Below are positions 1 through 64,000 of a stretch of DNA of 64,000 bases, piece by piece. The position numbers were made by a program, and so were the translations under genes. The first letter of the stretch is position 1, and the number at the start of each line of letters is the position of its first letter. Below the pieces are notes generated by a model, which ran no database searches, was not told the origin of the DNA, and saw only the letters and a list, made by a program, of their open reading frames with translations. Where the stretch lies: positions 62,001 to 126,000 of the forward strand of contig JAHBUW010000007.1 in NCBI GenBank assembly GCA_019637875.1. Direction: 5' to 3'. The stretch comes from Pseudobdellovibrionaceae bacterium. GTDB taxonomy: Bacteria > Bdellovibrionota > Bdellovibrionia > Bdellovibrionales > Bdellovibrionaceae.

Positions 1-1
1 C

Positions 2-196
2 GCGAAGCGTAAGCAGGATGAGCGGGTGCAGATTTATATGATTCAAGGACGGCGGTACAAAGGAGTCCAAAACTACCGCTTGTGCCGCTCCGCCTTCGCG
101 ACGGTCGTGAAGATGGTGAAAAACGATAAGGACCCCATTTATCAAGAGGCGCTTCGCTTCCATGATGAATGCGCACTGAAGGAGATTCAGAAGTAA
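2..196 (+). CDS. 3' end of an unidentified gene (truncated by window edge)
   Basis: An open frame enters from the left edge and ends with TAA at 194-196, leaving about 64 residues. The visible part is basic and contains two cysteines; it ends in ALKEIQK. No family is recognisable from this much. The stop codon lies only four bases before the ATG of the FHA-domain gene, so it is probably the preceding gene of the same operon. Confidence 0.55.
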   Translation, partial: AKRKQDERVQIYMIQGRRYKGVQNYRLCRSAFATVVKMVKNDKDPIYQEALRFHDECALKEIQK

Positions 197-200
197 GGTT

Positions 201-2171
201 ATGGCGCGTTTAAAGGTGTTTCTAGACGGACAACTCAGTTCGCAGCACGAGCTGAACCCCAGCCAGGACTTTGTCGCTGGCCGCGGGGAGAGCTGCGACT
301 GCGTTCTGCGTCCGGAGCGCGGGATTTCGCGCCAACACTTTAAAATTTTCCAGACCGAGATGGGCTGGGAAATCGAAAGCCTTTCGCGTTTCGGTGAGCT
401 GTACGTCAACGGCGAAAAAATCGAACGCACTTTGCTGCAGCCCGGACAGATGTTCGCGGTGCCTCCTTATGAATTTGTGTTCGAGGAAGGTCACGCGTCG
501 AACGAAGTATCAGTTCCGTCGATCCGTCCCCCAGAGTTGGGACGTACGAATACCAACGGCGGCGGTTTCACCAATGGTGGTGACGAGCGTACGCAGATCG
601 GCGTCATGCCGTCCGCGGGGATTTTGCGTTTGATCGACAATCGCGGGAACCTCGTGCAGACCTTCGGTTTGCAGGGTTTCAACTGGGTGGCGGGTCGTGA
701 CGTCGGATGTACGATCTTCATCGACAATGCGAAGATCAGCCGCAAGCAATTCGAAATTCAAAAGACGGAAGAAACCTATTTCGTGCGCGATCTGGGCGGA
801 ACGAACGGCACGCTCGTCAACGGCCGCCTGATCCCGAACGATCAGTGGACGCAGCTGCAGAGCTCCGACGTCATTACGGTGGCGGATTGGTCGTTGGTCT
901 TCGAGATCCGCGATGCGGAGTTTGAGCAGAGATTGGCTCAAGTCGATCCCGCATTCCGTTCGCCGGTGGCGTTCACCGGTGGTGGCGGCGGTGGTTACAA
1001 TGTCCCCGCGCACTACTCCGATCCGATGAACATGCCGGCGATGTACTTGCCGCCGGGGCCGCACGCATCGGGACCGATGGCGCCGGTGGGCGGCATGATG
1101 TTGTTCGGCAAGCACTACGAGTGGCTGAACCCCATGCGGTTGGGCTTGATCGTGCTCATCCTGTTCGGCGGGATGTACATGATTTCGGAAGAGCTGAATC
1201 CGCCCGAGGCGCCTAAGCAGGCGAAAGTGCAATCGCCCTTCGATGCTTTGCCGGTGGAAAAACAGCAGATCGTGAAGCAGACGTACTCGTTGGCGACCGA
1301 ATATTATATGACCGGTCGTTTCTCGCAGGCGCTGCAGAAGCTTCAAGAGCTGCACGCGATCATCCCCGCTTACGAAGATTCGCAGCAGTTGATGAACTAC
1401 GTCCAAACGGCGATGGAGATCAAAGAGAACCAAGAAAAGCTTCGCGCTCAAGAGGCCGACGAAAAAGCATTGCGCGCCTTGGTCAAAGAGGTCATGGACA
1501 AATGTAAGGCCATGGTCGAAAAGGAGCGCGCGACGATCACCATGGATCGTCTGGAAGCTTGCGTCGTCAAAGCGCTTGAGCACGATCCGAATAACGGCGA
1601 GGTCGAAGTCCTGCGTCAACAGGTCGATGCTTTGATGCAAGACCGGGCGATCAAAGCCGCACAGTCGGCGGAGTATCAGAAAAAAGTCAAAGCGATGGAA
1701 GCCCTTTACCAAAAGGCCGTCGCCACGGAAAAACGTAAGCGTCCCCTGACCGCCATCGGGCAGTACTCGAAAGTCGTCAATGCGCCCTTGCCGGATCCGA
1801 ATGGTCGTAAGGCGCGCGCGCAACGCCGTATCGCTTCGATCGAAAAGGATATCCGCATCCGTCAGGGCTCGTTGATCAAACAGGCCGAAGCCGAGTACGC
1901 CAAGGGCAACCGTAAGGGCGCCATCCAGATGTTGAAGAAGTCGATCCGGATCAATCCCGGCAACAACAAAGTCGACGAACGCATCGCCGAGATCATCGCG
2001 GAGCTGCGTAAAGACATGCAGCCGATCTACCATGAAGGAATTCTGGAAGAATCGGTGGGGAACGTCGATACGGCTCGCCAGAAGTTCACGAAGATTTTGG
2101 AGATCAGTATCGCGGGCGAAGAGTATTACGATAAAGCGAAAATGAAGATGCGGAAGTACGGTCAGCCATGA
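201..2171 (+). CDS. Membrane protein with two FHA domains and TPR-like C-terminal region
   Basis: FHA domains bind phosphothreonine peptides and usually sit in Ser/Thr-kinase signalling or secretion-assembly complexes. The 656-residue protein has one FHA domain at about residues 1-100 (GRGESCDC, then ISRQHF, then ELYVNGEKI) and a second at about 140-240 (GRDVGCTIF, ISRKQFEI, GGTNGTLVNG). A glycine/proline-rich linker leads to one hydrophobic segment at about 313-330, followed by a long charged helical region with TPR-like repeats. The orientation of the single membrane segment is not proved, but FHA domains are normally cytoplasmic, which would put the TPR part in the periplasm. The stop overlaps the ATG of the next gene (ATGATGA), indicating translational coupling. 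No kinase gene is visible in the window. The FHA call is firm; the pathway is unknown. Confidence 0.88.
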   Translation: MARLKVFLDGQLSSQHELNPSQDFVAGRGESCDCVLRPERGISRQHFKIFQTEMGWEIESLSRFGELYVNGEKIERTLLQPGQMFAVPPYEFVFEEGHASNEVSVPSIRPPELGRTNTNGGGFTNGGDERTQIGVMPSAGILRLIDNRGNLVQTFGLQGFNWVAGRDVGCTIFIDNAKISRKQFEIQKTEETYFVRDLGGTNGTLVNGRLIPNDQWTQLQSSDVITVADWSLVFEIRDAEFEQRLAQVDPAFRSPVAFTGGGGGGYNVPAHYSDPMNMPAMYLPPGPHASGPMAPVGGMMLFGKHYEWLNPMRLGLIVLILFGGMYMISEELNPPEAPKQAKVQSPFDALPVEKQQIVKQTYSLATEYYMTGRFSQALQKLQELHAIIPAYEDSQQLMNYVQTAMEIKENQEKLRAQEADEKALRALVKEVMDKCKAMVEKERATITMDRLEACVVKALEHDPNNGEVEVLRQQVDALMQDRAIKAAQSAEYQKKVKAMEALYQKAVATEKRKRPLTAIGQYSKVVNAPLPDPNGRKARAQRRIASIEKDIRIRQGSLIKQAEAEYAKGNRKGAIQMLKKSIRINPGNNKVDERIAEIIAELRKDMQPIYHEGILEESVGNVDTARQKFTKILEISIAGEEYYDKAKMKMRKYGQP

Positions 2172-2923
2172 TGAAACTCGATCAGGCGTCCTATACCAAC
2201 GGTCTTTACTTCCGCCCCAAGCCGGTCGTGATCGACCGTCCCGACAGCAATTTGCTGCTCATCGCGACGGGCTGGGGACCGCTCGAGGTCACGCAGCATG
2301 CGGCCGAGATGGTCGTCGAGCAGTTCGAGCTGCTTTCACGCGACGACGTGACCACGGCGTTCGAAGTGATGGCCTCGGTGTCGTCTCCCGCGAACCGGCT
2401 CGTGAACGGCGTGCGGATGGCGAACCAGCATCTCTATAAAATCGAAAACGCGAAACAGTGGAAGGCCGCGGTCGAGTTGACCGCGATTCATTACGAGTAC
2501 GGCGTGCTCTCGTGGGTTCACGTCGGCAGCCCGCACGTCCTGTTGCACGACGGAAAGAACGTTCACCCGTTGGCTTACGCCGTGGATTGGGTTGGGCAAA
2601 GCGAAAACCGCGGCCCGCTCTTCTCGGAAGCCTTGGGCATGGAGGCGAACGTAAATTTGACCGTCGGCAGTTTACGTCTGACCCGCGAGGCGCAGATCCT
2701 GCTCGTGGGACGGTCGACGTTGCCGAAGGCCGTTTTCCAAGCGGAAAACTTCGAATCCGCGGAACTTCAGCACCAAATGGTCGATGATAACGCCGCCGCT
2801 CCTTACTGGTTGGGCGTCGTGGATCTGGATCGCCCGACGGCACGGCCCGTATTCGATCCCCACGCCACGCCGGTCGAAGACGTCACTCTGCACGCGGTGG
2901 AAGACGAAGATCCCGCCGCTTAA
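2168..2923 (+). CDS. Degenerate PP2C-like protein coupled to the FHA gene
   Basis: The 251-residue protein has no signal peptide or membrane segment. Its order of elements resembles a PP2C (PPM) phosphatase: a strand followed by GWG near residue 37, a helix containing AAEMVVEQF, a second helix ending in NQHLYKIEN, and a strand pair KAAVELTAIHYEYG / LSWVHVGSPHVLLHDG that matches the PP2C pattern of threonine-rich strand then VGDSRAYL. The usual metal-binding Asp residues (DG near the start and GDS) are replaced by GWG and GSP, so phosphatase activity is unlikely. The fold call is my inference from pattern, not from an alignment. The start overlaps the stop of the FHA gene, which suggests a phosphothreonine-signalling role. 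A second ATG at 2171 is an equally possible start. Confidence 0.6.
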   Translation: MMKLDQASYTNGLYFRPKPVVIDRPDSNLLLIATGWGPLEVTQHAAEMVVEQFELLSRDDVTTAFEVMASVSSPANRLVNGVRMANQHLYKIENAKQWKAAVELTAIHYEYGVLSWVHVGSPHVLLHDGKNVHPLAYAVDWVGQSENRGPLFSEALGMEANVNLTVGSLRLTREAQILLVGRSTLPKAVFQAENFESAELQHQMVDDNAAAPYWLGVVDLDRPTARPVFDPHATPVEDVTLHAVEDEDPAA

Positions 2924-2940
2924 CGGCCACCCAATTCCAC

Positions 2941-2957
2941 TGTCGAAGATTTCGACA
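2941..2957. promoter_or_regulatory. Perfect 7-bp inverted repeat upstream of the exported helicase gene
   Basis: TGTCGAA-GAT-TTCGACA lies in the 150-bp gap between the PP2C-like gene and the helicase gene. No T-run follows on either strand, so it is more likely an operator-type palindrome or a stable hairpin than an intrinsic terminator. A role in transcription is inferred only. Confidence 0.3.
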
Positions 2958-3075
2958 CCAGAATTCCGGTTTGCCGTTGGCCCTAGAGTTCCCTTTCAAA
3001 ACGCCGAATTTTGCTGCGCCTGAATCGCCAATACGGGTCTCGGCCTTGCTTTTAAAGCAAAGTAGCGAGGACCTT

Positions 3076-6000
3076 ATGGCCGACGTACGTCAACTGGCAT
3101 TCTGCACCGTGATCGCATCGACGCTCTTTTCCGGAGTCATCGCCCTGACTCCGCGGGCCTACGCCATCCGTTGCGTGGATATGCACGCCGGGCCCAGTCG
3201 GGTTCTGCCGACACCGATTTCCGAGCGCACCCCCACGAAGGCGGAACAGCTTTACGCCAACCGTGCACCGAACCTACCCCCGAAAGACCGCATGCTCGAG
3301 GACATCGAGCTGCTTCGGAAAACCGATCCGGAGCTCGCCGCGACCGCGCGTGAAGCCCGCTTGGCCAAAGAGCGTGGGCAAAGCCTGCGCGTCGATTTAT
3401 CCGGGCTCGAAACGCATATGGTTTTCTTCGTTGAAGGCGCTTATTCCAAAGTCGTCGGTGATCGCGGGTATTCACGTCCCTTCGTGAAGTTCACGCGGGT
3501 CGACGCCAATACCTTGATGATCGAGCATGCGGGCGACAAACACCCGATGGTCGTTCGATGGTCCGAGGGCATCACTTCCCCCCAGCGCGCGAAGTCCGTC
3601 AATGAAGGTGGGCGACTGGTGCAGGTGCTGGATATCCCCGCCTCGCTGAAATCGCGCGCGGGCCTGAACGAGCTTCCGCGCAAGTTCATTTACAGTCTGA
3701 TCACCGGAAGCCATCTGAACAAATTCATTTCGGGGGCGGGCTCGGCGATCATGCGTATCGCTTCGGTCTTGCACGATGGACGTTTGGCGTACGACCGCCC
3801 GACCCAAGTGGAATCCAAGCAGGTGCGGGCGTTGCTCGATTCGAATCCTAAGTTGCGCACGAAGGTGCGTTCATTGCTCTTCGTCGCGCCGACCGCGACG
3901 GGAAAAACGAAAGTTTTGGGCGATACGATCGTGAACAAAGTCAATTCGGCGCTCGCGACGAAGGGCCGCAAACTCATCGTGCTGATGACGAAGACTCCCG
4001 ACCTGACGGGAGAGCTGGCGCGTGAAATCGGGGAACACCTTTATGGTGAAATCAGCCCGCGGAACTTCCGCTTGGTCCAATGGGGCGGCGAGAATACGGA
4101 AGCCATGGGGACCCCCGAGCTTCTGCGGTTCATCGACGCGTCGGACGTGCCCATCGTTCTGGTCACAAGTTATCCGACGTTGTCCGCGCGGGCGAAGTCG
4201 ACGACCGAGCAGGCCGAGCTGTTCCGTCGCGCGAACAGTCTGATGATCGACGAGGCCCACAACGCCGGCGGCGAAACTTTCGCCAATGTCCTGCGTTCGG
4301 CGATGGACGTGGCCACCGCGGATCGCAATTCGGGGAATGTCCTGAATGGTCTTGATATTTTCGGCGTGACCGCGTCGCCCGTGACGCGTATTCAGCGGAC
4401 CGCCGACCTTTTCGACGCCGCCTTTTGGGCCGCGGTCGATAGCCCCGGTCGGTGGGCCCAGACGCAAATGCGCACCGGGCACGAGCTGAAAAACTCCGAA
4501 AAAGTTTTGGAGTGGGTGCGTATTCTGGAGCAGTATGAAAAAGCGCGCGACCGCGGCGAAATCAACGCCTCGGAGCCGCAGTTTTACAAACCCGAAGAGC
4601 GCGGCTTTAAGTTCAGCACCATCTTCAAGCGCGATACGGGAACATCCAGTAGCGTCGACATCGCGCGCCTGAAAGAGATCTGGCCCGATCTTTTGCCGAT
4701 GATCGAAGGCCACGGTCCGGGCGTCATCCAAACTTATCCGCGTGATGCCGCCCCGGTGGCCGAGGCGCTTTCGCAGCTGACCGGTAAGAACTTCGTTTCG
4801 CTGCAGAAACTCAATCCCGTCGAACGCGGTCGCGTCTACGAAGCGTTCCGTAGCGGCGGACTTTACGAAGGGCGACCCGTGGACGCCATCGTCGGTCCGA
4901 TTCGTGAGGGCCTCGATTTCCCGCAAGCGGGCTGGTACCTCTCGTTTAAAAAGTACGTCAAATTCCCCGAAAACATCCAGGGGCCCGGCCGGGTCGTCCG
5001 TCTGGCGTTGAACAAACTGCCGCCGCTGATCATGTTCTTCGGAACGGAAGTGAACAAGATCGCGTACAAAGACGTGCGGGAGCTCGTCTTGAGTCGTTTG
5101 GGTCGTTTGCCGGTCAAGCTGCCCGAAGGGCGACTGTACTCGGGCGCGCGTCGCGGGGATGAAAGTCACATCGGTCAGGTGATCGAAAAGTTGAACACCT
5201 CGATGGAGGCGCTCGTGCGGATCCGCGCGGAAGTCGCCAAACAGATGGGCGATCCGAAAAACCTGAACGCCGAGCGGATTCTCGAGATGCAGACCCTGCT
5301 GAAGGACATCCGTCTTTCGGGAGAAAATCGCGAGATCGCGCAGTCCCTCAAAGAATTCGTGACCGAGCTCAACTCGTTCCCGTTCTTCACGGGACAGCTG
5401 CGTTCGACGTGGACTTTGACGGATCGTTTGTTGTCGCTGGCGAAAACTCCGGAGGGCACGAAACGCCGGATCAAGCCGGAAGAAGAAGCGTGGCTCAAAG
5501 ACAAAGAGATCATGGAGCAAGTGAAGCTCTTCCGTTCGTTGCTTCCGAATATCGGTCCGGTTCCGCGCGCGATCTTGGAGCACATGGATCTGCGTCCCAT
5601 CAACGTTTATGAATTGGCGGACGCCGTGAATCGTTTCGTCGAAGCGAACGATGGCAAAGCTCCTTTTACCGCCGATGCCGACCCGCGGTCTTTACGAGCT
5701 TTCACCCAGCAGGTCTTGCGGACCTCACCCGATGCGTTTTGGCGTCGCCTGAACGAGAACTCGCGTAAAGCGCTGGAAACCGAATATCAAGCGCAAAGCC
5801 GCGTCTCTTTAGAGCAAGCGGTGAACGACTTCGTCCTGACGTACCGGATGTTCCCGCATTTGGAGTTCCGTTTGATGCACGACATGGATCGCGGCTTGGT
5901 CGACGGAATTTCGGACAAGCTCGCGACGGAGCTTTCCCAGCGCCTGCGTGAAGGCGATGTTGATGTCGCGAAACTTTCGCCCGACGCGCAGCGGGCCCTC

Positions 6001-6267
6001 GAGGATTCAGAAGTCTACAACGCCTCGGTGCTCGGTGTGATCAGGGCGTTGCGTGAACTGCGTGAGGACGTCACGGACGGTGGAACCTCGTACGTACAAC
6101 GCCTGCGTGACGAAGGCCTGTTGAGCTACGATACGCTCGCGCGGACCGGAGATTTCCGCGTCCTGCGGGTGATCGATCAGTTGGTTGAACTGAATCCGAA
6201 CGGTGACTTCCGCTCTTCGATTTTGCGGGATGCGGTCTTCCAACGTTTGGCGGACGTCGGTCCTTAA
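3076..6267 (+). CDS. SF2 helicase-like ATPase with N-terminal export signal
   Basis: ATG at 3076 is preferred over the upstream in-frame start because AGCGAGG precedes it and because the N-terminus then reads as a signal peptide (hydrophobic LAFCTVIASTLFSGVIAL, then TPRAYA before IRC). The mature 1000-plus-residue protein carries superfamily 2 motifs: Walker A APTATGKT at about residue 270, DEAH within LMIDEAHNAGG at about 389, motif III-like GVTASP at about 430, and motif VI QGPGRVVRL at about 634. A long alpha-helical C-terminal region of unknown function follows. Such enzymes use ATP to move on DNA or RNA and are normally cytoplasmic; a secretion signal is very unusual. The gene stands alone with gaps on both sides. 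Either the protein is exported, or the leader is a membrane anchor. The helicase-fold call is strong; substrate and location are unknown. Confidence 0.85.
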   Translation: MADVRQLAFCTVIASTLFSGVIALTPRAYAIRCVDMHAGPSRVLPTPISERTPTKAEQLYANRAPNLPPKDRMLEDIELLRKTDPELAATAREARLAKERGQSLRVDLSGLETHMVFFVEGAYSKVVGDRGYSRPFVKFTRVDANTLMIEHAGDKHPMVVRWSEGITSPQRAKSVNEGGRLVQVLDIPASLKSRAGLNELPRKFIYSLITGSHLNKFISGAGSAIMRIASVLHDGRLAYDRPTQVESKQVRALLDSNPKLRTKVRSLLFVAPTATGKTKVLGDTIVNKVNSALATKGRKLIVLMTKTPDLTGELAREIGEHLYGEISPRNFRLVQWGGENTEAMGTPELLRFIDASDVPIVLVTSYPTLSARAKSTTEQAELFRRANSLMIDEAHNAGGETFANVLRSAMDVATADRNSGNVLNGLDIFGVTASPVTRIQRTADLFDAAFWAAVDSPGRWAQTQMRTGHELKNSEKVLEWVRILEQYEKARDRGEINASEPQFYKPEERGFKFSTIFKRDTGTSSSVDIARLKEIWPDLLPMIEGHGPGVIQTYPRDAAPVAEALSQLTGKNFVSLQKLNPVERGRVYEAFRSGGLYEGRPVDAIVGPIREGLDFPQAGWYLSFKKYVKFPENIQGPGRVVRLALNKLPPLIMFFGTEVNKIAYKDVRELVLSRLGRLPVKLPEGRLYSGARRGDESHIGQVIEKLNTSMEALVRIRAEVAKQMGDPKNLNAERILEMQTLLKDIRLSGENREIAQSLKEFVTELNSFPFFTGQLRSTWTLTDRLLSLAKTPEGTKRRIKPEEEAWLKDKEIMEQVKLFRSLLPNIGPVPRAILEHMDLRPINVYELADAVNRFVEANDGKAPFTADADPRSLRAFTQQVLRTSPDAFWRRLNENSRKALETEYQAQSRVSLEQAVNDFVLTYRMFPHLEFRLMHDMDRGLVDGISDKLATELSQRLREGDVDVAKLSPDAQRALEDSEVYNASVLGVIRALRELREDVTDGGTSYVQRLRDEGLLSYDTLARTGDFRVLRVIDQLVELNPNGDFRSSILRDAVFQRLADVGP

Positions 6268-6278
6268 TCGGTGCGCGG

Positions 6279-7811
6279 CTAGTCTTTCAAAGGTAAGGCC
6301 CGCAGGGCCTCACGTTGTAGGTCGCGCAGATCGGGACGTTCCAAAATTTTTTGGACCGTCAGGAACTCGCGGCTCGGAGCGGGATTCAAGTCGCCGTACG
6401 ATTGCCGCGGCTCACTCTTCGTGAAGAGATGGTGCGCGGACGCGAGCAACGTGAATTCGTGAATGAAACCCAACTTCAACTCGCGAAGGGCCTCGGGCCG
6501 CGCGACGCTCGTCTGGCGCGCTTCCTTCAGGCCACGAAGCGTTTGTACCGTCCGCGAGGGGCAAACGCGCATGAACGCGCCCGCCGCGGTTTCTTGCGCG
6601 AACTCATCCAAACAGCCGGTCAGCGCTTCGAGTTTTGTTTTGACCACCGCCAATTGAAGGGGGGGCTCAGGCTTCGCCGGATTCAGCGCGGTCTGAACTT
6701 TCGCGACCAGCTCCTTGCGGCCCGGGGCATCCAGTTTGAGGGGGGCCTCCCACGCGAGCCAAGTGGTCCCGTCGAAAAAGGCCGTCCGGCATTGCAGATC
6801 GCCATTGGGTGCCGGGAAGCAGCCTTCCGCCGTGGCAAAGCTGGCCTCACGATCGCGCCACTTCTGCGCGAAAAACTGTCCGCGCTCCGCTGGCGTACGG
6901 CGATCCCCGGTATCGAAATCGTCGGCGATCTCCCGCAAGAACTCGCCGAGCTCCGCGAAGGACCAAACTCCGTTGATGCGATTTTCGGGAAGTCGGACAT
7001 TTTCGGGTGGATGCAGATAAAGGGGCATCAGCATGGCGGTCGGATTGATTTGCATCCCGACCGGGCGCCGGTTGAGTGGTTCGGTGCGTCCGGGAAGGCC
7101 GACCACGACGATCCACCACTTTTTCCACAGCCCGTTTCGCTGCGTCTCTTCCAAAAAGTGAAAAAGAGTTTCGTCGAGTTCTTCGATTTCGCCCTCGAGT
7201 GAGCGGGGCCGCGATTCACCCATGTCGGAAATCGAGGGGAACTCGGGGTACATCAAGTCGCCGCTCGTCATGAAAGCCAAATGACGAGCGCCCTCGGTTT
7301 CTTTCAGCCAATTGAGAAAGGGAACCGAGGTGAGCTCGAGGCTACGGTAGGGCGTGCGCGGCGAGACGGGGTTACTTTCGTCGAAAATCTCGAAGCCTTG
7401 ATCCAGGCGCGTGCGGCGCAAAAGGGGGGCGCCACTGGTGAAGAAGCTTGTGCGCCATCCACGGGTCACCAGCTTTTCGGCCAACGAAACTTGCGAGGCG
7501 GCCAGGCTTTGATCGTTATAGCGCAGTCCGTGACGGGTCGGTGGCATGCCCGTCAGCAGGGTCGCGACGTTTGCCGCGTTCGAGGTGGAATTCGCGATCA
7601 AGCCCTGAACGTGGACGAAGTTTTGACACAAAAAGTTAAAGCCGCGCTGGTCCGAAGGCTCGCCCGCGACGCAGGGAAGGTCATCGGTTTTGAGCCCTTC
7701 GACCGCGATGACTAAAATGCCCGCATCGTCGCGCGCGGGCGTGCAGGCCGCCAAGAGCAGCAAAAGCTTGAGCGTCACGAGGAAGCGGGCGATAATTGCG
7801 GGACCTGTCAC
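6279..7811 (-). CDS. Sulfatase-like (alkaline phosphatase superfamily) lipoprotein
   Basis: The GTG start at 7811 gives a lipoprotein leader (LVTLKLLLLLAAC; lipobox LAAC, acylated Cys about residue 23). The mature part begins ILVIAVEGLKTDDL, corresponding to the first metal-binding strand of sulfatases, and later has ATLLTGMPPTRHGLR, which matches the sulfatase signature tail LLTG-x2-P-x2-HG. However, the usual Cys/Ser-x-Pro-x-Arg nucleophile motif is replaced by SNAAN, and the first Asp is Glu. It may therefore be inactive or act on another substrate. It is divergent from the ExbB/TolQ-like gene; the two start codons are only 16 bases apart, so they share a promoter region. An internal GTG near 7781 is a possible alternative start. 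Confidence 0.72.
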   Translation of the reverse strand: MTGPAIIARFLVTLKLLLLLAACTPARDDAGILVIAVEGLKTDDLPCVAGEPSDQRGFNFLCQNFVHVQGLIANSTSNAANVATLLTGMPPTRHGLRYNDQSLAASQVSLAEKLVTRGWRTSFFTSGAPLLRRTRLDQGFEIFDESNPVSPRTPYRSLELTSVPFLNWLKETEGARHLAFMTSGDLMYPEFPSISDMGESRPRSLEGEIEELDETLFHFLEETQRNGLWKKWWIVVVGLPGRTEPLNRRPVGMQINPTAMLMPLYLHPPENVRLPENRINGVWSFAELGEFLREIADDFDTGDRRTPAERGQFFAQKWRDREASFATAEGCFPAPNGDLQCRTAFFDGTTWLAWEAPLKLDAPGRKELVAKVQTALNPAKPEPPLQLAVVKTKLEALTGCLDEFAQETAAGAFMRVCPSRTVQTLRGLKEARQTSVARPEALRELKLGFIHEFTLLASAHHLFTKSEPRQSYGDLNPAPSREFLTVQKILERPDLRDLQREALRALPLKD

Positions 7812-7827
7812 GGGAAGGAGCCTCTCT

Positions 7828-8454
7828 GTGTTAGCCGAACAGATTTTTGCCGTTGCCGAAGTCGCAGATCAAGCCGTTTTGTATCTCCTCTTGATCTTGA
7901 GCGTAGTGAGCATCGGTTTGATTCTTGAACGTTGGTTCGTTTTGCGCAAGTTCGCCGCGAACAGTAAGAAAATGCGCGCCCGCGTGAAAGCCGCGATCAC
8001 TTCACATAGCTTGGATGATGTCGAGCAGCTCAGCAAAGATCCCGAGACCTTGGAAGGCCGCGCCATGGGGTTCGCGGTCAAACACATGAAAGAGAATGGT
8101 TCGAAGGGACTGGAAGAGGTCTTCAACTCGTTCGCCCTGGCGGAAAAGCCGGAGCTCGAGCGCTCGTTGAACTTCTTGGCGACCTTGGGATCGAATGCGC
8201 CCTACATCGGTTTGTTCGGAACGGTCCTCGGGATCATGAAGGCGTTCAACGATCTCGCGAATAGCCCGGATGCCGGACAGCAGACGGTCATGGCCGGAAT
8301 TTCGATCGCGCTCGTCGCGACGGCGGCGGGCCTTTTCGTCGCGATCCCCGCGGTCATCGCCTACAACTATTTCTCGCGTCAAGTGAAGGGCATCATGGTC
8401 GGTTTGGACAGCGTGAAGGAGCTTTGCCTCGCGTACGCGAAGCGGAAAGGCTGA
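7828..8454 (+). CDS. ExbB/TolQ/MotA-family proton channel protein
   Basis: GTG at 7828 follows a strong ribosome site (GGAAGGAG, 7 bases upstream) and yields 208 residues. A first membrane segment (VLYLLLILSVVSIGLIL, then ERWF) is followed by a cytoplasmic region and two more membrane segments, the first opening with SNAPYIGLFGTVLGIM and the second in VMAGISIALVATAAGLFVA. These are the hallmarks of ExbB/TolQ, the inner-membrane channel that converts proton flow into mechanical work on outer-membrane systems. It is followed one base later by its ExbD/TolR partner. Which pathway it energises (TonB, Tol-Pal or a gliding/adhesion motor) cannot be read from the sequence. Confidence 0.92.
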   Translation: MLAEQIFAVAEVADQAVLYLLLILSVVSIGLILERWFVLRKFAANSKKMRARVKAAITSHSLDDVEQLSKDPETLEGRAMGFAVKHMKENGSKGLEEVFNSFALAEKPELERSLNFLATLGSNAPYIGLFGTVLGIMKAFNDLANSPDAGQQTVMAGISIALVATAAGLFVAIPAVIAYNYFSRQVKGIMVGLDSVKELCLAYAKRKG

Positions 8455-8455
8455 T

Positions 8456-8863
8456 ATGTCGAAAATTTCCGATAACGATTCGGAAGCGATTTCCGACATC
8501 AACGTCGTTCCGCTCGTCGACATTATCCTCGTCGTTTTGATCATTTTCATGGTGACGGCGCCGATGATCATGAAGCCTTCGATCAACGTCAATTTGCCGA
8601 AGGCGGCGAGCGGGGACGCGACGACTCCGGGCGGCCTTTCGATCACGCTGACGACGGACGGCAAGACTTTGCTGAACGGCCAGCCTTCGGATGCCGAGCA
8701 GATCCGCGCGCAGGCGGCGGTAGAACTCGCCAAAAATCCCGAGACCCAGGCGGTGATTTCGGCCGACCGCGACGTCCCCCATGGACAGGTCGTGCAGATG
8801 ATCGATCAGGTCAAACAAGCGGGCATCAAAAAGTTCGCGATCAGCATCGAAAAAGCGCAGTAA
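8456..8863 (+). CDS. ExbD/TolR-family protein
   Basis: The 135-residue protein has a short cytoplasmic tail, a single membrane helix beginning VVPLVDIILVVLIIFMV, with the conserved proton-carrying Asp inside it, and a periplasmic domain ending in KQAGIKKFAI, typical for ExbD/TolR. It works as the stator partner of the ExbB/TolQ-like protein encoded just upstream (one-base gap). The next gene encodes a further single-span membrane protein that may be a third component. Confidence 0.93.
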   Translation: MSKISDNDSEAISDINVVPLVDIILVVLIIFMVTAPMIMKPSINVNLPKAASGDATTPGGLSITLTTDGKTLLNGQPSDAEQIRAQAAVELAKNPETQAVISADRDVPHGQVVQMIDQVKQAGIKKFAISIEKAQ

Positions 8864-8960
8864 AAGTCCAACAGATTTGATTCTCCGGGTGAACACGACG
8901 GATGTCGTGTTCGTCTTTGGCGAGGACCGGGATTCATCAAGTCCTGTCAAAATCCCGCCG

Positions 8961-9476
8961 ATGGTTTCTTTGATGAAACCCGATTCTTCCCTTCATGAAG
9001 CCAAGTTCCTGGCGGCCACCGCGGTCTTCACGCTGGCGCTTTTGGTTTTTTCATTAAAAGGGATCCTGACGCCACCCGAGACCGGACTTCCGTCGGGGAC
9101 CGGTGAGCGGGGACCGGCCAGCGAAGTGGCCGGCGCCCAGGCGGGTTTGAACGGCGGGACCGGCGAGCTCGAAACGCTCGAATGGGATTGTCGCGACGCC
9201 AAGGATGTTCCCACGGTGAAAGGGAGTCACGTTCGTTTGAAGTCGAAGTATTGCGACAAAAGCGAGAAGCCCGAAGTCCGTATCGTGAACACCGCGAACG
9301 GCTATACGGCGTCGGTCTTCCTGGCGGCGAAAGGTTTCTCGACCGACTTCATCGATTTGCGTGAAGGTCTCAACGAAATTTCGATCGAGTGGAAATCGCC
9401 CAAAGGCGAACCCATCCGCCGCGCCTTCCACGTCCGCCGCGAACCGGCGGTCGCGCCTACGGGCGCGCAAGAGTAA
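8961..9476 (+). CDS. Single-span membrane protein downstream of ExbB/ExbD pair
   Basis: I do not recognise a family. ATG at 8961 (171 residues) or 8973 is preferred to a TTG at 8877 because the hydrophobic segment FLAATAVFTLALLVFSLKG then lies near the N-terminus. After a glycine-rich stretch the periplasmic part (about residues 70-170) has two cysteines and beta-strand-like alternation. Position after an ExbB/ExbD pair is where TonB or an equivalent transducer often sits, but the C-terminus does not look like a TonB domain. A role as an accessory of this motor is inference from context. Confidence 0.62.
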   Translation: MVSLMKPDSSLHEAKFLAATAVFTLALLVFSLKGILTPPETGLPSGTGERGPASEVAGAQAGLNGGTGELETLEWDCRDAKDVPTVKGSHVRLKSKYCDKSEKPEVRIVNTANGYTASVFLAAKGFSTDFIDLREGLNEISIEWKSPKGEPIRRAFHVRREPAVAPTGAQE

Positions 9477-9508
9477 TGGCGCCGACTGGCGCGCAGGCAT
9501 AACCCAAC

Positions 9509-10348
9509 TTAAAACGTATGTCCGATCGCCGCGCCCACCGAGCTTTCGCGCGGACTGTAGCCGCCGTCTTTGAAGGGCGTCATGACGTGCAGTTGCGTTG
9601 AGACACCGAAGGCGTAGTTGTTCCACCACTCCATACGCACGAGTCCGTCGTTGGCGATGATCGAGCTCATCAGGTAGTGGGTGGCGTTCAGGCGTTTGCC
9701 GACGTAAAGGCGATTTTCGATGACGTTGGAGGGACCGAAGGCCGCGGGATTCATTTCGACCCGCAGTTTCGAGTCACAGTAGGGGTTCTGCACGACGATC
9801 TCGGCCGAGTTGTCCGAGAACGAGTAGTGCACGTCCATTTTGAATTGCGGTCCGACTTGGACTTGTACGTTCGAGAGTTTTTCTTTGAGTTCGTACACTT
9901 CGCGCATCGAGGGTTGCGATTTGAAGTAATTGTCGACATGGAACTCGCCCAATCGGCGCATCATGTACTCGGCGAAAGCGCGGCGTTTGCGCTGCATTTC
10001 ATCCAGGCCGACACTTCGCCCACGGTTTTCATCGAAGGCGGTGAAGCGATTCGCCGCGTACGCCAGGCTCTCGGTGTCGATGTAGCCGAACTGCTCGCGG
10101 TAACGGGTTTTGAATTCTTGGGTGAGCTGCGCATTGAAGATCTTGGAACGGTAGTCGACCGTTAGTTCGCCTTGCGGAGGCGAAAGATAGACCTCGTAAA
10201 ACTTCTGCTGCTTCTCTTGGCGAACGTCGGCGACGTAGCCGTCGTCGGAGGCGGGCAGGCGTCCGCTGAACGACGCGCGTTCAGGGCCGGGTTGCAAGAA
10301 CCCGAAAACGACTCCCAACAAAAAGCTGACCCAAAGACGCAGTTTCAC
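9509..10348 (-). CDS. Exported protein, possible outer-membrane protein
   Basis: No family recognised. The N-terminus (KLRLWVSFLLGVVFGFLQPG from the GTG at 10348) is signal-peptide-like; a TTG at 10366 is an alternative start. The middle part is charged and helical. The last about 90 residues alternate polar and hydrophobic residues and end in IGHTF, a C-terminal Phe typical of outer-membrane beta-barrel strands. The repeated short strands around MDVHYSFSDNSAEIVV suggest a small barrel or lipid-binding fold. Function unknown. Confidence 0.6.
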   Translation of the reverse strand: MKLRLWVSFLLGVVFGFLQPGPERASFSGRLPASDDGYVADVRQEKQQKFYEVYLSPPQGELTVDYRSKIFNAQLTQEFKTRYREQFGYIDTESLAYAANRFTAFDENRGRSVGLDEMQRKRRAFAEYMMRRLGEFHVDNYFKSQPSMREVYELKEKLSNVQVQVGPQFKMDVHYSFSDNSAEIVVQNPYCDSKLRVEMNPAAFGPSNVIENRLYVGKRLNATHYLMSSIIANDGLVRMEWWNNYAFGVSTQLHVMTPFKDGGYSPRESSVGAAIGHTF

Positions 10349-10614
10349 GTCTTTCAGCAATTGCAAAGGGTTCGCCGCCGGTGCGTCTCTAACCCCCCGA
10401 AATCAGGGACCTTCTGAAGGCGTTTCGGCGGTCCCTTCCACGGGCCCCCAAACGGGGTGCCTGAGGCTTAGACATGGGCCCAGTGTCATGATCGAAAATT
10501 GATTGAATTCAAAGACTTACCCGTTAGATTCGAGGCGTTTGTGGTGTCGATTCTGGGCCCTCCAGATCGTACATATTGGCTTTGGTTTCCGTGAGGTCAG
10601 GATTGTTGGTTGAG

Positions 10615-11265
10615 ATGATGGCTTTAAAGCGACGTTCGGACATCCATTTGGCGCGGAAACTGTGGCACGTGGGTGGGGTCTCGATCATGGCGTTGATTTA
10701 CACCTACGCGCCTTACGAGGTCGCGATGACGATCCTGGCACTGGCGTGGCTGGCGTTCGTTCCCGTCGACGTCTTTCGCCACTACTCGCCCCAGCTCAAC
10801 CGCCTGGCGCTGAAGACCTTCGGGCTGATCATGCGCGACCACGAAGAGAAGAAACTTGCGGGTACGACGTATTTGCTGACGGGGGCCGCACTGGTGGGGC
10901 TGCTTTTTCCGCGTGAAGTCGTGCAGCCGACGTTGCTGTTTCTGGCCTTCGCGGATCCCTTCGCCAGCCTGATCGGGATCAAGTACGGCACGATCAAAAT
11001 TTTCGGTCACAAAAGCCTGCAGGGATTTTTGGCCGCCTTCGTGATTTGTTTCGTGTTGAGTTTCTCGTATTTCAGCAATCACGGACTGCTCGTGAATTAT
11101 CAGCTGACGGCCGCTGTGTTGGCGGGACTGGTCGGCGCTCTTGCCGAGCTGATTCCTGTCGCGAACCTGGATGACAACTTGACCCTGCCGGTGCTGAGCG
11201 CGCTGGGCCTTTGGGGAATCTATTTGTTTTACGGTCATCCGATGACCTTAGGAGTGATATTCTGA
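10615..11265 (+). CDS. Dolichol/phytol-kinase-like, CTP-dependent lipid kinase family membrane protein
   Basis: The 216-residue protein is almost entirely membrane segments. It opens with RKLWHVGG, the conserved basic/His motif of the SEC59/DGK1/VTE5 family, contains FADPFASLIG in the middle and ends with the family signature VANLDDNLTLPV. Members transfer phosphate from CTP to lipid alcohols such as diacylglycerol, dolichol or phytol. ATG at 10615 (or 10618) is preferred to upstream TTG codons. The gene overlaps pssA by one base (TGATG), which supports a role in phospholipid metabolism. The 250-bp gap upstream holds a 7-bp stem (AGGGACC/GGTCCCT, 10405-10436) of unknown meaning. Confidence 0.82.
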   Translation: MMALKRRSDIHLARKLWHVGGVSIMALIYTYAPYEVAMTILALAWLAFVPVDVFRHYSPQLNRLALKTFGLIMRDHEEKKLAGTTYLLTGAALVGLLFPREVVQPTLLFLAFADPFASLIGIKYGTIKIFGHKSLQGFLAAFVICFVLSFSYFSNHGLLVNYQLTAAVLAGLVGALAELIPVANLDDNLTLPVLSALGLWGIYLFYGHPMTLGVIF

Positions 11266-12134
11266 TGTCGACAACGACTCCGGTGGAAACCGCGGACTAC
11301 GCGGCCGAGCCTAAACGCAAACTCGCGATTCATATTTATCTTCTGCCCAATATGCTGACCACGGCGAACCTGTTCTTCGGGTTCTTCGCGGTGGTGCAGG
11401 CGGTGCGCGGGGAATTCGTCTATGCCGCGTACTGTATCGTGGCGGCGGCGGTTTTCGATCTTCTGGATGGGCGGGCGGCGCGGTTGACCCGTTCGACGTC
11501 GAAGTTCGGGGCGGAATACGACTCCCTCTGCGACTGCGTCAGCTTCGGGATGGCGCCGGCGGTGATGCTTTACCTGTGGGCCTTGCAGCCCTTCGGTCGC
11601 ATGGGCTGGATCGCGTGTTTCTTCTTCGTCGCCTGCGGTGCGCTTCGTTTGGCGCGCTTCAACGTCCAAGCGAACGTCGTCGAAAAAGCCTACTTCCAAG
11701 GTCTACCGATCCCGATGGCGGCGGGGATCGTGGCCAGTTCCATTTTGGCATTCCAGGATATGGGTTGGGACGCCAGCGGGAATCCGCTGATCCTGGCGAT
11801 GACTTTCCTTCTCGCTTTCGTGATGGTCTCGACGTTCCGTTACCGTTCTTTCAAGGACTTGGATCTGAAGTCGCGGATGCCGTTCCGCTATTTGGTCGTC
11901 GGCGTCGCCGTGATCGCGGTCGTCGCTTACCGTCCCGAAGTGAATTTATTTCTGCTGTTCTTGACCTACGCGACACTCGGCGCTGTATTCGGCGTTCTCC
12001 GCCTCGGCCATCGCAAAATCCGTCCGAACGCTTATCTGCCCTCGCGCGATGAGCAAGAAGACGACCTGGTCGAAGAGGAGGATGAAGAATCCGCTCTCGA
12101 CAACGAGATCGTGGAAGAAAAAGACAGGACATAG
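11265..12134 (+). CDS. pssA: CDP-diacylglycerol--serine O-phosphatidyltransferase
   Basis: This enzyme condenses CDP-diacylglycerol with serine to give phosphatidylserine, the precursor of phosphatidylethanolamine. The CDP-alcohol phosphotransferase signature is clear: DGRAARLTRSTSKFGAEYD followed by SLCD, matching DG-x2-AR-x8-G-x3-D-x3-D. Several membrane segments surround it, and the C-terminus is a highly acidic tail (EEDEESALDNEIVEE). ATG at 11265 overlaps the previous stop and follows TTAGGAGTGAT. At 289 residues the length is normal for the integral-membrane (type II) PssA. Confidence 0.93.
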   Translation: MSTTTPVETADYAAEPKRKLAIHIYLLPNMLTTANLFFGFFAVVQAVRGEFVYAAYCIVAAAVFDLLDGRAARLTRSTSKFGAEYDSLCDCVSFGMAPAVMLYLWALQPFGRMGWIACFFFVACGALRLARFNVQANVVEKAYFQGLPIPMAAGIVASSILAFQDMGWDASGNPLILAMTFLLAFVMVSTFRYRSFKDLDLKSRMPFRYLVVGVAVIAVVAYRPEVNLFLLFLTYATLGAVFGVLRLGHRKIRPNAYLPSRDEQEDDLVEEEDEESALDNEIVEEKDRT

Positions 12135-12136
12135 CA

Positions 12137-13156
12137 ATGGCTCAGAGTCTGAAAATCGGTGTGGTCGGCGCGACCGGAATGGTCGGCAAATCGTTCATGG
12201 CAACACTGGAAGATCGCAAGTTCCCCGTCGCGGAGCTGCGTCCCTTCGCCAGCGAAAATTCGCTCGGAAAAACGGTGCGTCTGCAAGGCAAGGACTACGC
12301 GATCCAGATTTTGAAACCGGGCTGCTTTGACGGCTTGGACCTCGTTTTCTTTTCGTCGGGCGACGAAATTTCGCAAGAGTGGGCGCCGATCGCGGAAAAG
12401 GCGGGGGCTTGGGCGGTCGATAACTCGGCGGCTTTCCGCATGGACGAAAGATATCCGCTCGTCGTTCCTGAAGTGAACGGGGATCTGGTCGCGAAAACGG
12501 GTCGTCCCACGATCGTCGCGAATCCGAACTGTTCGACCATTCAATTGGTCGTTGCGCTCGATCCGCTCATGAAAAAATTCGGTCTGGAGTCCGTGCGCGT
12601 GGCGAGCTACCAAGCGGTCAGCGGCGCCGGCCAAGCGGCTTACGATGAGCTTTTAGAGTCGGTGAAGACCTACGACGGCAAAACCGAACAAAAGGCCGTC
12701 AACTTCGTGCACCCCATCGCGTTCAACTGCATTCCCCAAATCGGCTCATTCAACGATCTGGGTTTCTCGAGCGAAGAGATGAAGATCATGAAGGAAACCC
12801 GCAAGATTTTGCGTAACCCCGAAGTGAAGGTTTCGGCCTTTACCGTCCGCGTGCCCGTGCTGAATGGCCACGCCGAAGCGGTTTGGGTGACGTTGAAACA
12901 GAAGGTGACCCGCGACCAAGTCGTCGCCGCGCTTTCGGAAGCCGACGGGATCGTCGTTCAGGACGATCTGAAGACCTCCACTTACCCTCAACAACGTTTG
13001 GCGTCGGGACAAGATCCCGTCTACGTGGGCCGTATTCACCAGGATTTGGACGATCCGAACACCTGGTTGATGTGGGTCGTTGCGGATAATATCCGTAAGG
13101 GCGCCGCTCTGAACGGCATCCAAATCGCCGAGCGAATTTTTGACATTCGCCATTAG
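12137..13156 (+). CDS. asd: Aspartate-semialdehyde dehydrogenase
   Basis: Catalyses NADPH-dependent reduction of aspartyl phosphate to the semialdehyde, the branch step to lysine/diaminopimelate, threonine and methionine. Seen: the nucleotide-binding GATGMVGKSF at residues 10-19, the active-site NPNCSTIQ around Cys134, and the C-terminal NIRKGAALNG. Length 339 is normal. It starts two bases after pssA. The aspartate kinase that feeds it is at 45547-46767 in this window. Confidence 0.95.
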   Translation: MAQSLKIGVVGATGMVGKSFMATLEDRKFPVAELRPFASENSLGKTVRLQGKDYAIQILKPGCFDGLDLVFFSSGDEISQEWAPIAEKAGAWAVDNSAAFRMDERYPLVVPEVNGDLVAKTGRPTIVANPNCSTIQLVVALDPLMKKFGLESVRVASYQAVSGAGQAAYDELLESVKTYDGKTEQKAVNFVHPIAFNCIPQIGSFNDLGFSSEEMKIMKETRKILRNPEVKVSAFTVRVPVLNGHAEAVWVTLKQKVTRDQVVAALSEADGIVVQDDLKTSTYPQQRLASGQDPVYVGRIHQDLDDPNTWLMWVVADNIRKGAALNGIQIAERIFDIRH

Positions 13157-13174
13157 TCCTGCTCGAATAATGGG

Positions 13175-14626
13175 ATGAGCATTTCGCGCATCCCTTATTC
13201 GCTCGGTCTTTTTCTTGCCGCCACTCTTTCGGTCGGCCCTTCCGCGCAGGCCGCGATCACCTTGATCAGCCACTCGAACTATCTGCGCACGATCGTCAAA
13301 GATACGACGAACAACGAGCTGATCTTCTTCGCGGGGCGCACGGCGCAAAACGGACAAGACTGCACCACGGCGAATCCCGCGTTCACGGACGCCAACCTGC
13401 CCTGTAACTCGTGCGCGAAGCTCGCCAACACGACTTTGGGTTCCAATGTCTGTAACGACTCCGAAGTTCACCTGAACCTCCCGTTCCAGATCACGCTCCG
13501 CTCGGATCAGGCGGAAGACTACGTCAACTGCACGAAGCTGATCGTCGGCCGCGTCGCCGGCGCGACCGAAATCTTTTCTTCGGCGGCGCAGACCACGCAG
13601 ATCACGCCGGGACGCGCGGGTCAGGACGTGACCGCCACTTTCACGTGGTCGGAAATCTGCGCGGCGGCGGGCGCGGGCAACGGCTGCACGAACAGCTTCA
13701 ATAAGAAATTCGAGTTCAGCTTCGATCGTCAGTGCAACCAAAGCGCCGACGGGTTTCAGTCGGGTGCGCCGCAGGTTCGCGTCGTCTTCCGTTTCGTGAG
13801 TCAGAACGCCAACATGACCCTGGGCTGCGGGGCCGGTGGCGGGACCGCTCCGGGTCCCTTCGAGGGGATTTGCAATTACACCGTCGTTCCCGGCGACGAA
13901 AAAGTCTTCATCCGCAACACCGAAGGTGTCACCGCCAACGCGTTCGACGTTCCGAATTTGTCGGGGGCGGGGACTGGCGACTCGAAAGACGAAAGCGGGA
14001 TGAAGTACACGGCGCTGCGGATTTACTTTTTGCCGCTCGCGTCCGGCGCTCCGGCCGCCATGAACTATTCGACGCCGTTTTCGGACCTTGCGATCAGTGG
14101 AACCTCTTTGAGTGAAAGCCGCGTGCAGGGGTTGACCAACGGCGTGGAGTACGTGTTCTGGGGCGGAATGGTCGATCAGGCCGGAACGGTCACGCACCTG
14201 GTGGCGAACGGCGGGTTGACGACCGCGCAACAGGGAACTCCGGAAAAGGTGTTCGGACTCTTGGACGAAAAGGGTTGCTTCGTCGCGACGGCGGCCTACG
14301 GAACTCCGCAAGCCGATGAGATCCGCGTCCTGCGCGAGTTTCGCGACGTCGTACTGGCGCAAACGGGGCCGGGTCGCGCCTTCATTCGCTGGTACTACGC
14401 GAACTCGCCCGAATGGGCGGCGGTGATTCGGGATCACGAGATGTTGCGCGGAATGGTGCGCACTTTCCTCGAACCCATGATCGGCATGGCGAATTTGAGT
14501 CTGCATTACGGCGCCTGGGTTTTCTACGCGGCGTTCACCGCGGTCTTCTCTTTGCTTCTTTGTGGAGTGGCTTGCACGAAAGTTCGCGGGCGTTGGCGCG
14601 GTCGCGCGGCGGGGAGCAAAACTTGA
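13175..14626 (+). CDS. Exported protein with C-terminal CFI-box sorting-type domain
   Basis: The 483-residue protein has a signal peptide (SLGLFLAATLSVGPSAQA) and a large extracytoplasmic region rich in cysteines and Asn/Thr. From about residue 367 it shows CFVATAAYGTPQADEI, matching the CFI-box-CTERM pattern (CFIATAAYGS-type), followed by a conserved helical region (FRWY-type residues, SPEWAAVI) and a final hydrophobic segment at about 445-468. This C-terminal module is known as a putative sorting domain in several bacterial lineages. Its exact role is not established. The gene is followed directly by an outer-membrane barrel candidate and then by minor prepilins, so a surface-structure role is possible. 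Confidence 0.8.
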   Translation: MSISRIPYSLGLFLAATLSVGPSAQAAITLISHSNYLRTIVKDTTNNELIFFAGRTAQNGQDCTTANPAFTDANLPCNSCAKLANTTLGSNVCNDSEVHLNLPFQITLRSDQAEDYVNCTKLIVGRVAGATEIFSSAAQTTQITPGRAGQDVTATFTWSEICAAAGAGNGCTNSFNKKFEFSFDRQCNQSADGFQSGAPQVRVVFRFVSQNANMTLGCGAGGGTAPGPFEGICNYTVVPGDEKVFIRNTEGVTANAFDVPNLSGAGTGDSKDESGMKYTALRIYFLPLASGAPAAMNYSTPFSDLAISGTSLSESRVQGLTNGVEYVFWGGMVDQAGTVTHLVANGGLTTAQQGTPEKVFGLLDEKGCFVATAAYGTPQADEIRVLREFRDVVLAQTGPGRAFIRWYYANSPEWAAVIRDHEMLRGMVRTFLEPMIGMANLSLHYGAWVFYAAFTAVFSLLLCGVACTKVRGRWRGRAAGSKT

Positions 14627-15597
14627 AATCCTTGAAAGCGATTCTGGTTCTGACTTTACTGCTGGGTGTTTCATCGGGTTTCGCGCAAGACGAGGACGAT
14701 TTCGAAAGCGAAATGCAGCAGTCCATGGAAGAGGTCGATACCGGAACGGATCTGCCTCCGTCGGAATTCGGTAGCGAAGCTTTTGGTGACGAGTCCGGTG
14801 AAAGCTTCACCGCGCCCGAGGAACAACGTCCTTTCGCGCCGACACCAGCTTATACGCCCCCGCCGGTCGAGATGGCCGCGCCGGGAACTTTTCAAAAACC
14901 GAAAGGCCCGCCGCAAGGAGGGACGCTCGAGACCACGCATCCGAACGCCGCGAAAGGCCTTCTGCGCATCGAAAAGGACGGCACCTACGTTTACCGTACT
15001 CACATTCCGGAAAAATCGCGTTCGAGTTCAATGCGCGTCGGTTACTTGACCACGCCGTTGATTCGCAACAATCAGGGCGTCAGCTTCGGCGACATCTACG
15101 GTGCGGACGGACTTTTGGGATTGGTCGGCGAATACGAGTGGCAACCTTTCCGCCGTTTCGGCGCTTTGGGCTTTCGCGTGGGTTCGGGTTTGGTCGTCGC
15201 GCGGGGGAACGGTCGCTTCGCGGACGGCGTCGCCGCGGAAGAGATTTACAATCTGATCGTGCTTCCGCTCTCGGCCGAAATCAGCTACCGCTTCGAGTAC
15301 GTACGTCGTCAGTGGGCGGTGCCTTTCGTGACCGGCGGAGCGATCGGTTACGGAATGGTTGAGTTCCGTGATGACGGGAAAGCCCCGACCATGGCATTTT
15401 CCCCGGCGGTCGTCGCGGGCGGCGGAATTCACTTCAACATTTCCCGCTGGGATCCGCAGGGCGCGTTCATTCTCGCGCAAGATTACGCGATCGCGGACCT
15501 GTGGCTGACCCTCGAGGGCAAGGTCATTCAGGGCTTGGACCAAGGTCTCGATATGACCAATCAGACCGTCAGCGCGGGCTTCACCGTCGACTTCTGA
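14623..15597 (+). CDS. Outer-membrane beta-barrel-like protein
   Basis: The TTG at 14623 overlaps the previous stop (TTGA) and follows GGGGAGC, giving 324 residues with a good signal peptide (AILVLTLLLGVSSGFAQ). A proline/glutamate-rich linker (about 20-115) precedes a C-terminal region of alternating strands, such as RVGYLTTPLIRNNQGVSFG and LPLSAEISYRFEYVRRQWAV, ending in GFTVDF with terminal Phe. This is typical of an 8- to 10-strand outer-membrane barrel with an N-terminal periplasmic extension. Function is unknown. Coupling to the CFI-box gene suggests they act together. Confidence 0.75.
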   Translation: MKSLKAILVLTLLLGVSSGFAQDEDDFESEMQQSMEEVDTGTDLPPSEFGSEAFGDESGESFTAPEEQRPFAPTPAYTPPPVEMAAPGTFQKPKGPPQGGTLETTHPNAAKGLLRIEKDGTYVYRTHIPEKSRSSSMRVGYLTTPLIRNNQGVSFGDIYGADGLLGLVGEYEWQPFRRFGALGFRVGSGLVVARGNGRFADGVAAEEIYNLIVLPLSAEISYRFEYVRRQWAVPFVTGGAIGYGMVEFRDDGKAPTMAFSPAVVAGGGIHFNISRWDPQGAFILAQDYAIADLWLTLEGKVIQGLDQGLDMTNQTVSAGFTVDF

Positions 15598-15616
15598 TTC
15601 AGGTCTTGTCTCACTC

Positions 15617-15647
15617 CGGGAGGCGTCTTTGCGGAAGACGTTTCCCG
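15617..15647 (+). terminator. Hairpin between the beta-barrel gene and the prepilin operon
   Basis: A 13-bp stem (15617-15629 with 15635-15647, two G-U pairs) with a five-base loop lies 20 bases after the barrel gene. It is followed by GAGGGGAAATCTC and not by a clean T-run, so it could be a weak terminator or an mRNA-stabilising hairpin. Confidence 0.4.
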
Positions 15648-15705
15648 AGGGGAAATCTCATTTTAAGGCTCAGTTTCGGGCGCGAAGCGGCCGTAATATA
15701 TAAAG

Positions 15706-17088
15706 ATGGGAATGGACTCGCGAAACCCTCAGGGTTTTAGCTTAGTCGAACTCTTGCTGGGCGCCGGGATTTTGTCCGTGGTGCTGCTCGTGCTTGCGAC
15801 GTCCGGAATGTTCATGACCCGCCTTCTCAGCAAAAAAGAACTGACTTATTTGCGCGCGCAGCAACTCGAGCAACGCCTGATCGAAGCCTTGCAAGAGAAT
15901 AACAACTTCGAATTCAAAACTCGTAACTACATGCGCGACGGCGCTCGCTTCCCGGCCTTCACGCTTTCTTTCGGTTCGGCAGTTGAGCTGAAGATGGACG
16001 CGATCGAAGAATCGACGAACGTCGACATTAAAACTGATTTCGAGATTCCGCAACCGGACCGCCTACTCTCTAACGTGAAAGCGTCGGTCAATTATTACGA
16101 TTTGGACGGAGTGAAGTGCGGACCGAGCGAAACTGACGATTGCCCCATCGGCGTGGCGATTTCGATGATCCAAATTGCGGGAACGTACGACTACTACACA
16201 TACGGTGGAACCGTCGACTATCTCGAAGAGGACTCACGCAAGGATAAAGCGACGACGCCGGTCTTCGCGCTGGCTTACCGGATCATGGTGCCGGCTCCTG
16301 AAATGGTGGATCGCAAACCAGCCAGCGAGGACGATGTGGACCTGCGTCCCTACATCTCGCTGGGCGCGAAGGTCGTTGCGCCGTCGGATATTGGCAAATT
16401 CGAGTTCGAGGATTACACGACGACATTGCCCGGCGAGGTTTACTTGGAAGTGAACGGTGAATGGAACTGTCCGGACGGCTCCTACATCCGTGGCATCGAT
16501 CCGTTCTACCAAAGTCCGGTTTGCTTGCGCATGGGTTCGAATTGCGTGAAGGGTGAGCTCGGTAAGCAGTTGCAGATTTCCGGCAACACGCTGTACGTGG
16601 ATTGCGTGCCCTTCAAGAAGTATGAGTGCACTGACTCCGAGTACGTAATCTCGTGGATCAGTCCTAAATATTTGGATTCCGATTATAGCGGCGCCGAGAA
16701 GCCCGGTCAGTGCGTCTACAAAGGTGTGAAAAGAGACTCGCGCAAGATCTCTGGAAACGCCGGGCAAATGGATATTCAAGAGCGTTGCGGTTCGAAGTAT
16801 GAAATGAAGGTGAATTGCGGCGGGCACGCCAAGATCATATCGAATTGCGTGGGACCGGCGGATCCCGAAACGGGCGTTGCGCCCGAGGTTCCTCCGAACG
16901 TGCCTTCCGTCGGTGGTTTGAAAAGTAAGCTCGGCACGAACTCGTACAACTGCCGATTGGATGTAGGACCCAAACCGGAGGTCTGTCCCGCGGGTTATTC
17001 TGGGGGCTCTTATTCCGTGCACGTCGACATGGAGACGACGTGTGAATTGCGTCCCGAGGACGAATACCGTCCGTTGAAGGGATTTTGA
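15706..17088 (+). CDS. Minor prepilin with large Cys-rich C-terminal domain (first of three)
   Basis: The N-terminus carries a type IV prepilin leader: NPQG followed by FSLVELLLGAGILSVVLL, with Gly before the cleavage point, Phe at +1 and Glu at +5. The rest of the 460 residues is far larger than a typical pilin (150-200) and contains many cysteines (for example CPDGSYIRGI, CVKGELG, CTDSEYVI), implying a disulfide-rich head domain. ATG at 15706 and 15712 are both possible. An AT-rich stretch TAATATATAA lies directly before it. The stop overlaps the next prepilin gene. No prepilin peptidase or assembly ATPase is in the window, so it probably uses a pilus or type II secretion machine encoded elsewhere. 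Confidence 0.82.
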   Translation: MGMDSRNPQGFSLVELLLGAGILSVVLLVLATSGMFMTRLLSKKELTYLRAQQLEQRLIEALQENNNFEFKTRNYMRDGARFPAFTLSFGSAVELKMDAIEESTNVDIKTDFEIPQPDRLLSNVKASVNYYDLDGVKCGPSETDDCPIGVAISMIQIAGTYDYYTYGGTVDYLEEDSRKDKATTPVFALAYRIMVPAPEMVDRKPASEDDVDLRPYISLGAKVVAPSDIGKFEFEDYTTTLPGEVYLEVNGEWNCPDGSYIRGIDPFYQSPVCLRMGSNCVKGELGKQLQISGNTLYVDCVPFKKYECTDSEYVISWISPKYLDSDYSGAEKPGQCVYKGVKRDSRKISGNAGQMDIQERCGSKYEMKVNCGGHAKIISNCVGPADPETGVAPEVPPNVPSVGGLKSKLGTNSYNCRLDVGPKPEVCPAGYSGGSYSVHVDMETTCELRPEDEYRPLKGF

Positions 17089-17936
17089 TGAAGAACTCTC
17101 AACGCGGTAGCATTATGGTGATGGTTCTTTTGGTCTTGGTCATCGCGTCCGCCACGATCGTGATCGTGCCGCGCATCGCGAGCAACATGGCCGAGAGCTA
17201 CCGTCGTGCGATCATTGAGTCGTCGTGGCGTACGATGACCGATAAATTGCGCCTGACTTTGCGGAATCCCGGTTGGATCTCGTGCAAGACGGCGAAGAAC
17301 TGCGTTTTGCGTAAAGATTCGGCCTCGGGATCCCCGATTCTCGAGCTGCACGTCCGCGAGATGTTGGCCGACATGGCTGGTCGTTTTGAGTGCGGTCCGG
17401 TCGGTAAAGCCCACTATTGCAGCTACGGAATTTCTTATGACATCAATGATCCGCGCAGCAAATCCTCGAAAGAGGCGACGAAGATCTCTCTGCAGCCGCC
17501 CGGTAAAGACAACAAACTGCCGTATACCGAGCTTTGGGTTTACTTCAATACCGAAGTGCCCTCGGAGCTTGTGGGCAAGGTGCGCTCGCTTCCGGTTCGC
17601 TTGGGCGAAGTAAAAATGAAAATGGACCTGCCGAGAGGAGTCGCGGTCGAGGATGACAAACGTTACCTCTGCCAGGGCTTTTTGATGGGATTCAACGAAA
17701 ACGGTTCGCCCATCTGCAAGAACATTTCGACGAAGCGGATGGGAGTCGGCGAGTACGTGACGACGTTCGTTCCCCAAGACATGGATAAAGACGACGGCAT
17801 GGACCCGACCGATGTTCCGGAAGTCGTTCGGGACTGCACGAACGGAGATGACTACCTTCTGAATTACGTTTGGCGATGGGGAAAAAAGTATGACCATACG
17901 TGCGCGACGCGCGTGAAGCCTTGGCAGGTCAACTGA
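17088..17936 (+). CDS. Minor prepilin lacking Glu5 (PilX/GspK-like), second of three
   Basis: ATG at 17088 overlaps the previous stop (TGATG) and follows GAAGGGA. The leader NSQRG is followed by SIMVMVLLVLVIASATIV, a prepilin-type cleavage site and hydrophobic helix in which position +5 is not Glu. Loss of Glu5 is characteristic of the tip subunit class (GspK/PilX), which starts the fibre. The 282-residue protein has cysteine pairs (SCKTAKNC, FECGPVGKAHYC) in its globular part. It is flanked by two prepilins that do have Glu5, a common arrangement for a tip complex. The assignment as tip subunit is inference. Confidence 0.78.
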   Translation: MKNSQRGSIMVMVLLVLVIASATIVIVPRIASNMAESYRRAIIESSWRTMTDKLRLTLRNPGWISCKTAKNCVLRKDSASGSPILELHVREMLADMAGRFECGPVGKAHYCSYGISYDINDPRSKSSKEATKISLQPPGKDNKLPYTELWVYFNTEVPSELVGKVRSLPVRLGEVKMKMDLPRGVAVEDDKRYLCQGFLMGFNENGSPICKNISTKRMGVGEYVTTFVPQDMDKDDGMDPTDVPEVVRDCTNGDDYLLNYVWRWGKKYDHTCATRVKPWQVN

Positions 17937-19165
17937 TGCGATTGAACCAGCGGGGGCTCACCCTTTTAGAAATGGCCGTGACCATGGTCCTCCTCGGAGT
18001 GATCGTGACGGCCTTTTTGCATCAAGTGGTGGGGGTCAGCTCACTGACATCGAACGCGCGGATCGATACCCAATCCAGCGAATTGAAAGCGGATCTGCGG
18101 ATGTATTTGCGGCAGATGGGCTCGGTCCGCCGGATCGTTAGCGAGTTCGCGGGAAGCCCCATCGACACGGGAAAAGGTTTCGAGAAGGCTGCGCTGTGCC
18201 TGAAAGGCCGCGGAAGTAACTGTACGTCGCTCCAAGCGGAATCCTGGCGTCAAATCGCGCTTGAGGGTTTCACCATGAGCGGAGCTGGGGACAAAGTCTC
18301 GGGACATTTGATGGAGTATCATGGAATCAACGGTCCTTGCGTTTCGAAGGATGTTTATGCATGTCCGTGGCGAGTGAGTGTTCACTCCCGTTATCTTTGC
18401 GAGAAGGGAAATAGTTGCGCGGGGATCGAATTCGTCGCGCAGATCATCACGAAGAACGACGGAAAGGATCAGGTCATTTACCGCTACAATAAGTATTGGA
18501 GCGCTTACGACTTGGGCTACTCCGAGCCTGTGGATTATAACTCGTGTATGCAGCGAACCGACGAGGGCCTCAAGCCCAAAGACCCCATCAAGGGAGTGAA
18601 CTATCAATCACGTGCGATCGCCTGCGGGAAACTACCCGAAAAAGTCGTTTGCACGGATAAAGAAGAGCCGATTCGCGGCACGGGCGGCGGTGAATGCGGT
18701 GACGGCGGCGACATCCCGAAAGCCGGGACGTGTACAATCGCCTTCGCGCCGGAAGCTTTCATTATCAGTAACGACCGAAAAGACATGAAGATGAGTTACA
18801 CGACCATCGGTCAAAATCTGAGCCGCCTGCAGGCGAAGTGCGAAGAAAAATGGACGGCGGCCGAGGGCTATGTGGGACCGGGGCAGGAGGGTAATAGTGT
18901 CTACGCCTCACAGGTGGCCTACCTTCCGCAAAAGCAAAACGGCGAGGGCGATTTGGCGCTTCTCCAGCAGGATATCTTGCCCGGGCGGACCGAGATCACT
19001 TGTACCGCCATTATGCAGAAGCAAGATCAAACGGAAGCCGGGGAATGTTCCGCGAGCATTACGCTGATCCGCCCGCTCGGAAACGGCCCCATCACCTTCG
19101 AAGTTGGCGAAGAGAAAAAGAGACAGATGGAACAAGCCGCCAGTGTGCAAAACGAGGAAAAGTAA
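17936..19165 (+). CDS. Minor prepilin with large Cys-rich C-terminal domain (third of three)
   Basis: ATG at 17936 overlaps the previous stop. NQRG followed by LTLLEMAVTMVLLGVIVTAF is a classical prepilin leader with Glu at +5. The 409-residue product again carries an oversized head with paired cysteines (CLKGRGSNC, CVSKDVYACPW, CEKGNSCAG) and ends in a charged tail KKRQMEQAASVQNEEK. With the two preceding genes it forms a tightly overlapping three-gene operon encoding a putative pilus or pseudopilus tip complex. Confidence 0.82.
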   Translation: MRLNQRGLTLLEMAVTMVLLGVIVTAFLHQVVGVSSLTSNARIDTQSSELKADLRMYLRQMGSVRRIVSEFAGSPIDTGKGFEKAALCLKGRGSNCTSLQAESWRQIALEGFTMSGAGDKVSGHLMEYHGINGPCVSKDVYACPWRVSVHSRYLCEKGNSCAGIEFVAQIITKNDGKDQVIYRYNKYWSAYDLGYSEPVDYNSCMQRTDEGLKPKDPIKGVNYQSRAIACGKLPEKVVCTDKEEPIRGTGGGECGDGGDIPKAGTCTIAFAPEAFIISNDRKDMKMSYTTIGQNLSRLQAKCEEKWTAAEGYVGPGQEGNSVYASQVAYLPQKQNGEGDLALLQQDILPGRTEITCTAIMQKQDQTEAGECSASITLIRPLGNGPITFEVGEEKKRQMEQAASVQNEEK

Positions 19166-19211
19166 GTCTCTTGCTTGACCGGGGTTCTTCCGGGCGGCCA
19201 AAGTGCGCTTC

Positions 19212-19997
19212 ATGGCGCGCTACCGAATGCTCATTTCCTACGACGGCACCGATTTCTGCGGCTGGCAGCGCCAGGGAGAACACAAAAATTCCCCCAAGCT
19301 TCCCAGCATCCAGGAAACCCTTGAAAAGGCCGTCGGCCAGATTTTGAATCATCCCCTCGACATCTCGGCTTCGGGACGGACGGACGCGGGCGTGCACGCC
19401 GTCGGTCAGGTCATTCACTTCGAAACCGAGCGGAAAATTCCGCAGGATTTGTGTTGGGCTTTGCGTTCGAAGTTGCCGCCGTCGATTTCGCCGAAGGCGT
19501 TGTGGCTTGCGCCCGATGAGTTTCACGCGACGTTGTCGGCCGTGAATAAGACGTACCGCTATTGGATCTACAATCAGCCGCGCGCCTCGGCGCTGTTTCA
19601 TCGTTACAGTTGGTGGATTCGCACGCCGCTGGATCTGTCGCGCATGAATCGCTCTGCCGAACAGCTTTTAGGAACGCAGGATTTCGCGAGCTTCCGCAAT
19701 GTGGGAACTCCGACCAAAACCACGATCCGTCGCATTGACCGGGCGGTGTGGACCGAAACGAAGCCGGGGATTTTGAAGTTCGAGGTCACCGGAAGCGGCT
19801 TTATGAAGCAAATGGTGCGCAACCTCGTGGGCACGATGACCGAGCTTGAAATTCGCGGCAAAAATCCTGAAAAAATGAGTGAAATCATTGCCTTGAAAGA
19901 CCGCTCTGAGGCGGGTCCCGCGGCTCCGGCCCAGGGGCTCTTTTTGATGAAAGTCCGCTACCCGAAGGCCCTTGACAACAAATGCCGCCAACTCTAA
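19212..19997 (+). CDS. truA: tRNA pseudouridine(38-40) synthase
   Basis: TruA converts uridines 38-40 of the tRNA anticodon stem to pseudouridine. The N-terminus RYRMLISYDGTDFCGWQRQ and the catalytic ASGRTDAGVHAVGQV motif are unmistakable (Asp of RTDAGVH is the nucleophile). The later GSGFMKQMVRNLVGTM is the conserved C-terminal motif. ATG at 19212 gives 261 residues; a GTG three codons upstream is also possible. The stop codon overlaps the -10 element proposed for rplM. Confidence 0.96.
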   Translation: MARYRMLISYDGTDFCGWQRQGEHKNSPKLPSIQETLEKAVGQILNHPLDISASGRTDAGVHAVGQVIHFETERKIPQDLCWALRSKLPPSISPKALWLAPDEFHATLSAVNKTYRYWIYNQPRASALFHRYSWWIRTPLDLSRMNRSAEQLLGTQDFASFRNVGTPTKTTIRRIDRAVWTETKPGILKFEVTGSGFMKQMVRNLVGTMTELEIRGKNPEKMSEIIALKDRSEAGPAAPAQGLFLMKVRYPKALDNKCRQL

Positions 19998-20000
19998 AAG
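19972..20000 (+). promoter_or_regulatory. Sigma-70-type promoter for rplM-rpsI
   Basis: TTGACA at 19972-19977, a 17-base spacer and TAAAAG at 19995-20000. The -10 overlaps the truA stop codon. Transcription would start near 20007 and leave a leader of about 60 bases before the rplM ATG. Confidence 0.65.
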
Positions 20001-20067
20001 GTTCCTTCTGCAAAGAAATTGACCTGAAATTTTGAATATTGTCCCTGTCAGCTATCGGAGTTTTTCC

Positions 20068-20499
20068 ATGAAAACATGGATTGTAAAGAAAGAAGAGACT
20101 GAGCGTAACTGGTGGATCGTTGATTGCTCCAACCAGCGCGTCGGTCGTATTGCCACTCAGATCGCAACTCTGTTGCGCGGCAAACACAAGCCCACCTTCA
20201 CTCCGAATCAGGACAACGGTGACTTCGTAATCGTGATCAATACCGACAAGCTTGAGCTGACCGGTAACAAATGGAACACAAAAAAATTCTTCCGCCATTC
20301 TCGTTGGTTCGGTTCTTTGAAAGAAAAGACGGCTGCGGAAATGAAGCAGGAAGATTCGGCATTCGTTCTCAGCGAAGCGGTTCGTGGCATGCTCCCGACC
20401 AACAAAATGACATACTCGCTGATGACCAAGCTGAAGACCTACACTGGCGCTGAGCACCCCCACGCGGCTCAGAAACCCCAACCTTTTAAAGTTCAGTAA
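20068..20499 (+). CDS. rplM: 50S ribosomal protein L13
   Basis: ATG at 20068 follows CGGAG and gives 143 residues, the normal length. The sequence has the L13 landmarks: TWIVKKEETERNWWIVD at the start, the GRIATQIATLLRGKHKP loop, FVIVINTDKLELTG, and the C-terminal YTGAEHPHAAQKPQPF. It binds 23S rRNA early in 50S assembly. It is followed 15 bases later by rpsI, the universal bacterial pairing. Confidence 0.98.
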   Translation: MKTWIVKKEETERNWWIVDCSNQRVGRIATQIATLLRGKHKPTFTPNQDNGDFVIVINTDKLELTGNKWNTKKFFRHSRWFGSLKEKTAAEMKQEDSAFVLSEAVRGMLPTNKMTYSLMTKLKTYTGAEHPHAAQKPQPFKVQ

Positions 20500-20514
20500 T
20501 CGAGAAGGAACCTC

Positions 20515-20910
20515 ATGGCCGCTGAAAAAGTGTTCTACGCAACCGGAAGACGTAAAACCAGCTCTGCACGCGTTTATATGCGCGCGGGTTCGGGCAAAAT
20601 CATCGTGAACGGTTTGAAGTCGGATGATTACCTCAAGCGTCTGCAATCGCGCATGGTGATCCTGCAACCCTTCGACGTCACCAACATGGGTGGCAAGTTC
20701 GATATCGACATCACCGTGACCGGTGGTGGTGAGTCGGGCCAAATGGGTGCGATCCGTTTGGGTATCGCGCGCGCACTGACCGCATTCGACGCTGAACTTC
20801 GTCCGCCGCTCAAAAAAGCCGGCTACCTCACTCGCGATCCTCGCGAAGTCGAGCGTAAGAAGTACGGTAAAGCGGGCGCACGTCGTCGCTACCAATACTC
20901 GAAGCGTTAA
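20515..20910 (+). CDS. rpsI: 30S ribosomal protein S9
   Basis: S9 of 131 residues; the start [20 protein letters not shown] and the C-terminal basic tail ending in RRRYQYSKR are diagnostic; the terminal SKR contacts tRNA in the P site. AGAAGGAACCTC precedes the ATG. An intrinsic terminator follows at 20939. Confidence 0.98.
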
Positions 20911-20940
20911 TCGTTACGAGTTTCGAAAGACTCTTCAAAA

Positions 20941-20972
20941 GACCGATGGTGTTCCCATCGGTCTTTTTTTTT
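20941..20972 (+). terminator. Intrinsic terminator of rplM-rpsI
   Basis: A nine-base-pair stem GACCGATGG / CCATCGGTC with a four-base loop is followed by a run of nine T. It lies 30 bases after the rpsI stop. Confidence 0.93.
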
Positions 20973-21109
20973 GCCCGAAATCGGGTGGAGCGCGGCCCGC
21001 CCTCGTCTCATTCCGAGACACGGATTTCACGGGTCCCGAAAGCGAACGCGCGCATTCTTTCGAATACGACGTCGAGTGTTTCAACATGGGCCTAAGAGTT
21101 CGACAGCCT

Positions 21110-21137
21110 TTGAGGTTCCGGGGAATCGGGCTATCCT
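21110..21137 (+). promoter_or_regulatory. Possible promoter of the FQNC lipoprotein gene
   Basis: TTGAGG (21110-21115), a 16-base spacer and TATCCT (21132-21137) lie 22 bases upstream of the ATG. Each hexamer matches the sigma-70 consensus at four of six positions. Confidence 0.4.
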
Positions 21138-21158
21138 GGATTCAGAGGGGGAAACTCT

Positions 21159-21680
21159 ATGAGACAATATTTCATCGCCGCTGCTATGCTGGTCGTGATG
21201 ATGGCGTTTCAGAACTGCGGGAAGGCTGGTGACACGGCTTTCACGGCGGGTGATTTGAGTTCCTCGGCTCCCATGAAGAAGATCCGCGCGGACCAGTTTT
21301 CGTCCCTGGTCATGACGGATGCCTCGACGGCGCAATTCCTGGAAGTGAATCTGAATAGCGGACATATTAATGGATACGACGATCGCGGGATCGCGACCGG
21401 CGCACGTTATTGTCTGGGTGAGCGCGATCGCTTGCAGCTCGACGAGCTGATCAAGGGCGCGGAAGTCTGCGAGCCCGTGGTTCAGCCCGAAGGCGAGAAC
21501 TGCATGATGGTTTACCAATATCCCTACGCCTCGCTGAAGAGCGGCGGTCAGGAAGTGCGGTTGGGTGAAAAGCATCACGGTTGCCAAGTGCCCGTGGATC
21601 TTTGCGGCGAGCGTGCGGCGCAGTTGAAGTCGCTCGTGCAGTCGCTCATCAATCGGATGGACGGCCTGACCTGCGAATAA
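21159..21680 (+). CDS. Small exported/lipoprotein-like protein with FQNC leader
   Basis: No known family. The 173-residue protein has a short leader (QYFIAAAMLVVMMAFQNC) with Cys at residue 20, followed by GKAG. The residue before Cys is Asn, so this is not a standard lipobox (usually Gly, Ala or Ser), yet two other genes nearby have the same FQNC ending. The mature part contains six further cysteines, including YCLGERD, EVCEPVV, NCMMVY and a final TCE. GGGGGAAACTCT precedes the ATG. It is probably an envelope protein. Confidence 0.7.
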   Translation: MRQYFIAAAMLVVMMAFQNCGKAGDTAFTAGDLSSSAPMKKIRADQFSSLVMTDASTAQFLEVNLNSGHINGYDDRGIATGARYCLGERDRLQLDELIKGAEVCEPVVQPEGENCMMVYQYPYASLKSGGQEVRLGEKHHGCQVPVDLCGERAAQLKSLVQSLINRMDGLTCE

Positions 21681-21780
21681 TCGAGGTCACCCGGTTTCGC
21701 TCCATGAAGAAAGAACATGCTGAAATTTGAAGCTTGATTGGCGGCCTGCGCCAGACGGAAGCCTTCCGTAAGGGGGCTTC

Positions 21781-23085
21781 ATGTCGTTTTCCACCGCACG
21801 CATTCTGGTTGTCGGCGTCCTCAGCCTGACTTTTTTCACGGGGGCGCAGAATCTGCGCGCGCAAGCCACGGGCGAACCCCTCGCGGTTCTGCAGGGATTG
21901 ACCGACGAGACCACGACGCAGATCGCGGTCGTGGTTCCCGCGGATGAAACTTTCCAATACCAACTGAGCACCGAGAATTTGCCCGCCGTCACTTTGAGCG
22001 TCGAGCGCAAGTCGCGCGCGGATTCGAACTTCGCGGTCGATCAGGTGAAGGCGCAGGGTTTACGTTCCGGGACCTGGTACGATCTGCGGATTCTGGATGC
22101 GCGCGGGAATATCCGCGACGTTCGCCAGCTGCGGAGTTTGGAGCTGAACCGCACGCAGGTGAAATTCGCCTTCGCGAGCTGCGTGAACGACAACTTCGAG
22201 GCCGCGGGAACGTGGGTGCAGCTTTCGAAAGATCGCCCCGCACTTCTGTTCATGATCGGCGACAACGTCTACGCGGATCATTTGGGAATGATCAAACGCC
22301 GCATGGCCGATCCCGCGCAGCTGTGGCAGCGTTACGTCGAAACTTGGAATACGATCGAACTTTTCAAGATGAAGCGCCTGATCCCGACGCTCGCGACCTG
22401 GGACGATCATGATTACGGGACGAATAACGGCGACCGCAACTATCCCTTCCGGGTCGAATCCCTTGAAATCATGATGACCTTCTTCGCGCAGGACAGTCGG
22501 CAATCGGAAGTCCTGATTCCGGGCCCCGGCGCGGCGAGTTTGTTTCGCGCCTTCGGGCAAAATTTCTATCTTCTGGATGCGCGCAGTTTTCGGACTGAAC
22601 AGGGCGCGAACGAGTCGACCCATTGGGGCCGCGATCAAGAGAACTGGCTTTTCGAGCAAACGAAGCTTCACCCGGAGCCCAGCTGGATTTTCAACGGTAG
22701 TCAGTTCTTCGGCGCCTACAACGGGCAGGAGTCGGTGGAAGGGGAGCACTTCGAAAGTCTCGAGCGTCTGCGCCGCGAGCTGAAGAAGCGTTCCCAAGTC
22801 TTCGTCTTCGGCTCGGGCGACGTTCACTTCAGCGAAGTCATGGAAATCGAAAAAGAGTTCGCGGGCTATCCGACGCTGGAACTCACTTCGAGCTCGGTGA
22901 ACGGACTCTACGTGCGCTGGATGGATCGCGCACTTTCGAATCCTCGGCGTCTCTTCTCGGATGCCAGCCACAATTACATTCTGGTCGACTCGACCGTGAC
23001 ACCGAAGGGCCTTGTTTTGAAAGCCTCCTCCCGTGGCGCGAGCGATCGCACGAACTTCGAGCTTGAACGCCGAATCGAGAAATAA
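21781..23085 (+). CDS. PhoD-like metallophosphatase (alkaline phosphatase D family), exported
   Basis: A signal peptide (RILVVGVLSLTFFTGAQNLRAQ) precedes a small beta domain and a metallophosphatase domain. Metal ligand motifs of the PhoD family are visible: KFAFASCVND, FMIGDNVYAD, TLATWDDHDYGTNNGD, and FGSGDVHFSEV near the end. PhoD enzymes are periplasmic or secreted phosphomonoesterases/diesterases using Fe and Ca. AGGGGGCTTC precedes the ATG. The gene ends at a bidirectional terminator shared with the convergent repeat-protein gene. Confidence 0.88.
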   Translation: MSFSTARILVVGVLSLTFFTGAQNLRAQATGEPLAVLQGLTDETTTQIAVVVPADETFQYQLSTENLPAVTLSVERKSRADSNFAVDQVKAQGLRSGTWYDLRILDARGNIRDVRQLRSLELNRTQVKFAFASCVNDNFEAAGTWVQLSKDRPALLFMIGDNVYADHLGMIKRRMADPAQLWQRYVETWNTIELFKMKRLIPTLATWDDHDYGTNNGDRNYPFRVESLEIMMTFFAQDSRQSEVLIPGPGAASLFRAFGQNFYLLDARSFRTEQGANESTHWGRDQENWLFEQTKLHPEPSWIFNGSQFFGAYNGQESVEGEHFESLERLRRELKKRSQVFVFGSGDVHFSEVMEIEKEFAGYPTLELTSSSVNGLYVRWMDRALSNPRRLFSDASHNYILVDSTVTPKGLVLKASSRGASDRTNFELERRIEK

Positions 23086-23086
23086 T

Positions 23087-23104
23087 CCCGGGCTTTCGCC
23101 CGGG
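23087..23104. terminator. Bidirectional terminator between convergent genes
   Basis: CCCGGGC-TTTC-GCCCGGG lies between the PhoD-like stop (23085) and the stop of the opposite-strand gene (23118). TTC follows on + and ATTATTTC follows on -, so it can stop transcription in both directions, though the T-runs are short. Confidence 0.6.
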
Positions 23105-23117
23105 TTCAAAACGAAGC

Positions 23118-24668
23118 TCAAGGCGCAATAAGCTGCGAGCCTCCGGAATTGTCGTAAGTCACTTCCGCCGTCGTCCAATTCAGACCCACGTTTTTGTAGT
23201 AGCGGGCTTGGTTATGATTGATGTTGAGGGCGCGGCACTGGGTGTCCGTCACGCATTGGCCGTTATTTTTGCAGCGAGGGACCGTACCGTTCAGTGCGCC
23301 CGGATAGGTTCCTGATCCCAGCGGGTAGTTGACCTTCTGGGTGCAATTGGCATCGGCGTAGGCCTGTTGATCACCGTTCGAAGTGCCGAAGTAAATCGTG
23401 CGGACGCGCAAGGTTTGTCCCTTGTAGGTCATCGTCGAAGCAAGGTTGTAGCTCGCCCCGGGAATCTTCGGCAGGGGTTTCGTGCAGCGAATGAAACTTC
23501 CGAACTCTTGGCAATTCAGGTCCGCGGGGATTTCGGTCGAGGTTCCGGACGAAGTCCCGGTCCGCGTCGGCTCCTCGGTGGCCGCGACCTCACCGGCGAC
23601 TCCGCGAGCGGAGACGATCTGCGAACCGCCCGAATTGTCGAGCACGGCGACGGCGGTCGTCCACTGCCGGACTTTCGTTTTCACGTAGGCCGCGGCGCCC
23701 ACTTTCGTCGTCATTTTACGGCAGAAATTGTCGGTCACGCATTGGCCGCTCTCTTTGCAGGACGGGACTTTACCGCTGGCGGCGCTCGGGTAAATTCCCG
23801 AGCCCATCGGATAGTCGACGGTCTGCGTGCAGTTCTTGTCGGCATACGCCTGTTGATCGGCGTTCGACGTTCCGAAGTAGACGTAACGGAGTTTCAAGGT
23901 TTGTCCCTTGTACTTCAGCGTCTGGTCCGTCGCGTAGCTTGCGTCCGGGGCGCGTGGCAGTTCTTTAGAGCAACGAAGAAAATCGCCGTACTCTTCGCAG
24001 GTGTATCCGGCCGGCGCCGCGTCCTCGGTGTCGTCGATCCGCGCAAGACCGGCGTTGTCGTACAGGATTTCGGTTTGGGTCCACTTCTTCGTTTGGTTCA
24101 GATAGTACTTGGCGCCGCTGTAGCTTTTCGCGAGTTTTTGGCAACCGGACTTGGCGGGACACTGTCCCGTACCGTCGTCTTTGCAAGCGGGCACGGTGAC
24201 GCTGGTCGAGCGAATGTAAACGCCCGAGCCCATCGGATAGTTGACCTTCTGCTGACAGTTCGCATCGGCGTAGGCCTGTTGGTCGGAGTTGGAAGTTCCG
24301 TAATAAACGTGGCGCAGCTTCAAGGTGTAGCCGGCGTATTCGATCGTCGGCGGAAGCTCGTAGGTTTTACCGGGTTTAATTTCGATGCCCGACTTGCGCG
24401 AGCAGCGAACGTAGTTTTCCGCCGCGAAGATCTGGCATTCGTATCCGAGATCCGCGGCTTCGGTTTCGGTCGCGCTCGCCAGTTCGCGGGCGGCGACGCC
24501 GGGATCCGAGGTGAACAATCGACCGGCGCGACCCAGCCCCGTTTCTTCGATATCGAAACTCACTTCGCGGAACGCGCCTTCCGGCGAGCAGTTCTGAAAG
24601 ACGATGGCGGTCGTCACGATCAAAGCGATCGTGACACTGAACTTCCTGATCCAGTTGCAACGCGACAT
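23118..24668 (-). CDS. Exported protein with three tandem Cys-containing repeat domains (FQNC leader)
   Basis: No known family. A leader SVTIALIVTTAIVFQNC (Cys27) is followed by three copies of a domain of about 130 residues. Each copy carries a first Cys pair (YECQIFAAENYVRC-like), a strand, the near-invariant core GTSN-x-DQQAYAD-x-NC (about residues 122, 265 and 428), then NYPMGSG- or DYPMGSG-type loops, paired cysteines (CQ-VTD-type) and a closing WT-x-AE/ILYDN. Copies two and three are followed by similar linkers naming GGSQ. The pattern suggests a disulfide-stabilised surface or adhesin domain. GGGGGG precedes the ATG. Confidence 0.8.
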   Translation of the reverse strand: MSRCNWIRKFSVTIALIVTTAIVFQNCSPEGAFREVSFDIEETGLGRAGRLFTSDPGVAARELASATETEAADLGYECQIFAAENYVRCSRKSGIEIKPGKTYELPPTIEYAGYTLKLRHVYYGTSNSDQQAYADANCQQKVNYPMGSGVYIRSTSVTVPACKDDGTGQCPAKSGCQKLAKSYSGAKYYLNQTKKWTQTEILYDNAGLARIDDTEDAAPAGYTCEEYGDFLRCSKELPRAPDASYATDQTLKYKGQTLKLRYVYFGTSNADQQAYADKNCTQTVDYPMGSGIYPSAASGKVPSCKESGQCVTDNFCRKMTTKVGAAAYVKTKVRQWTTAVAVLDNSGGSQIVSARGVAGEVAATEEPTRTGTSSGTSTEIPADLNCQEFGSFIRCTKPLPKIPGASYNLASTMTYKGQTLRVRTIYFGTSNGDQQAYADANCTQKVNYPLGSGTYPGALNGTVPRCKNNGQCVTDTQCRALNINHNQARYYKNVGLNWTTAEVTYDNSGGSQLIAP

Positions 24669-24845
24669 AATTTCCCCCCTGGATTTGTGATCAAAACATG
24701 AATGCGGCTCTCAACCTGAGAAAAAAGTGAGACGGGTTCCATACTGAGACGGATTTCGTTTCAAGAAGAGACATGATTTTCCATACGTCTTCCCTCATTC
24801 CTCGATAGACTAGAGAGAGTTCCGCACTCGGTAGGGGGTTGCCGC

Positions 24846-26303
24846 TTGTTCGTTTGGATTCGCTGGCCATGGCTTGCGCTCGGCTTTGTCGGCGCCTTGA
24901 CCGCTTCGGTCTTTCAGAATTGTGGCCAAAGTTTTCGCGTCGCCGATGCGGCCGAACTGCGCGGACTCACTCCTTTTGTTTCGGGCACTGGCGAAAATCT
25001 GATCGACGTTTTCGGTTTGTCGAAAAATCTGCTGGCGGACGATGCGTCGCTAAAAACGGGAACGTTTGACGACAATTGCATGACCTCTTCGACCTATGAG
25101 GCGTGCATCTTCTGGAAAAATCCGTCGGCAACCAATTACATCCGTAACGGTGAGTTCATTCCGGACAATGACGACGCCGATACGGTCGGCGTTTCTGCTT
25201 ACGGTCAGCTTCAACAATTCGGAATCAACGTCTCGTCCCGTCTGACGGCCGGTCAGTTGCGGAATTCAACGTTCGACGTTCACTACCGCACGGGGACCAG
25301 CACGAAAAATTACTTCGCGCCCGGCGCGGCGGGGTACAAGATTTCGGCGGCCGCTTCGGCCAGTGCTTCGACCGCGTCCCAGAGGTTCGGACTGGAGCAG
25401 ATCCAAACTTTCTTCGTGTTGGACACCTTTCGGGAGTTCATCGCTTCCCGTGGGGGCGGACTGTTCATCGAGGGGTTGGCCATTCCCGTGAATGCGGTGA
25501 ATTTGGATGTCGAGTCGAATGCCTACTATGCGCCGTCGTCGGGGACCGTTCGCGGCGGATCGATCGAGCTCGGCGTACGCAAGGGCAAGTCGTCTCGACA
25601 ATATCAGTTTGGTTTGAGCTCCGAAGTCACCGTCCACGAAATGGCGCACGCCAATTTGGATGCCGCGAACCTGACGTTGCGCGAAGGGTTACCGGACCTC
25701 ATCATCATGGTTCCGTGTTCGAAATCGGGGAAGGAATACTACGTCACCTCATCGATGGCGGCCGACGCGAACTATGAAAGCTTTCTATCGAAAATCGAGT
25801 CGACCTGTGGGCAGGTGGATGAATCGGAAGCCGAATACGTGACGATTTGCAAAAGCAGTGCGGGATGTTTGCGCGCGATCGACGAGGGACAGGCCGACTT
25901 TTTCGCGATGACCTACTTCGCGCGGGCGCCGTCCGTTGGCGAGCTCAGCATCGAAAAGGATTACGTGCGTTATTGGCGCAAACGCTCGAAGGTCACGCGC
26001 GCCAACGTCGATACGGTGTTCGGGGTCAGTTACTACGATGATTTTTTGAAGTCGCGCCAAACAACCTCCGGCGAGATCCACGATATGGGCGAAGTCATTT
26101 CGGAGATTCTTTTTGATATCTACGCCAACGATGCCGTCGACCGCAGCGCCTTCTTGAAAACCGTGACGGAAAGCCTGACGCGCCTGAATCAAAATTCCAC
26201 TTTTCTGACGATGCGGGATCAGCTGATTTCGATCGATGCCTCCGCGCAGGCGGGGAAGAACGCGTCTTATATCCGTAAAGCCTTTTCCGACCGGGGCTAC
26301 TAA
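24846..26303 (+). CDS. Gluzincin-like metalloprotease, exported with FQNC leader
   Basis: The TTG start gives a hydrophobic leader ending VFQNC (Cys26) then GQSF. HEMAH at residues 264-268 is a zinc-binding HExxH motif, and DEGQADFF (Glu347) resembles the third-ligand motif of thermolysin-type enzymes (NE-x2-SD). The separation of about 80 residues is longer than the roughly 20 of thermolysin, due to a Cys-rich insertion. The 485-residue product lacks an N-terminal propeptide. The gene downstream, abutting without a gap, supplies a domain that looks like the missing thermolysin-type propeptide. Protease activity is inferred from motifs only. Confidence 0.72.
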   Translation: MFVWIRWPWLALGFVGALTASVFQNCGQSFRVADAAELRGLTPFVSGTGENLIDVFGLSKNLLADDASLKTGTFDDNCMTSSTYEACIFWKNPSATNYIRNGEFIPDNDDADTVGVSAYGQLQQFGINVSSRLTAGQLRNSTFDVHYRTGTSTKNYFAPGAAGYKISAAASASASTASQRFGLEQIQTFFVLDTFREFIASRGGGLFIEGLAIPVNAVNLDVESNAYYAPSSGTVRGGSIELGVRKGKSSRQYQFGLSSEVTVHEMAHANLDAANLTLREGLPDLIIMVPCSKSGKEYYVTSSMAADANYESFLSKIESTCGQVDESEAEYVTICKSSAGCLRAIDEGQADFFAMTYFARAPSVGELSIEKDYVRYWRKRSKVTRANVDTVFGVSYYDDFLKSRQTTSGEIHDMGEVISEILFDIYANDAVDRSAFLKTVTESLTRLNQNSTFLTMRDQLISIDASAQAGKNASYIRKAFSDRGY

Positions 26304-27080
26304 GTGCAGAAGTCTTTCAACGTCATTTTAGGAATCGTCTTCGGGCTTGCGCTGATCTTCGCGCTTCATGGTCGTCAGGACACGGTGACCGGCTCGACCA
26401 GCGCCCCGACCGCGGCGACAGCATCACCCGGGCGTGCCGAAGTGAGTGCCACGCCTCAGCCCCTTCAGCGTCGCCCCAGCCAAGCGCGTCCCGCGAATCT
26501 CGAGGACTTTCTGCGTTTGCAGGACCCGCAGGCGGAGTGGACGGTTCATCGCGATGAGGCGGGAACCGTGACCGGCTTCATGGGCGGACGTTTGCCTTTG
26601 CGGGGGCGTCCCGAAGCGATCCTGAGCTCGATCAGCTCTTATTTGATTGGCCAAAGCCCGGAGTTTCGCGAGGCCGAAACGGCGAGCGTCGAGGGCCCCC
26701 TGGCCACGACCCGCACCTACCGGCAAATGGCGTCGGGCTACGAAGTCTACGGTGCCGCCGCTCGCGTTTCGGTGAATCATGGCGAGGACGCGGCGACCGA
26801 GGTTTCTTCGGATCTGCGTAAAGTCCAACAGGTCGATACCACCGTCGCGATCGAGCTGCGTGAAGCGGAGGCTCGGCTGCGTGACCAGCTCGCGCGGCAT
26901 ACGGTCTTGGAAGTCACCGGCACGTCGCGGCCCCTTGTCTTTGGCCGTACGCCCGAGGATAACGAACTGGCATGGCAGTTTCGAGTCGTCGTTGCCAAAC
27001 CCGGGCGCCAACATCGCGAGATTCTTTTGAGCGCCCGGGACGGCCGGATCCTTCTCGACCGCTCGGTCGTTCGTCATTAA
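26304..27080 (+). CDS. Stand-alone FTP/PepSY propeptide-like protein
   Basis: GTG at 26304 immediately follows the metalloprotease stop. The 258 residues start with a signal anchor (NVILGIVFGLALIFALHG), then a low-complexity Thr/Ala/Pro linker, then a region resembling the fungalysin/thermolysin propeptide (FTP): SSYLIGQSPEF, TYRQMASGYEVYGAAARV, SSDLRKVQQVD. The last 60 residues resemble PepSY: LAWQFRVVVAKPG then EILLSARDGRILL. In M4/M36 proteases these domains fold and inhibit the catalytic domain in cis; here they are encoded separately. It could be a chaperone or inhibitor of the upstream protein. The similarity is by eye. Confidence 0.68.
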   Translation: MQKSFNVILGIVFGLALIFALHGRQDTVTGSTSAPTAATASPGRAEVSATPQPLQRRPSQARPANLEDFLRLQDPQAEWTVHRDEAGTVTGFMGGRLPLRGRPEAILSSISSYLIGQSPEFREAETASVEGPLATTRTYRQMASGYEVYGAAARVSVNHGEDAATEVSSDLRKVQQVDTTVAIELREAEARLRDQLARHTVLEVTGTSRPLVFGRTPEDNELAWQFRVVVAKPGRQHREILLSARDGRILLDRSVVRH

Positions 27081-27210
27081 ATTCCCGCAACTCCAGTGAA
27101 GACGATGGGGATCGCCGACAGGCGACTAGAAGTTGTACGCCTCAAACGTCGCCGTATCATCACCCCCTCCATTGCTTTTGGCTGCTAATCTGGATTCATT
27201 GGGGGATCTT

Positions 27211-27432
27211 TTGAATCTGAAAATCCAAACCGTAAAAGTCGCAAGTCTGATGTGGGTTCTGGCCGTCGCTCTGGGACCCGTGATGGTCGAAGATGTCTCG
27301 CGCGTGCAGCAAGAGGCCCGGCAAGTGGCCGCGCAGGTTCACGAGAGCCAGGTGGAGCTCGTGGCGAAGACCGAAGCACCGGTCAAGAAAGCGGGACGAA
27401 CCCCCGCATCCACCGAAACGCAAACACGCTAA
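27211..27432 (+). CDS. Small membrane-anchored or exported protein
   Basis: TTG at 27211 follows GGGGGATC and gives 73 residues: a short basic start, a hydrophobic segment VASLMWVLAVALGPVMV and a charged Gln/Lys-rich tail. It overlaps the next region by one base (TAATG). No family recognised. A longer in-frame start lies upstream at 27133 but lacks a ribosome site. Confidence 0.5.
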   Translation: MNLKIQTVKVASLMWVLAVALGPVMVEDVSRVQQEARQVAAQVHESQVELVAKTEAPVKKAGRTPASTETQTR

Positions 27433-27497
27433 TGATCGTTAAACACAAAAAGAGCCGACGCGACGTTGGGGGACGAAGCGGGGCCGGAGGACGAGAG

Positions 27498-27686
27498 ATG
27501 CGCTACCTGTTGTTTATTTCTGTCTTGATGACCGGAATGTACGCCTTAATTACGGGCCCCCGCCAAGTCGAAGTGGCGATCGCCGCCGATCTGCCGATCG
27601 AAGAAAAGATCCGTCGCATGGACGAGATCAATGCCACCTACTCTTACGGAAGTTTACGTTTACCGGCGAACCAATCCGGTAACTAA
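27498..27686 (+). CDS. Small single-span/exported protein
   Basis: ATG at 27498 follows GGAGG with seven bases spacing and gives 62 residues with hydrophobic RYLLFISVLMTGMYALI, then ADLPIEEKIRRMDEINATY. A start at 27432, overlapping the previous stop, would extend it by 22 mostly basic residues. It converges with the S4 gene (stops overlap by four bases). Function unknown. Confidence 0.5.
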   Translation: MRYLLFISVLMTGMYALITGPRQVEVAIAADLPIEEKIRRMDEINATYSYGSLRLPANQSGN

Positions 27687-27892
27687 GCCGTCACTTTGAC
27701 GCTTTTGCCGGCGTAGGTGACCGTCTGCCCGGCGCGGATTTTCTTTCCGCGGCGGGTTTCGGTTTCGCCGTCGACCTGAACTTCGCCCTCGACGATGGCG
27801 TGCTTCGCATCGCCGCCGGTATCGCAAAGCCCTGCCACTTTCAGCAGGGCTTGCAGCAGAATGAACTCTTCACCTTCAAGTTGAAATTCCAC
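27683..27892 (-). CDS. Small S4-domain RNA-binding protein (YbcJ-like)
   Basis: Sixty-nine residues comprising only an S4 RNA-binding module: EGEEFILLQALLKVAGLCD, GGDAKHAIVEGEVQVDGE and GKKIRAGQTVTYAGKSVKV. This length and order match the YbcJ family of free S4 proteins. It lies directly after alaS on the same strand (stop-to-start gap of one base), so it is probably cotranscribed. Confidence 0.88.
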   Translation of the reverse strand: MEFQLEGEEFILLQALLKVAGLCDTGGDAKHAIVEGEVQVDGETETRRGKKIRAGQTVTYAGKSVKVTA

Positions 27893-27893
27893 A

Positions 27894-30641
27894 TTACCCC
27901 AGAAGCGCTTTGAGTTTCGCCCGCGCCTCGGGCCAAGCTTTGGGATTGGGGACCGCGCCCTGGGCGAAATCGGGGCGACCGCCGCCCTTACCGCCCATCA
28001 CGCCCGCGAGCTCTTTCAACAGCGCGCCGGCTTGGACTTTGGGGTTCAGGTCTTTCGAAACCGCGACGAGCAGCGGGGCGGTGTCTTCACCTTGGCCCAA
28101 CAGCACGACGACGCCGGTTTGGATCTTGTCTTTCAGCTGATCCGCCCATTTCGCAAGGATTTCGCGATCCGCGCTGGGGGCTTCGGTCGCGATGACCTTA
28201 CCGCCCCCGAAGCTGTCGGCCGCTTTCACCCAAGCGTCCAGATCGACCGCCGCCGACTGGGATTGTTTGATCTGCTTTTCGAGGTCGCGGACCTGCGCCT
28301 TGGACGCCTCGATCCACTGGGTGACGTCTTGGGGCGAGTTCATGAAGTTCGACCAGCTTTCCATCAGGCCGACGGCAACGCGGGCCTTTTGGTTTTCGCT
28401 GGCGTGTTTCATCAGGAACTTCTGCGCGACGTCGCCGGTGATGGCTTCGATCCGGCGCACGCCCGCACTCACGCCGGACTCGGACACGATCTTGAACAGG
28501 CGAATCTGCGCCGTATTCGAAACGTGCGTTCCGCCGCAGAGCTCGGTCGAAGCGTCGTCCATCTTGAGCACGCGCACTTCGTCGCCGTATTTTTCACCGA
28601 AGAGCGCCATGGCGCCGGATTCGATGGCTTTTTTGTAGGGCATGACCGCCGGCGCGACGGGGATGGCGCGCGCGATCTGTTCGTTCACCCAAGTCTCGAT
28701 CTTTTCGATCTCTTCTTTGGTGACGGGTTTGTTGTGCGAAAAATCGAAGCGCGTTTTTTCGGCGTCGACCAAGCTTCCGGCCTGGGTCACGTGCGTGCCC
28801 AGGAACTTGCGCAGCGCCGAGTGCATCAGATGGGTCGCCGAGTGATTGTTCGCGATCTGACGGCGCGTGCTTTCCACGACCTGCAAGGTCACGGGCTGGC
28901 CGGTTTTGAACGAACCCGAGGTCACCTCGATCTGGTGCAGGTACACGTCGTTCTTTTTCGTCGTATCGAGGACCTTCGCGTGGCCTTCGGTGGACTCGAT
29001 GACGCCCGTATCGCCGATCTGTCCGCCGCCCTCGGCGTAGAACGGAGTGACCGCGGTGACGAGCACGCCGGTTTCGCCGGTTTTCAACGTGTCGACGACC
29101 GCCGATCCCGAAGAGAGGGCCAGAACGTTCGCGGAGTCTTTCAAGGTCTCGTAGCCGGTGAAGCGGGTCGCGCCGTTTTGGCCTTTGAGGTCTTGCGTCC
29201 ACGCGATCATGTGGCCGTCATCGGCCGACATGGATTTGCCCTTCCAGCTGGCTTTCGCGAGCTCGCGGGCTTTCTGCATGTGCAGTTCGAATTCGCTTTC
29301 GTCGACGCTGAAGCCCTTTTCTTCGGACATCACGCGGGTCAGATCCGCGGGAAAACCGTAGGTATCATAAAGTTTGAAAACGAACTCGCCCGGAACTTTT
29401 TTACTGTTCCCCAAGCGTTTGAGCTCGTCGAACAGGATTTGCGTTCCGGTATCGAGCGTTTGCAGGAAGCGACTTTCTTCGTCTTCGATGGTCGCCATGA
29501 CGACGTCGCGACGGTTCTTCAGCTCGGGGTAAATCGAGCCCATGGATTCGATGTAGACCTCGGCCAGGCGGGGCAGGAACGAGTGCTTGTCCGAAACTTT
29601 ACGGCCGTAACGGATCGCGCGGCGAAGGATCCGGCGCAGGACGTAGCCGCGGCCTTCGTTCGCGGGCATCGCGCCGTCGGCGATCAAGGTCGCGCTGGAG
29701 CGGACGTGGTCCGCCATCACGCGCAGGGCTGCCAGATTCTCTTTCACTTCTTGCGCCGACATGCCGTCGACTTCTTTCGTGCCGACGGGGAGGTCGCGCA
29801 GCTTGTCCTCGAGGCGCAGAAGTTTTTGGAAGTCCCAGCCGGCGATTTTACACGCGGCTTCGATCATGGGCGTGAACAAATCGGTGTCGTAGTTGTTCAT
29901 CTTGCCTTGCATGGCCGCGACCACGCGCTCAAGCCCCGATCCGGTGTCGACCGAAGGTTTGGGCAGGGGCTCCATCACGCCCGGGGATTTTTCGAAGAAC
30001 TGCATGAAGACCAGGTTCCAGATCTCGACGTAACGGTCTTCACCGGCGACGATCCCTTTGAACGGGTCGGACTCGCGTCCGGCGCGGGGACCGTGATCGT
30101 AGAAGATCTCTGAGCAAGGACCGCAGGGACCGGTATCGCCCATACGCCAGAAGTTGTCTTTCTCGCCCAGACGGAAGATGCGGTCTTTCGGAACGCCCTC
30201 TTGTTTGTGCCAAATGTCCGCGGCCTCGTCGTCGCTTTCGAAAACGGTGACGTAGAGTTTTTCCTTCGGGATGCCGAGGTCTTTGGTCAACAGCTCCCAC
30301 GCGAAGCGGATGGCGTCCTTCTTGAAATAGTCACCGAAAGAGAAGTTTCCGAGCATTTCGAAGAAGGTGTGGTGACGCGCGGTGAAGCCGACGTTTTCCA
30401 AGTCGTTGTGTTTTCCGCCGGCCCGCACGCACTTCTGTACGGTGACGGCGCGGGTGTAGTCGCGCTTTTCAAGGCCGAGGAACGCGTTTTTGAATTGGTT
30501 CATTCCGGCGTTCGCGAACAGCAGCGTCGGATCGTTCTCGGGAATCAGGCTCGAGCTCGCGACATGCGTGTGACCGTTGCGCTTGAAGTAGTCGACAAAG
30601 ATCTGGCGGATTTCTTGGCTGGTGGGCTTTTTGGACGTCAT
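27894..30641 (-). CDS. alaS: Alanine--tRNA ligase
   Basis: Charges tRNA-Ala. The 915 residues include the class II start (IRQIFVDYFKRNGHTHV, NDPTLLFANAGMNQFKN), the G-T-G catalytic region (GDTGPCGPCSEIFYD), the tRNA-recognition region, the editing domain with HSATHLMHSALR and the metal motif CGGTHV, and a C-terminal C-Ala domain (GGKGGGRPDFAQGA). All parts are intact; normal length is about 875. recX lies 40 bases upstream on the same strand. Confidence 0.98.
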   Translation of the reverse strand: MTSKKPTSQEIRQIFVDYFKRNGHTHVASSSLIPENDPTLLFANAGMNQFKNAFLGLEKRDYTRAVTVQKCVRAGGKHNDLENVGFTARHHTFFEMLGNFSFGDYFKKDAIRFAWELLTKDLGIPKEKLYVTVFESDDEAADIWHKQEGVPKDRIFRLGEKDNFWRMGDTGPCGPCSEIFYDHGPRAGRESDPFKGIVAGEDRYVEIWNLVFMQFFEKSPGVMEPLPKPSVDTGSGLERVVAAMQGKMNNYDTDLFTPMIEAACKIAGWDFQKLLRLEDKLRDLPVGTKEVDGMSAQEVKENLAALRVMADHVRSSATLIADGAMPANEGRGYVLRRILRRAIRYGRKVSDKHSFLPRLAEVYIESMGSIYPELKNRRDVVMATIEDEESRFLQTLDTGTQILFDELKRLGNSKKVPGEFVFKLYDTYGFPADLTRVMSEEKGFSVDESEFELHMQKARELAKASWKGKSMSADDGHMIAWTQDLKGQNGATRFTGYETLKDSANVLALSSGSAVVDTLKTGETGVLVTAVTPFYAEGGGQIGDTGVIESTEGHAKVLDTTKKNDVYLHQIEVTSGSFKTGQPVTLQVVESTRRQIANNHSATHLMHSALRKFLGTHVTQAGSLVDAEKTRFDFSHNKPVTKEEIEKIETWVNEQIARAIPVAPAVMPYKKAIESGAMALFGEKYGDEVRVLKMDDASTELCGGTHVSNTAQIRLFKIVSESGVSAGVRRIEAITGDVAQKFLMKHASENQKARVAVGLMESWSNFMNSPQDVTQWIEASKAQVRDLEKQIKQSQSAAVDLDAWVKAADSFGGGKVIATEAPSADREILAKWADQLKDKIQTGVVVLLGQGEDTAPLLVAVSKDLNPKVQAGALLKELAGVMGGKGGGRPDFAQGAVPNPKAWPEARAKLKALLG

Positions 30642-30681
30642 CCGGCCAATATAGCGAAGGAGTCATCCGTGCGGTAGCGAT

Positions 30682-31191
30682 TTAGGACTTCAGTTCAGCT
30701 AAGGCTTTGCGAATGGTTTCGCCCTCGAAGCCCCGGGACAGCAGGAAACGCTGGAGTTTGGCCTTCACTTCCCGGGTCGGGGCCTGGGTGCCCAGTTTGC
30801 GCGACACCAGCGCCCGGGCTTTCTCCAGTTCCGTTTCGGGATCGGCTTCGATTTTCGGCAGTCCGAGGGTGCCGAGTTTCTGGTTCATCCAGCGGATGCC
30901 TTTTTTGCGACGGTCCAGTCCCGAGCGCCACTTCTCGGCGTAGACTTTAAGCGTTTCGTCGCTGTCCGGCAGCCAGCGGTTTTCGATGGCCCAGGCGATG
31001 GCGCTTTCGACCTCTTCGGGCGTGAATTTACGCGAGAGTTTGCGTTTGACCTCGAGGGGGGAGTGGTCGCGACGGGCGACCATATCCAGAATCTTGCGAC
31101 GCGGGTCCGGCGCGGGCGTCTCTTTCTTTTCCTTCTTGTCGCGACTATCACGATTGTCGCGTGGGTTGTGATCGGGCTTACGATCTGGCAT
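30682..31191 (-). CDS. recX: Regulatory protein RecX
   Basis: RecX binds RecA filaments and modulates their activity. The 169 residues start with a Lys/Asp-rich disordered stretch (about 1-30), then show three-helix RecX repeats: DMVARRDHSPLEVKRKL, FTPEEVESAIAWAIENRWL, GPxx-type linkers and SRGFEGETIRKALAEL at the C-terminus. Its position next to alaS is common; recA is about 8 kb away. Confidence 0.88.
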   Translation of the reverse strand: MPDRKPDHNPRDNRDSRDKKEKKETPAPDPRRKILDMVARRDHSPLEVKRKLSRKFTPEEVESAIAWAIENRWLPDSDETLKVYAEKWRSGLDRRKKGIRWMNQKLGTLGLPKIEADPETELEKARALVSRKLGTQAPTREVKAKLQRFLLSRGFEGETIRKALAELKS

Positions 31192-31231
31192 AGATCATTT
31201 CTTTCCCCGTTTCGTCGAAAGGGCAACTCCG

Positions 31232-31732
31232 ATGTCCGTCCCCGATCTGCGTATCGTCGCGTCCAGCACCGATTGGTTGGAGAGCTTCCGTGCGTGCATC
31301 GATCAGGTCGCGCGCGAGAAAAAGTACCTGCTCATGTCGGAAGGCCCTCCGCTCGCGAAATTACGCGCGTTTATCGAGGGGATGGAGCGCAAGCAAAACC
31401 CGCAGTTCCTCGCCTTGGTCGGCGATGAGGTCATCGGGTGGAGCGACCTCCGCCGGTTGGACGACCGGATCACCGGGGAATTGGGGATGGGCGTCAAAGA
31501 CGGCTACCGGGGACGGGGCGTGGGTCATGCCCTCCTTCAAGCTTGTTTGAAGGCGGCATGGGACTCAGGTTTCGACAAAGTCCAGTTGAAGGTTTATCTA
31601 CAGAATCAACGGGCCATCGATTTCTATATCGCCGCGGGTTTCCGTTTGGAAAAGCGGCTGAAGAATTTCGCCAAGCTCGACGGCGTGTCTCTCGATGCGC
31701 AGCAGATGTATTTACGGAAGGAACACGCTTGA
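31232..31732 (+). CDS. GNAT-family N-acetyltransferase
   Basis: The 166-residue protein has the acetyl-CoA-binding signature: LGMGVKDGYRGRGVGHALL (motif A, R/Q-x-x-G-x-G) followed by QNQRAIDFYIAAGF (motif B). The family transfers acetyl groups to small amines or to protein N-termini. Substrate unknown. Its stop overlaps the TTG of pgpA. Confidence 0.93.
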   Translation: MSVPDLRIVASSTDWLESFRACIDQVAREKKYLLMSEGPPLAKLRAFIEGMERKQNPQFLALVGDEVIGWSDLRRLDDRITGELGMGVKDGYRGRGVGHALLQACLKAAWDSGFDKVQLKVYLQNQRAIDFYIAAGFRLEKRLKNFAKLDGVSLDAQQMYLRKEHA

Positions 31733-32232
31733 ACTCTCGCCTTGCCATGACGCCTTGGACTTTCATCGCCACCTGCGGGGGCGTCGGTTACGCGCCGAAA
31801 GCGCCGGGGACCTTTGGCACCCTGATCGCGGTCCCCTTCGCCGTGGCCCTGGCGTTTTTACCGCCGGTCCTGGCGATGGCGATCATCATCGGTATCACCA
31901 TGGTGGGGATTCAGGCCTGCGAGAAGTTTTGCGCCGTCAGCGGTGAGCACGATCGCCAAGAGATCGTCATCGACGAATTCGCGGGCTACCTGATCGCGGT
32001 GAACATGCTGCCGTTCACGTGGCAGAGTTTTTTCGCGGCCTTCATTTTGTTCCGCTTTTTGGATATCACGAAGCCGCTCTTCATCGGTCGTTTGGACCGC
32101 AATGTGAAGGGCGGCGTCGGCGTGATGGTCGACGATTTGGCCGCAGGGCTCGTGGCGAACGTCCTTCTGCAATTTGCGTTTTACCAAACCGACTGGCTGG
32201 GCGTTCAGTGGGATGGGAGTTTTAGTTTATGA
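31729..32232 (+). CDS. pgpA: Phosphatidylglycerophosphatase A
   Basis: PgpA dephosphorylates phosphatidylglycerophosphate to phosphatidylglycerol. TTG at 31729 overlaps the previous stop and follows GGAAGGA; ATG 31747 is an alternative. Family motifs are GVGYAPKAPGTFGTL near the N-terminus and QEIVIDEFAGYLIA in the middle, plus PLFIGRLDRNVKGGVGVMVDD. Two to three membrane segments. ATG of the next gene overlaps its stop (ATGAG). Confidence 0.94.
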   Translation: MNSRLAMTPWTFIATCGGVGYAPKAPGTFGTLIAVPFAVALAFLPPVLAMAIIIGITMVGIQACEKFCAVSGEHDRQEIVIDEFAGYLIAVNMLPFTWQSFFAAFILFRFLDITKPLFIGRLDRNVKGGVGVMVDDLAAGLVANVLLQFAFYQTDWLGVQWDGSFSL

Positions 32233-32711
32233 GTTTTCCGAATGAAACCGCTATCCTTCAGTTGACCGCAAGCCTGCGCGACCGGCGCTACACCGTGGGT
32301 TTTGGCGAATCCTGCACGGGAGGCCTGTTGTCGGCCCGTATGGCCGCGCTGGCGGGCGTTTCGGACGTCTTCATGGGTTCGGTCGTCAGTTACTCTTACG
32401 CCGCGAAGGTCGACCTCTTAGGCGTGAAATGGGAGACCCTGAACGAGCAGGGCGCGGTCAGTGAGCAGGTCGCGCTCGAGATGGCGCGTGGGGTGTGCGA
32501 GAAGCTCAAAGCGAACTGCGCCATCGCGGTCACGGGTATCGCGGGACCTTCCGGGGGCACTCCCGAAAAGCCCGTGGGCACGGTTTGGATCGCCGTGAAG
32601 GGCCCGCGTTTCGAAGTGGCCGAAAAGTTCGTTTTCAGCGGCGATCGTCTTGAAATTCAAAGCCAATCCACGACTTCAGCCCTCGCACTTTTGCAGAAAA
32701 ACCTGGTCTGA
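32229..32711 (+). CDS. CinA family protein (C-terminal amidohydrolase domain only)
   Basis: The 160 residues correspond to the C-terminal half of CinA, which hydrolyses nicotinamide mononucleotide to nicotinate mononucleotide: VGFGESCTGGLLSARMAALAG, GSVVSYSYAAKVDLLGV, VTGIAGPSGGTPEKPVGTVW. The N-terminal MoCF-like domain is absent, as in PncC-type proteins. It overlaps pgpA and is probably the last gene of the operon. Confidence 0.92.
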   Translation: MSFPNETAILQLTASLRDRRYTVGFGESCTGGLLSARMAALAGVSDVFMGSVVSYSYAAKVDLLGVKWETLNEQGAVSEQVALEMARGVCEKLKANCAIAVTGIAGPSGGTPEKPVGTVWIAVKGPRFEVAEKFVFSGDRLEIQSQSTTSALALLQKNLV

Positions 32712-32884
32712 TCGGCAGTTCACTTTTGGCACTTCTAATGCCTACCCAAAGCCGTGCTTATGGGATAACTCGCGGAATCCGTTGAGGATTCGGGCTTGTA
32801 GAGTTTTCCAGAATCGTCGCGAAATTTGACACCGGGCGCTATCGCCAGGTACTTGGGCTCCTCACACACGTAAGGAGCTCCCCC

Positions 32885-34531
32885 ATGTTGAAACTGATCT
32901 TGGGTCTGACCACTGTCGCCACCTTGACCGCAAGCCCGACGGCTTTCGCGCAGAAGAAGACCATGGATCAGTATTGGGCCGAAACTTCCATCAGCCGCCA
33001 GATGCTGGAAGCCGAGTGGCTCGTCAACAACCGGAACTGCGCGATGAGCGAAGCCCGGTTCCGCGGTTGCTTCCAAGCCTTGAACGGAATCGCGTCGCGC
33101 GCGACGCCGACATTGGAAGTCGTGCCCGCTGCGCTGGCGAGCGCGGAAGGTTTCGATACCGGCCGCACGGTTTTGCAACTTCCCGGCGGTTTGGTTTTGA
33201 ATGAAACCGTCGCGCGTGCGGTGCAAGGTGAATCACTCCGTATGTCGCAAATGCGTGCGGTTGAACGCATGAACAAGATCCGCTCGGCATTGGGGGATCT
33301 GTACAATAGCCGCGCTCCTGGCGATCTTTATGATTATACGTCGGCTCTGGATCAGGTCATGGGTTACGCGAAGCTTCCCGCGGCGATCGAACCCGCGGCC
33401 GTGGCGAAAGCCATCGACAATTTCATGATCGAGGCGCTCGACTCGCACGCGCACTTGAATCCGATGCAACAAGTCCAAGACGATCGCCAGAACGGGAACA
33501 CCGATATCGTCGGTATTGGCGTCCGCGTTCAGGAAGTCTCGGGCACGGTGGTCGTGACCCAAACCATCGAGGGCGGCCCCGCTCGCGAATCGGGAATGAA
33601 GGCGAACGACGTCATCATCGCCATCAACGGTGAGTCGGTTGCGGGTATGGACATCAGTGCGGTCACCGATCGCATCAAGGGCGCCGAGAACACATTGGTC
33701 GTCGTGCGCGTCCAACGTAAAGAGCAAGTCGTCGAAATTCCGATCACCCGTCGTCGCATCGTTTTCGAAAACGTGCAGGTGAAAGTGCAAGAGCTGATGG
33801 GGCAGAAGATGCTGACCGTGAAGCTCGGCACGTTCACGGACGGTTCGGCTTGCAACAAAATCGAAGCGACGATGATGGCGCTTTCGCAAAAAAATCCCGA
33901 CCTTTCGGGCGTGATCCTGGATCTGCGCGACAATGGCGGCGGACTCGTGGACCAAGCGCTTTGCATCGGCGGTCTGTTCGTCGGTCGTCAGGTCATCATG
34001 AAGACCAAAGATCTGGGACGCGATGGCTTCGATGATCTGCGCTCGTACCGCAACCAGATCACCAAGTTGCCGATGGTCACGCTCATCAACGGCGGATCGG
34101 CGAGTGCGTCGGAAGTCGTCTCGGGCGCCCTGCAAGACTATCAACGTTCGTGGGTCGTCGGAGAGCGTTCGTTCGGTAAAGCGACCGTGCAAGCGCCGTC
34201 GATGTTCGCGGAAGGCATCTTGATCTACCGTACGGTTCAACGTTTCTACCAACCCAGCGGCCGTACGAATCAAATCGTCGGGATCTTGCCGGACTTCGAA
34301 ACTCCGAACAAGCCCGGCGCGACGGATGACGAGCGCTTCGTGATGCGCGAAGGGGATTTGTTCCCGAACGCGCTGTCGGCGATCGGTGCTCCCTGGGAGC
34401 AGCCCCGCCCGGACGTCGTGGCGAAGATCGCGGAGTGCCGCGCTCGTGGCCGCGCCGAGAACGTTTACCGTTTGGGTGACGAAGTGGATTACCAACTGCA
34501 AGTCGCCGCCGAGGTTCTGACTTGCGAGTGA
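32885..34531 (+). CDS. S41-family C-terminal processing peptidase, exported
   Basis: A signal peptide (LKLILGLTTVATLTASPTAFAQ) precedes an N-terminal helical domain, a PDZ domain at about 205-290 (VGIGVRVQ...GPARESGMKANDVII) and the peptidase domain. The catalytic Ser is in GGSASASEVVSGAL (about 406) and the Lys in RSFGKATVQ (about 430). These Ser-Lys proteases trim the C-termini of periplasmic proteins. The 548-residue length is normal. It is preceded by a 173-bp gap containing TTGACA at 32826 but no convincing -10. Confidence 0.94.
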   Translation: MLKLILGLTTVATLTASPTAFAQKKTMDQYWAETSISRQMLEAEWLVNNRNCAMSEARFRGCFQALNGIASRATPTLEVVPAALASAEGFDTGRTVLQLPGGLVLNETVARAVQGESLRMSQMRAVERMNKIRSALGDLYNSRAPGDLYDYTSALDQVMGYAKLPAAIEPAAVAKAIDNFMIEALDSHAHLNPMQQVQDDRQNGNTDIVGIGVRVQEVSGTVVVTQTIEGGPARESGMKANDVIIAINGESVAGMDISAVTDRIKGAENTLVVVRVQRKEQVVEIPITRRRIVFENVQVKVQELMGQKMLTVKLGTFTDGSACNKIEATMMALSQKNPDLSGVILDLRDNGGGLVDQALCIGGLFVGRQVIMKTKDLGRDGFDDLRSYRNQITKLPMVTLINGGSASASEVVSGALQDYQRSWVVGERSFGKATVQAPSMFAEGILIYRTVQRFYQPSGRTNQIVGILPDFETPNKPGATDDERFVMREGDLFPNALSAIGAPWEQPRPDVVAKIAECRARGRAENVYRLGDEVDYQLQVAAEVLTCE

Positions 34532-34561
34532 TCCTTAGAGCTTAAGTTTGCGTAAAACGAG

Positions 34562-34593
34562 AACCCTGGGCGACCCCCGGGGTTTTCGCGTTT
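34562..34593 (+). terminator. Intrinsic terminator of the S41 protease gene
   Basis: A nine-pair stem AACCCTGGG / CCCGGGGTT (one G-U) with a five-base loop, followed by TTCGCGTTT. Confidence 0.65.
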
Positions 34594-34606
34594 CTGGAGG
34601 GGAACG

Positions 34607-35512
34607 ATGACACAACGAGTGACAGTGGCACCGACACTACGAGCGATAGTGGCGCTGATCCTGATGCTGGGAAGCGGAGTCGCCGCTCAGGCGGCCCAAT
34701 ACCCTTTCGAGCAGATCGAGACGCCGTTCAAAGGCGCTCGCCTGTTTTCCCCGAATGTTTCCACACCGAAGACCTCGATCCTCATGCTTCACGGTAGTGA
34801 GGGCGGCAGCAACTACGCGGGCGATATCCAAGCCGTCACCTACGCGATGATGGGCTACCGGGTTTTGCGTTATTGCTATTTCGACTGCGGGCGGGGGATC
34901 ACCGGTCCGCGGGAAACCCTGCGTGGCGTGAACGCCGAGGGCGCGCTGGCCGCGGTGAAGTGGCTGCGTGAACTTCCGGGCGGCAACGGAAAAGTCGCGA
35001 TCTACGGAGTTTCGCGCGGGGCCGAGTTCGCGCTCATTCTGGGCTCGATGAATTATGGCGCCGGTGAACGTCCGGATGCGATCATCGCCCATGCGCCCTC
35101 GGATGTGTTCGCGGGGCCGGTGAACTGGGATTGGTTCGAGGTCGCCTGCTGGCTTTGCCGCGCGGGAACGGCGTGCGCGGTGGATGAGGACTTCGATTGG
35201 AATATGCGTTGCGGTCCCGATGATCCGCGGAAAGTGGATTTCTCGGTGGCGGCGTTTCGCGTGGGCGGGCGTGATCTCGCGGCGGGAACCCGTATCGAAA
35301 TCGAAAAGTATGACGGACCCTTGATGATCACCGTCGGCGAAAAAGACGAAATCTGGCCCGCGCAGCAGACCCACAACATCGACCGGACGTTGCGGGAAGC
35401 GGGACGTAAACCCGAGATCCATTACTTCCCCGAAGGTGGGCACGGCCTGCGCGGTGCGGACGAGGTCCGTCGCGTGAATCTGCTCCTCAATTTTTTAGAA
35501 CGAATCCCTTAA
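34607..35512 (+). CDS. Alpha/beta hydrolase, BAAT/dienelactone hydrolase-like, exported
   Basis: A signal peptide (IVALILMLGSGVAAQAAQ) precedes a hydrolase of 301 residues. It has an oxyanion strand SILMLHGSEGG, a nucleophile elbow YGVSRGAEFAL, an acid residue in VGEKDEIWPAQ and a histidine in EGGHGLRG. The SRGAE elbow and EKDEIWP resemble the BAAT C-terminal family. The substrate is unknown. GGAGGGG precedes the ATG. Confidence 0.88.
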   Translation: MTQRVTVAPTLRAIVALILMLGSGVAAQAAQYPFEQIETPFKGARLFSPNVSTPKTSILMLHGSEGGSNYAGDIQAVTYAMMGYRVLRYCYFDCGRGITGPRETLRGVNAEGALAAVKWLRELPGGNGKVAIYGVSRGAEFALILGSMNYGAGERPDAIIAHAPSDVFAGPVNWDWFEVACWLCRAGTACAVDEDFDWNMRCGPDDPRKVDFSVAAFRVGGRDLAAGTRIEIEKYDGPLMITVGEKDEIWPAQQTHNIDRTLREAGRKPEIHYFPEGGHGLRGADEVRRVNLLLNFLERIP

Positions 35513-35530
35513 CACCCAAGGAGTAAACCC

Positions 35531-36352
35531 ATGACCCGTTTCATCGTGACTGTATTGAGTGTTCTGATCGCAAACTCCGCCCTGGCGGGCACCATCACCG
35601 TGTTCAAAGGCGGCGAGTGGGCGTGCACCGGCGCTTTTCGCGGTAAAGAAGACGGCGACAAAAACCCCTTTCCGGACGGCGACGGCTATACTTTGAAATA
35701 CGAGTGGGTCGGCGAAACGGCAGAGAATTCGCGCCAAGTTCTGACCTACAAAGACGGTCGCGTGTTGAACATGGTCCGCAACAACAGCGGTTACCACGTC
35801 AATGACGGCGGGACGTTCAAGCTCGTTTACGATGCGGCCTACGCTAACATCGATCCCTTGAACGACGACTATTCGAAAATCGAATGGAGCCTGGCCGTCG
35901 GCATCGCGCAGGGCCGCTACATCGGCATGGACTTCACTTGCGAAGGCAAAGCGGAGCTCGTGCAGAAGCCCTTCAAACGTTTCACCTGCGTGACGGATGA
36001 AGAGATTTTTGAAGGAAAAGAGCGCGCGCAGTACACGATGAAGTTCAAAGTCGCGAACTACGAAGACCCGGCGCTCGTGAACGTCATGTATGACAACGAC
36101 GACGATCTGGCGATCAAGGTGACTCCGGAAGACTACGTCGTGAATTCGTTGAACGAGAACCTTTCGGTCAACGTCGCGAAGAATGGCGACTTGGTTTTGG
36201 ACGGCGATTCGGACGGCGTCTACTGGAGCCGCCTGCGTCTGGCGAAAGCCGAGGGCTACAAAAAAGGCACGCTGTCTTTCGAAGGCGAGTTCCGTGGCAA
36301 CGGCGGCGAAGACAAAATGAGTGTCGGCGTCACTTGTAAGGTTCGGAACTAG
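35531..36352 (+). CDS. Exported protein of unknown function
   Basis: The 273 residues begin with a signal peptide (FIVTVLSVLIANSALAG). The mature region is beta-rich and begins TITVFKGGEWACTGAF and ends with VGVTCKVRN, so one Cys sits near each end and a pair (FTCEGKAEL, FTCVTDEE) in the middle. No family recognised. Ribosome site CAAGGAGTAAACCC. Its stop overlaps the convergent oxygenase gene by four bases. Confidence 0.72.
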   Translation: MTRFIVTVLSVLIANSALAGTITVFKGGEWACTGAFRGKEDGDKNPFPDGDGYTLKYEWVGETAENSRQVLTYKDGRVLNMVRNNSGYHVNDGGTFKLVYDAAYANIDPLNDDYSKIEWSLAVGIAQGRYIGMDFTCEGKAELVQKPFKRFTCVTDEEIFEGKERAQYTMKFKVANYEDPALVNVMYDNDDDLAIKVTPEDYVVNSLNENLSVNVAKNGDLVLDGDSDGVYWSRLRLAKAEGYKKGTLSFEGEFRGNGGEDKMSVGVTCKVRN

Positions 36353-37500
36353 TCTCGGTTTTTGAGCAACGGGGTTGAGGTCGAACTTTCGGCTTCAACC
36401 CGTTTCTTCGAGCGGAACGGATACAGCGTCTGTTCCAAGTAGGAGTCCGGCACATCGCTTTTATGAATGCCGTAGCCGGACGGCCAATGACCTTCGGGCA
36501 GATAGTGTGTTCCGAACACGCGATCAATCACCGGCAAATGCACGGCGAAGTTCTTGTCGATGGCTTCCTTTTCAATGGCGTGATGCCAGTGGTGATAAAT
36601 CGGCGTCGCGAAGAACGTCTGGAGTGTCGTGAACGGATAGCGGATGTTCACGTGAATGAAGGTCGCCCAGAACGCAACGAAGACCAGATAGGCCTGCAGG
36701 GCCTCTTGGCGAAACCCCAAAATGAACAGCGGCACCAGCGTGAGTCCCCGCGTGATCACGATGTCGACCAGATGCAGGCGTGAGCCGGCCAGCCAATCCA
36801 TGTCTTGGACTGAGTGATGAATCGCGTGAAAGCGCCAAAGAAAGGGGATCTGGTGAAAGGCCCGGTGCACCCAGTACTGGGTGAAGTCGGCCAGAAAGAG
36901 CACCTCCAGAAACTGAACGAAAAGCGGCTGGGATTGCACCCAAGCTTGTAAGGTCGGATTCGCGATCTGGGCGCCCAGATACAGCGAAGGGAATAGAATC
37001 AGGAACGACGTCAGTTGGATCAGGATATGGCTGAAGAAGAAGTGGTAGAAGTCCGTTTTCCAGCGGGGGCGAAAGATCTTTTGCTTCACCCGGTAGAACA
37101 AACTTTCGATGGGGATGAAGACCAAGGCCACGATCAAGATATCCAGGATGAACCAATCCAGGCCGAGGTAATGACTTTTCTCGACCGAGTCTTGTACGGG
37201 GATCGCGAGTCCTCCCAGAAAAACGCAGATCGTGGAAACCGCTAAGCCCCACAGGCTCATTTTTTTGTCGGAACTCCGCAGGAAGCCGAAGAGCCCCAGC
37301 AGGAAGGAAAGACCGATGAAGAAGGCGAGCGCCCGGCGCAGAAATTCGATGGGGTAGACCTGACGCAGTTCGGGCGTCGTCAGGTACTCGGGGAAATAGA
37401 AGCAGAAAACGCCGCCCAAACACAGCGTGGACAGCACGGCGGACAAAAGCCCGCTGACTCTTCCTCGACCGATGCGAAACTCACGGATGGATTTTTCCAA
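36349..37500 (-). CDS. Sterol desaturase / fatty acid hydroxylase family membrane protein
   Basis: A 383-residue integral-membrane protein with the di-iron histidine boxes of this superfamily: HRAFHQ, FHAIHH and HWHH in order after residue 220, with five or more hydrophobic segments before them. Family members hydroxylate or desaturate lipids at a di-iron site. The start is TTG at 37500. It is convergent with the exported protein above and divergent from the acyltransferase gene, so it may share regulation with lipid remodelling. Substrate unknown. Confidence 0.86.
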   Translation of the reverse strand: MEKSIREFRIGRGRVSGLLSAVLSTLCLGGVFCFYFPEYLTTPELRQVYPIEFLRRALAFFIGLSFLLGLFGFLRSSDKKMSLWGLAVSTICVFLGGLAIPVQDSVEKSHYLGLDWFILDILIVALVFIPIESLFYRVKQKIFRPRWKTDFYHFFFSHILIQLTSFLILFPSLYLGAQIANPTLQAWVQSQPLFVQFLEVLFLADFTQYWVHRAFHQIPFLWRFHAIHHSVQDMDWLAGSRLHLVDIVITRGLTLVPLFILGFRQEALQAYLVFVAFWATFIHVNIRYPFTTLQTFFATPIYHHWHHAIEKEAIDKNFAVHLPVIDRVFGTHYLPEGHWPSGYGIHKSDVPDSYLEQTLYPFRSKKRVEAESSTSTPLLKNRD

Positions 37501-37586
37501 GGTGATTCCATCACAAGATTCAACGTCGGCAGAGTCAAAGTTTTTGGCCCCCGAGTCTGGTCCCGGACTTGAAGTCTTCTGGGGTT

Positions 37587-38504
37587 ATGACTTTGCGAAG
37601 CGGATGGTCTTTGCTCTTCTCGCTTTTATGCGTTGTGGCCCTCTTCGGGGGGCCGTCGACTGTCCATGCGGTAGTCAGGTGTGAGGCCATTCACGATCTG
37701 CGCTCGGGTCTCGAGATCGTCACCCCGGGCTTGAGTGCTTACCAGCGGCAGGGCGTCGCCTACGGGCTCAACTACACGAGTTTCAAGCATCTGCTGCGCG
37801 CTTATGATCGTATCCGTGAAGGACGAATCGAAGGCGAAAATATCTACGAGCAATTCCTGACCGCACTCACGATTCGGCTGAAGGTACAAGAGTCCCAGCT
37901 GGCGGCGATTCCGCGCACGGGACCGATGGTGCTGACCTCGAATCATCCCTTCGGAGGTCTGGACGGGATCATTTTGGTGGCGCTGATGAAGCGCCTGCGT
38001 CCGGATGTGAAGTTTATGGCGGCCGAGATGCTGACCGTGATTCCGGAACTGCGGGGCGCGATCATTCCGGTGAGCTTCGCGAAAGGTCCCGAAGGCTCGG
38101 CCGCGCGCCAACAGGCTTTCGAATCGGCGATGGCGCACGTGGCGGAGGGCGGTGCCCTCATCATCTTCCCGGCGGGCGGAGTCGCGCAGGCGACGGGCTT
38201 TCTGGGTTTAGGCAAGGCCATCGATACGCCCTGGAAGGCGGGAGCGGCCCGCATCCTTCAAGCGACGGGGGCGACGCAGGTGTCCGCTTACTTCCCGGGC
38301 CAGAATTCGCTTCTATTCCAAACCCTCGGACGCATTCCCGGGGTACGGCCTTTGTTTTTAGGACGTGAAATCGTGAATAAAGAAGATACGGATGTGACCG
38401 TCCGATTCGCCGAGCCCCAGCGCCGGGACTGGCTCGAAAACGGGGTGACTTCGGAAGAGATCACCCACGCCTTGCGCGAGAGAACCGACGCTCTCGCGGA
38501 TTAA
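37587..38504 (+). CDS. Lysophospholipid-type acyltransferase (PlsC family) with export signal
   Basis: The acyltransferase core is clear: TSNHPFGGLDGI (HxxxxD motif, His about 120) and LIIFPAGGVAQAT (about 194). These enzymes acylate lysophosphatidate or related lipids. The N-terminus, from ATG 37587, is a signal-peptide-like segment (LLFSLLCVVALFGGPSTVHA) before VVRCEAIHD, which is unusual because PlsC enzymes act on the inner face of the membrane. A TTG at 37569 is also possible. It may be anchored by the leader or be exported. Confidence 0.86.
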   Translation: MTLRSGWSLLFSLLCVVALFGGPSTVHAVVRCEAIHDLRSGLEIVTPGLSAYQRQGVAYGLNYTSFKHLLRAYDRIREGRIEGENIYEQFLTALTIRLKVQESQLAAIPRTGPMVLTSNHPFGGLDGIILVALMKRLRPDVKFMAAEMLTVIPELRGAIIPVSFAKGPEGSAARQQAFESAMAHVAEGGALIIFPAGGVAQATGFLGLGKAIDTPWKAGAARILQATGATQVSAYFPGQNSLLFQTLGRIPGVRPLFLGREIVNKEDTDVTVRFAEPQRRDWLENGVTSEEITHALRERTDALAD

Positions 38505-38509
38505 CGAAG

Positions 38510-38540
38510 GGGGACCGTGGTCCCCACTCCTTTTACATTT
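38510..38540. terminator. Terminator hairpin between acyltransferase gene and the convergent exported protein
   Basis: GGGGAC-CGTG-GTCCCC at 38510-38525 is followed by ACTCCTTTTACATTTT. It overlaps the end of the minus-strand gene and serves mainly the + strand. Confidence 0.5.
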
Positions 38541-39030
38541 TCGTTTTGTAGCCCGAGCAGAAGTAGTTGCGGCGTTTGACGCGATCTTCGTAGCGGACCC
38601 AAACCTTGTGACTGTCGTTGGCCTCTTCGATGTAGACGGTCAGGTCGACATCGCGGCGGCCGGAACCAGCGGGATAGGTCACGCGGTCACGCAGCGAAAG
38701 CAGGGTGCGTTTGTCCGGATTGTCGCGCAGCTCGAAAGCGAGGGCGCGGGTCGCCGGAGTGATCACGAGTTCTTCCAGCGCCTGATTCGGGCGGTTGTCG
38801 TAGATCGTGATGCGGAACTCGCTCGGCGAAGTCGTCACGCGGACGCTGCACTTGGTTCCATCGCGCATGGTGCCTTCGATCTGATACTTGCCGTGCATTT
38901 CACTCAGCTGTTGAAGCACCGGTTGCACACCCTGATTCGGGCGGAACGGGATGGCGGGAAAATTCGGGGTGGTCTGGGCGTTGGCAAATTGCGCCAAAAC
39001 AAGGCTGCAAACAAGGGCGAGCCATTTCAT
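38533..39030 (-). CDS. Small exported protein of unknown function
   Basis: A strong ribosome site (GGAGGAGG) and a signal peptide (WLALVCSLVLAQFANAQ) precede a 140-residue beta-rich domain. One Cys near the start (DGTKCSVRV) and one at the end (NYFCSGYKTKM) could form a disulfide. No family recognised; layout resembles that of several other small exported proteins in this window. Confidence 0.75.
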   Translation of the reverse strand: MKWLALVCSLVLAQFANAQTTPNFPAIPFRPNQGVQPVLQQLSEMHGKYQIEGTMRDGTKCSVRVTTSPSEFRITIYDNRPNQALEELVITPATRALAFELRDNPDKRTLLSLRDRVTYPAGSGRRDVDLTVYIEEANDSHKVWVRYEDRVKRRNYFCSGYKTKM

Positions 39031-39237
39031 GCGGGTCCTCCTCCAAGGGCACGCGGAGAGTCATAGGTGACGCTCTGCAAATGAGGCTTGGAGTTAGGTG
39101 AGGGGGCGTTCCCGGTCAAGGCTCCGTCACCGGCTTTGAGAATGTTTCCCGGTGTTTGCGGTTCGCCGGGGAGGCACGTGGCGACGCCCCGTTGCCCGCC
39201 GCTTCAGCCGTCCGAAGGTCTGGTTTTCGGATCTCGG

Positions 39238-39266
39238 TTGACGTGTAAATTATGTGTAATTATCTT
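39238..39266 (+). promoter_or_regulatory. recA promoter with internal direct repeats
   Basis: TTGACG (39238-39243), 17-base spacer, TATCTT (39261-39266): a good sigma-70 promoter. The spacer contains two copies of GTGTAA exactly 11 bases apart (39243-39248 and 39254-39259), one helical turn, which suits a bound regulator. TTACN3GTAA, the LexA operator reported for Bdellovibrio, is not present in intact form, although TTATGTGTAA is close. The transcript leader would be about 120 bases. Between 39031 and 39237 I see no other gene or hairpin. Confidence 0.65.
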
Positions 39267-39393
39267 GGGGTTGGTTTTTCGATTGTAACTGTAGCTCGAA
39301 GGACTGAGACACAAACCCAACACCTGCGCGGCCTCACACGCGAACCCGGCAGGCGACAACAGGCCACCCTCGGAAGGGCGGCGGAGAAGACAG

Positions 39394-40650
39394 ATGAACA
39401 GAATGGAGACTGGAATGGACAAGGCCAAAGACGCAAAGATGGATCCCAAAGACGCGAAGATCGCGGCTGAACGTGGGAAGGCGTTGGACCTGGCTCTGTC
39501 GACCATCGAAAAGCAATTTGGCAAGGGCTCGATCATGCGCTTGGGCGAAGATCAGAAAAGCCTGCACAAAGATATCGAATCGATTCCCACCGGGTCTTTG
39601 AGCCTCGATATCGCTCTCGGCATCGGGGGACTCCCGAAAGGCCGTATCGTTGAAATCTTTGGGCCTGAATCTTCGGGTAAAACCACCATCGCGCTGTCGA
39701 CTCTGGCGCAAGCTCAGAAAAAAGGCGGCGTTGTCGCTTTCGTCGATGCGGAGCACGCGCTGGACATCAGCTATGCTCGTAAACTCGGTGTGAAAGTCGA
39801 AGACCTCTTGGTCTCGCAACCCGATACCGGTGAACAGGCTCTCGAGATCACCGAGACGCTCGTGCGTTCGGGCGCGGTGGACGTTCTGGTTGTCGACTCC
39901 GTCGCGGCTCTGGTGCCCCGTGCGGAAATCGAAGGCGAGATGGGGGACAGCCACGTCGGTCTGCAAGCGCGTCTGATGTCGCAGGCTTTGCGGAAACTGA
40001 CCGCGGCGATCAACCGCTCGAACACTCTGGTCATCTTCATCAACCAGATCCGTATGAAAATCGGTGTCATGTTCGGGAACCCCGAAACGACCACCGGTGG
40101 TAACGCTCTGAAGTTCTACTCGTCGGTTCGTTTGGACGTGCGCCGGATCGGCGCGATCAAAAACGGTGACGATGTGACCGGAAACCGCACGGCCGTGAAA
40201 GTCGTGAAGAACAAGATGGCTCCCCCGTTCACGAAGGTCGAATTCGACCTCATGTACAACGAAGGGATTTCGCTCGAGGGCGACGTTCTGGATCTCGCGA
40301 CGGTCGCGAATCTGGTCGAAAAGTCGGGCGCATGGTTCAGCTACAACGGTGAACGCATGGGTCAAGGCCGCGATCAGGCGAAGAACTTCCTGAAGGAAAA
40401 TCCCAAGGCGCTCGAAGAGCTGCGCACGAAACTTCTGGTCGCGAAAGGCATCGGCCAACTTTTGATGGCGGAGCCTGAAAAAGACGGCGATGTTTCGAGC
40501 CCCGACGAAGTCGAGACGAAGGCTCCCGCTAAAGCGGACGCGAAGGCCGAGGCCAAAGCCGCTCCCGCCACTGCGGCGGCGAAAGCGAAGCCGGGACCCG
40601 CGATGACTCCGAAGGCGAAGGACGCCAAAGAGAAAGACGCGAAACACTAA
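39394..40650 (+). CDS. recA: Recombinase RecA
   Basis: RecA forms filaments on single-stranded DNA and drives homologous recombination. The core has all motifs: GPESSGKTT (Walker A), [10 protein letters not shown] (Walker B), loops [14 protein letters not shown] and [22 protein letters not shown], and the KNKMAPP region. Starts at 39394, 39403 and 39415 are in frame; 39394 follows GGAGAAGACAG. The ends are atypical: the first 20 residues and the last 50 are Lys/Ala/Asp-rich with KAKDAK in both, where many RecA proteins have a short acidic tail. A terminator follows. Confidence 0.97.
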
Positions 40651-40693
40651 TCGCTTTTAAAGAATATTGAGGGTCCTCCTCGATATGTTGTTG

Positions 40694-40732
40694 GAAGGGC
40701 GTTGCTTTAGCCGGCAGCGCCCTTTGTTTTTT
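40694..40732 (+). terminator. Terminator of recA
   Basis: AAGGGCGTTGC pairs with GCAGCGCCCTT around a seven- to nine-base loop, followed by TTGTTTTTT. It lies 45 bases after the recA stop and ends eight bases before the long inverted repeat. Confidence 0.85.
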
Positions 40733-40740
40733 CGGTTCTC

Positions 40741-41049
40741 CCTTCACCCGAGCTCCGGCCTCGTCGAGCTGAAGATCTGTGTTGGCGGCTGACCGACATT
40801 CCTTTTCTGATCTTCCATTGGGATTTCTAGTTCGCCCGCAGAGGATCTTCTCTTTCCTTCGGATGAGGGACGGCCATCCATGGCCTCAGGCCGCAGGGGA
40901 ATACGCCGTCCAGGCGCTGCGGAGCCCTCATCCGAAGGAAAGAGAAGATCCTCTACGGACGCATGAAGATCGAAAATGGAAGATCAGAAAAGGAATGTCG
41001 CTCACCCGTTCGCGCATCCGGCTCGACGAGGCCGGAACTCGAGTGAAGG
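40741..41049. repeat. Long imperfect inverted repeat (about 309 bp), unexplained
   Basis: This gene-free stretch (40651-41224) folds on itself. Outer arms 40741-40769 and 41021-41049 match at 27 of 29 positions, middle arms 40794-40818 and 40976-41000 at 25 of 25, inner arms 40840-40869 and 40925-40954 at 30 of 30. Between middle and inner arms are 21 bases on each side, mostly unpaired except at one end. Outside the middle arms is an asymmetric loop of 24 against 20 bases. The apical 55 bases contain GGCCA-TCCA-TGGCC. The two outer mismatches are C opposite A on the + strand and become G-U pairs in a minus-strand RNA. There are no obvious target-site duplications or transposase. A structured RNA or a MITE-like element are the main options. 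Confidence 0.9.
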
Positions 41050-41224
41050 AAGGGCGAAGCTTTTTGCGCGTCGACGCGGGGAGCGTGTGTAGAAAGGAAA
41101 GACGGCGTGGAATGGCATTGTAAGGCTTCGGTTGGGGGAGTTGACCGGTGAAGGGTGTCCGGTGAATTTGGGCGCGTCTTCGCGACTTCAAATCACCACT
41201 CAAATTTCCCGGGGGGGGGAATGC
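41050..41224. other. Gap between long inverted repeat and next gene
   Basis: It contains AAGC followed by TTTTT at 41061, just after the repeat, which could end a + strand transcript of the hairpin, and a G-run ribosome site directly before 41225. No gene is supported here. Confidence 0.4.
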
Positions 41225-41902
41225 ATGAAATTGTCTTTCGTGTTTTCGGCTATTTTGGCTTCGTTGGTTGGGTTTTCGGTGCAGGCGGCGGAAGTGACCG
41301 GCGCTTCGATCTCGGGCGATGAGTTGACCGTCAACGTTCGCCATGGTGGCGGTTGCGGCGATCACAAGTATGAGCTTGAGCTTCGCGGTTGTGCCGAGAG
41401 CATGCCGGTCCAATGCCAGGCTGTTTTGAAGCATACGACTCAGGACTTCTGCGAGGCGATCCTTTCGCGCAAAGCGACCTTCTCTTTGAAGCAGCTGGGT
41501 TTGACCGACGCTTACTACGCGAACGGCTCGCTCACGATCAAAGGGGCGAACAAGTCTTCGGCCACCGTGCGTTTGCCCGCGGGGGGACCCAGCGGTCCCG
41601 AGCCTCGCGCCGGTGGACGTCCGGTTGAGTGCGTGACTCACACCGATTCGATCATGACGATCAATGAAGCGGCGGGCTCGCTGTCGCTGGAAACCACCTC
41701 TGGTGAAACCGCGAACTACTCCATCGTGGATGTTGACGTCCTGATTCTGGAGTCGATGCCGCCGGTCGAACAGAAGACCTACGCGCTGGATGACGGCCGG
41801 AAAGTCGTCATCAGCTTCCGCGGCGAGCAGAAGACGGGCTCGGGTTACTTCATTCGCTTGAATGGTGAGGCTTCGCCCCAGTTCAAAAGCTGCCGCCGGT
41901 AA
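41225..41902 (+). CDS. Exported protein of unknown function
   Basis: ATG at 41225 follows a G-run and gives a 225-residue protein with a signal peptide (LSFVFSAILASLVGFSVQA). The mature part has two halves: one with GGGCGDHKYELELRGC (about 40-56) and further cysteines, and a second after a GGPSGPEPRAGG linker with C-terminal FKSCRR. The first half repeats the order Cys-x-beta-strand seen in other small exported proteins. No family recognised. A terminator lies 45 bases downstream. Confidence 0.72.
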   Translation: MKLSFVFSAILASLVGFSVQAAEVTGASISGDELTVNVRHGGGCGDHKYELELRGCAESMPVQCQAVLKHTTQDFCEAILSRKATFSLKQLGLTDAYYANGSLTIKGANKSSATVRLPAGGPSGPEPRAGGRPVECVTHTDSIMTINEAAGSLSLETTSGETANYSIVDVDVLILESMPPVEQKTYALDDGRKVVISFRGEQKTGSGYFIRLNGEASPQFKSCRR

Positions 41903-41941
41903 CGGAGCAAGCGAACGGCGGATTCTTCGCCGTCATGGAAA

Positions 41942-41970
41942 TAAAAAAGGCGTCCCGGAGGGGACGCCTT
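41942..41970. terminator. Terminator hairpin, strongest for the minus-strand gene
   Basis: GGCGTCCC-GGAG-GGGACGCC. On the minus strand it is followed by TTTTTTATTTCC, a proper U-run; on the + strand only TT follows. Confidence 0.65.
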
Positions 41971-42007
41971 GAACATCGAGGCCGCTCTTGGCGGGCCCCT
42001 TTCGTAG

Positions 42008-42041
42008 AAAGGGCGTGGCGATGGCCGCGCCCTTTGTCTTT
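42008..42041 (+). terminator. Second hairpin between convergent genes
   Basis: AAAGGGCGTGGC / GCCGCGCCCTTT, 12 pairs (one G-U) with a GATG loop, followed on + by GTCTTTA. It sits immediately next to the stop of the minus-strand gene and probably insulates the two genes. Confidence 0.55.
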
Positions 42042-42447
42042 ACCGCAGATCCTTGCAAGAGAAGCTGCGGCTCCACCAGCTCAGCAGTCCGCCACGGCCG
42101 GACATTTCGACTTTGGAGATCTGGCCCGCCGAGTTCATGTCGGTCGTGCCTTTCACGTGGATGAGACCTACGCTCGAAATTGTAATCGGCGCACCGATCA
42201 CGCGAGCATAGACGCCATCACCGTAGTCCATCGTCGTCGTCTCGAAACGGCTGCCGCCATTTTCGAGAGTCAGATTCATGAACTTGTAGTCTTTGAACTT
42301 CAAGTTCATGGACATGCTCTCTCCCGAACCTTCGATTTCCACGTGACAGGATTGTCCGCGGGAATCGACGCCCGAAAGATGTTTCGTGCCTGAACTCCAG
42401 GCCAGAGCCGGCGCCAGAAGCGCCAGTGCAAACAGTTGCGACTTCAT
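42040..42447 (-). CDS. Small exported protein of unknown function
   Basis: Signal peptide (SQLFALALLAPALAWS) then a domain of about 115 residues: one Cys early (SRGQSCHVEI), alternating beta strands, and one late (SFSCKDLR). The layout matches the exported proteins at 38533, 41225 and 48072. No ribosomal or catalytic motif seen. Confidence 0.72.
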   Translation of the reverse strand: MKSQLFALALLAPALAWSSGTKHLSGVDSRGQSCHVEIEGSGESMSMNLKFKDYKFMNLTLENGGSRFETTTMDYGDGVYARVIGAPITISSVGLIHVKGTTDMNSAGQISKVEMSGRGGLLSWWSRSFSCKDLR

Positions 42448-42526
42448 TGAGTCACCCCCATGTTGTGATTTTCCCCACGCGGCCCCTAGAGCGAGAAGCG
42501 CGCCAACTTGGCCAGGTCTTCAACGC

Positions 42527-42562
42527 GAAATAAAAAGCCCGCCGCGGTCAAAGGCCGGGGCG
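42527..42562 (-). terminator. Terminator of the DsbA-like gene
   Basis: On the minus strand GCCCGCC and GGCGGGC flank the loop (with additional pairing CCGGCC region) and are followed by TTTTTATTTCGC. It lies 45 bases after the stop. Confidence 0.75.
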
Positions 42563-42606
42563 GGCCGGGAAAGTCTTTCGGAGGTGTCGAGTTCTTCGTC
42601 AGCGCC

Positions 42607-43170
42607 TTACTTCGCGAGAAGGCGATCGATGATCTCTTGATAATGCGAGAAGGGATAGACTCCGCGCACGGCTTCGCCGTTGATGAAGAGGGTGGGGGTG
42701 CCGCCGACACCCGTCGCCTCGCCGACGAGGTATTCGATTTCGACTTGCGATTTCACGCCGGGCTCTTTCAAGCAGGCCTCGAACGCGTTGCGATCTTGGA
42801 TTTGCAGGGCATCCGCGAGTTGGGGGTAATAGTCTTCCGCCAACTTGGTTTGATTGTGGAGCAGTGCTTTCGAGTAGGACCAGAACAGACCTTGGCGATC
42901 CGCGCAGCTGGCGGCGATGGCCGCCGAAACCGCTTGGTCATGGAAGCTCAAGGGGAAGTGCGCGAAGTAGATCGCGACCTGGTCGGGGTATTCGGTGCGG
43001 ATTTGCTCCAGTACGCCCGCGAGTTTCGCGGTGAAAGGGCATTGATAGTCGCCGTGCACGACCATCTTCACTTTGGCGTCGCGTCCCGCTTGGATGACGT
43101 GCGCGGCTTGCGACGTCGAGAATGAGAAAAACGCGGTCAGCGCGACGAACGAAAGGACGAAATTCTTCAT
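42607..43170 (-). CDS. DsbA-family thioredoxin-fold protein with altered active site
   Basis: An exported protein of 187 residues (leader FVLSFVALTAFFSFSTSQA) with a DsbA/DsbG-like fold: HGDYQCPFTAKLAG, a helical insertion, and GGTPTLFINGEAV with the cis-Pro loop. The active-site motif is C44-P-F-T47; the usual second cysteine is replaced by Thr. Such proteins may act as monothiol oxidoreductases or have lost redox function. The family is otherwise clear. A strong terminator follows. Confidence 0.88.
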   Translation of the reverse strand: MKNFVLSFVALTAFFSFSTSQAAHVIQAGRDAKVKMVVHGDYQCPFTAKLAGVLEQIRTEYPDQVAIYFAHFPLSFHDQAVSAAIAASCADRQGLFWSYSKALLHNQTKLAEDYYPQLADALQIQDRNAFEACLKEPGVKSQVEIEYLVGEATGVGGTPTLFINGEAVRGVYPFSHYQEIIDRLLAK

Positions 43171-43312
43171 ATTGCCTCCTGCAATTGAATGGGGATGTGG
43201 AACCCCTCAACTCTCAAAAGGAGGACGGAAGCTGTCAATCCGAAAGCCGCGCCTATGGCGCGAAAGCGGACAGATTTGTCGAGCGGCGCGTTGGATCAGG
43301 TAGAGTCGAAAC

Positions 43313-43795
43313 TCAACCCAGCATCTTCGAGATGGGCGAGATGAGCTCTTGCGGTTCCGTCTGCGGAGCGAATCTTTCCGTCACGCGGCCGTTGCCGTCG
43401 ATCAGGAATTTGGTGAAGTTCCATTTGATGGCTTCGGTTCCCAGAATACCGGGCGCCGACGACTTTAAGAATTCGTAAATCGGAGCCGCGTTCGCGCCGT
43501 TCACGTCCACTTTCGCGAGGACCGGGAAGCTCACGCCCCAGTCGACCGTGCAGGTGCGCTGAATATCGTCGTTGGTTCCGGGCTCTTGTCCGCCGAACTG
43601 ATTGCACGGAAAACCCAAGATCACGAAGTCGCGATCTTTGAACTGTTGGTACAGCGACTCCAGACCCGTGTACTGTTTCGTGAAGCCGCACTTCGAGGCG
43701 ACGTTCACGACCAGAACCGTTTTCCCTTTCAGTTGGGCGAGCGGAAAGTCCTGACCTTTGGCATCTTTGACGGTGAAATCGTGAAACTGCGACAT
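43313..43795 (-). CDS. Glutathione peroxidase family protein
   Basis: Reduces peroxides, usually with thioredoxin or glutathione. The core VNVASKCGFTKQYTGLESL, followed later by GFPCNQFGGQEPG and KWNFTKFLIDGNGRV, is typical; the peroxidatic residue is Cys. ATG at 43795 follows GGGAGG and gives 160 residues; a longer start at 43858 adds 21 residues without signal features. The protein has no export signal, so it is cytoplasmic. Confidence 0.93.
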   Translation of the reverse strand: MSQFHDFTVKDAKGQDFPLAQLKGKTVLVVNVASKCGFTKQYTGLESLYQQFKDRDFVILGFPCNQFGGQEPGTNDDIQRTCTVDWGVSFPVLAKVDVNGANAAPIYEFLKSSAPGILGTEAIKWNFTKFLIDGNGRVTERFAPQTEPQELISPISKMLG

Positions 43796-43929
43796 GCAGG
43801 GAACATCCTCCCGCCTGCGGGGACTGTCAAGACGCCCCGAGATCTCAAAACGAGACACGGCAAGAATTCGCTCAGCTTCGGGACGAATTTTCTCGATAAG
43901 ATAAGATAAGAGAAGTGCTGGGGAATCGC

Positions 43930-45060
43930 ATGTTCATCCGAATCGTCATGATGGCTTTGGGTCTGTTCGTCGCGTTGGCGTCGGGGCCGAGCTACGCGCA
44001 GACCAGCCAAGCGCTGAAGGATCTGCGTGCCGGCGGAGTCAAAGCCGAAGACGACTGCGACGCTTCGGAAGACGACGCGATCAAAAACGCCCGCACCAAA
44101 GCCAACAATCTGCAAGCCAATCAGTCCGGCGACCAAGCCTCGAACCCGATGCGCGCGTGCGAGGACATGAAAAACGCCGCCCGCGAAGGGAAAGAGGCGC
44201 TGAGTTCTTTCAAGTCGCGTTGTAAAGAAGCGAACGAGAAGTGCAAGAAGGGCTTGGAAGGCATCGGCGAGCGCGCCGTGACCGGCCGGGATAAGGAATT
44301 CAAAGAGGCCTGCCAAAAGCTGAATAAGGATTGGGACAATCTGCAGTCGCAAATCGATCGCACCGAGTCCCAGGCGAATGCTTCGCAGTCCTGCCAACAG
44401 CAAATCGGCGGCGGACAGATGCCGCAGCTTCCGCAGATGCCGACGAAGTCCCCGTCGCCGACGCCGACCCCCACGGTCGAAAAGCCCAAAGAGGATTGCA
44501 GCAATCCCACCTTCGCCGCGACGAACCCCGTTTGCGTTTGCCAGGCGAATGCCTTCGCGGTCGGCTGCGGCACGGATCAAAGCCCCTCGGTCGAGGCGAT
44601 GATCAACGACAGCTCCCAATCCGTTGAATCCGGCGGTGGCTATTCGGGTTCATCGCCGAGCGCGGCTCCGAGTAACTACGATCCCAGCAAACTCGGTCGT
44701 TACCAAGGCCAAGGCGGCGGCGGTGGGGGCGGAGTTTCGGCCGGCGGCGGTCCGACCAACACGGGGCGCGACAATCCGAAGGCCGACGGTCTGACCCAGA
44801 TTCCCGCCTCGGGAATTGGGAAGGGCGGCGGCGGAGGAGGCGGTGGCGGTGAAGGCGGCGGAGCCTCGCGAGTCGCCGGCGGTGGCTACGGTGAGGGCGA
44901 AGGCTTTGGCAAAGGCCGCGGTCCGGGATCTTTACGTGGGGACGCCACGGGGACGGATCTGAAGAAGTTCTTGCCCGACGGTATGACCGGACCCCACACG
45001 AATCTTTTCCATAAGGTCCGCGTGCGCTATCGCGCGAACACCTCCACGCTGAACCCCTGA
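43930..45060 (+). CDS. Exported Gly-rich, Cys-containing protein of unknown function
   Basis: ATG at 43930 follows GGGGAATCGC and gives 376 residues with a signal peptide (IRIVMMALGLFVALASGPSYAQ). The middle has a helical Cys-rich region (CEDMKNAAREG, RCKEANEKCKKGL), a Pro-rich PSPTPTPT stretch, a Cys cluster (DCSNPTFAATNPVCVC), and then long glycine-rich runs at about 245-325 (GGGGGGV and similar). A GTG five codons upstream is possible. Three ATAAG copies lie upstream (43896-43910). It may be a surface or matrix protein. Confidence 0.72.
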   Translation: MFIRIVMMALGLFVALASGPSYAQTSQALKDLRAGGVKAEDDCDASEDDAIKNARTKANNLQANQSGDQASNPMRACEDMKNAAREGKEALSSFKSRCKEANEKCKKGLEGIGERAVTGRDKEFKEACQKLNKDWDNLQSQIDRTESQANASQSCQQQIGGGQMPQLPQMPTKSPSPTPTPTVEKPKEDCSNPTFAATNPVCVCQANAFAVGCGTDQSPSVEAMINDSSQSVESGGGYSGSSPSAAPSNYDPSKLGRYQGQGGGGGGGVSAGGGPTNTGRDNPKADGLTQIPASGIGKGGGGGGGGGEGGGASRVAGGGYGEGEGFGKGRGPGSLRGDATGTDLKKFLPDGMTGPHTNLFHKVRVRYRANTSTLNP

Positions 45061-45133
45061 GCCACTCGTCTCAAATCGGGAATCGCATTTCGTGAACTCG
45101 CGAATTCTCGTGCTCTCTTGTTAGACTGATGGA

Positions 45134-45550
45134 ATGCGGCTGCGGAACTTTCTATTTTTACTGGCGGTGATTTTTCTATTCACTGCCGAGCCGAACACCG
45201 CGCACGCGTCCCACCCTTGCCGTGAAATCGCCAAACAGTGCCGCAAAGAAGGTTATTCGATCGGCGGCGTGAACAGTTCGGGGCAGGGTCTCGTCAAAGA
45301 CTGCATGGAGAAGATCGTCGCCGGGCAAACGCTTCCCGGCATCAACGTGAATTTTAAAACCCTCGGTGAATGCAAAGTGCGTTTCGATCGTCGTGTGGCA
45401 TCGGGACAAAAACCCTCGCGGCGTTTGACCTCGGATGACGGGGAAGATTTCGTGGCTCGTCCGCAGCGTTCGCGCGAGTCGACGGGCTTTACCGAATACA
45501 CCGGCGGTGCGGCGCCCGCGGCGTCATCCAGCTCTTCCGGGACCCACTAA
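45134..45550 (+). CDS. Small exported Cys-containing protein
   Basis: The 138-residue protein has a leader (NFLFLLAVIFLFTAEPNTAHA) and four cysteines in the first 90 residues (HPCREIAKQCRKEG, VKDCMEK, GECKVRF), then a Ser/Ala-rich tail. No family recognised. Convergent with lysC (stops overlap by four bases). Confidence 0.68.
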   Translation: MRLRNFLFLLAVIFLFTAEPNTAHASHPCREIAKQCRKEGYSIGGVNSSGQGLVKDCMEKIVAGQTLPGINVNFKTLGECKVRFDRRVASGQKPSRRLTSDDGEDFVARPQRSRESTGFTEYTGGAAPAASSSSSGTH

Positions 45551-46767
45551 TTTTTGGGAATCAAAGCATGAAGTGTCGTGAGGTAACGTTCGCGTTCCGC
45601 GCGGGCGACCACCAAGGTCACGCTTTGCGCGGACACCGAGATCGACCGGGGGCGCAGTCCCGCGCCGTCGACGGCGGTCGCGATCTTTCCGTAAAGACCC
45701 ATCGAGGTCGTCCCCGCGCAAGTGCAAGTCACGGTCGACAGATCGCCGGTCCAATCGGTGGCGGGTCCTTGGCGCAGAACTTCCTCTAGGCGCGCCATCA
45801 CTTCCGAGGGGCCCGTCAAAAGCATTTCGTTTTCTTCGTGTCCACGGTCCGCGCGGACGCGGCTGCCCAGGATTTGCGGGGCGGGAACTTTCTCGCGTTG
45901 CAGGAGTTTTTCGAAGGCCACGTGGGTTTCCAGGGCGCTTCCCGAGTGGCGCCATTCGATGACTTTCTCGTGGGAATTCAGCGCGAGAATTTCGGTGGAT
46001 TCGTACATGGCGTCTCCTGTTTGTAGCGTGGTGCCTTCGCCGACCTCGCGCGCGGGGCCGACGTAGAGTGGAACTTGAAAACGTCCGGCCAGTTCAACGG
46101 AACGGTAGTGTAAAACCTTGGCGCCCCAGAAACACATGTCCGCGAGCTGTGCGTAACGAAGAGTCTTGAGCGGACGTGCGTCTTTGACCAAGCGGGGATC
46201 CGCGGTGAAAACGGCGGGAACGTCCTTCAGGATCTCGCAGCGATCGGCTTTCAAGAAGATCGACATCGCCACGGCCGTGGTGTCCGTGCCGCCGCGACCG
46301 AGCGTCGTGATCTCTTTGGTGACCGGCGAAACGCCCTGAAAGCCCGCGAGCACCACGACCTTGCCTTGGTTCAGCGCTTCCGACACGCGAAACGCGCGCA
46401 CGTCCTTGATCAGGGCGTTCACGTGGGATTCATCCGTCAGGATTCCGGCTTGGCTTCCGGTGAAGCTGATCGCTTCGCAGCCAAGATCTTGCAGCGCCAT
46501 CGTTAAGAGCGCCATCGATACGCGCTCACCCGTCGTGAGCAGCATGTCGAGCTCACGCAGGGTCGGTTTCGATGAGACCTGATTGGCGAGCGCGATCAGC
46601 TCGTTGGTCGTCGAGCCCATGGCGCTGACGATGGCGACCACGGGGTGACCCGCGTGGTGAAGTCGGCAGATGCGCTCCGCCGCCGCGCGGATGTGCGCCG
46701 GCGTCGCCAACGTGGCGCCCCCGTATTTCTGCACAATGAGGCGGGATTTTTCGGGAGCGGTCTCCAT
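45547..46767 (-). CDS. lysC: Aspartate kinase
   Basis: Phosphorylates aspartate, the first step of lysine/DAP, threonine and methionine biosynthesis. The kinase domain begins VQKYGGATLATPAHI and has FQGVSPVTKEITTLGRGGTDTTA; an ACT-type regulatory region follows from about residue 270 (STVTCTCAGTTSMGL). Monofunctional, 406 residues. Its product is used by Asd, encoded at 12137-13156. The MltD-like gene precedes it on the same strand with an 11-base gap. Confidence 0.94.
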   Translation of the reverse strand: METAPEKSRLIVQKYGGATLATPAHIRAAAERICRLHHAGHPVVAIVSAMGSTTNELIALANQVSSKPTLRELDMLLTTGERVSMALLTMALQDLGCEAISFTGSQAGILTDESHVNALIKDVRAFRVSEALNQGKVVVLAGFQGVSPVTKEITTLGRGGTDTTAVAMSIFLKADRCEILKDVPAVFTADPRLVKDARPLKTLRYAQLADMCFWGAKVLHYRSVELAGRFQVPLYVGPAREVGEGTTLQTGDAMYESTEILALNSHEKVIEWRHSGSALETHVAFEKLLQREKVPAPQILGSRVRADRGHEENEMLLTGPSEVMARLEEVLRQGPATDWTGDLSTVTCTCAGTTSMGLYGKIATAVDGAGLRPRSISVSAQSVTLVVARAERERYLTTLHALIPKN

Positions 46768-46778
46768 GACGGGTGGAC

Positions 46779-47861
46779 CTAGTTCGGCGTTGGGGGTTGG
46801 GTCACGCTGGCGGACTTACCCGCCTGCACGTAGTCGATCACGAGCGATCGCGCCCCTTTCGGAATGCGGATCGCGTGTTTCTCGACTTGCAAGGGGATAT
46901 AGCCAAGAAGCAATTCGGCGTTCAAGTCTTTCAGCGATTTGTGCGTGATTCCAAGATGGTCTGCGAGGTGTCTTAGATCGGTTCCACCCTGCATCGAGAC
47001 GACTTCGTAATCCAGCACGTCCATTTTCGCCAAATCACGGAAGCCGTAAAGGCTGGGCGCCTTCGCGATCAGCATGACGGCCAAAATCTTCGGCACGTAG
47101 TCGACCGTTTCTTGCGGCAGCAGTCCCTTTTTCGAAAGGGCCCAGAAGTCGCGCGTACCGGCCCGCTTGATGCGGCGGCGCAGGCCGTTTTCACCCATAT
47201 TGTAGCTGGCCGAGACGAGGTACCAGCTGCCGAACTCTTCGTAGAGGTCTTTCATGTAGCTGATCGCGGCCTGGGTCGCTTTCTTGTAGTCCTTGCGCTC
47301 ATCCAGCCACCAGTTCTGCTGCAAGCCGTAGCGTTTGCCAGTCGGGCCGATGAACTGCCAAGGGCCGACCGCGTTCGCGGGGCTGCGGGCGTAAGGATTG
47401 AAGCCCGATTCGATCATGACCATGAACGCGAGGTCGGCGGGCAGGCCCGCTTGGCGCAGTTCTTTTTGGATGAAGGGCATGTAGCGCGTGGATTTTTCGA
47501 GCCATTCGCGGAACCAACCGCGTCCACGGTTTTGGAAATGATCCAGCCAGAAGGCGACGCGGCGGTTGTAGGTCACCGGCAAGTCGAAGATGACCGTCGC
47601 GCGATGGGCGGGGGCCTGCTTCGCTTTGTTCATCAATTGGTTGTGCAGTTCCTTCAGGTCTTCGAGTTCGGCGAGGCGCGCCTCTTCGGTCGTGAGCACG
47701 CGGGCGGCGCCGGTGATCCCGTCGGACTTCACCGGAGTTTGCGTCATCAGGGCCGCCTGACCGAGCTCGGCGGCGGACTTGACGGCGGCCTGGCCGAGGT
47801 CGGCGGTGAAGATCAAAAAGGCCGCCAGCAGGGCGCGGCTCGAGAGGGTGGCGATCGACAT
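46779..47861 (-). CDS. Lytic transglycosylase with LysM domain (MltD-like), exported
   Basis: ATG at 47861 gives 360 residues with a signal peptide (ALLAAFLIFTADLGQA). The catalytic SLT core is VMIESGFNPYARSPANAVG followed by PWQFIGPTGKRYGL; Glu of ESGF is the catalytic residue. A C-terminal LysM repeat (LRHLADHLGITHKSLKDLN) binds peptidoglycan. Cleaves the glycan strand between MurNAc and GlcNAc. Predatory bacteria use such enzymes on prey walls, but this one may be for its own wall. A longer start would add 70 non-signal residues. Confidence 0.92.
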   Translation of the reverse strand: MSIATLSSRALLAAFLIFTADLGQAAVKSAAELGQAALMTQTPVKSDGITGAARVLTTEEARLAELEDLKELHNQLMNKAKQAPAHRATVIFDLPVTYNRRVAFWLDHFQNRGRGWFREWLEKSTRYMPFIQKELRQAGLPADLAFMVMIESGFNPYARSPANAVGPWQFIGPTGKRYGLQQNWWLDERKDYKKATQAAISYMKDLYEEFGSWYLVSASYNMGENGLRRRIKRAGTRDFWALSKKGLLPQETVDYVPKILAVMLIAKAPSLYGFRDLAKMDVLDYEVVSMQGGTDLRHLADHLGITHKSLKDLNAELLLGYIPLQVEKHAIRIPKGARSLVIDYVQAGKSASVTQPPTPN

Positions 47862-48071
47862 GGAACAATTTTGGCTGACTTCTTTCGCCCGACCAAGGCG
47901 GCTTCGGCGGGGGGACGTATTCCGTGCTTTGGTCGTGGAGCGTCCAGTCGGGGAGCGCCGCGCCCAATGGGCCTGTAATTTTGATCCGCGTTCGAATCGC
48001 TTCTGGACGGCGGAAGTCCGGCCGCTGCATTTTGGCGGGGATCTTAGAATCCTGAAATCGGAGGGCCTCAC

Positions 48072-48512
48072 ATGACTTGGAAAACTTGGATCGCTTTACC
48101 CGTTCTGTTGGTCGTTGGTTTCGCCGCCCACGCGCAATCCGGTCCGCGCCTGAAGTGCGTCGTGAACCACGAAGGAAAGACCTTCCCCATGTATTACTTC
48201 GGCGGCACCAACTCCCACCATATCAGCGGCTCGGAATATCTGAGCGTCATCGTGAAAGAGAAGCTGACGGCCGGTAAACTTGAAATCCAAATCATGGAAA
48301 TGGCGAAAGACGAAGTCTGGGACAAGCTCGTCGAGCTGACCGACAAAAACGAAATGCCCGCCGAGCTTCGCAAAGGGCTGCGCAATCTGGGACGCACGCG
48401 CATGACCACGGTCTTCGCCGGTCTTTACGCGGGCGTCATGCACTACGCGCACAAGCTTGGTACTGATTCGAACCTTTACGAAATCAGTTGCCAGGAGATG
48501 GCGCAGCCGTAA
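48072..48512 (+). CDS. Small exported protein of unknown function
   Basis: Signal peptide (WIALPVLLVVGFAAHAQ) and a 125-residue domain with one Cys early (RLKCVVNHEG) and one late (EISCQEM). ATG at 48072 follows GGAGGGCC. Similar Cys placement to other small exported proteins here. The stop region overlaps the convergent hydrolase gene by 29 bases. Confidence 0.72.
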   Translation: MTWKTWIALPVLLVVGFAAHAQSGPRLKCVVNHEGKTFPMYYFGGTNSHHISGSEYLSVIVKEKLTAGKLEIQIMEMAKDEVWDKLVELTDKNEMPAELRKGLRNLGRTRMTTVFAGLYAGVMHYAHKLGTDSNLYEISCQEMAQP

Positions 48513-49839
48513 CTCGGCGATTTCCTTCCACCGTTTCGCCGCTTTGGCGGAGGACGACCTTCATCGCGTCCTCCGTGAACTCCAGGGTCAAACCGTACAC
48601 GCGTTGGCGGAAAACTCCCGACCCTTCGGGAACCAGCTTGTATTCCCGGTCCCCTTGGAATGTCGCGTACAGCTTTCCGGCGTCGGCGCGAACGCTCAAC
48701 TTCAATCCGATGGATGCGAACTCGAACTCGCCGGGGATATTTCGTAGATCCTCCGCGGTCAGGGGCGCTTCGGGCGTCGTCTCGGGCAGCGCGACTTTTT
48801 CTCCGAGAGCCAGGCGCAGTAGCCCCCATGCCAGAGCGCTTGTGGTGGCGCCGTCATAGGAATTTCCTAAAACGACAACCGAGAGTTCAAGCCGCGGCAC
48901 GTAGATATTCATCGAGGTGAAGCCGGGAATGCCTCCCGAGTGGAAGTACACGTTTTCTTGCGCCAGATCCTGACGAAACATCAGACCGTGCGCGTAGTGA
49001 ATGGGGGGCGATGCGACCACGGAGGGGTTCAGAAATTCTTGAAGAAGGGGGGCGGAAAGAATGCGCCCGCCGAACAGGGCTTCGTTCCAAGCCGCCAGAT
49101 CCCGAGTCGTCGACTCCAAACCGCCGGCACCGTTCGCCCAACCGCGCTCGAAATAGGCGTTCGATGGCAGGGGCTCCAGTTGGTAGTCGCGATCGAAAAC
49201 GTGGCCCTCGACGAGGGCGGGGGTTTTGTCGATCGCGAACCGGGTGTCGTGCAGTTGCTGGGGCGCGAGCAGCTGAGTTTGCGTGAAGTCTCCCCAGCTT
49301 TGGCCACTCCGTTTTTCGATCAACGCCGAGAGCAGAAGGTAGTTGGAGTTGCTGTAGTCCCAGCGCGTGCCGGGCTCGAACGCCGACGGCAAAGACTCGA
49401 TCAGCGTGACGAGCGGAGCGACCTGCGTGAACGGAGTTTCCTTCAGGCGCAGGAACTCCGGATGTCCCGTGAAATCGGGAATGCCCGAGGTGTGATTCAG
49501 AAGCATGCGTACGGAAATCCGGTCGGCGTTGGTCAGCGTCGGGAAATCCGCCTTCAAAGAGTCGTTCAAGCGCAGCTTGCCCTCTTCCACCAAACGGAAG
49601 ATGCCGACGGCGGTGAATTGCTTCGAGACCGAACCGATGAGAAAGTGGGTGCCCTTCGTGACACGGCTCACATCTTCGGCGCAAAGATCGCGTCCTTGCT
49701 GGCGGACAAGAACCGAACCCGAAAAGCCTTGATCCCGGAACCCCGCGGTCAGTTCGGGGCAAGTGGCGGCGGTCGTCGCGCTTGCGGTTGCAGTTGCGGT
49801 GAGAAGAAGGGGAAGCAGAACGCCAATCCAACGAGTCAT
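48484..49839 (-). CDS. Serine hydrolase of the beta-lactamase (class C) fold, exported
   Basis: A 451-residue exported protein (leader VLLPLLLTATATASA). Catalytic signature SVSKQF (Ser-x-x-Lys), second motif YSNSNYLLL (Tyr-x-Asn) and third motif HSGGIPG match penicillin-binding/beta-lactamase-fold hydrolases and esterases. A C-terminal beta-rich domain (about 340-451) is also typical. Substrate unknown. Confidence 0.92.
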   Translation of the reverse strand: MTRWIGVLLPLLLTATATASATTAATCPELTAGFRDQGFSGSVLVRQQGRDLCAEDVSRVTKGTHFLIGSVSKQFTAVGIFRLVEEGKLRLNDSLKADFPTLTNADRISVRMLLNHTSGIPDFTGHPEFLRLKETPFTQVAPLVTLIESLPSAFEPGTRWDYSNSNYLLLSALIEKRSGQSWGDFTQTQLLAPQQLHDTRFAIDKTPALVEGHVFDRDYQLEPLPSNAYFERGWANGAGGLESTTRDLAAWNEALFGGRILSAPLLQEFLNPSVVASPPIHYAHGLMFRQDLAQENVYFHSGGIPGFTSMNIYVPRLELSVVVLGNSYDGATTSALAWGLLRLALGEKVALPETTPEAPLTAEDLRNIPGEFEFASIGLKLSVRADAGKLYATFQGDREYKLVPEGSGVFRQRVYGLTLEFTEDAMKVVLRQSGETVEGNRRVTAAPSPGN

Positions 49840-49943
49840 GAGTCCTCCGTGCTTTGCGCCAAGCTAGGTGGGGTCACGCGGGTCGTACAAAGCCAGAAAA
49901 AGAAGCTCCCAAATCGGGGCCCTTTAGGATATCTGGGGTACCC

Positions 49944-50675
49944 ATGAAGTATACCGATGTCAAAGACCACCTGAAACGTGCGCTGCGCGATCAGGGCGTG
50001 ACCTATACCGAACTCGGACGTCAACTGCGGATGAGCGAATCCGGCGTGAAGAAGCTCTTCGCGGCGCCGGACATCTCGCTCGATCGGTTAGGGCAGATCT
50101 GCGAAATCCTGGGGCTTTCGGTGCATGAACTTTTGGATCCGAAAACGTCCCTTTCGGAAACCCAAACGATCACTTTGACCGAGAAGGCGCAGGAGTTCTT
50201 CATGAAAAACCGCGCCTGCTTTTTGTTCCTGATCTTGCTGTATACGGAGCCGCTCGGCTTTGAAGAGCTGATCGCCCGGCACAAGATCGGTCGTCAGCGC
50301 GCTTACGGATATCTGCGCGAGCTCGAACGCCTGAAGCTTCTGCGTTGGCTTCCGGGCGATCGTGTGGATTTACGGAAAGACGTTCCCGCGCTGTTTCGCT
50401 ACGAGGGACGTTTCATGAAACAGATCGTGCGGGAATGGTCCGAGGAGCTTCTGGGCGAGGCGCTCGAGAATCCCCAAGGCGAGATGGATTTTTTCACGTC
50501 GAGGATTCTGCACCTGACGCCGGAATCGACTCGTGAGTTCAAGCGTGCCTTTGATGATTTGGTATCGGAGTTCGCCCGCCGTTCGGTGCGCGAAAAGAAG
50601 CTGCAACGCCAGCGCGTTTTACCGACCCGATCCCTCGTCGTTCTCCGCGAAGGACATTTCGTCGGTAAGGTCTAG
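49944..50675 (+). CDS. XRE-family transcriptional regulator
   Basis: ATG at 49944 follows GGGG. The N-terminal 65 residues are a helix-turn-helix (VTYTELGRQLRMSESGVKKLF, then SLDRLGQICEILGLSV). The 243-residue protein has an extended C-terminal part with a second winged-helix-like stretch (IGRQRAYGYLRELERLKLL). It is convergent with the TonB-like gene (stops overlap by four bases) and starts 104 bases from the divergent hydrolase. Target genes unknown. Confidence 0.86.
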   Translation: MKYTDVKDHLKRALRDQGVTYTELGRQLRMSESGVKKLFAAPDISLDRLGQICEILGLSVHELLDPKTSLSETQTITLTEKAQEFFMKNRACFLFLILLYTEPLGFEELIARHKIGRQRAYGYLRELERLKLLRWLPGDRVDLRKDVPALFRYEGRFMKQIVREWSEELLGEALENPQGEMDFFTSRILHLTPESTREFKRAFDDLVSEFARRSVREKKLQRQRVLPTRSLVVLREGHFVGKV

Positions 50676-51844
50676 CGGGTCAAAAGCGGTTTGCGCGGCA
50701 GCGCCGAGCCCGTGGGGGCGGTGAGCTTCGCGGTCGCCTCGAGCCGGGCTTTCGCCGCCTCGTCGCGGACGATGGCGAGATCCAGTTTTTCACGTAGCAG
50801 ATGGTACTGACGTTCGTGTTGATCGTACAGGTCGGGGCGGTCGTTCGCGTAGTTGTCGATCATCTGGTAGGCGCGGACGAAATCCACGTACACGCCACCC
50901 GGGAACGGAATGATCGGCGGGACGTAGTTCGTGAGGACGTAGTCGATGGCCTCGAGCGCGTAGGGATCCATGTAGCGCGTGCGGCTGAACTCCAGCGAGT
51001 TTTTAAAATAGCCGCCGCGCCGGGGATAAAGCCCATGCATCGTCACCACGCGGAAGTCGAAGGTCAGGGCGACCGGCACGTCGGCGTGACCGGGCGGCAG
51101 ATGCACGCGCTCGGGGAGCGGCGTTTTCAGGGACTGACTCAGCACCACCAGCGCGTAGGTCAACAGCACGGGATGATCCGACTCGATCCGCAGAAAATCG
51201 CCGACCATTTCGCCTTGGGCATTCACGTTCAGGTGAACGACGACCTGTCCACCGATCCGCATTTGCGCGATCTCGACCGGGAAATCCATGACGTCGTCCA
51301 CACGTCGCCACAGCGCTTGGAAGAAGGGCATGGTCTCGGTGGACTTCGGCAGATCCATTCCTTCTGAGTAGCCGTAAACTCCGGCGGTACCGTGGGCGTC
51401 GTAACCCGCGTCGCCGAGGGGGCCTTCGCGTCGAAGGGTCGCGGTTCCCGCGCCGTACTCTTGATCAATGCGGGGGCGCCGACCCAAAAGCGGCTCGCGC
51501 ACTTTCGACGGATCATATTTCGGAATCAGATCCTCGAGCGAAACCTGGGGGGACGTCTTGGGGGAAAGGCCGCGCGCACGCGACCCACTCCTTGGCGAGC
51601 CCGCTTCGGGATTTCCGCGCCGGGCGACGGCCTCGTCCGCAGTTGGCGCGACCACTTCAAACTCAACGAATTCTTTCAACGGAGCCCGTTCGGGGGCAGA
51701 CCGCAAACGCGGCCCGACGATCGCGACAAGTACGATCAATGCGTGTAGCAAGAATGAAGCGACCAATCCGTAAAAACGCAATGGAACCTCTTCGAAAATT
51801 GCGGACGAATCTTTGTCGCATGTTGGGTGGGGGAACGCAATCAC
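50672..51844 (-). CDS. TonB-family C-terminal domain protein
   Basis: Residues 20-45 form a membrane anchor (YGLVASFLLHALIVLVAIVG). After a linker of charged residues the region MRIGGQVVVHLNVNAQGEMVG resembles the TonB C-terminal domain, with HPVLLTYALVVLSQSLKTPLPE and VPVALTFDFRVV. A long C-terminal extension follows. The start is GTG at 51844; a TTG nearer the anchor could also serve. It is not next to ExbB/ExbD, but the pair at 7828 could partner it. Family assignment is by pattern. Confidence 0.72.
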   Translation of the reverse strand: MIAFPHPTCDKDSSAIFEEVPLRFYGLVASFLLHALIVLVAIVGPRLRSAPERAPLKEFVEFEVVAPTADEAVARRGNPEAGSPRSGSRARGLSPKTSPQVSLEDLIPKYDPSKVREPLLGRRPRIDQEYGAGTATLRREGPLGDAGYDAHGTAGVYGYSEGMDLPKSTETMPFFQALWRRVDDVMDFPVEIAQMRIGGQVVVHLNVNAQGEMVGDFLRIESDHPVLLTYALVVLSQSLKTPLPERVHLPPGHADVPVALTFDFRVVTMHGLYPRRGGYFKNSLEFSRTRYMDPYALEAIDYVLTNYVPPIIPFPGGVYVDFVRAYQMIDNYANDRPDLYDQHERQYHLLREKLDLAIVRDEAAKARLEATAKLTAPTGSALPRKPLLTR

Positions 51845-51905
51845 CCCGATCTTAGGCTAGGTCCTCGTCCGCCATAATTTTGGCAAGTTCTAGTCTTTTT
51901 GACGC

Positions 51906-51933
51906 TACAGATTTCGGTTTGCAACGCCGATAC
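51906..51933 (+). promoter_or_regulatory. Possible sigma-28 (FliA-type) promoter for flgF
   Basis: TACAGATTT (51906-51914), 11-base spacer, GCCGATAC (51926-51933) closely match the flagellar sigma-28 consensus TAAAGTTT-N11-GCCGATAA. Transcription would start near 51940, about 80 bases before flgF. Seen as pattern only. Confidence 0.4.
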
Positions 51934-52018
51934 GGCCTAAATTTTCCGTGGCAGATCTGTCACAGACCATCGTCCGGTGGGCACCGGCTTTGCTCAAGAG
52001 ACTGTTCACGGAGGTGGT

Positions 52019-52831
52019 ATGAGTACACGGGGTGTCTATGCGGCACTGAGCGGAGCCATGGCGCAGGCCCAGCGTCTGGACACGATCGCGAACAACATCG
52101 CGAACGTGAATACGCCCGGCTTCAAGCGTGATGAACAAACCTTCCGCGAGTTTCTGACGAATCACGAGAAGCCCGAGGAAGTCCTCGACGCCACCAAGAT
52201 TCCGAACAGCATCGAGTCGTTCTACGACCAAAAAGGCAACGACATCAGCTTCGTCGACAACGCCGGAACTTATACCGACCACTCGCAAGGCCGTCTGGTG
52301 GCGACCGGCGGTCAATTGGATGTAGCGCTGGATGGCGTCGGTTTCTTCGAGGTCATGACGCCGCAAGGACTGCGGCTGACCCGTCAGGGCGGTTTCAACA
52401 TCGACGGCGAAGGACAACTCGTGACCAAGGAAGGCTATCCCGTCATGGCGCAAGCCGAGCCGGGAGCCGATCCCGCCGCGCGCGTGATCCGTTTGACCGG
52501 TGAAGGTCCCGTCCGCATCGCCGAAGATGGTCAAGTTTTCCAGGGGAACGAGGCCTTGGGGCAAGTCGCCGTCGTCGAAGTCGCGGATCGCGATCATCTC
52601 AGCAAAATCGGTAACGGTTTTTATGATTTCAAACCCGGCACGCAGCCGGAAGTGTCGAACGCCCAGAACATCACCCTTCGTCAGGGCTTCATCGAAACGA
52701 GCAACGTGAACATCGTCAAAGAGATGACCGACATGATCACCGCGACGCGGACTTTCGAAACCGCGAAGAAGGCGATCGATGCTTACGATTCAATTAATGA
52801 CAAGGTCGTCAACCAGGTCGGGAAAGTCTGA
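52019..52831 (+). CDS. flgF: Flagellar basal-body rod protein FlgF
   Basis: A rod-type axial protein of 270 residues. ATG at 52019 follows GGAGGTGGT. The N-terminal NIANVNTPGFKRDEQTF and the C-terminal SNVNIVKEMTDMITATRTF are conserved in proximal-rod and hook proteins. It is placed before flgG, the common FlgF-FlgG order, and is shorter than FlgE. Forms the proximal rod crossing the periplasm. Confidence 0.9.
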   Translation: MSTRGVYAALSGAMAQAQRLDTIANNIANVNTPGFKRDEQTFREFLTNHEKPEEVLDATKIPNSIESFYDQKGNDISFVDNAGTYTDHSQGRLVATGGQLDVALDGVGFFEVMTPQGLRLTRQGGFNIDGEGQLVTKEGYPVMAQAEPGADPAARVIRLTGEGPVRIAEDGQVFQGNEALGQVAVVEVADRDHLSKIGNGFYDFKPGTQPEVSNAQNITLRQGFIETSNVNIVKEMTDMITATRTFETAKKAIDAYDSINDKVVNQVGKV

Positions 52832-52843
52832 GGTAGTTGATAT

Positions 52844-53632
52844 ATGATTCGTGCACTCAATACAGCCGCGACCGGGATGCAAGCGCAGCAGACGAACATG
52901 GACGTCATTTCGAACAACATGGCGAACGTGAACACCGCCGGGTTCAAACGTTCGCGCGCCGAATTCGAAGACCTTCTTTACCAAAATGAAAAAGAGCCCG
53001 GCACCGCGACCGGGATGAACGCCGTCACGCCCACGGGCGTGCAAGTCGGTCTGGGGGTGCGCACCGCAGCTGTCCAGCGTGATATGGGCGCCATCGGCAG
53101 CGCGGTCATGACGAAACGTGCGCTCGACGTGATGATCGAAGGCCCCGGCTTCTTCCAGATCCAGACTCCCGACGGTCAGATGGCTTACACCCGCGACGGT
53201 CAATTCCGTCCGGACGCGAATGGCCGCATCGTGGATAAGAACGGGAACGTTCTGCAACCCGAAATCACCATTCCCCCCGAAGCGACCAATATCGAAATCG
53301 CGCCCAATGGTGAGGTCCGCGTGCAGACGGGCGATACGGGCGTTCCGCAAACGGTGGGACAGATCGACATCGCGAATTTCGTGAACGCGGCGGGACTGCG
53401 TTCGATCGGCCGTAACCTTTACCAACAGACGCCCTCCAGCGGACAGGCGCAAGTTGTCCGCCCGGGCTTGAGCGGTGCGGGTTTCTTGGGACAAGGTCAG
53501 TACGAATCGTCGAACGTGAACATCGTCGATGAGATGGTGAATATGATCACGGCCCAGCGCGCTTACGAGTCGAACTCGAAAGCGATTCAGGCCGCCGATC
53601 AAATGCTCCAAACCATCAATAGTCTGAGGTAA
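52844..53632 (+). CDS. flgG: Flagellar distal rod protein FlgG
   Basis: Distal rod subunit, 262 residues, the usual length. MIRALNTAATGMQAQQTNMD at the start and NIVDEMVNMITAQRAYESNS at the end are nearly the FlgG consensus. It forms the drive-shaft through the P and L rings, whose genes follow (flgA chaperone, flgH, flgI). Confidence 0.96.
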   Translation: MIRALNTAATGMQAQQTNMDVISNNMANVNTAGFKRSRAEFEDLLYQNEKEPGTATGMNAVTPTGVQVGLGVRTAAVQRDMGAIGSAVMTKRALDVMIEGPGFFQIQTPDGQMAYTRDGQFRPDANGRIVDKNGNVLQPEITIPPEATNIEIAPNGEVRVQTGDTGVPQTVGQIDIANFVNAAGLRSIGRNLYQQTPSSGQAQVVRPGLSGAGFLGQGQYESSNVNIVDEMVNMITAQRAYESNSKAIQAADQMLQTINSLR

Positions 53633-53638
53633 TCGCGA

Positions 53639-54487
53639 ATGAGTTTGTGGTCTTCGGTTCAAAACGTCTGCCGCATTTCGCTCGTGATCCTCTTCGTGGT
53701 CACGTTGGTGTACGACTTCGCGCAAGCCAGTGAAGCCGCCGATCACGCGTTGGCGGTCGACGAAAACGGCAAGACCGGCTTCGAGCCCGAACTCAAGTCG
53801 ACGAAGCGGAGCTTGCAGAACCAGAAGCCCGCGGCGGCCATCGCGGTGGGCTCGGCACAAGCTTTGGAGCAATCCGGAGAAGGCCGCGCTTTGGTCGAGG
53901 CGACGCTGCTCGCGCAGTTGCGCCAAGGCTACCGTAATCTTTGCGACGATTGCCGCGTGGAATTCCGTGACGTGAAATTCCCGCCGTTCGCCGTCGAGGA
54001 CGTCGCGGATCTGAAAATCGGCTTCAAAGATCTGAAGTGGGGCGGAAGTTTCCTGTTACCGGTGGAGTTCCTGGGGGAAACCCAAAGCTACATCAGCGGT
54101 CAGGTGCGTTTGCATCGCCAAGGTTTGCAGGCCGCGCGGACCTTGAACGCGCTCGCGGTCTTGAACCCGTCGGATCTGAAATCCGAGTGGATCGACGTCA
54201 CCTTCCTGAAGGACGATCTGGCGACTTACGCGGATCTCGATGGCGCGGTCGCCAAACGTTTTCTGGCGCTACGCCAAACCGTGCTGAAGTCGGATCTGCG
54301 TCTACCGCAGATCGTGAGTCGCGGTCAGATGATCAAGGTTGTCGCCGGGAACGATACGTTCGAGATCACCAGCCACTTTCGCGCGGAAGAAAACGGCAGC
54401 ATGGGCGACTACGTTCGCGTGAAAAGCGATCAGAATAAAATCCTCAGCGTGCGCGTGATCGCACCCGGAACCGGAAGGCTTGAGTAA
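53639..54487 (+). CDS. flgA: Flagella basal body P-ring formation protein FlgA
   Basis: FlgA is a periplasmic chaperone for P-ring assembly. An N-terminal signal-like segment (ISLVILFVVTLVYDFAQA) is followed by about 110 residues and a C-terminal SAF domain (LPQIVSRGQMIKVVAGNDTF to NKILSVRVIAPG). 282 residues is longer than the about 220 of enteric FlgA, owing to an N-terminal extension. Its stop overlaps the ATG of flgH. Confidence 0.86.
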   Translation: MSLWSSVQNVCRISLVILFVVTLVYDFAQASEAADHALAVDENGKTGFEPELKSTKRSLQNQKPAAAIAVGSAQALEQSGEGRALVEATLLAQLRQGYRNLCDDCRVEFRDVKFPPFAVEDVADLKIGFKDLKWGGSFLLPVEFLGETQSYISGQVRLHRQGLQAARTLNALAVLNPSDLKSEWIDVTFLKDDLATYADLDGAVAKRFLALRQTVLKSDLRLPQIVSRGQMIKVVAGNDTFEITSHFRAEENGSMGDYVRVKSDQNKILSVRVIAPGTGRLE

Positions 54488-55251
54488 TGACATTTCGGAC
54501 AACGATCTTACACATCATCTTCCTGATCGCGATCGCTTTCGGTCTGCTGAATACCGGTTGCGCGGGTTTGATCCCGCGCAGTGAAAAAGCGCAGATCCAA
54601 GAGGAAGTCAGCGACGCCGTGAAGTTCTCGGACACGAACGAGTACATGAACATGGCGAATCGCAACTACAAGCGCATGACCCGCAGTCGCATGGAAGAAG
54701 AGGCCGAGCTGCACGCGCAGGCCGGTTCGATGTGGGTGATGGAAGGTCAGGGCGCCTATCTGTTCGCGCAGAACAAAAGTCGTCGTGAAGGCGATCTGCT
54801 GAACGTGAAGGTCGAAGGCCCCGCGCAAAAGCAAGTCGAAATGAAAGTGAACGTCATCAAGTCGCTGCTCAAGCAGCTCGAGGAACAGGAAAATCCGCCG
54901 GCCAAAGATCCGCAACCCGGCGAAGGGCAAACCGTCGAGTCGCAGAAACTCGCCGAGGGCAAAGACGACGGTAAAGGTCGCCAGCCCGCCAGCGAAGGCG
55001 GCAAAAGCGTGAACGAGCAGTCGACCGCGGACGCCGTGACGAACGTGCCCACCCGTATCGTCGAAAAACTTTCGGACGGGAATTACCGCGTGAAAGGCCA
55101 ACAGCCCTTCATGATCGGACAGCGTGAGTACAAGGTGATCGTGACGGGCGTGATCCGTCCCGAGGATTTCAATGATGAAGGCGTCTCTTCCAACCGCCTG
55201 CTGGATCCGCAATTCGATGTCGTGAACATTCGCCGCACGGAGAAACGCTAA
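54487..55251 (+). CDS. flgH: Flagellar L-ring protein FlgH
   Basis: Outer-membrane lipoprotein forming the L ring. The leader ends IAFGLLNTGCAGLIP (Cys about 20). The L-ring signature is present: SMWVMEGQGAYLFAQNKSRREGDLLNVKVEG near residue 80, and GNYRVKGQQPFMIGQREYKVIVTGVIRP near 200. A charged insertion between these (Lys/Glu/Gly-rich) makes it 254 residues. The stop overlaps flgI (ATGAG). Confidence 0.93.
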   Translation: MTFRTTILHIIFLIAIAFGLLNTGCAGLIPRSEKAQIQEEVSDAVKFSDTNEYMNMANRNYKRMTRSRMEEEAELHAQAGSMWVMEGQGAYLFAQNKSRREGDLLNVKVEGPAQKQVEMKVNVIKSLLKQLEEQENPPAKDPQPGEGQTVESQKLAEGKDDGKGRQPASEGGKSVNEQSTADAVTNVPTRIVEKLSDGNYRVKGQQPFMIGQREYKVIVTGVIRPEDFNDEGVSSNRLLDPQFDVVNIRRTEKR

Positions 55252-56261
55252 TGAGCCCGCGCTTCGTTCTTCTTTCGATCTATGCCCTTCTGGTCGCGAT
55301 GCTCGCGGATACGGCGCAAGCTGCGCGTCTGAAAGATATCGCCAGCATCCGCGGGGTGCGTGAAAACCAGCTGATCGGTTACGGGATCGTCGTCGGACTG
55401 AAAGGCACGGGCGACGGCAAAACTGAATTCACCGGCAAGTCGATGGCGCGTATGCTCGACAAGCTGGGCGTGAAACTCGATACCCAACAAGTGGACAGTA
55501 AAAACGTCGCGGCCGTCATCGTGACGGCGAATCTTCCCGCTTTCGGGAAAGCCGGAAATCCCATGGACATCACCGTAAGTTCGCTCGGCGATGCAAGCTC
55601 GCTCGAGGGCGGAACGCTTCTGCAGACGCCTTTGCGCGCGGCGAATGAGCAGGTCTATGCCGTCGGACAGGGAACGGTGACCATCGGTGGGCAAGGCAAA
55701 GACGCTTTCACGACGGTGGGGCGCATTCCGAACGGCGCGATCATCGAACGTGACGTCACCAGCGATTTCTCTTCGCGGAAGATGTTCCGTCTGACGTTGC
55801 ACAATCCGGATTTCATCACGGCGGCGCGAACCTCGCTGCAGATCAATCGCGAGCTCGGCGGACAGTTCGCCGCCGCGAAGGATGCCGGGACGATCGACAT
55901 CGTGACGCCGCCTTCGTTCGAAGGGCGGGGCGTAGAGTTACTGGCCACGATCGAAGCTGTGGAAATCAATCCCGACCAGAAAGCGAAAGTCGTCATCAAC
56001 GAAAAAACCGGAACGGTGATCATCGGTGACCGCGTGAAAATTTCACGCGTGGCGATCGCGCACGGCAACCTCTCGGTGAAAGTCCAGGGGAAATCCGCCA
56101 AGGACGTGGTCGACGAGAAAGTGAATGTGATCGAAGGCGTATCGGTGGGTGAACTCGTCCAGTCGTTGAACAAGCTGGGCGTCTCTCCGAAAGACCTGAT
56201 CACTCTGCTTCAGTCCATAAAGGCAGCTGGAGCTTTGCACGGGGAACTCGAAATTTTATGA
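55251..56261 (+). CDS. flgI: Flagellar P-ring protein FlgI
   Basis: Periplasmic P-ring subunit, 336 residues with a signal peptide (FVLLSIYALLVAMLADTAQA). The mature part starts ARLKDIASIRGVRENQLIG and YGIVVGLKGTGDG, and ends GVSPKDLITLLQSIKAAGAL. Highly typical. It is followed by a 292-base gap before flgJ. Confidence 0.97.
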   Translation: MSPRFVLLSIYALLVAMLADTAQAARLKDIASIRGVRENQLIGYGIVVGLKGTGDGKTEFTGKSMARMLDKLGVKLDTQQVDSKNVAAVIVTANLPAFGKAGNPMDITVSSLGDASSLEGGTLLQTPLRAANEQVYAVGQGTVTIGGQGKDAFTTVGRIPNGAIIERDVTSDFSSRKMFRLTLHNPDFITAARTSLQINRELGGQFAAAKDAGTIDIVTPPSFEGRGVELLATIEAVEINPDQKAKVVINEKTGTVIIGDRVKISRVAIAHGNLSVKVQGKSAKDVVDEKVNVIEGVSVGELVQSLNKLGVSPKDLITLLQSIKAAGALHGELEIL

Positions 56262-56553
56262 AAAGTTCTCGTGGAATTTTGAGTTTTGATTCTACAATGT
56301 ATTTAGCACCTGCGACATGGATGTTGTTGGTGCGCGGGGAGGGCGGGTTAGAGATCAAGAACCAAGGACGGTTAAGATTCTCAACACGTTTCTCGCAGGA
56401 AACAGGTGGCAATGGCAAGCAGTCGTCAAGGATTGACGGAATGTGGCCGAAGCTTAAAGAGCTCAGTGCAGGATGCACGCTGAACTCTGACTCCTCTCCC
56501 CTTTCTTTTCTCTCGAGCGGCGCGAATGGCGCCGATATCCACGGACGAAATCT
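56262..56553. other. Gap between flgI and flgJ
   Basis: Composition is more A/T-rich than the neighbours. A short open frame (56258-56557) overlapping the flgI stop has no ribosome site of note and unusual codon use, so I do not call a gene. TCAAGGAT-N12-GCCGAAGC at about 56427-56454 weakly resembles a sigma-28 promoter. The T/C-rich run CTCCTCTCCCCTTTCTTTTC lies just before flgJ. Confidence 0.5.
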
Positions 56554-57270
56554 ATGAGCGAAGTGACGCGCCTCCAGCGTGGCTATCAGCCGCGCGCGGA
56601 AGTCACGAACGAACAGAAGGAAGCGAAGATCCGCGAAGTCGCGGAGATGTACGAAAAGCACTTCCTGCGCGAAATGGTGAAGTCCATGCGCGCGACGGTC
56701 GGTGACGGCGGACTCATTCAGAAAAACCAGGCCGAAAAAATCTTCAGCGAACAGCTCGACGAGCAGTACGTCGAGAACTGGGGGAAGAAGGGCGGCGTGG
56801 GCCTCGCGGATTTGATCCAAGACCAGCTCATGCAACGTTTCGGCGAACAGATGGGCCTGCGTTTCCCGACGGCGAAACCCCAAGGCCCCGTGGCGCTCGA
56901 CGCGGCCTCGAAGGCCCGTCTGCAAGACGGTGCCCGCGCACGTGAAGCCCGCGTCGGTTTTCAAACGACGTCGAACGCGGCCGAGAAGCAAGTGAACTTC
57001 AAAATGAACGACCCGGAAAAACTGACACGCGAGGTCGCCCCCCCTTGGTCGGGGCGGCTGACCGAAATGACGACCGGCGCGAATGGCGAACAGGTCTTGG
57101 GCGTCGATCACGGGAACGGATTTCGCAGTCTGTTGAAATTCCAGGGCGAGCTGGTGACAAATTTGCGCCCCGGTCCAGTCGAGGCCGGTCAGGCGCTCGG
57201 AGCTTGGGATTCCGGGCGGGGCGACATGAACTGGACGCTTGAATTTCGCCCGGACTCGATCACAGAATAA
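56554..57270 (+). CDS. flgJ: Rod-binding protein FlgJ with a degenerate M23-like C-terminal domain
   Basis: FlgJ caps the growing rod. The N-terminal rod-binding domain is clear (VAEMYEKHFLREMVKSMRAT, then DGGLIQKNQAEKIFSEQLDE, GGVGLADLIQDQLM). The usual muramidase half is absent. Instead residues 160-238 (PPWSGRLTEM, EQVLGVDHGNGFRSL, GPVEAGQALGAWDSG, LEFRPDS) follow the pattern of M23/LytM domains, without the HxH zinc motif. So the second half may bind peptidoglycan without cutting it. The M23-like reading is by eye. Spacing to flgM is 90 bases. Confidence 0.82.
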   Translation: MSEVTRLQRGYQPRAEVTNEQKEAKIREVAEMYEKHFLREMVKSMRATVGDGGLIQKNQAEKIFSEQLDEQYVENWGKKGGVGLADLIQDQLMQRFGEQMGLRFPTAKPQGPVALDAASKARLQDGARAREARVGFQTTSNAAEKQVNFKMNDPEKLTREVAPPWSGRLTEMTTGANGEQVLGVDHGNGFRSLLKFQGELVTNLRPGPVEAGQALGAWDSGRGDMNWTLEFRPDSITE

Positions 57271-57360
57271 TTTTGGTCCGATGTCCCGATATGCTACGCT
57301 AATGAGTAGGGACCTGGTCTTGATGAAACTCGCCAAGGATAAGGCGATGGAGGCTTTCCG

Positions 57361-57705
57361 ATGAAAATCACGCACAACAAAGTGGGTCAGAACGTGAACG
57401 TTCGCGACACTCAACGCGGTGAAAAAACCGACGCGTCGGCCAATATCGGTTCGGCCGCGAAGGCGAACATCAGCGAGTCCACGGGCGCGGGATTGAAAGA
57501 GCTCGGAGACTTGGGCGCATCGAAAGTCGATATTTCGAAACGCGCGCAGGACATCAAGAAAGCGAAAGAGCTGGCGACGGCGGCTCCCGATGTGGATGAA
57601 GCGAAAGTCGCGCGTCTGCAAAAGCTGATCGACGAAGGTAAATACAAAGTCGACGCGGGCGCGATCGCCGACAAGATGATCTCTGAAGCGACGTCGTGGG
57701 AGTAA
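57361..57705 (+). CDS. flgM: Anti-sigma-28 factor FlgM
   Basis: FlgM holds the flagellar sigma factor until the hook is finished, then is exported. The 114 residues end with the conserved SKVDISKRAQDIKKAKELA, PDVDEAKVARLQKLIDEGKY and IADKMISE stretch. GGAGG is seven bases upstream. CCCGATAT at 57285-57292 may be a sigma-28 -10 element, and a 20-codon open frame (57302-57364) overlaps its start. Confidence 0.93.
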   Translation: MKITHNKVGQNVNVRDTQRGEKTDASANIGSAAKANISESTGAGLKELGDLGASKVDISKRAQDIKKAKELATAAPDVDEAKVARLQKLIDEGKYKVDAGAIADKMISEATSWE

Positions 57706-57711
57706 TCGATC

Positions 57712-58254
57712 ATGTTCGACATGGACTCCGATAAAAATCGCGAAGAACGCACGCAGAACGCTTACAAGAAGTTGGTCACCAATCTGGATGACATGACGAA
57801 AGCGTACCGCAATTTCTTGGACGTCGTTCGCAAAGAGAAAGACTTCCTGCTGACGAGCGATATCGAAAAACTGCGCGACAACAACAGCGTGAAGGAAAGC
57901 ACCCTCACGAAGCTGAAGGCGCTGGACGGCGCGCGTGAGCGTTACGCGAAAGACCTGGCGAACCTGGTGGGTGGCGAAGCGGAAAGCCCGCGCCTGCTCG
58001 ATATCGCGCAGAAGATGGCCGGTCCCAACGGGGATCAGCTGCGCTCGATCCACGCGACGCTCGAACTTTTGGTTCGTCGCGCGACCGAGATCAATCGTGA
58101 AAATGAACGTTACGCCCAAAGCGCATTGAAGACCCTGGACGGCGCGATGGGAAATATCAAAGAGACGTTGGTGGGAAAAACCACTTACCAGCGCCAGGGC
58201 ACACTTTCGAACGAGCCGAACAAAGCGGGTAATTTCGTCCGTAAGGAAGGCTAG
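57712..58254 (+). CDS. flgN: Flagellar chaperone FlgN
   Basis: FlgN is the export chaperone for FlgK and FlgL. The 180-residue protein is alpha-helical, starts DDMTKAYRNFLDVVRKEKDF and has a helical coiled-coil core (NNSVKESTLTKLKALDGARE), as expected of FlgN-type chaperones. Its place between flgM and flgK/flgL strongly supports the call. Sequence alone is weakly conserved. Confidence 0.82.
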   Translation: MFDMDSDKNREERTQNAYKKLVTNLDDMTKAYRNFLDVVRKEKDFLLTSDIEKLRDNNSVKESTLTKLKALDGARERYAKDLANLVGGEAESPRLLDIAQKMAGPNGDQLRSIHATLELLVRRATEINRENERYAQSALKTLDGAMGNIKETLVGKTTYQRQGTLSNEPNKAGNFVRKEG

Positions 58255-58269
58255 TTCGCGGGACGGTAA

Positions 58270-58292
58270 GGCCGGTCCATGAAGGACGGGCC
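58270..58292 (+). other. Intercistronic hairpin between flgN and flgK
   Basis: GGCCGGTCC-ATGAA-GGACGGGCC pairs over nine positions with one G-G mismatch. No T-run follows, so it may be a processing or stability hairpin. GCCGATGA right after it is close to a sigma-28 -10, but no -35 is visible. Confidence 0.4.
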
Positions 58293-58318
58293 GATGACCT
58301 CAAGGAAGAGGGCAGGTT

Positions 58319-59731
58319 GTGGGTAAAATTCATGCCATGATGGACATGGGTAAACGCGCGATGATGAACAGTCAGACCGCGCTGCAAACCGTGTCCCACA
58401 ACATCGCCAACAAAACGACCGAAGGTTATTCGCGCCAACGGGTCGAGCAGGTCACGGCGCCGCCCGTGAGCGAAGGCAATCTGCGGCTTGGGACGGGGTC
58501 GCGCGCGGCGCAGGTCAGCCGGATCAACAATCCTTTCATCGACAAGCAGCTTCAAGGTGCAAACCGCGAGATGGGGTTTCTGAACGCGCGTTCGGAAACC
58601 ATGGGGCGCATCGAGCAGGTTTTCAACGAGCAGCAGAACAAAAGCCTGAACCAGTACGTTTCGGATTTCTTCAACAGCTTCCGCGAGCTTTCGAACAATC
58701 CCGAGTCGACCACGATCCGCACGATCGTGAAAGAAACCGCCGAAGCCCTGACCAAGGACTTCAAGCGCGTCGACGATCAGCTCGAAACCGTGCGCAAGGA
58801 CATCGACTTCCAGCTGGACGCGCGGGTCGGCGAGATCAATCGCTATACCAACGAGATCGCCGAGCTGAACCAGAAGATTGCCTCGGTCGAAATTCAGAAC
58901 GTGCCGGCGAACGACGAACGTGACCGTCGCGACCTCGTTTTGAAAAAACTGAATGAACTCATCGACGTGAACGTCGCCGACGGCGACGCGGGTATGATCA
59001 ACGTTTCGACGGCGGGCAACGCGCTTTTGGTGACCGGTTTCAGTCAAACCGAGCTGAGCGCGAAAGTGGATCCGGGTTCGGGGCAAACCGAAATCTACGC
59101 CGTCGGCCAAGCCGGCGCGCATGACATCAAGATCACGAACCGGATCAAAAGCGGCGTGACGGGCGGATTGCTGTCGGTGCGCGATCGGGTCATCACGGAA
59201 GTCAAAGATCGCATGGACAGCCTGGCGTTCACGCTGGGGAACGAAGTCAACAAGGCCCACGTCCTCGGTTACGACCGCGGCGGTCGCGAGGGCTTGGCGT
59301 TCTTCATGACCAGCGACACGAAGGCGGGCGCGGCGCGCTCGCTGCGTTTGAATGAAGCGATCGCGAACGACGTCAGCCGGATCGCGGCGGGCGCGAAGGA
59401 TGGCTCGCCCGGGGACAATACCGTCGCGAACGTCATCAGCCGTATTCAGTACAAACAGGTTTTCGATAACGGCGCGGCGACGATGGACGACTACTACAAC
59501 GCCCAGGTGGGTCGCATCGGGGTCGTGGCCCATCAAGCGAACAAACAAGTCGAGACCCAGGGCAACGTCGTGAAGCAGATCGAAAAGCTGCGCGAGAGCG
59601 TTGCGGGCGTGAGTCTGGATGAAGAAGCGACGAAGATGATCGAGTTCCAGAAAAGTTTTGACGCCTCGGCGCGATTGATTCGCGTCGCGGATGAAATGTT
59701 CGACACGGTATTGAACCTTAAACGGATGTAA
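58319..59731 (+). CDS. flgK: Flagellar hook-associated protein FlgK (HAP1)
   Basis: HAP1 joins the hook to the filament. GTG start at 58319 follows GAAGAGGGCAGG. The N-terminal SQTALQTVSHNIANKTTEGY and SRINNPFIDKQL and the C-terminal SLDEEATKMIEFQKSFDASA are diagnostic of FlgK. 470 residues is short to normal for HAP1. Overlapping start of flgL is four bases downstream. Confidence 0.95.
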   Translation: MGKIHAMMDMGKRAMMNSQTALQTVSHNIANKTTEGYSRQRVEQVTAPPVSEGNLRLGTGSRAAQVSRINNPFIDKQLQGANREMGFLNARSETMGRIEQVFNEQQNKSLNQYVSDFFNSFRELSNNPESTTIRTIVKETAEALTKDFKRVDDQLETVRKDIDFQLDARVGEINRYTNEIAELNQKIASVEIQNVPANDERDRRDLVLKKLNELIDVNVADGDAGMINVSTAGNALLVTGFSQTELSAKVDPGSGQTEIYAVGQAGAHDIKITNRIKSGVTGGLLSVRDRVITEVKDRMDSLAFTLGNEVNKAHVLGYDRGGREGLAFFMTSDTKAGAARSLRLNEAIANDVSRIAAGAKDGSPGDNTVANVISRIQYKQVFDNGAATMDDYYNAQVGRIGVVAHQANKQVETQGNVVKQIEKLRESVAGVSLDEEATKMIEFQKSFDASARLIRVADEMFDTVLNLKRM

Positions 59732-59734
59732 TGA

Positions 59735-60823
59735 ATGCGCGTCACTGACCGGATGAATTTTGACCAAGTCCATCAGAATCTGCAGAAGAATCGGACCGAT
59801 ATGTCCGATCTGCAGAATCAGGCGGCTTCGCAAAAACGTCTGAACAAACCTTCCGACGATCCCGTGGGCGCCGCGCGCGTCCTCGCGACGCGTACGGAAG
59901 ACCGCGGATTGAATCAATTCGTTAAGAACATTCATCAAGCGCGCAGCTTCCTGGATATGACCGATCAGGCGCTGAATGAGATGTCGGATCTTTTGGTGCG
60001 GGCGAAAGAGCTTGCCGTGCAGCAAGCCAACGACGCCGGGGCGAACCCCGAAACCCGTCAGGTTGCCGCGCTCGAGATCGGTCAGACGTTCTCGCAGGCC
60101 GTTCAGATCGGGAACCGCAAGCTGGGCGAGCGTTACATCTTCGGCGGATTCAAGACGACGACCTCACCGTTCAATCAGGCCGGCGACTACAAGGGCGACG
60201 ATGGCGACATGAACGTCCTGATCAACAAGGACGCGGAAGTCGCGATGAACCTGCCGGGCAGTCGGGTCTTCGGCGGCGTCGGCGTGAGCGCCGACGGTCA
60301 CCTGCGCGCGAAAATGGATTCGCCGAAAACGGCCGAGGACTTGAACCAGTACCAACGCGACAACGAAGAACTTCGTCAAGAGATCGAAGACGGTCGCGAC
60401 GAAGAATTCGTTTTGCGCGGACCGGCTTCTTCGACCGAGACTTCGCGGCGGCGTCAGGTCGAAACCGTCCCCCAAAATACGCAGGACGGGATCAACGTCT
60501 TCCGCGTGTTGAAGAACTTCGAAATCGCTTTGCGAACGAATGATAAAGAAGAAATTCAGATTGCGATCGATGACATCGACCGTTCGCTCAGCCAGGTTAT
60601 TCAGGGCCGGGCCCAGGTCGGGGCGCGGGTTCAGACCTTGAACCAAACCCAGGAAAGTTTACAAAAATCCCTCGTCGACAATAAGGCTCTACAGAGTCAG
60701 ATCGAAGATGCGGATCTCTTCCAAACGGTGAGTGATATCTCGAAGACCGATAGTGCTCTTCGCGCCTCGCTCGAGACGTCTGGGCGTTTAGTCCAGAAGA
60801 GCCTCCTTGACTTTCTCCGGTAG
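59735..60823 (+). CDS. flgL: Flagellar hook-associated protein FlgL (HAP3)
   Basis: HAP3 at the hook-filament junction. The N-terminus TDRMNFDQVHQNLQKNR, KRLNKPSDDPVGAARVL and the C-terminus SQIEDADLFQTVSDISK are typical. At 362 residues it is longer than the enteric 317 owing to a central extension (FVLRGPASSTETSRRR). csrA starts 105 bases later. Confidence 0.94.
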   Translation: MRVTDRMNFDQVHQNLQKNRTDMSDLQNQAASQKRLNKPSDDPVGAARVLATRTEDRGLNQFVKNIHQARSFLDMTDQALNEMSDLLVRAKELAVQQANDAGANPETRQVAALEIGQTFSQAVQIGNRKLGERYIFGGFKTTTSPFNQAGDYKGDDGDMNVLINKDAEVAMNLPGSRVFGGVGVSADGHLRAKMDSPKTAEDLNQYQRDNEELRQEIEDGRDEEFVLRGPASSTETSRRRQVETVPQNTQDGINVFRVLKNFEIALRTNDKEEIQIAIDDIDRSLSQVIQGRAQVGARVQTLNQTQESLQKSLVDNKALQSQIEDADLFQTVSDISKTDSALRASLETSGRLVQKSLLDFLR

Positions 60824-60927
60824 CGGAAATAGCTACAGTTCCGCTCTTTAGCCACCGATAAAGCCAGCGTTGGAGAACGCTCTTTACCCGGATTGGTATC
60901 GAGTCGGAATATCCAGGGAGCCCCCGT

Positions 60928-61155
60928 ATGCTGGTTTTGACAAGGAAGTTGGGAGAAAGCATCGCCATTGACGACCATATCAAGATTCGGGTCGTTCAAA
61001 TCAAAGGCAAGCAGGTCCGTTTAGGGATCGAAGCCCCCAAAGAGACGAAAATTCACCGCGAAGAAGTCTATCTGGCGATCCAGGACACGAATAAAGAGTC
61101 CGCGGCAACCGGTCCGGAAAAGACGCGTAATATCTCGAAAATGCTTAAACCCTAA
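60928..61155 (+). CDS. csrA: Carbon storage regulator CsrA
   Basis: A dimeric RNA-binding protein that blocks translation at GGA motifs. MLVLTRKLGESIAIDDHIKI, then VRLGIEAPKETKIHREEVY, is the conserved CsrA core. A C-terminal tail takes it to 75 residues. In many bacteria it represses flagellin mRNA and is antagonised by FliW, whose gene follows with its own upstream terminator. Confidence 0.97.
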   Translation: MLVLTRKLGESIAIDDHIKIRVVQIKGKQVRLGIEAPKETKIHREEVYLAIQDTNKESAATGPEKTRNISKMLKP

Positions 61156-61204
61156 TCGGGTTAAAAGTTTTCGCGGCGCTCGAGAATCACTTTGTTTCCA
61201 CCTT

Positions 61205-61243
61205 CAAACCGGCTCTGAACGCGCTTCAGAGGCCGGTTTTTGC
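61205..61243 (+). terminator. Terminator between csrA and fliW
   Basis: AAACCGGCTCTGA pairs with TCAGAGGCCGGTTT (one bulge) around ACGCGCT, followed by TTGCGTTTT. A second short hairpin, AACCC-TAATC-GGGTT, lies just after csrA at 61147-61162. Confidence 0.8.
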
Positions 61244-61333
61244 GTTTTCGATGCACCGAGAACTCACCCGATTTTTGTCTTGCTGTGTCTGTTCTTTTAG
61301 GGTGTGATCCGTTTGTGGAGGGGGGGCCTGCAC

Positions 61334-61867
61334 GTGGTTATTCAGACAACGCGTTTCGGACAAGTCGAGATTCAAGATCAAGACATCCTGTTGTTTTCCG
61401 AGGGAATCCTGGGTTTTGCAGAGCTGCACAAGTTCGTGCTGCTGGACGATCCCACGGACGATATCTTCGCTTGGCTGCAAAGCTGCGATGAGCCGGCAAT
61501 CGCTTTCCCGGTGCTGGAGCCCGAACTTTTCGCGGAAAACTACAAAGTGACCCTCGCCAAGACCGATTACGAAGCCCTCAAAATGACGGACCTCAGCAAA
61601 GCTCGTCTTTTGTGCATCGTGACGATCCCCGATGATCCCACGCAAATGACCGCGAACCTCAAAGCACCGGTCGTGATCAATATTCCCGATCGCAAAGCTC
61701 GTCAGTGCGTCCTTCAGGACAACCACTTGGCGATCCGTGAGCCGATCTTTGCGAAGCTGCAGCAACGTGTGGTGCAGAATCCGACTCAGTCGATCAAATC
61801 GCAGAGCGCGGCCCTCGAAGTCGCGGTTCGTATCCAGAATAAGAATCAACCGGAAGCGGGTCTTTGA
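61334..61867 (+). CDS. fliW: Flagellar assembly factor FliW
   Basis: FliW binds CsrA (releasing flagellin mRNA) and flagellin itself. GTG at 61334 follows a G-rich ribosome site and gives 177 residues. The beginning VIQTTRFGQVEIQDQDIL, then LGFAELHKFVLLDDPT, LQSCDEPAIAFPVLEP and LKAPVVINIPDRKARQ are typical FliW features. It follows csrA, as in many flagellate bacteria. Confidence 0.95.
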   Translation: MVIQTTRFGQVEIQDQDILLFSEGILGFAELHKFVLLDDPTDDIFAWLQSCDEPAIAFPVLEPELFAENYKVTLAKTDYEALKMTDLSKARLLCIVTIPDDPTQMTANLKAPVVINIPDRKARQCVLQDNHLAIREPIFAKLQQRVVQNPTQSIKSQSAALEVAVRIQNKNQPEAGL

Positions 61868-62700
61868 CCCCCTCCGTTTTTCGCAAGGCTGGCGCAGCTG
61901 GCTTTCGCAAAGTCGCCTTGGGGACCTGGAAAACCGCCGGGGACCCCAGCGTCTACGGTCTTGTCGAGTTCGACGCGACTCCCTGTCTTGAGCTCATCCG
62001 CTCCACCAAAGCCGAATATGAACGTCCCTTGTCGCTGACGAGCATCGTCGGTGCGGCCGTTGCGCGCGTGCTCGCACGTCGACCCGAGATCAACGCGATT
62101 CTGTACCGGGGAAGTATCCGGCGTCGCGAGACCGTGGATTTGTTCTTCCAGTTGAACGTGCCGGGAGCGGGACCCGATCCCGTCGCGGGCGCGGAGCTGA
62201 AGGGCGTGACGGTTCGTCGCGCCGACACCAAGGATCTGCGCCGCGTGCACGAGGAGCTGACCGGCAAGGTGCGCGACTCGAAGGCCGGCAAAGAAAACGA
62301 ACTCGATGCTTCGATGAAGGTCCTCGCGCTGTTGCCGACGTGGCTGATGGCGCTCGTGCTGCGGGCGGCGGCTTGGTTGAATTACGACATCGGCCTTCCG
62401 CTCACGTGGTTGGGGATGCCTAGGGATGCGTTCGGCTCGGTGATGATCACGAACGTCGGAACGCTGGGTGTCTCGGTGGCCTGGGCGCCGCTGGTGCCGT
62501 TCTCGCGCGTGCCGCTGCTGTTGACGGTGGGCGCGCTGGAAGACCGGGCGTGGGTCGTCGACGGCCGCGTCGAGGTTCGTCCGATCGTGCGTATGGGAAT
62601 CACCTTCGATCACCGTCTGATGGACGGCGCGCACGCGGCCGAAATGCAGAAACTCTTTTTGGATTATATGCGAAACCCGTCGGTCTTACTCGGCCAGTAA
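61864..62700 (+). CDS. 2-oxoacid dehydrogenase E2-type acyltransferase domain protein
   Basis: The TTG start overlaps the fliW stop. The 278 residues match only the catalytic domain of dihydrolipoamide acyltransferases, with GSVMITNVGTLGVS (channel) and the catalytic FDHRLMDGAHAAEM (His-x3-Asp-Gly). No lipoyl or peripheral-subunit-binding domain is present. It cannot work as a classical E2 alone; it may acylate another substrate. The middle (about 150-180) is hydrophobic and could associate with membrane. Confidence 0.86.
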   Translation: MTPSVFRKAGAAGFRKVALGTWKTAGDPSVYGLVEFDATPCLELIRSTKAEYERPLSLTSIVGAAVARVLARRPEINAILYRGSIRRRETVDLFFQLNVPGAGPDPVAGAELKGVTVRRADTKDLRRVHEELTGKVRDSKAGKENELDASMKVLALLPTWLMALVLRAAAWLNYDIGLPLTWLGMPRDAFGSVMITNVGTLGVSVAWAPLVPFSRVPLLLTVGALEDRAWVVDGRVEVRPIVRMGITFDHRLMDGAHAAEMQKLFLDYMRNPSVLLGQ

Positions 62701-63768
62701 GGCGGGATAAGTCGTCCCGGGATTGACGATAAGGATATCCGAAACCGAACGCGTGAAGATGCTCGGTGTGATGAAGGGCTTCGACTTCACGCGGGTGAGC
62801 AGACCCGTGCTCGGGTCGAAGCTGAAGTGTTCGATCGTGTTGAAGGCGGCCGCGGCCGCGACGACCAGAACGTCACCGTTCGCGAGCTCGGCCATTTTCG
62901 AAATCCCTTGAAGGACCGCCAGATCGCCGAAGGCTTTGACGGGCGTGCCGAAGGCGGCCGAGTTCACGGCGACACTGTGAATTTCGTGAACGGGGCCGGT
63001 GTTGTTGCCGTAGCCGATCAAAAGCTGTCCCGAGGAGTGCATCAGCAGCGATGTCGGAAACGAGGCCGTGGTCGGAGCCGCGAGCACCGCTAGGCAGTCG
63101 CCCGCCGTCGCGTAACCTGATTTAGAAATCATGACCACTCGGTTGTTCGCGGCCGCTGCGGTGAAGGCATGAGCCATCAGAACTTGTCCATCGGGGCCGT
63201 TGGCGATCGAACTGATGTTCGTGATCACGGGCGCGCAGGCGCCGCCGGGGGCGTTCACGAAGGCATTTGCGCCCATGGTCACACGTACGCCGTTCGCGGT
63301 AAACTTCTCGACGGCGGTCGAACGCGAAATCAATAGCGCGCCCGCCGAATCATATCTCATTTGTCGCAAGACCGAAGAGAGGCCCGCGTTCGTGAAAAGC
63401 GTCGAATAGCTGGAGCCATCTTTGCGCACGAGTTCCACGCGGCGGCTGGCGGTGTTTTCAACGAGCACCAGAATGTGTTGTTCATCATAGTCCGCGAGCG
63501 AGACCGGAGTATCGCCAGGAGAGCTCGTGTAGTCGCGCAAAACCGCGACGAAGTTTCCGTTGCCATCAAAGCGCGAGACCGTTTGCGAAGGTGCGGCCGT
63601 CGTGACGCCTAAGCCGACGTAGACCGTGCCGCTGGCCAGGTAGATGTCGGCCAAGGGGGCGGCGATCGCGGGCTCGTCTTTTTTCTTCTCGCACGCGGCG
63701 AAAAACCCCACGCACATCAGCACGAGAAGGCTTTGCCGCAGAAATTGAGAAGAGGACTTCTTGTTCAC
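62686..63768 (-). CDS. Beta-propeller-like lipoprotein of unknown function
   Basis: GTG at 63768 yields 360 residues with a lipoprotein leader (QSLLVLMCVGFFAAC; Cys about 28). The mature region shows repeated short strands with Asp/Gly loops (RFDGNGNFVAVLRD, VRKDGSSYSTLF, MLHS and similar), consistent with an NHL/beta-propeller repeat. Longer in-frame starts up to 63954 lack signal features. Tail-to-tail overlap of 15 bases with the E2-type gene. Confidence 0.7.
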   Translation of the reverse strand: MNKKSSSQFLRQSLLVLMCVGFFAACEKKKDEPAIAAPLADIYLASGTVYVGLGVTTAAPSQTVSRFDGNGNFVAVLRDYTSSPGDTPVSLADYDEQHILVLVENTASRRVELVRKDGSSYSTLFTNAGLSSVLRQMRYDSAGALLISRSTAVEKFTANGVRVTMGANAFVNAPGGACAPVITNISSIANGPDGQVLMAHAFTAAAANNRVVMISKSGYATAGDCLAVLAAPTTASFPTSLLMHSSGQLLIGYGNNTGPVHEIHSVAVNSAAFGTPVKAFGDLAVLQGISKMAELANGDVLVVAAAAAFNTIEHFSFDPSTGLLTRVKSKPFITPSIFTRSVSDILIVNPGTTYPALLAE

Positions 63769-63970
63769 AATTAAGAGATCGGAAGCCTGATATGAGACTG
63801 AACAGGACTTACGGCATGTAATCGACGGATGACATGACCTATATCCCCCCGAGTAACCCAAGATTTTCGCGGTTTTTGAGGTCCGAATGTTCCCAACCGG
63901 CTTCGGGTTGATAGTTTGCATAGACGTTTCAGGGGATGAGAAAAGGGACAACAATCCAACGGGAGGATCC

Positions 63971-64000
63971 GTGAAGAAGTTTTTTGCTCGTCGAATCGCC
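63971..64000 (+). CDS. 5' end of a gene cut by the window edge
   Basis: GTG at 63971 follows GGGAGGATCC and starts a frame KKFFARRIA that runs to the end of the window. A strong ribosome site supports a real start, but nothing can be said about function. Confidence 0.5.
   Translation, partial: MKKFFARRIA

Follow-up and report, generated by a model that had tools for sequence, protein, structure and literature searches.

A giant hairpin downstream of recA belongs to a dispersed family of intergenic hairpins with a covarying head in the Bdellovibrio lineage

A giant hairpin at the recA locus

The window, by which we mean the whole 64-kb stretch of DNA analysed here (positions 62001–126000 of contig C7 in genome G000), carries recA, a complete terminator, a giant hairpin and a gene for a small protein, in this order. 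Within the hairpin, three nested pairs of arms enclose a structured tip, which we call the head; its lower strand is the minus strand in the window.

39394–40650, plus strand: recA, an open reading frame with a Pfam RecA match (E = 4.6e-141), the upstream neighbour of the hairpin
40694–40735, plus strand: recA intrinsic terminator, a 13-pair stem (40694–40725) followed by a T tract, ending before the hairpin
40738–40769, no strand assigned: left outer arm, pairing with 41021–41052 (32 nt, 91% complementary)
40786–40819, no strand assigned: left middle arm, pairing with 40975–41008 (34 nt, 94%)
40833–40869, no strand assigned: left inner arm, pairing with 40925–40961 (37 nt, 95%; its mismatches are A.C)
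40870–40924, minus strand: head, a three-way junction, placed by the match of our third model and by covariation; the lower strand is probably the form under selection
40872–40885, minus strand: mini-hairpin B of the head, GGCC-ATCCAT-GGCC, with the lower-strand loop ATGGAT
40891–40922, minus strand: stem S1 of the head, CCGCAG/CTGCGG with the bulge GGGAATA, enclosing mini-hairpin A
within 40891–40922, minus strand: mini-hairpin A of the head, CGCC-GTCCA-GGCG, with the lower-strand loop TGGAC
40925–40961, no strand assigned: right inner arm, pairing with 40833–40869
40975–41008, no strand assigned: right middle arm, pairing with 40786–40819
41021–41052, no strand assigned: right outer arm, pairing with 40738–40769
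41225–41902, plus strand: next gene, encoding a small protein with a signal-like N terminus (MKLSFVFSAILASLVGFSVQA) and no Pfam family

An earlier note on this DNA, made from the sequence, had described a giant near-perfect hairpin with three arm pairs, and this is what the locus contains: the arms at 40738–40869 and 40925–41052 form 110 Watson-Crick pairs in nested blocks, with 5 A.C and 3 G.T mismatches and 8 gap positions. The outer-arm and near-tip mismatches that it had named indeed place C opposite A on the plus strand. Its spacers of 21 bases on both sides depend on stricter arm limits; at the present limits the spacers measure 16/12 and 13/13 nt. Folding of both strands, which it had proposed, gives -239.6 kcal/mol for the plus strand (dinucleotide shuffles, -147.5 +/- 5.9; z = -15.6) and -239.4 kcal/mol for the minus strand (shuffles, -137.3 +/- 6.0; z = -17.1), and none of 100 shuffles of either strand folds as well as the hairpin.

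The element spans about 315 bp and has no transposase gene; a 114-aa frame at 40779–41123 merely reads through the palindrome. A search across the 64-kb window for a second palindrome of comparable kind found none, and an Rfam search returned sub-threshold hairpin matches only, none above the gathering score. The recA terminator is complete before the hairpin begins, as had been claimed. At the right end of the hairpin we looked for a further terminator, a short GC-rich stem directly followed by a T tract, and found none; nor was a promoter-like site seen in the flanks of this copy. A 16-nt direct repeat (14/16 identical; 40693–40708 and 41048–41063) brackets the hairpin, its left unit lying within the recA terminator. 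We rejected this repeat as a target duplication, as it overlaps the terminator and is not directly adjacent to the hairpin at both ends.

A dispersed family with a covarying head

A blastn comparison with the same genome revealed about ten dispersed relatives of the recA hairpin, which match it in the central part only; each of them folds as a giant hairpin with arm sequences of its own and the same tip. A covariance model built from 11 copies and searched against a set of 40 related genomes located 14 dispersed copies in this genome, where the earlier note had suggested looking for them, and found matches in 15 of the 40 genomes, this one counted, with 39 in G010. Of 291 genomes of the phylum searched with a model of diverse heads, 31 contain copies; almost all carriers belong to the family and order of the window genome, and they are concentrated in the family of Bdellovibrio. 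A third model was built from 26 heads of other genomes and contains no sequence of this one. Its sole match in the window is the recA copy (40938–40856, minus strand, 71.5 bits, E = 1.5e-14), and it also recovers all 13 siblings in this genome, so the family membership of the recA copy is independent of the other copies here. The recA hairpin is thus a member of a family that is widespread and whose head covaries.

We found no published description of this family in the literature searched, which excludes most subscription papers. Among 80 listed stretches from a broad taxonomic pattern scan, a model search gave only one match, at chance level; the short head pattern of that scan held 16 fixed bases, which is too few. 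In G010:C168 (L081:4856–5227), tandem head repeats adjoin runs of N; the family thus appears to break short-read assemblies, and copy numbers may be lower bounds.

An alignment of 34 heads has a single common anatomy. Read on the lower strand, the arm is followed by G(A/G)CCTC, stem S1 and mini-hairpin A with a loop N[G/C]GAN, then by GTA and about five bases, the returning strand S1' and GAG, and finally by mini-hairpin B, again with a loop N[G/C]GAN, by CG(T/C)G and by the other arm. The stems of the head are swapped between copies and the loops and junction bases are kept, the loops, the GTA and the TC/AG junction bases being invariant or nearly so across genera. Of the 34 lower-strand loops of each mini-hairpin, 25 contain GGA in A and 31 in B, with CGA in the remainder. 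Across head and arms, 92.4% of alignment cells are paired and double changes occur at 24 of 29 pairs. Covariation scores 0.665, compared with 0.171 for shuffles and no more than 0.131 with the partner slid; for the head, though not for the arms, this figure is partly selected, because the head stems in the alignment were chosen by a search that requires pairing.

The genomic settings of the copies are diverse. Inverted pairs, absent from the window, occur in G018, in G010 and in a spacer of several Bdellovibrio genomes (L288, L285, L287, L336, L339, L342) that holds heads in each of them and inverted pairs in most; from their translations, we take the genes that flank this spacer to be rplL and rpoB. 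Within the genus, the sister genomes G117 and G024 have a copy in a spacer that is without one in most others. An all-against-all comparison of flanking open reading frames detected no gene that recurs beside the copies; its matches were for the most part between orthologous loci or within the palindrome, besides a few gene families common to three loci.

Such orthologous copies record the evolution of the arms. The G117 and G024 copies have mostly conserved flanks, but their inner arms and the stems of their heads have diverged and yet stay complementary; the rplL–rpoB spacers of G193, G225 and G161 follow the same pattern. Among the arm changes, double Watson-Crick replacements abound and wobble changes on one side only hardly occur. 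Template switching during DNA replication creates and maintains perfect stems with multi-base compensatory changes (PMC8794818), and double changes of this kind, lacking wobble intermediates, suggest that it is most likely what keeps the arms complementary here. Complementary arms by themselves are therefore no proof of function. The hairpins of the present family resemble those described for template switching in their perfect stems and in multi-base compensatory changes without intermediates, but differ in being dispersed bacterial elements with long arms and an added strand-specific signal (PMC8794818).

Terminal sequences and mobility

A pattern search in this genome revealed a 966-bp insertion sequence (IS)-like element (G000:C8:27957–28922; L160:3458–4423) with the same ends as eight of the siblings, GAAACTG[G/C]nCCCTT or close variants. 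The element looks intact, with one 306-aa frame, the ends GAAACTGCCCC and a perfect 9-bp duplication, AATTTCTAA. Over 138 residues its protein matches the IS1 transposase of NCBIfam, with an E value of 2e-11, below the family's own cut-off. Relatives of the element are present in 20 of the 40 genomes, and the ends of related IS from other genera are similar, AAACTG[G/C]CCCCT. Perfect 9/9 target duplications lie directly at the ends of five of the eight testable siblings and of the IS itself; control pairs of left and right flanks are identical at a mean of 2.6 of 9 positions and at most 6 of 9 (n = 56). Ends in common with a resident IS, together with perfect 9-bp duplications, establish that the sibling copies moved as miniature elements (MITEs) of this kind of IS1-like element.

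The recA copy stands apart from these siblings. Compared with GAAACTGSMCCCTT, the eight siblings have at most 4 mismatches at either end, and five of them at most 2, whereas the ends of the recA copy match with 7 and 4 mismatches at best and do not qualify as IS ends; its flanks agree at only 3 of 9 positions. The proposal that the hairpin is a non-autonomous mobile element therefore holds for the siblings, with 14 dispersed copies in the genome, IS ends and target duplications, but the recA copy has neither of the latter two, and we infer its mobility from kinship. Being longer and free of IS ends, it may be either an old, decayed copy or a member of a subfamily with other ends.

Direct repeats in the flanks of copies outside this genome are at chance level, and the evidence for IS1-mediated movement accordingly concerns the siblings in this genome rather than the whole family. 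Many heads lack IS1 ends, and in several copy-bearing genomes (G010, G019, G018) a search for a relative of the IS detected none. We also considered, and rejected, that inverted copies in G010 might bound a composite IS, since the interval of 1.2–1.5 kb holds small open reading frames among which no transposase was recognised on reading. Set against IS1-family MITEs, the siblings are alike in having the ends of a resident IS1-like element and a 9-bp target duplication, and the recA copy in being short, multicopy and free of a transposase gene. The family differs by the conserved structured head inside, which is wider in occurrence than the IS ends, and the recA copy differs further in lacking those ends.

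A strand-specific signal and its possible explanations

With all copies oriented by the head, the surviving mismatches are distributed unevenly: A.C outnumbers G.T by 104 to 30, an excess shared by this genome, G010 and the remaining genomes. The signal comes from the inner 45 pairs, where the counts are 81:14 with the same sign in 11 of 11 lineages (p = 1e-12, a value that treats cells as independent although copies have common ancestry), and is gone from the outer arms (23:16). The A of the A.C mismatches is equally frequent on either arm. In inverted head pairs within one spacer, the excess appears in both orientations (24:4 and 9:3), which makes gene direction or replication strand an unlikely cause; we rejected a bias of either kind on this ground and on the mixed orientation of neighbouring genes, for which gene calls are noisy. 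As A.C on the upper strand corresponds to G-U or G-T on the lower, the lower strand of the head and inner arms seems to be where pairing matters, and this folded strand, as RNA or single-stranded DNA, is probably under selection. The earlier note had offered two readings of the mismatches. Its minus-strand transcript under pairing selection gains from the strand signal at the level of the family, although folded single-stranded DNA fits equally well; simple C-to-T decay does not account for an asymmetry that, in inverted pairs of one spacer, goes with the direction of the tip. The mobile-element proposal and that of a structured strand are compatible, and each is right in part.

Evidence on transcription comes from genome G105, which we take to be B. 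bacteriovorus HD100. The attack-phase transcript APsRNA6 of this strain (1,338,787–1,339,441; PMC3627812, Table 2) covers a head of the family in the plus sense (38.6 bits, E = 8e-8), and its mapped end falls within a degenerate inverted head. The covered head is matched by our model R1 but not by R3, so that its assignment rests on anatomy and one model. This indicates that family hairpins can be transcribed, at least through read-through. In the surrounding region (1,338,587–1,339,641; L369), APsRNA6 starts with an apparent membrane-protein frame of about 90 aa and has the head in its 3' part, and it may thus be an mRNA rather than a small RNA. The likeness to the present family accordingly lies in a transcript that spans one head and ends in a degenerate inverted one, and the difference in its probably being a small membrane-protein mRNA with a hairpin in its 3' part. 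The main text of the study that reported APsRNA6 mentions no repeat or hairpin family (PMC3627812).

The explanation that we consider moderately probable is that the recA hairpin is one member of a family of giant hairpins in the Bdellovibrio lineage, non-autonomous elements that lie between genes and whose lower strand is selected for pairing. Each copy would comprise up to three layers: an outer part, inner arms of about 30–45 bp and the conserved head. In recently moved copies of this genome the outer part would consist of IS1-like terminal repeats, allowing movement as a MITE with 9-bp duplications, as seen for the siblings and presumed for the older and larger recA copy. The sequence of the arms would drift freely and their complementarity be retained, most likely by replication template switching that copies one arm onto the other. 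In addition, the mismatch asymmetry argues for selection on pairing of the lower-strand head and inner arms, and the folded lower strand, as RNA or single-stranded DNA, might be recognised by a putative factor that propagates or keeps the element, much as a REP hairpin.

Several other accounts share part of this evidence. The family could be a plain set of IS1-type MITEs with no function of a folded strand, its arms maintained by template switching and its head conserved by descent alone. The target duplications and IS ends of the siblings are what such an account predicts, template switching is known to produce and maintain stems of this kind (PMC8794818), and wobble intermediates are almost lacking in the arms. 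We nevertheless regard it as unlikely, because loops and junction bases stay invariant, or nearly so, across genera while the stems around them are replaced, because the mismatch asymmetry is tied to head orientation and restricted to the inner arms, and because of the many heads without IS1 ends. We assign a similarly low probability to a lower-strand regulatory or structural non-coding RNA, or a protein-binding site on RNA, that was dispersed by an IS and then kept, for example as a decoy for CsrA. The preferential tolerance of G-U on the lower strand, the predominance of NGGAN among its loops and the head inside a published attack-phase transcript (PMC3627812) all fit this idea. The recA copy has no promoter of its own, however, no Rfam family corresponds to the element, its presence is patchy, and the head in APsRNA6 lies in the plus sense and is missed by model R3. 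For CsrA in particular, a minority of loops have CGA instead of GGA, a change that is hardly compatible with a CsrA site.

A giant transcription terminator, or a stabiliser of the 3' end of recA mRNA, is suggested by the position of the hairpin just 3' of the gene, by its enormous stability and by the end of APsRNA6 within an inverted head. We consider this very improbable: recA already has its complete intrinsic terminator and the right end of the hairpin has none, the genes around copies are in mixed orientations (with the noise in gene calls noted above), and the strand under selection is antisense to recA.

For an element whose lower strand is probably selected for pairing, a close parallel is with the REP, BIME and REPIN sequences, which are intergenic, multicopy, palindromic and non-autonomous, often occur as inverted pairs, show compensatory changes and carry a GT(A/G)G foot (PMC2817692). 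The hairpin family is alike in all of these but the foot: GTAG or GTGG next to the palindrome was sought in the head alignment and is absent. It differs further in its much longer arms and in two mini-hairpins set on a three-way junction. We looked for a cognate Y1 transposase gene flanked by two inverted copies, the arrangement of RAYT systems, and rejected a RAYT or Y1 transposase as the partner, given that no head lies within 1.5 kb of any of 30 Y1_Tnp loci and that these do not match copy number; copy-bearing genomes in which no Y1_Tnp was detected include G019 and G020. In a single case, a Y1 gene of G010 lies about 0.5 kb from a copy.

More tentatively, we put forward as a possibility that these hairpins represent a new class of bacterial mobile element, kept or propagated by way of a single folded strand. 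Its three-way-junction head, with two N[G/C]GAN loops, would stand on a long self-paired stalk and be recognised by a putative factor of the Bdellovibrionales; the element may gain IS ends and then transpose as a MITE, and its arms may be continually rewritten by template switching. Were the head to have a dedicated partner, this would amount to a REP-like mobile system beyond the known RAYT systems, in predatory bacteria, and the laboratory model strain HD100 permits direct testing of such a reading. The family is also a natural experiment, with dozens of long stems rewritten and pairing retained, some of them orthologous between sister species, and strand-specific mismatches can therefore separate maintenance by template switching from selection on a folded strand.

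Elsewhere in the window, the minus strand at 23118–24668 encodes a lipoprotein-like frame of 516 aa that consists of three repeats (DNA identity 74% and 60%).
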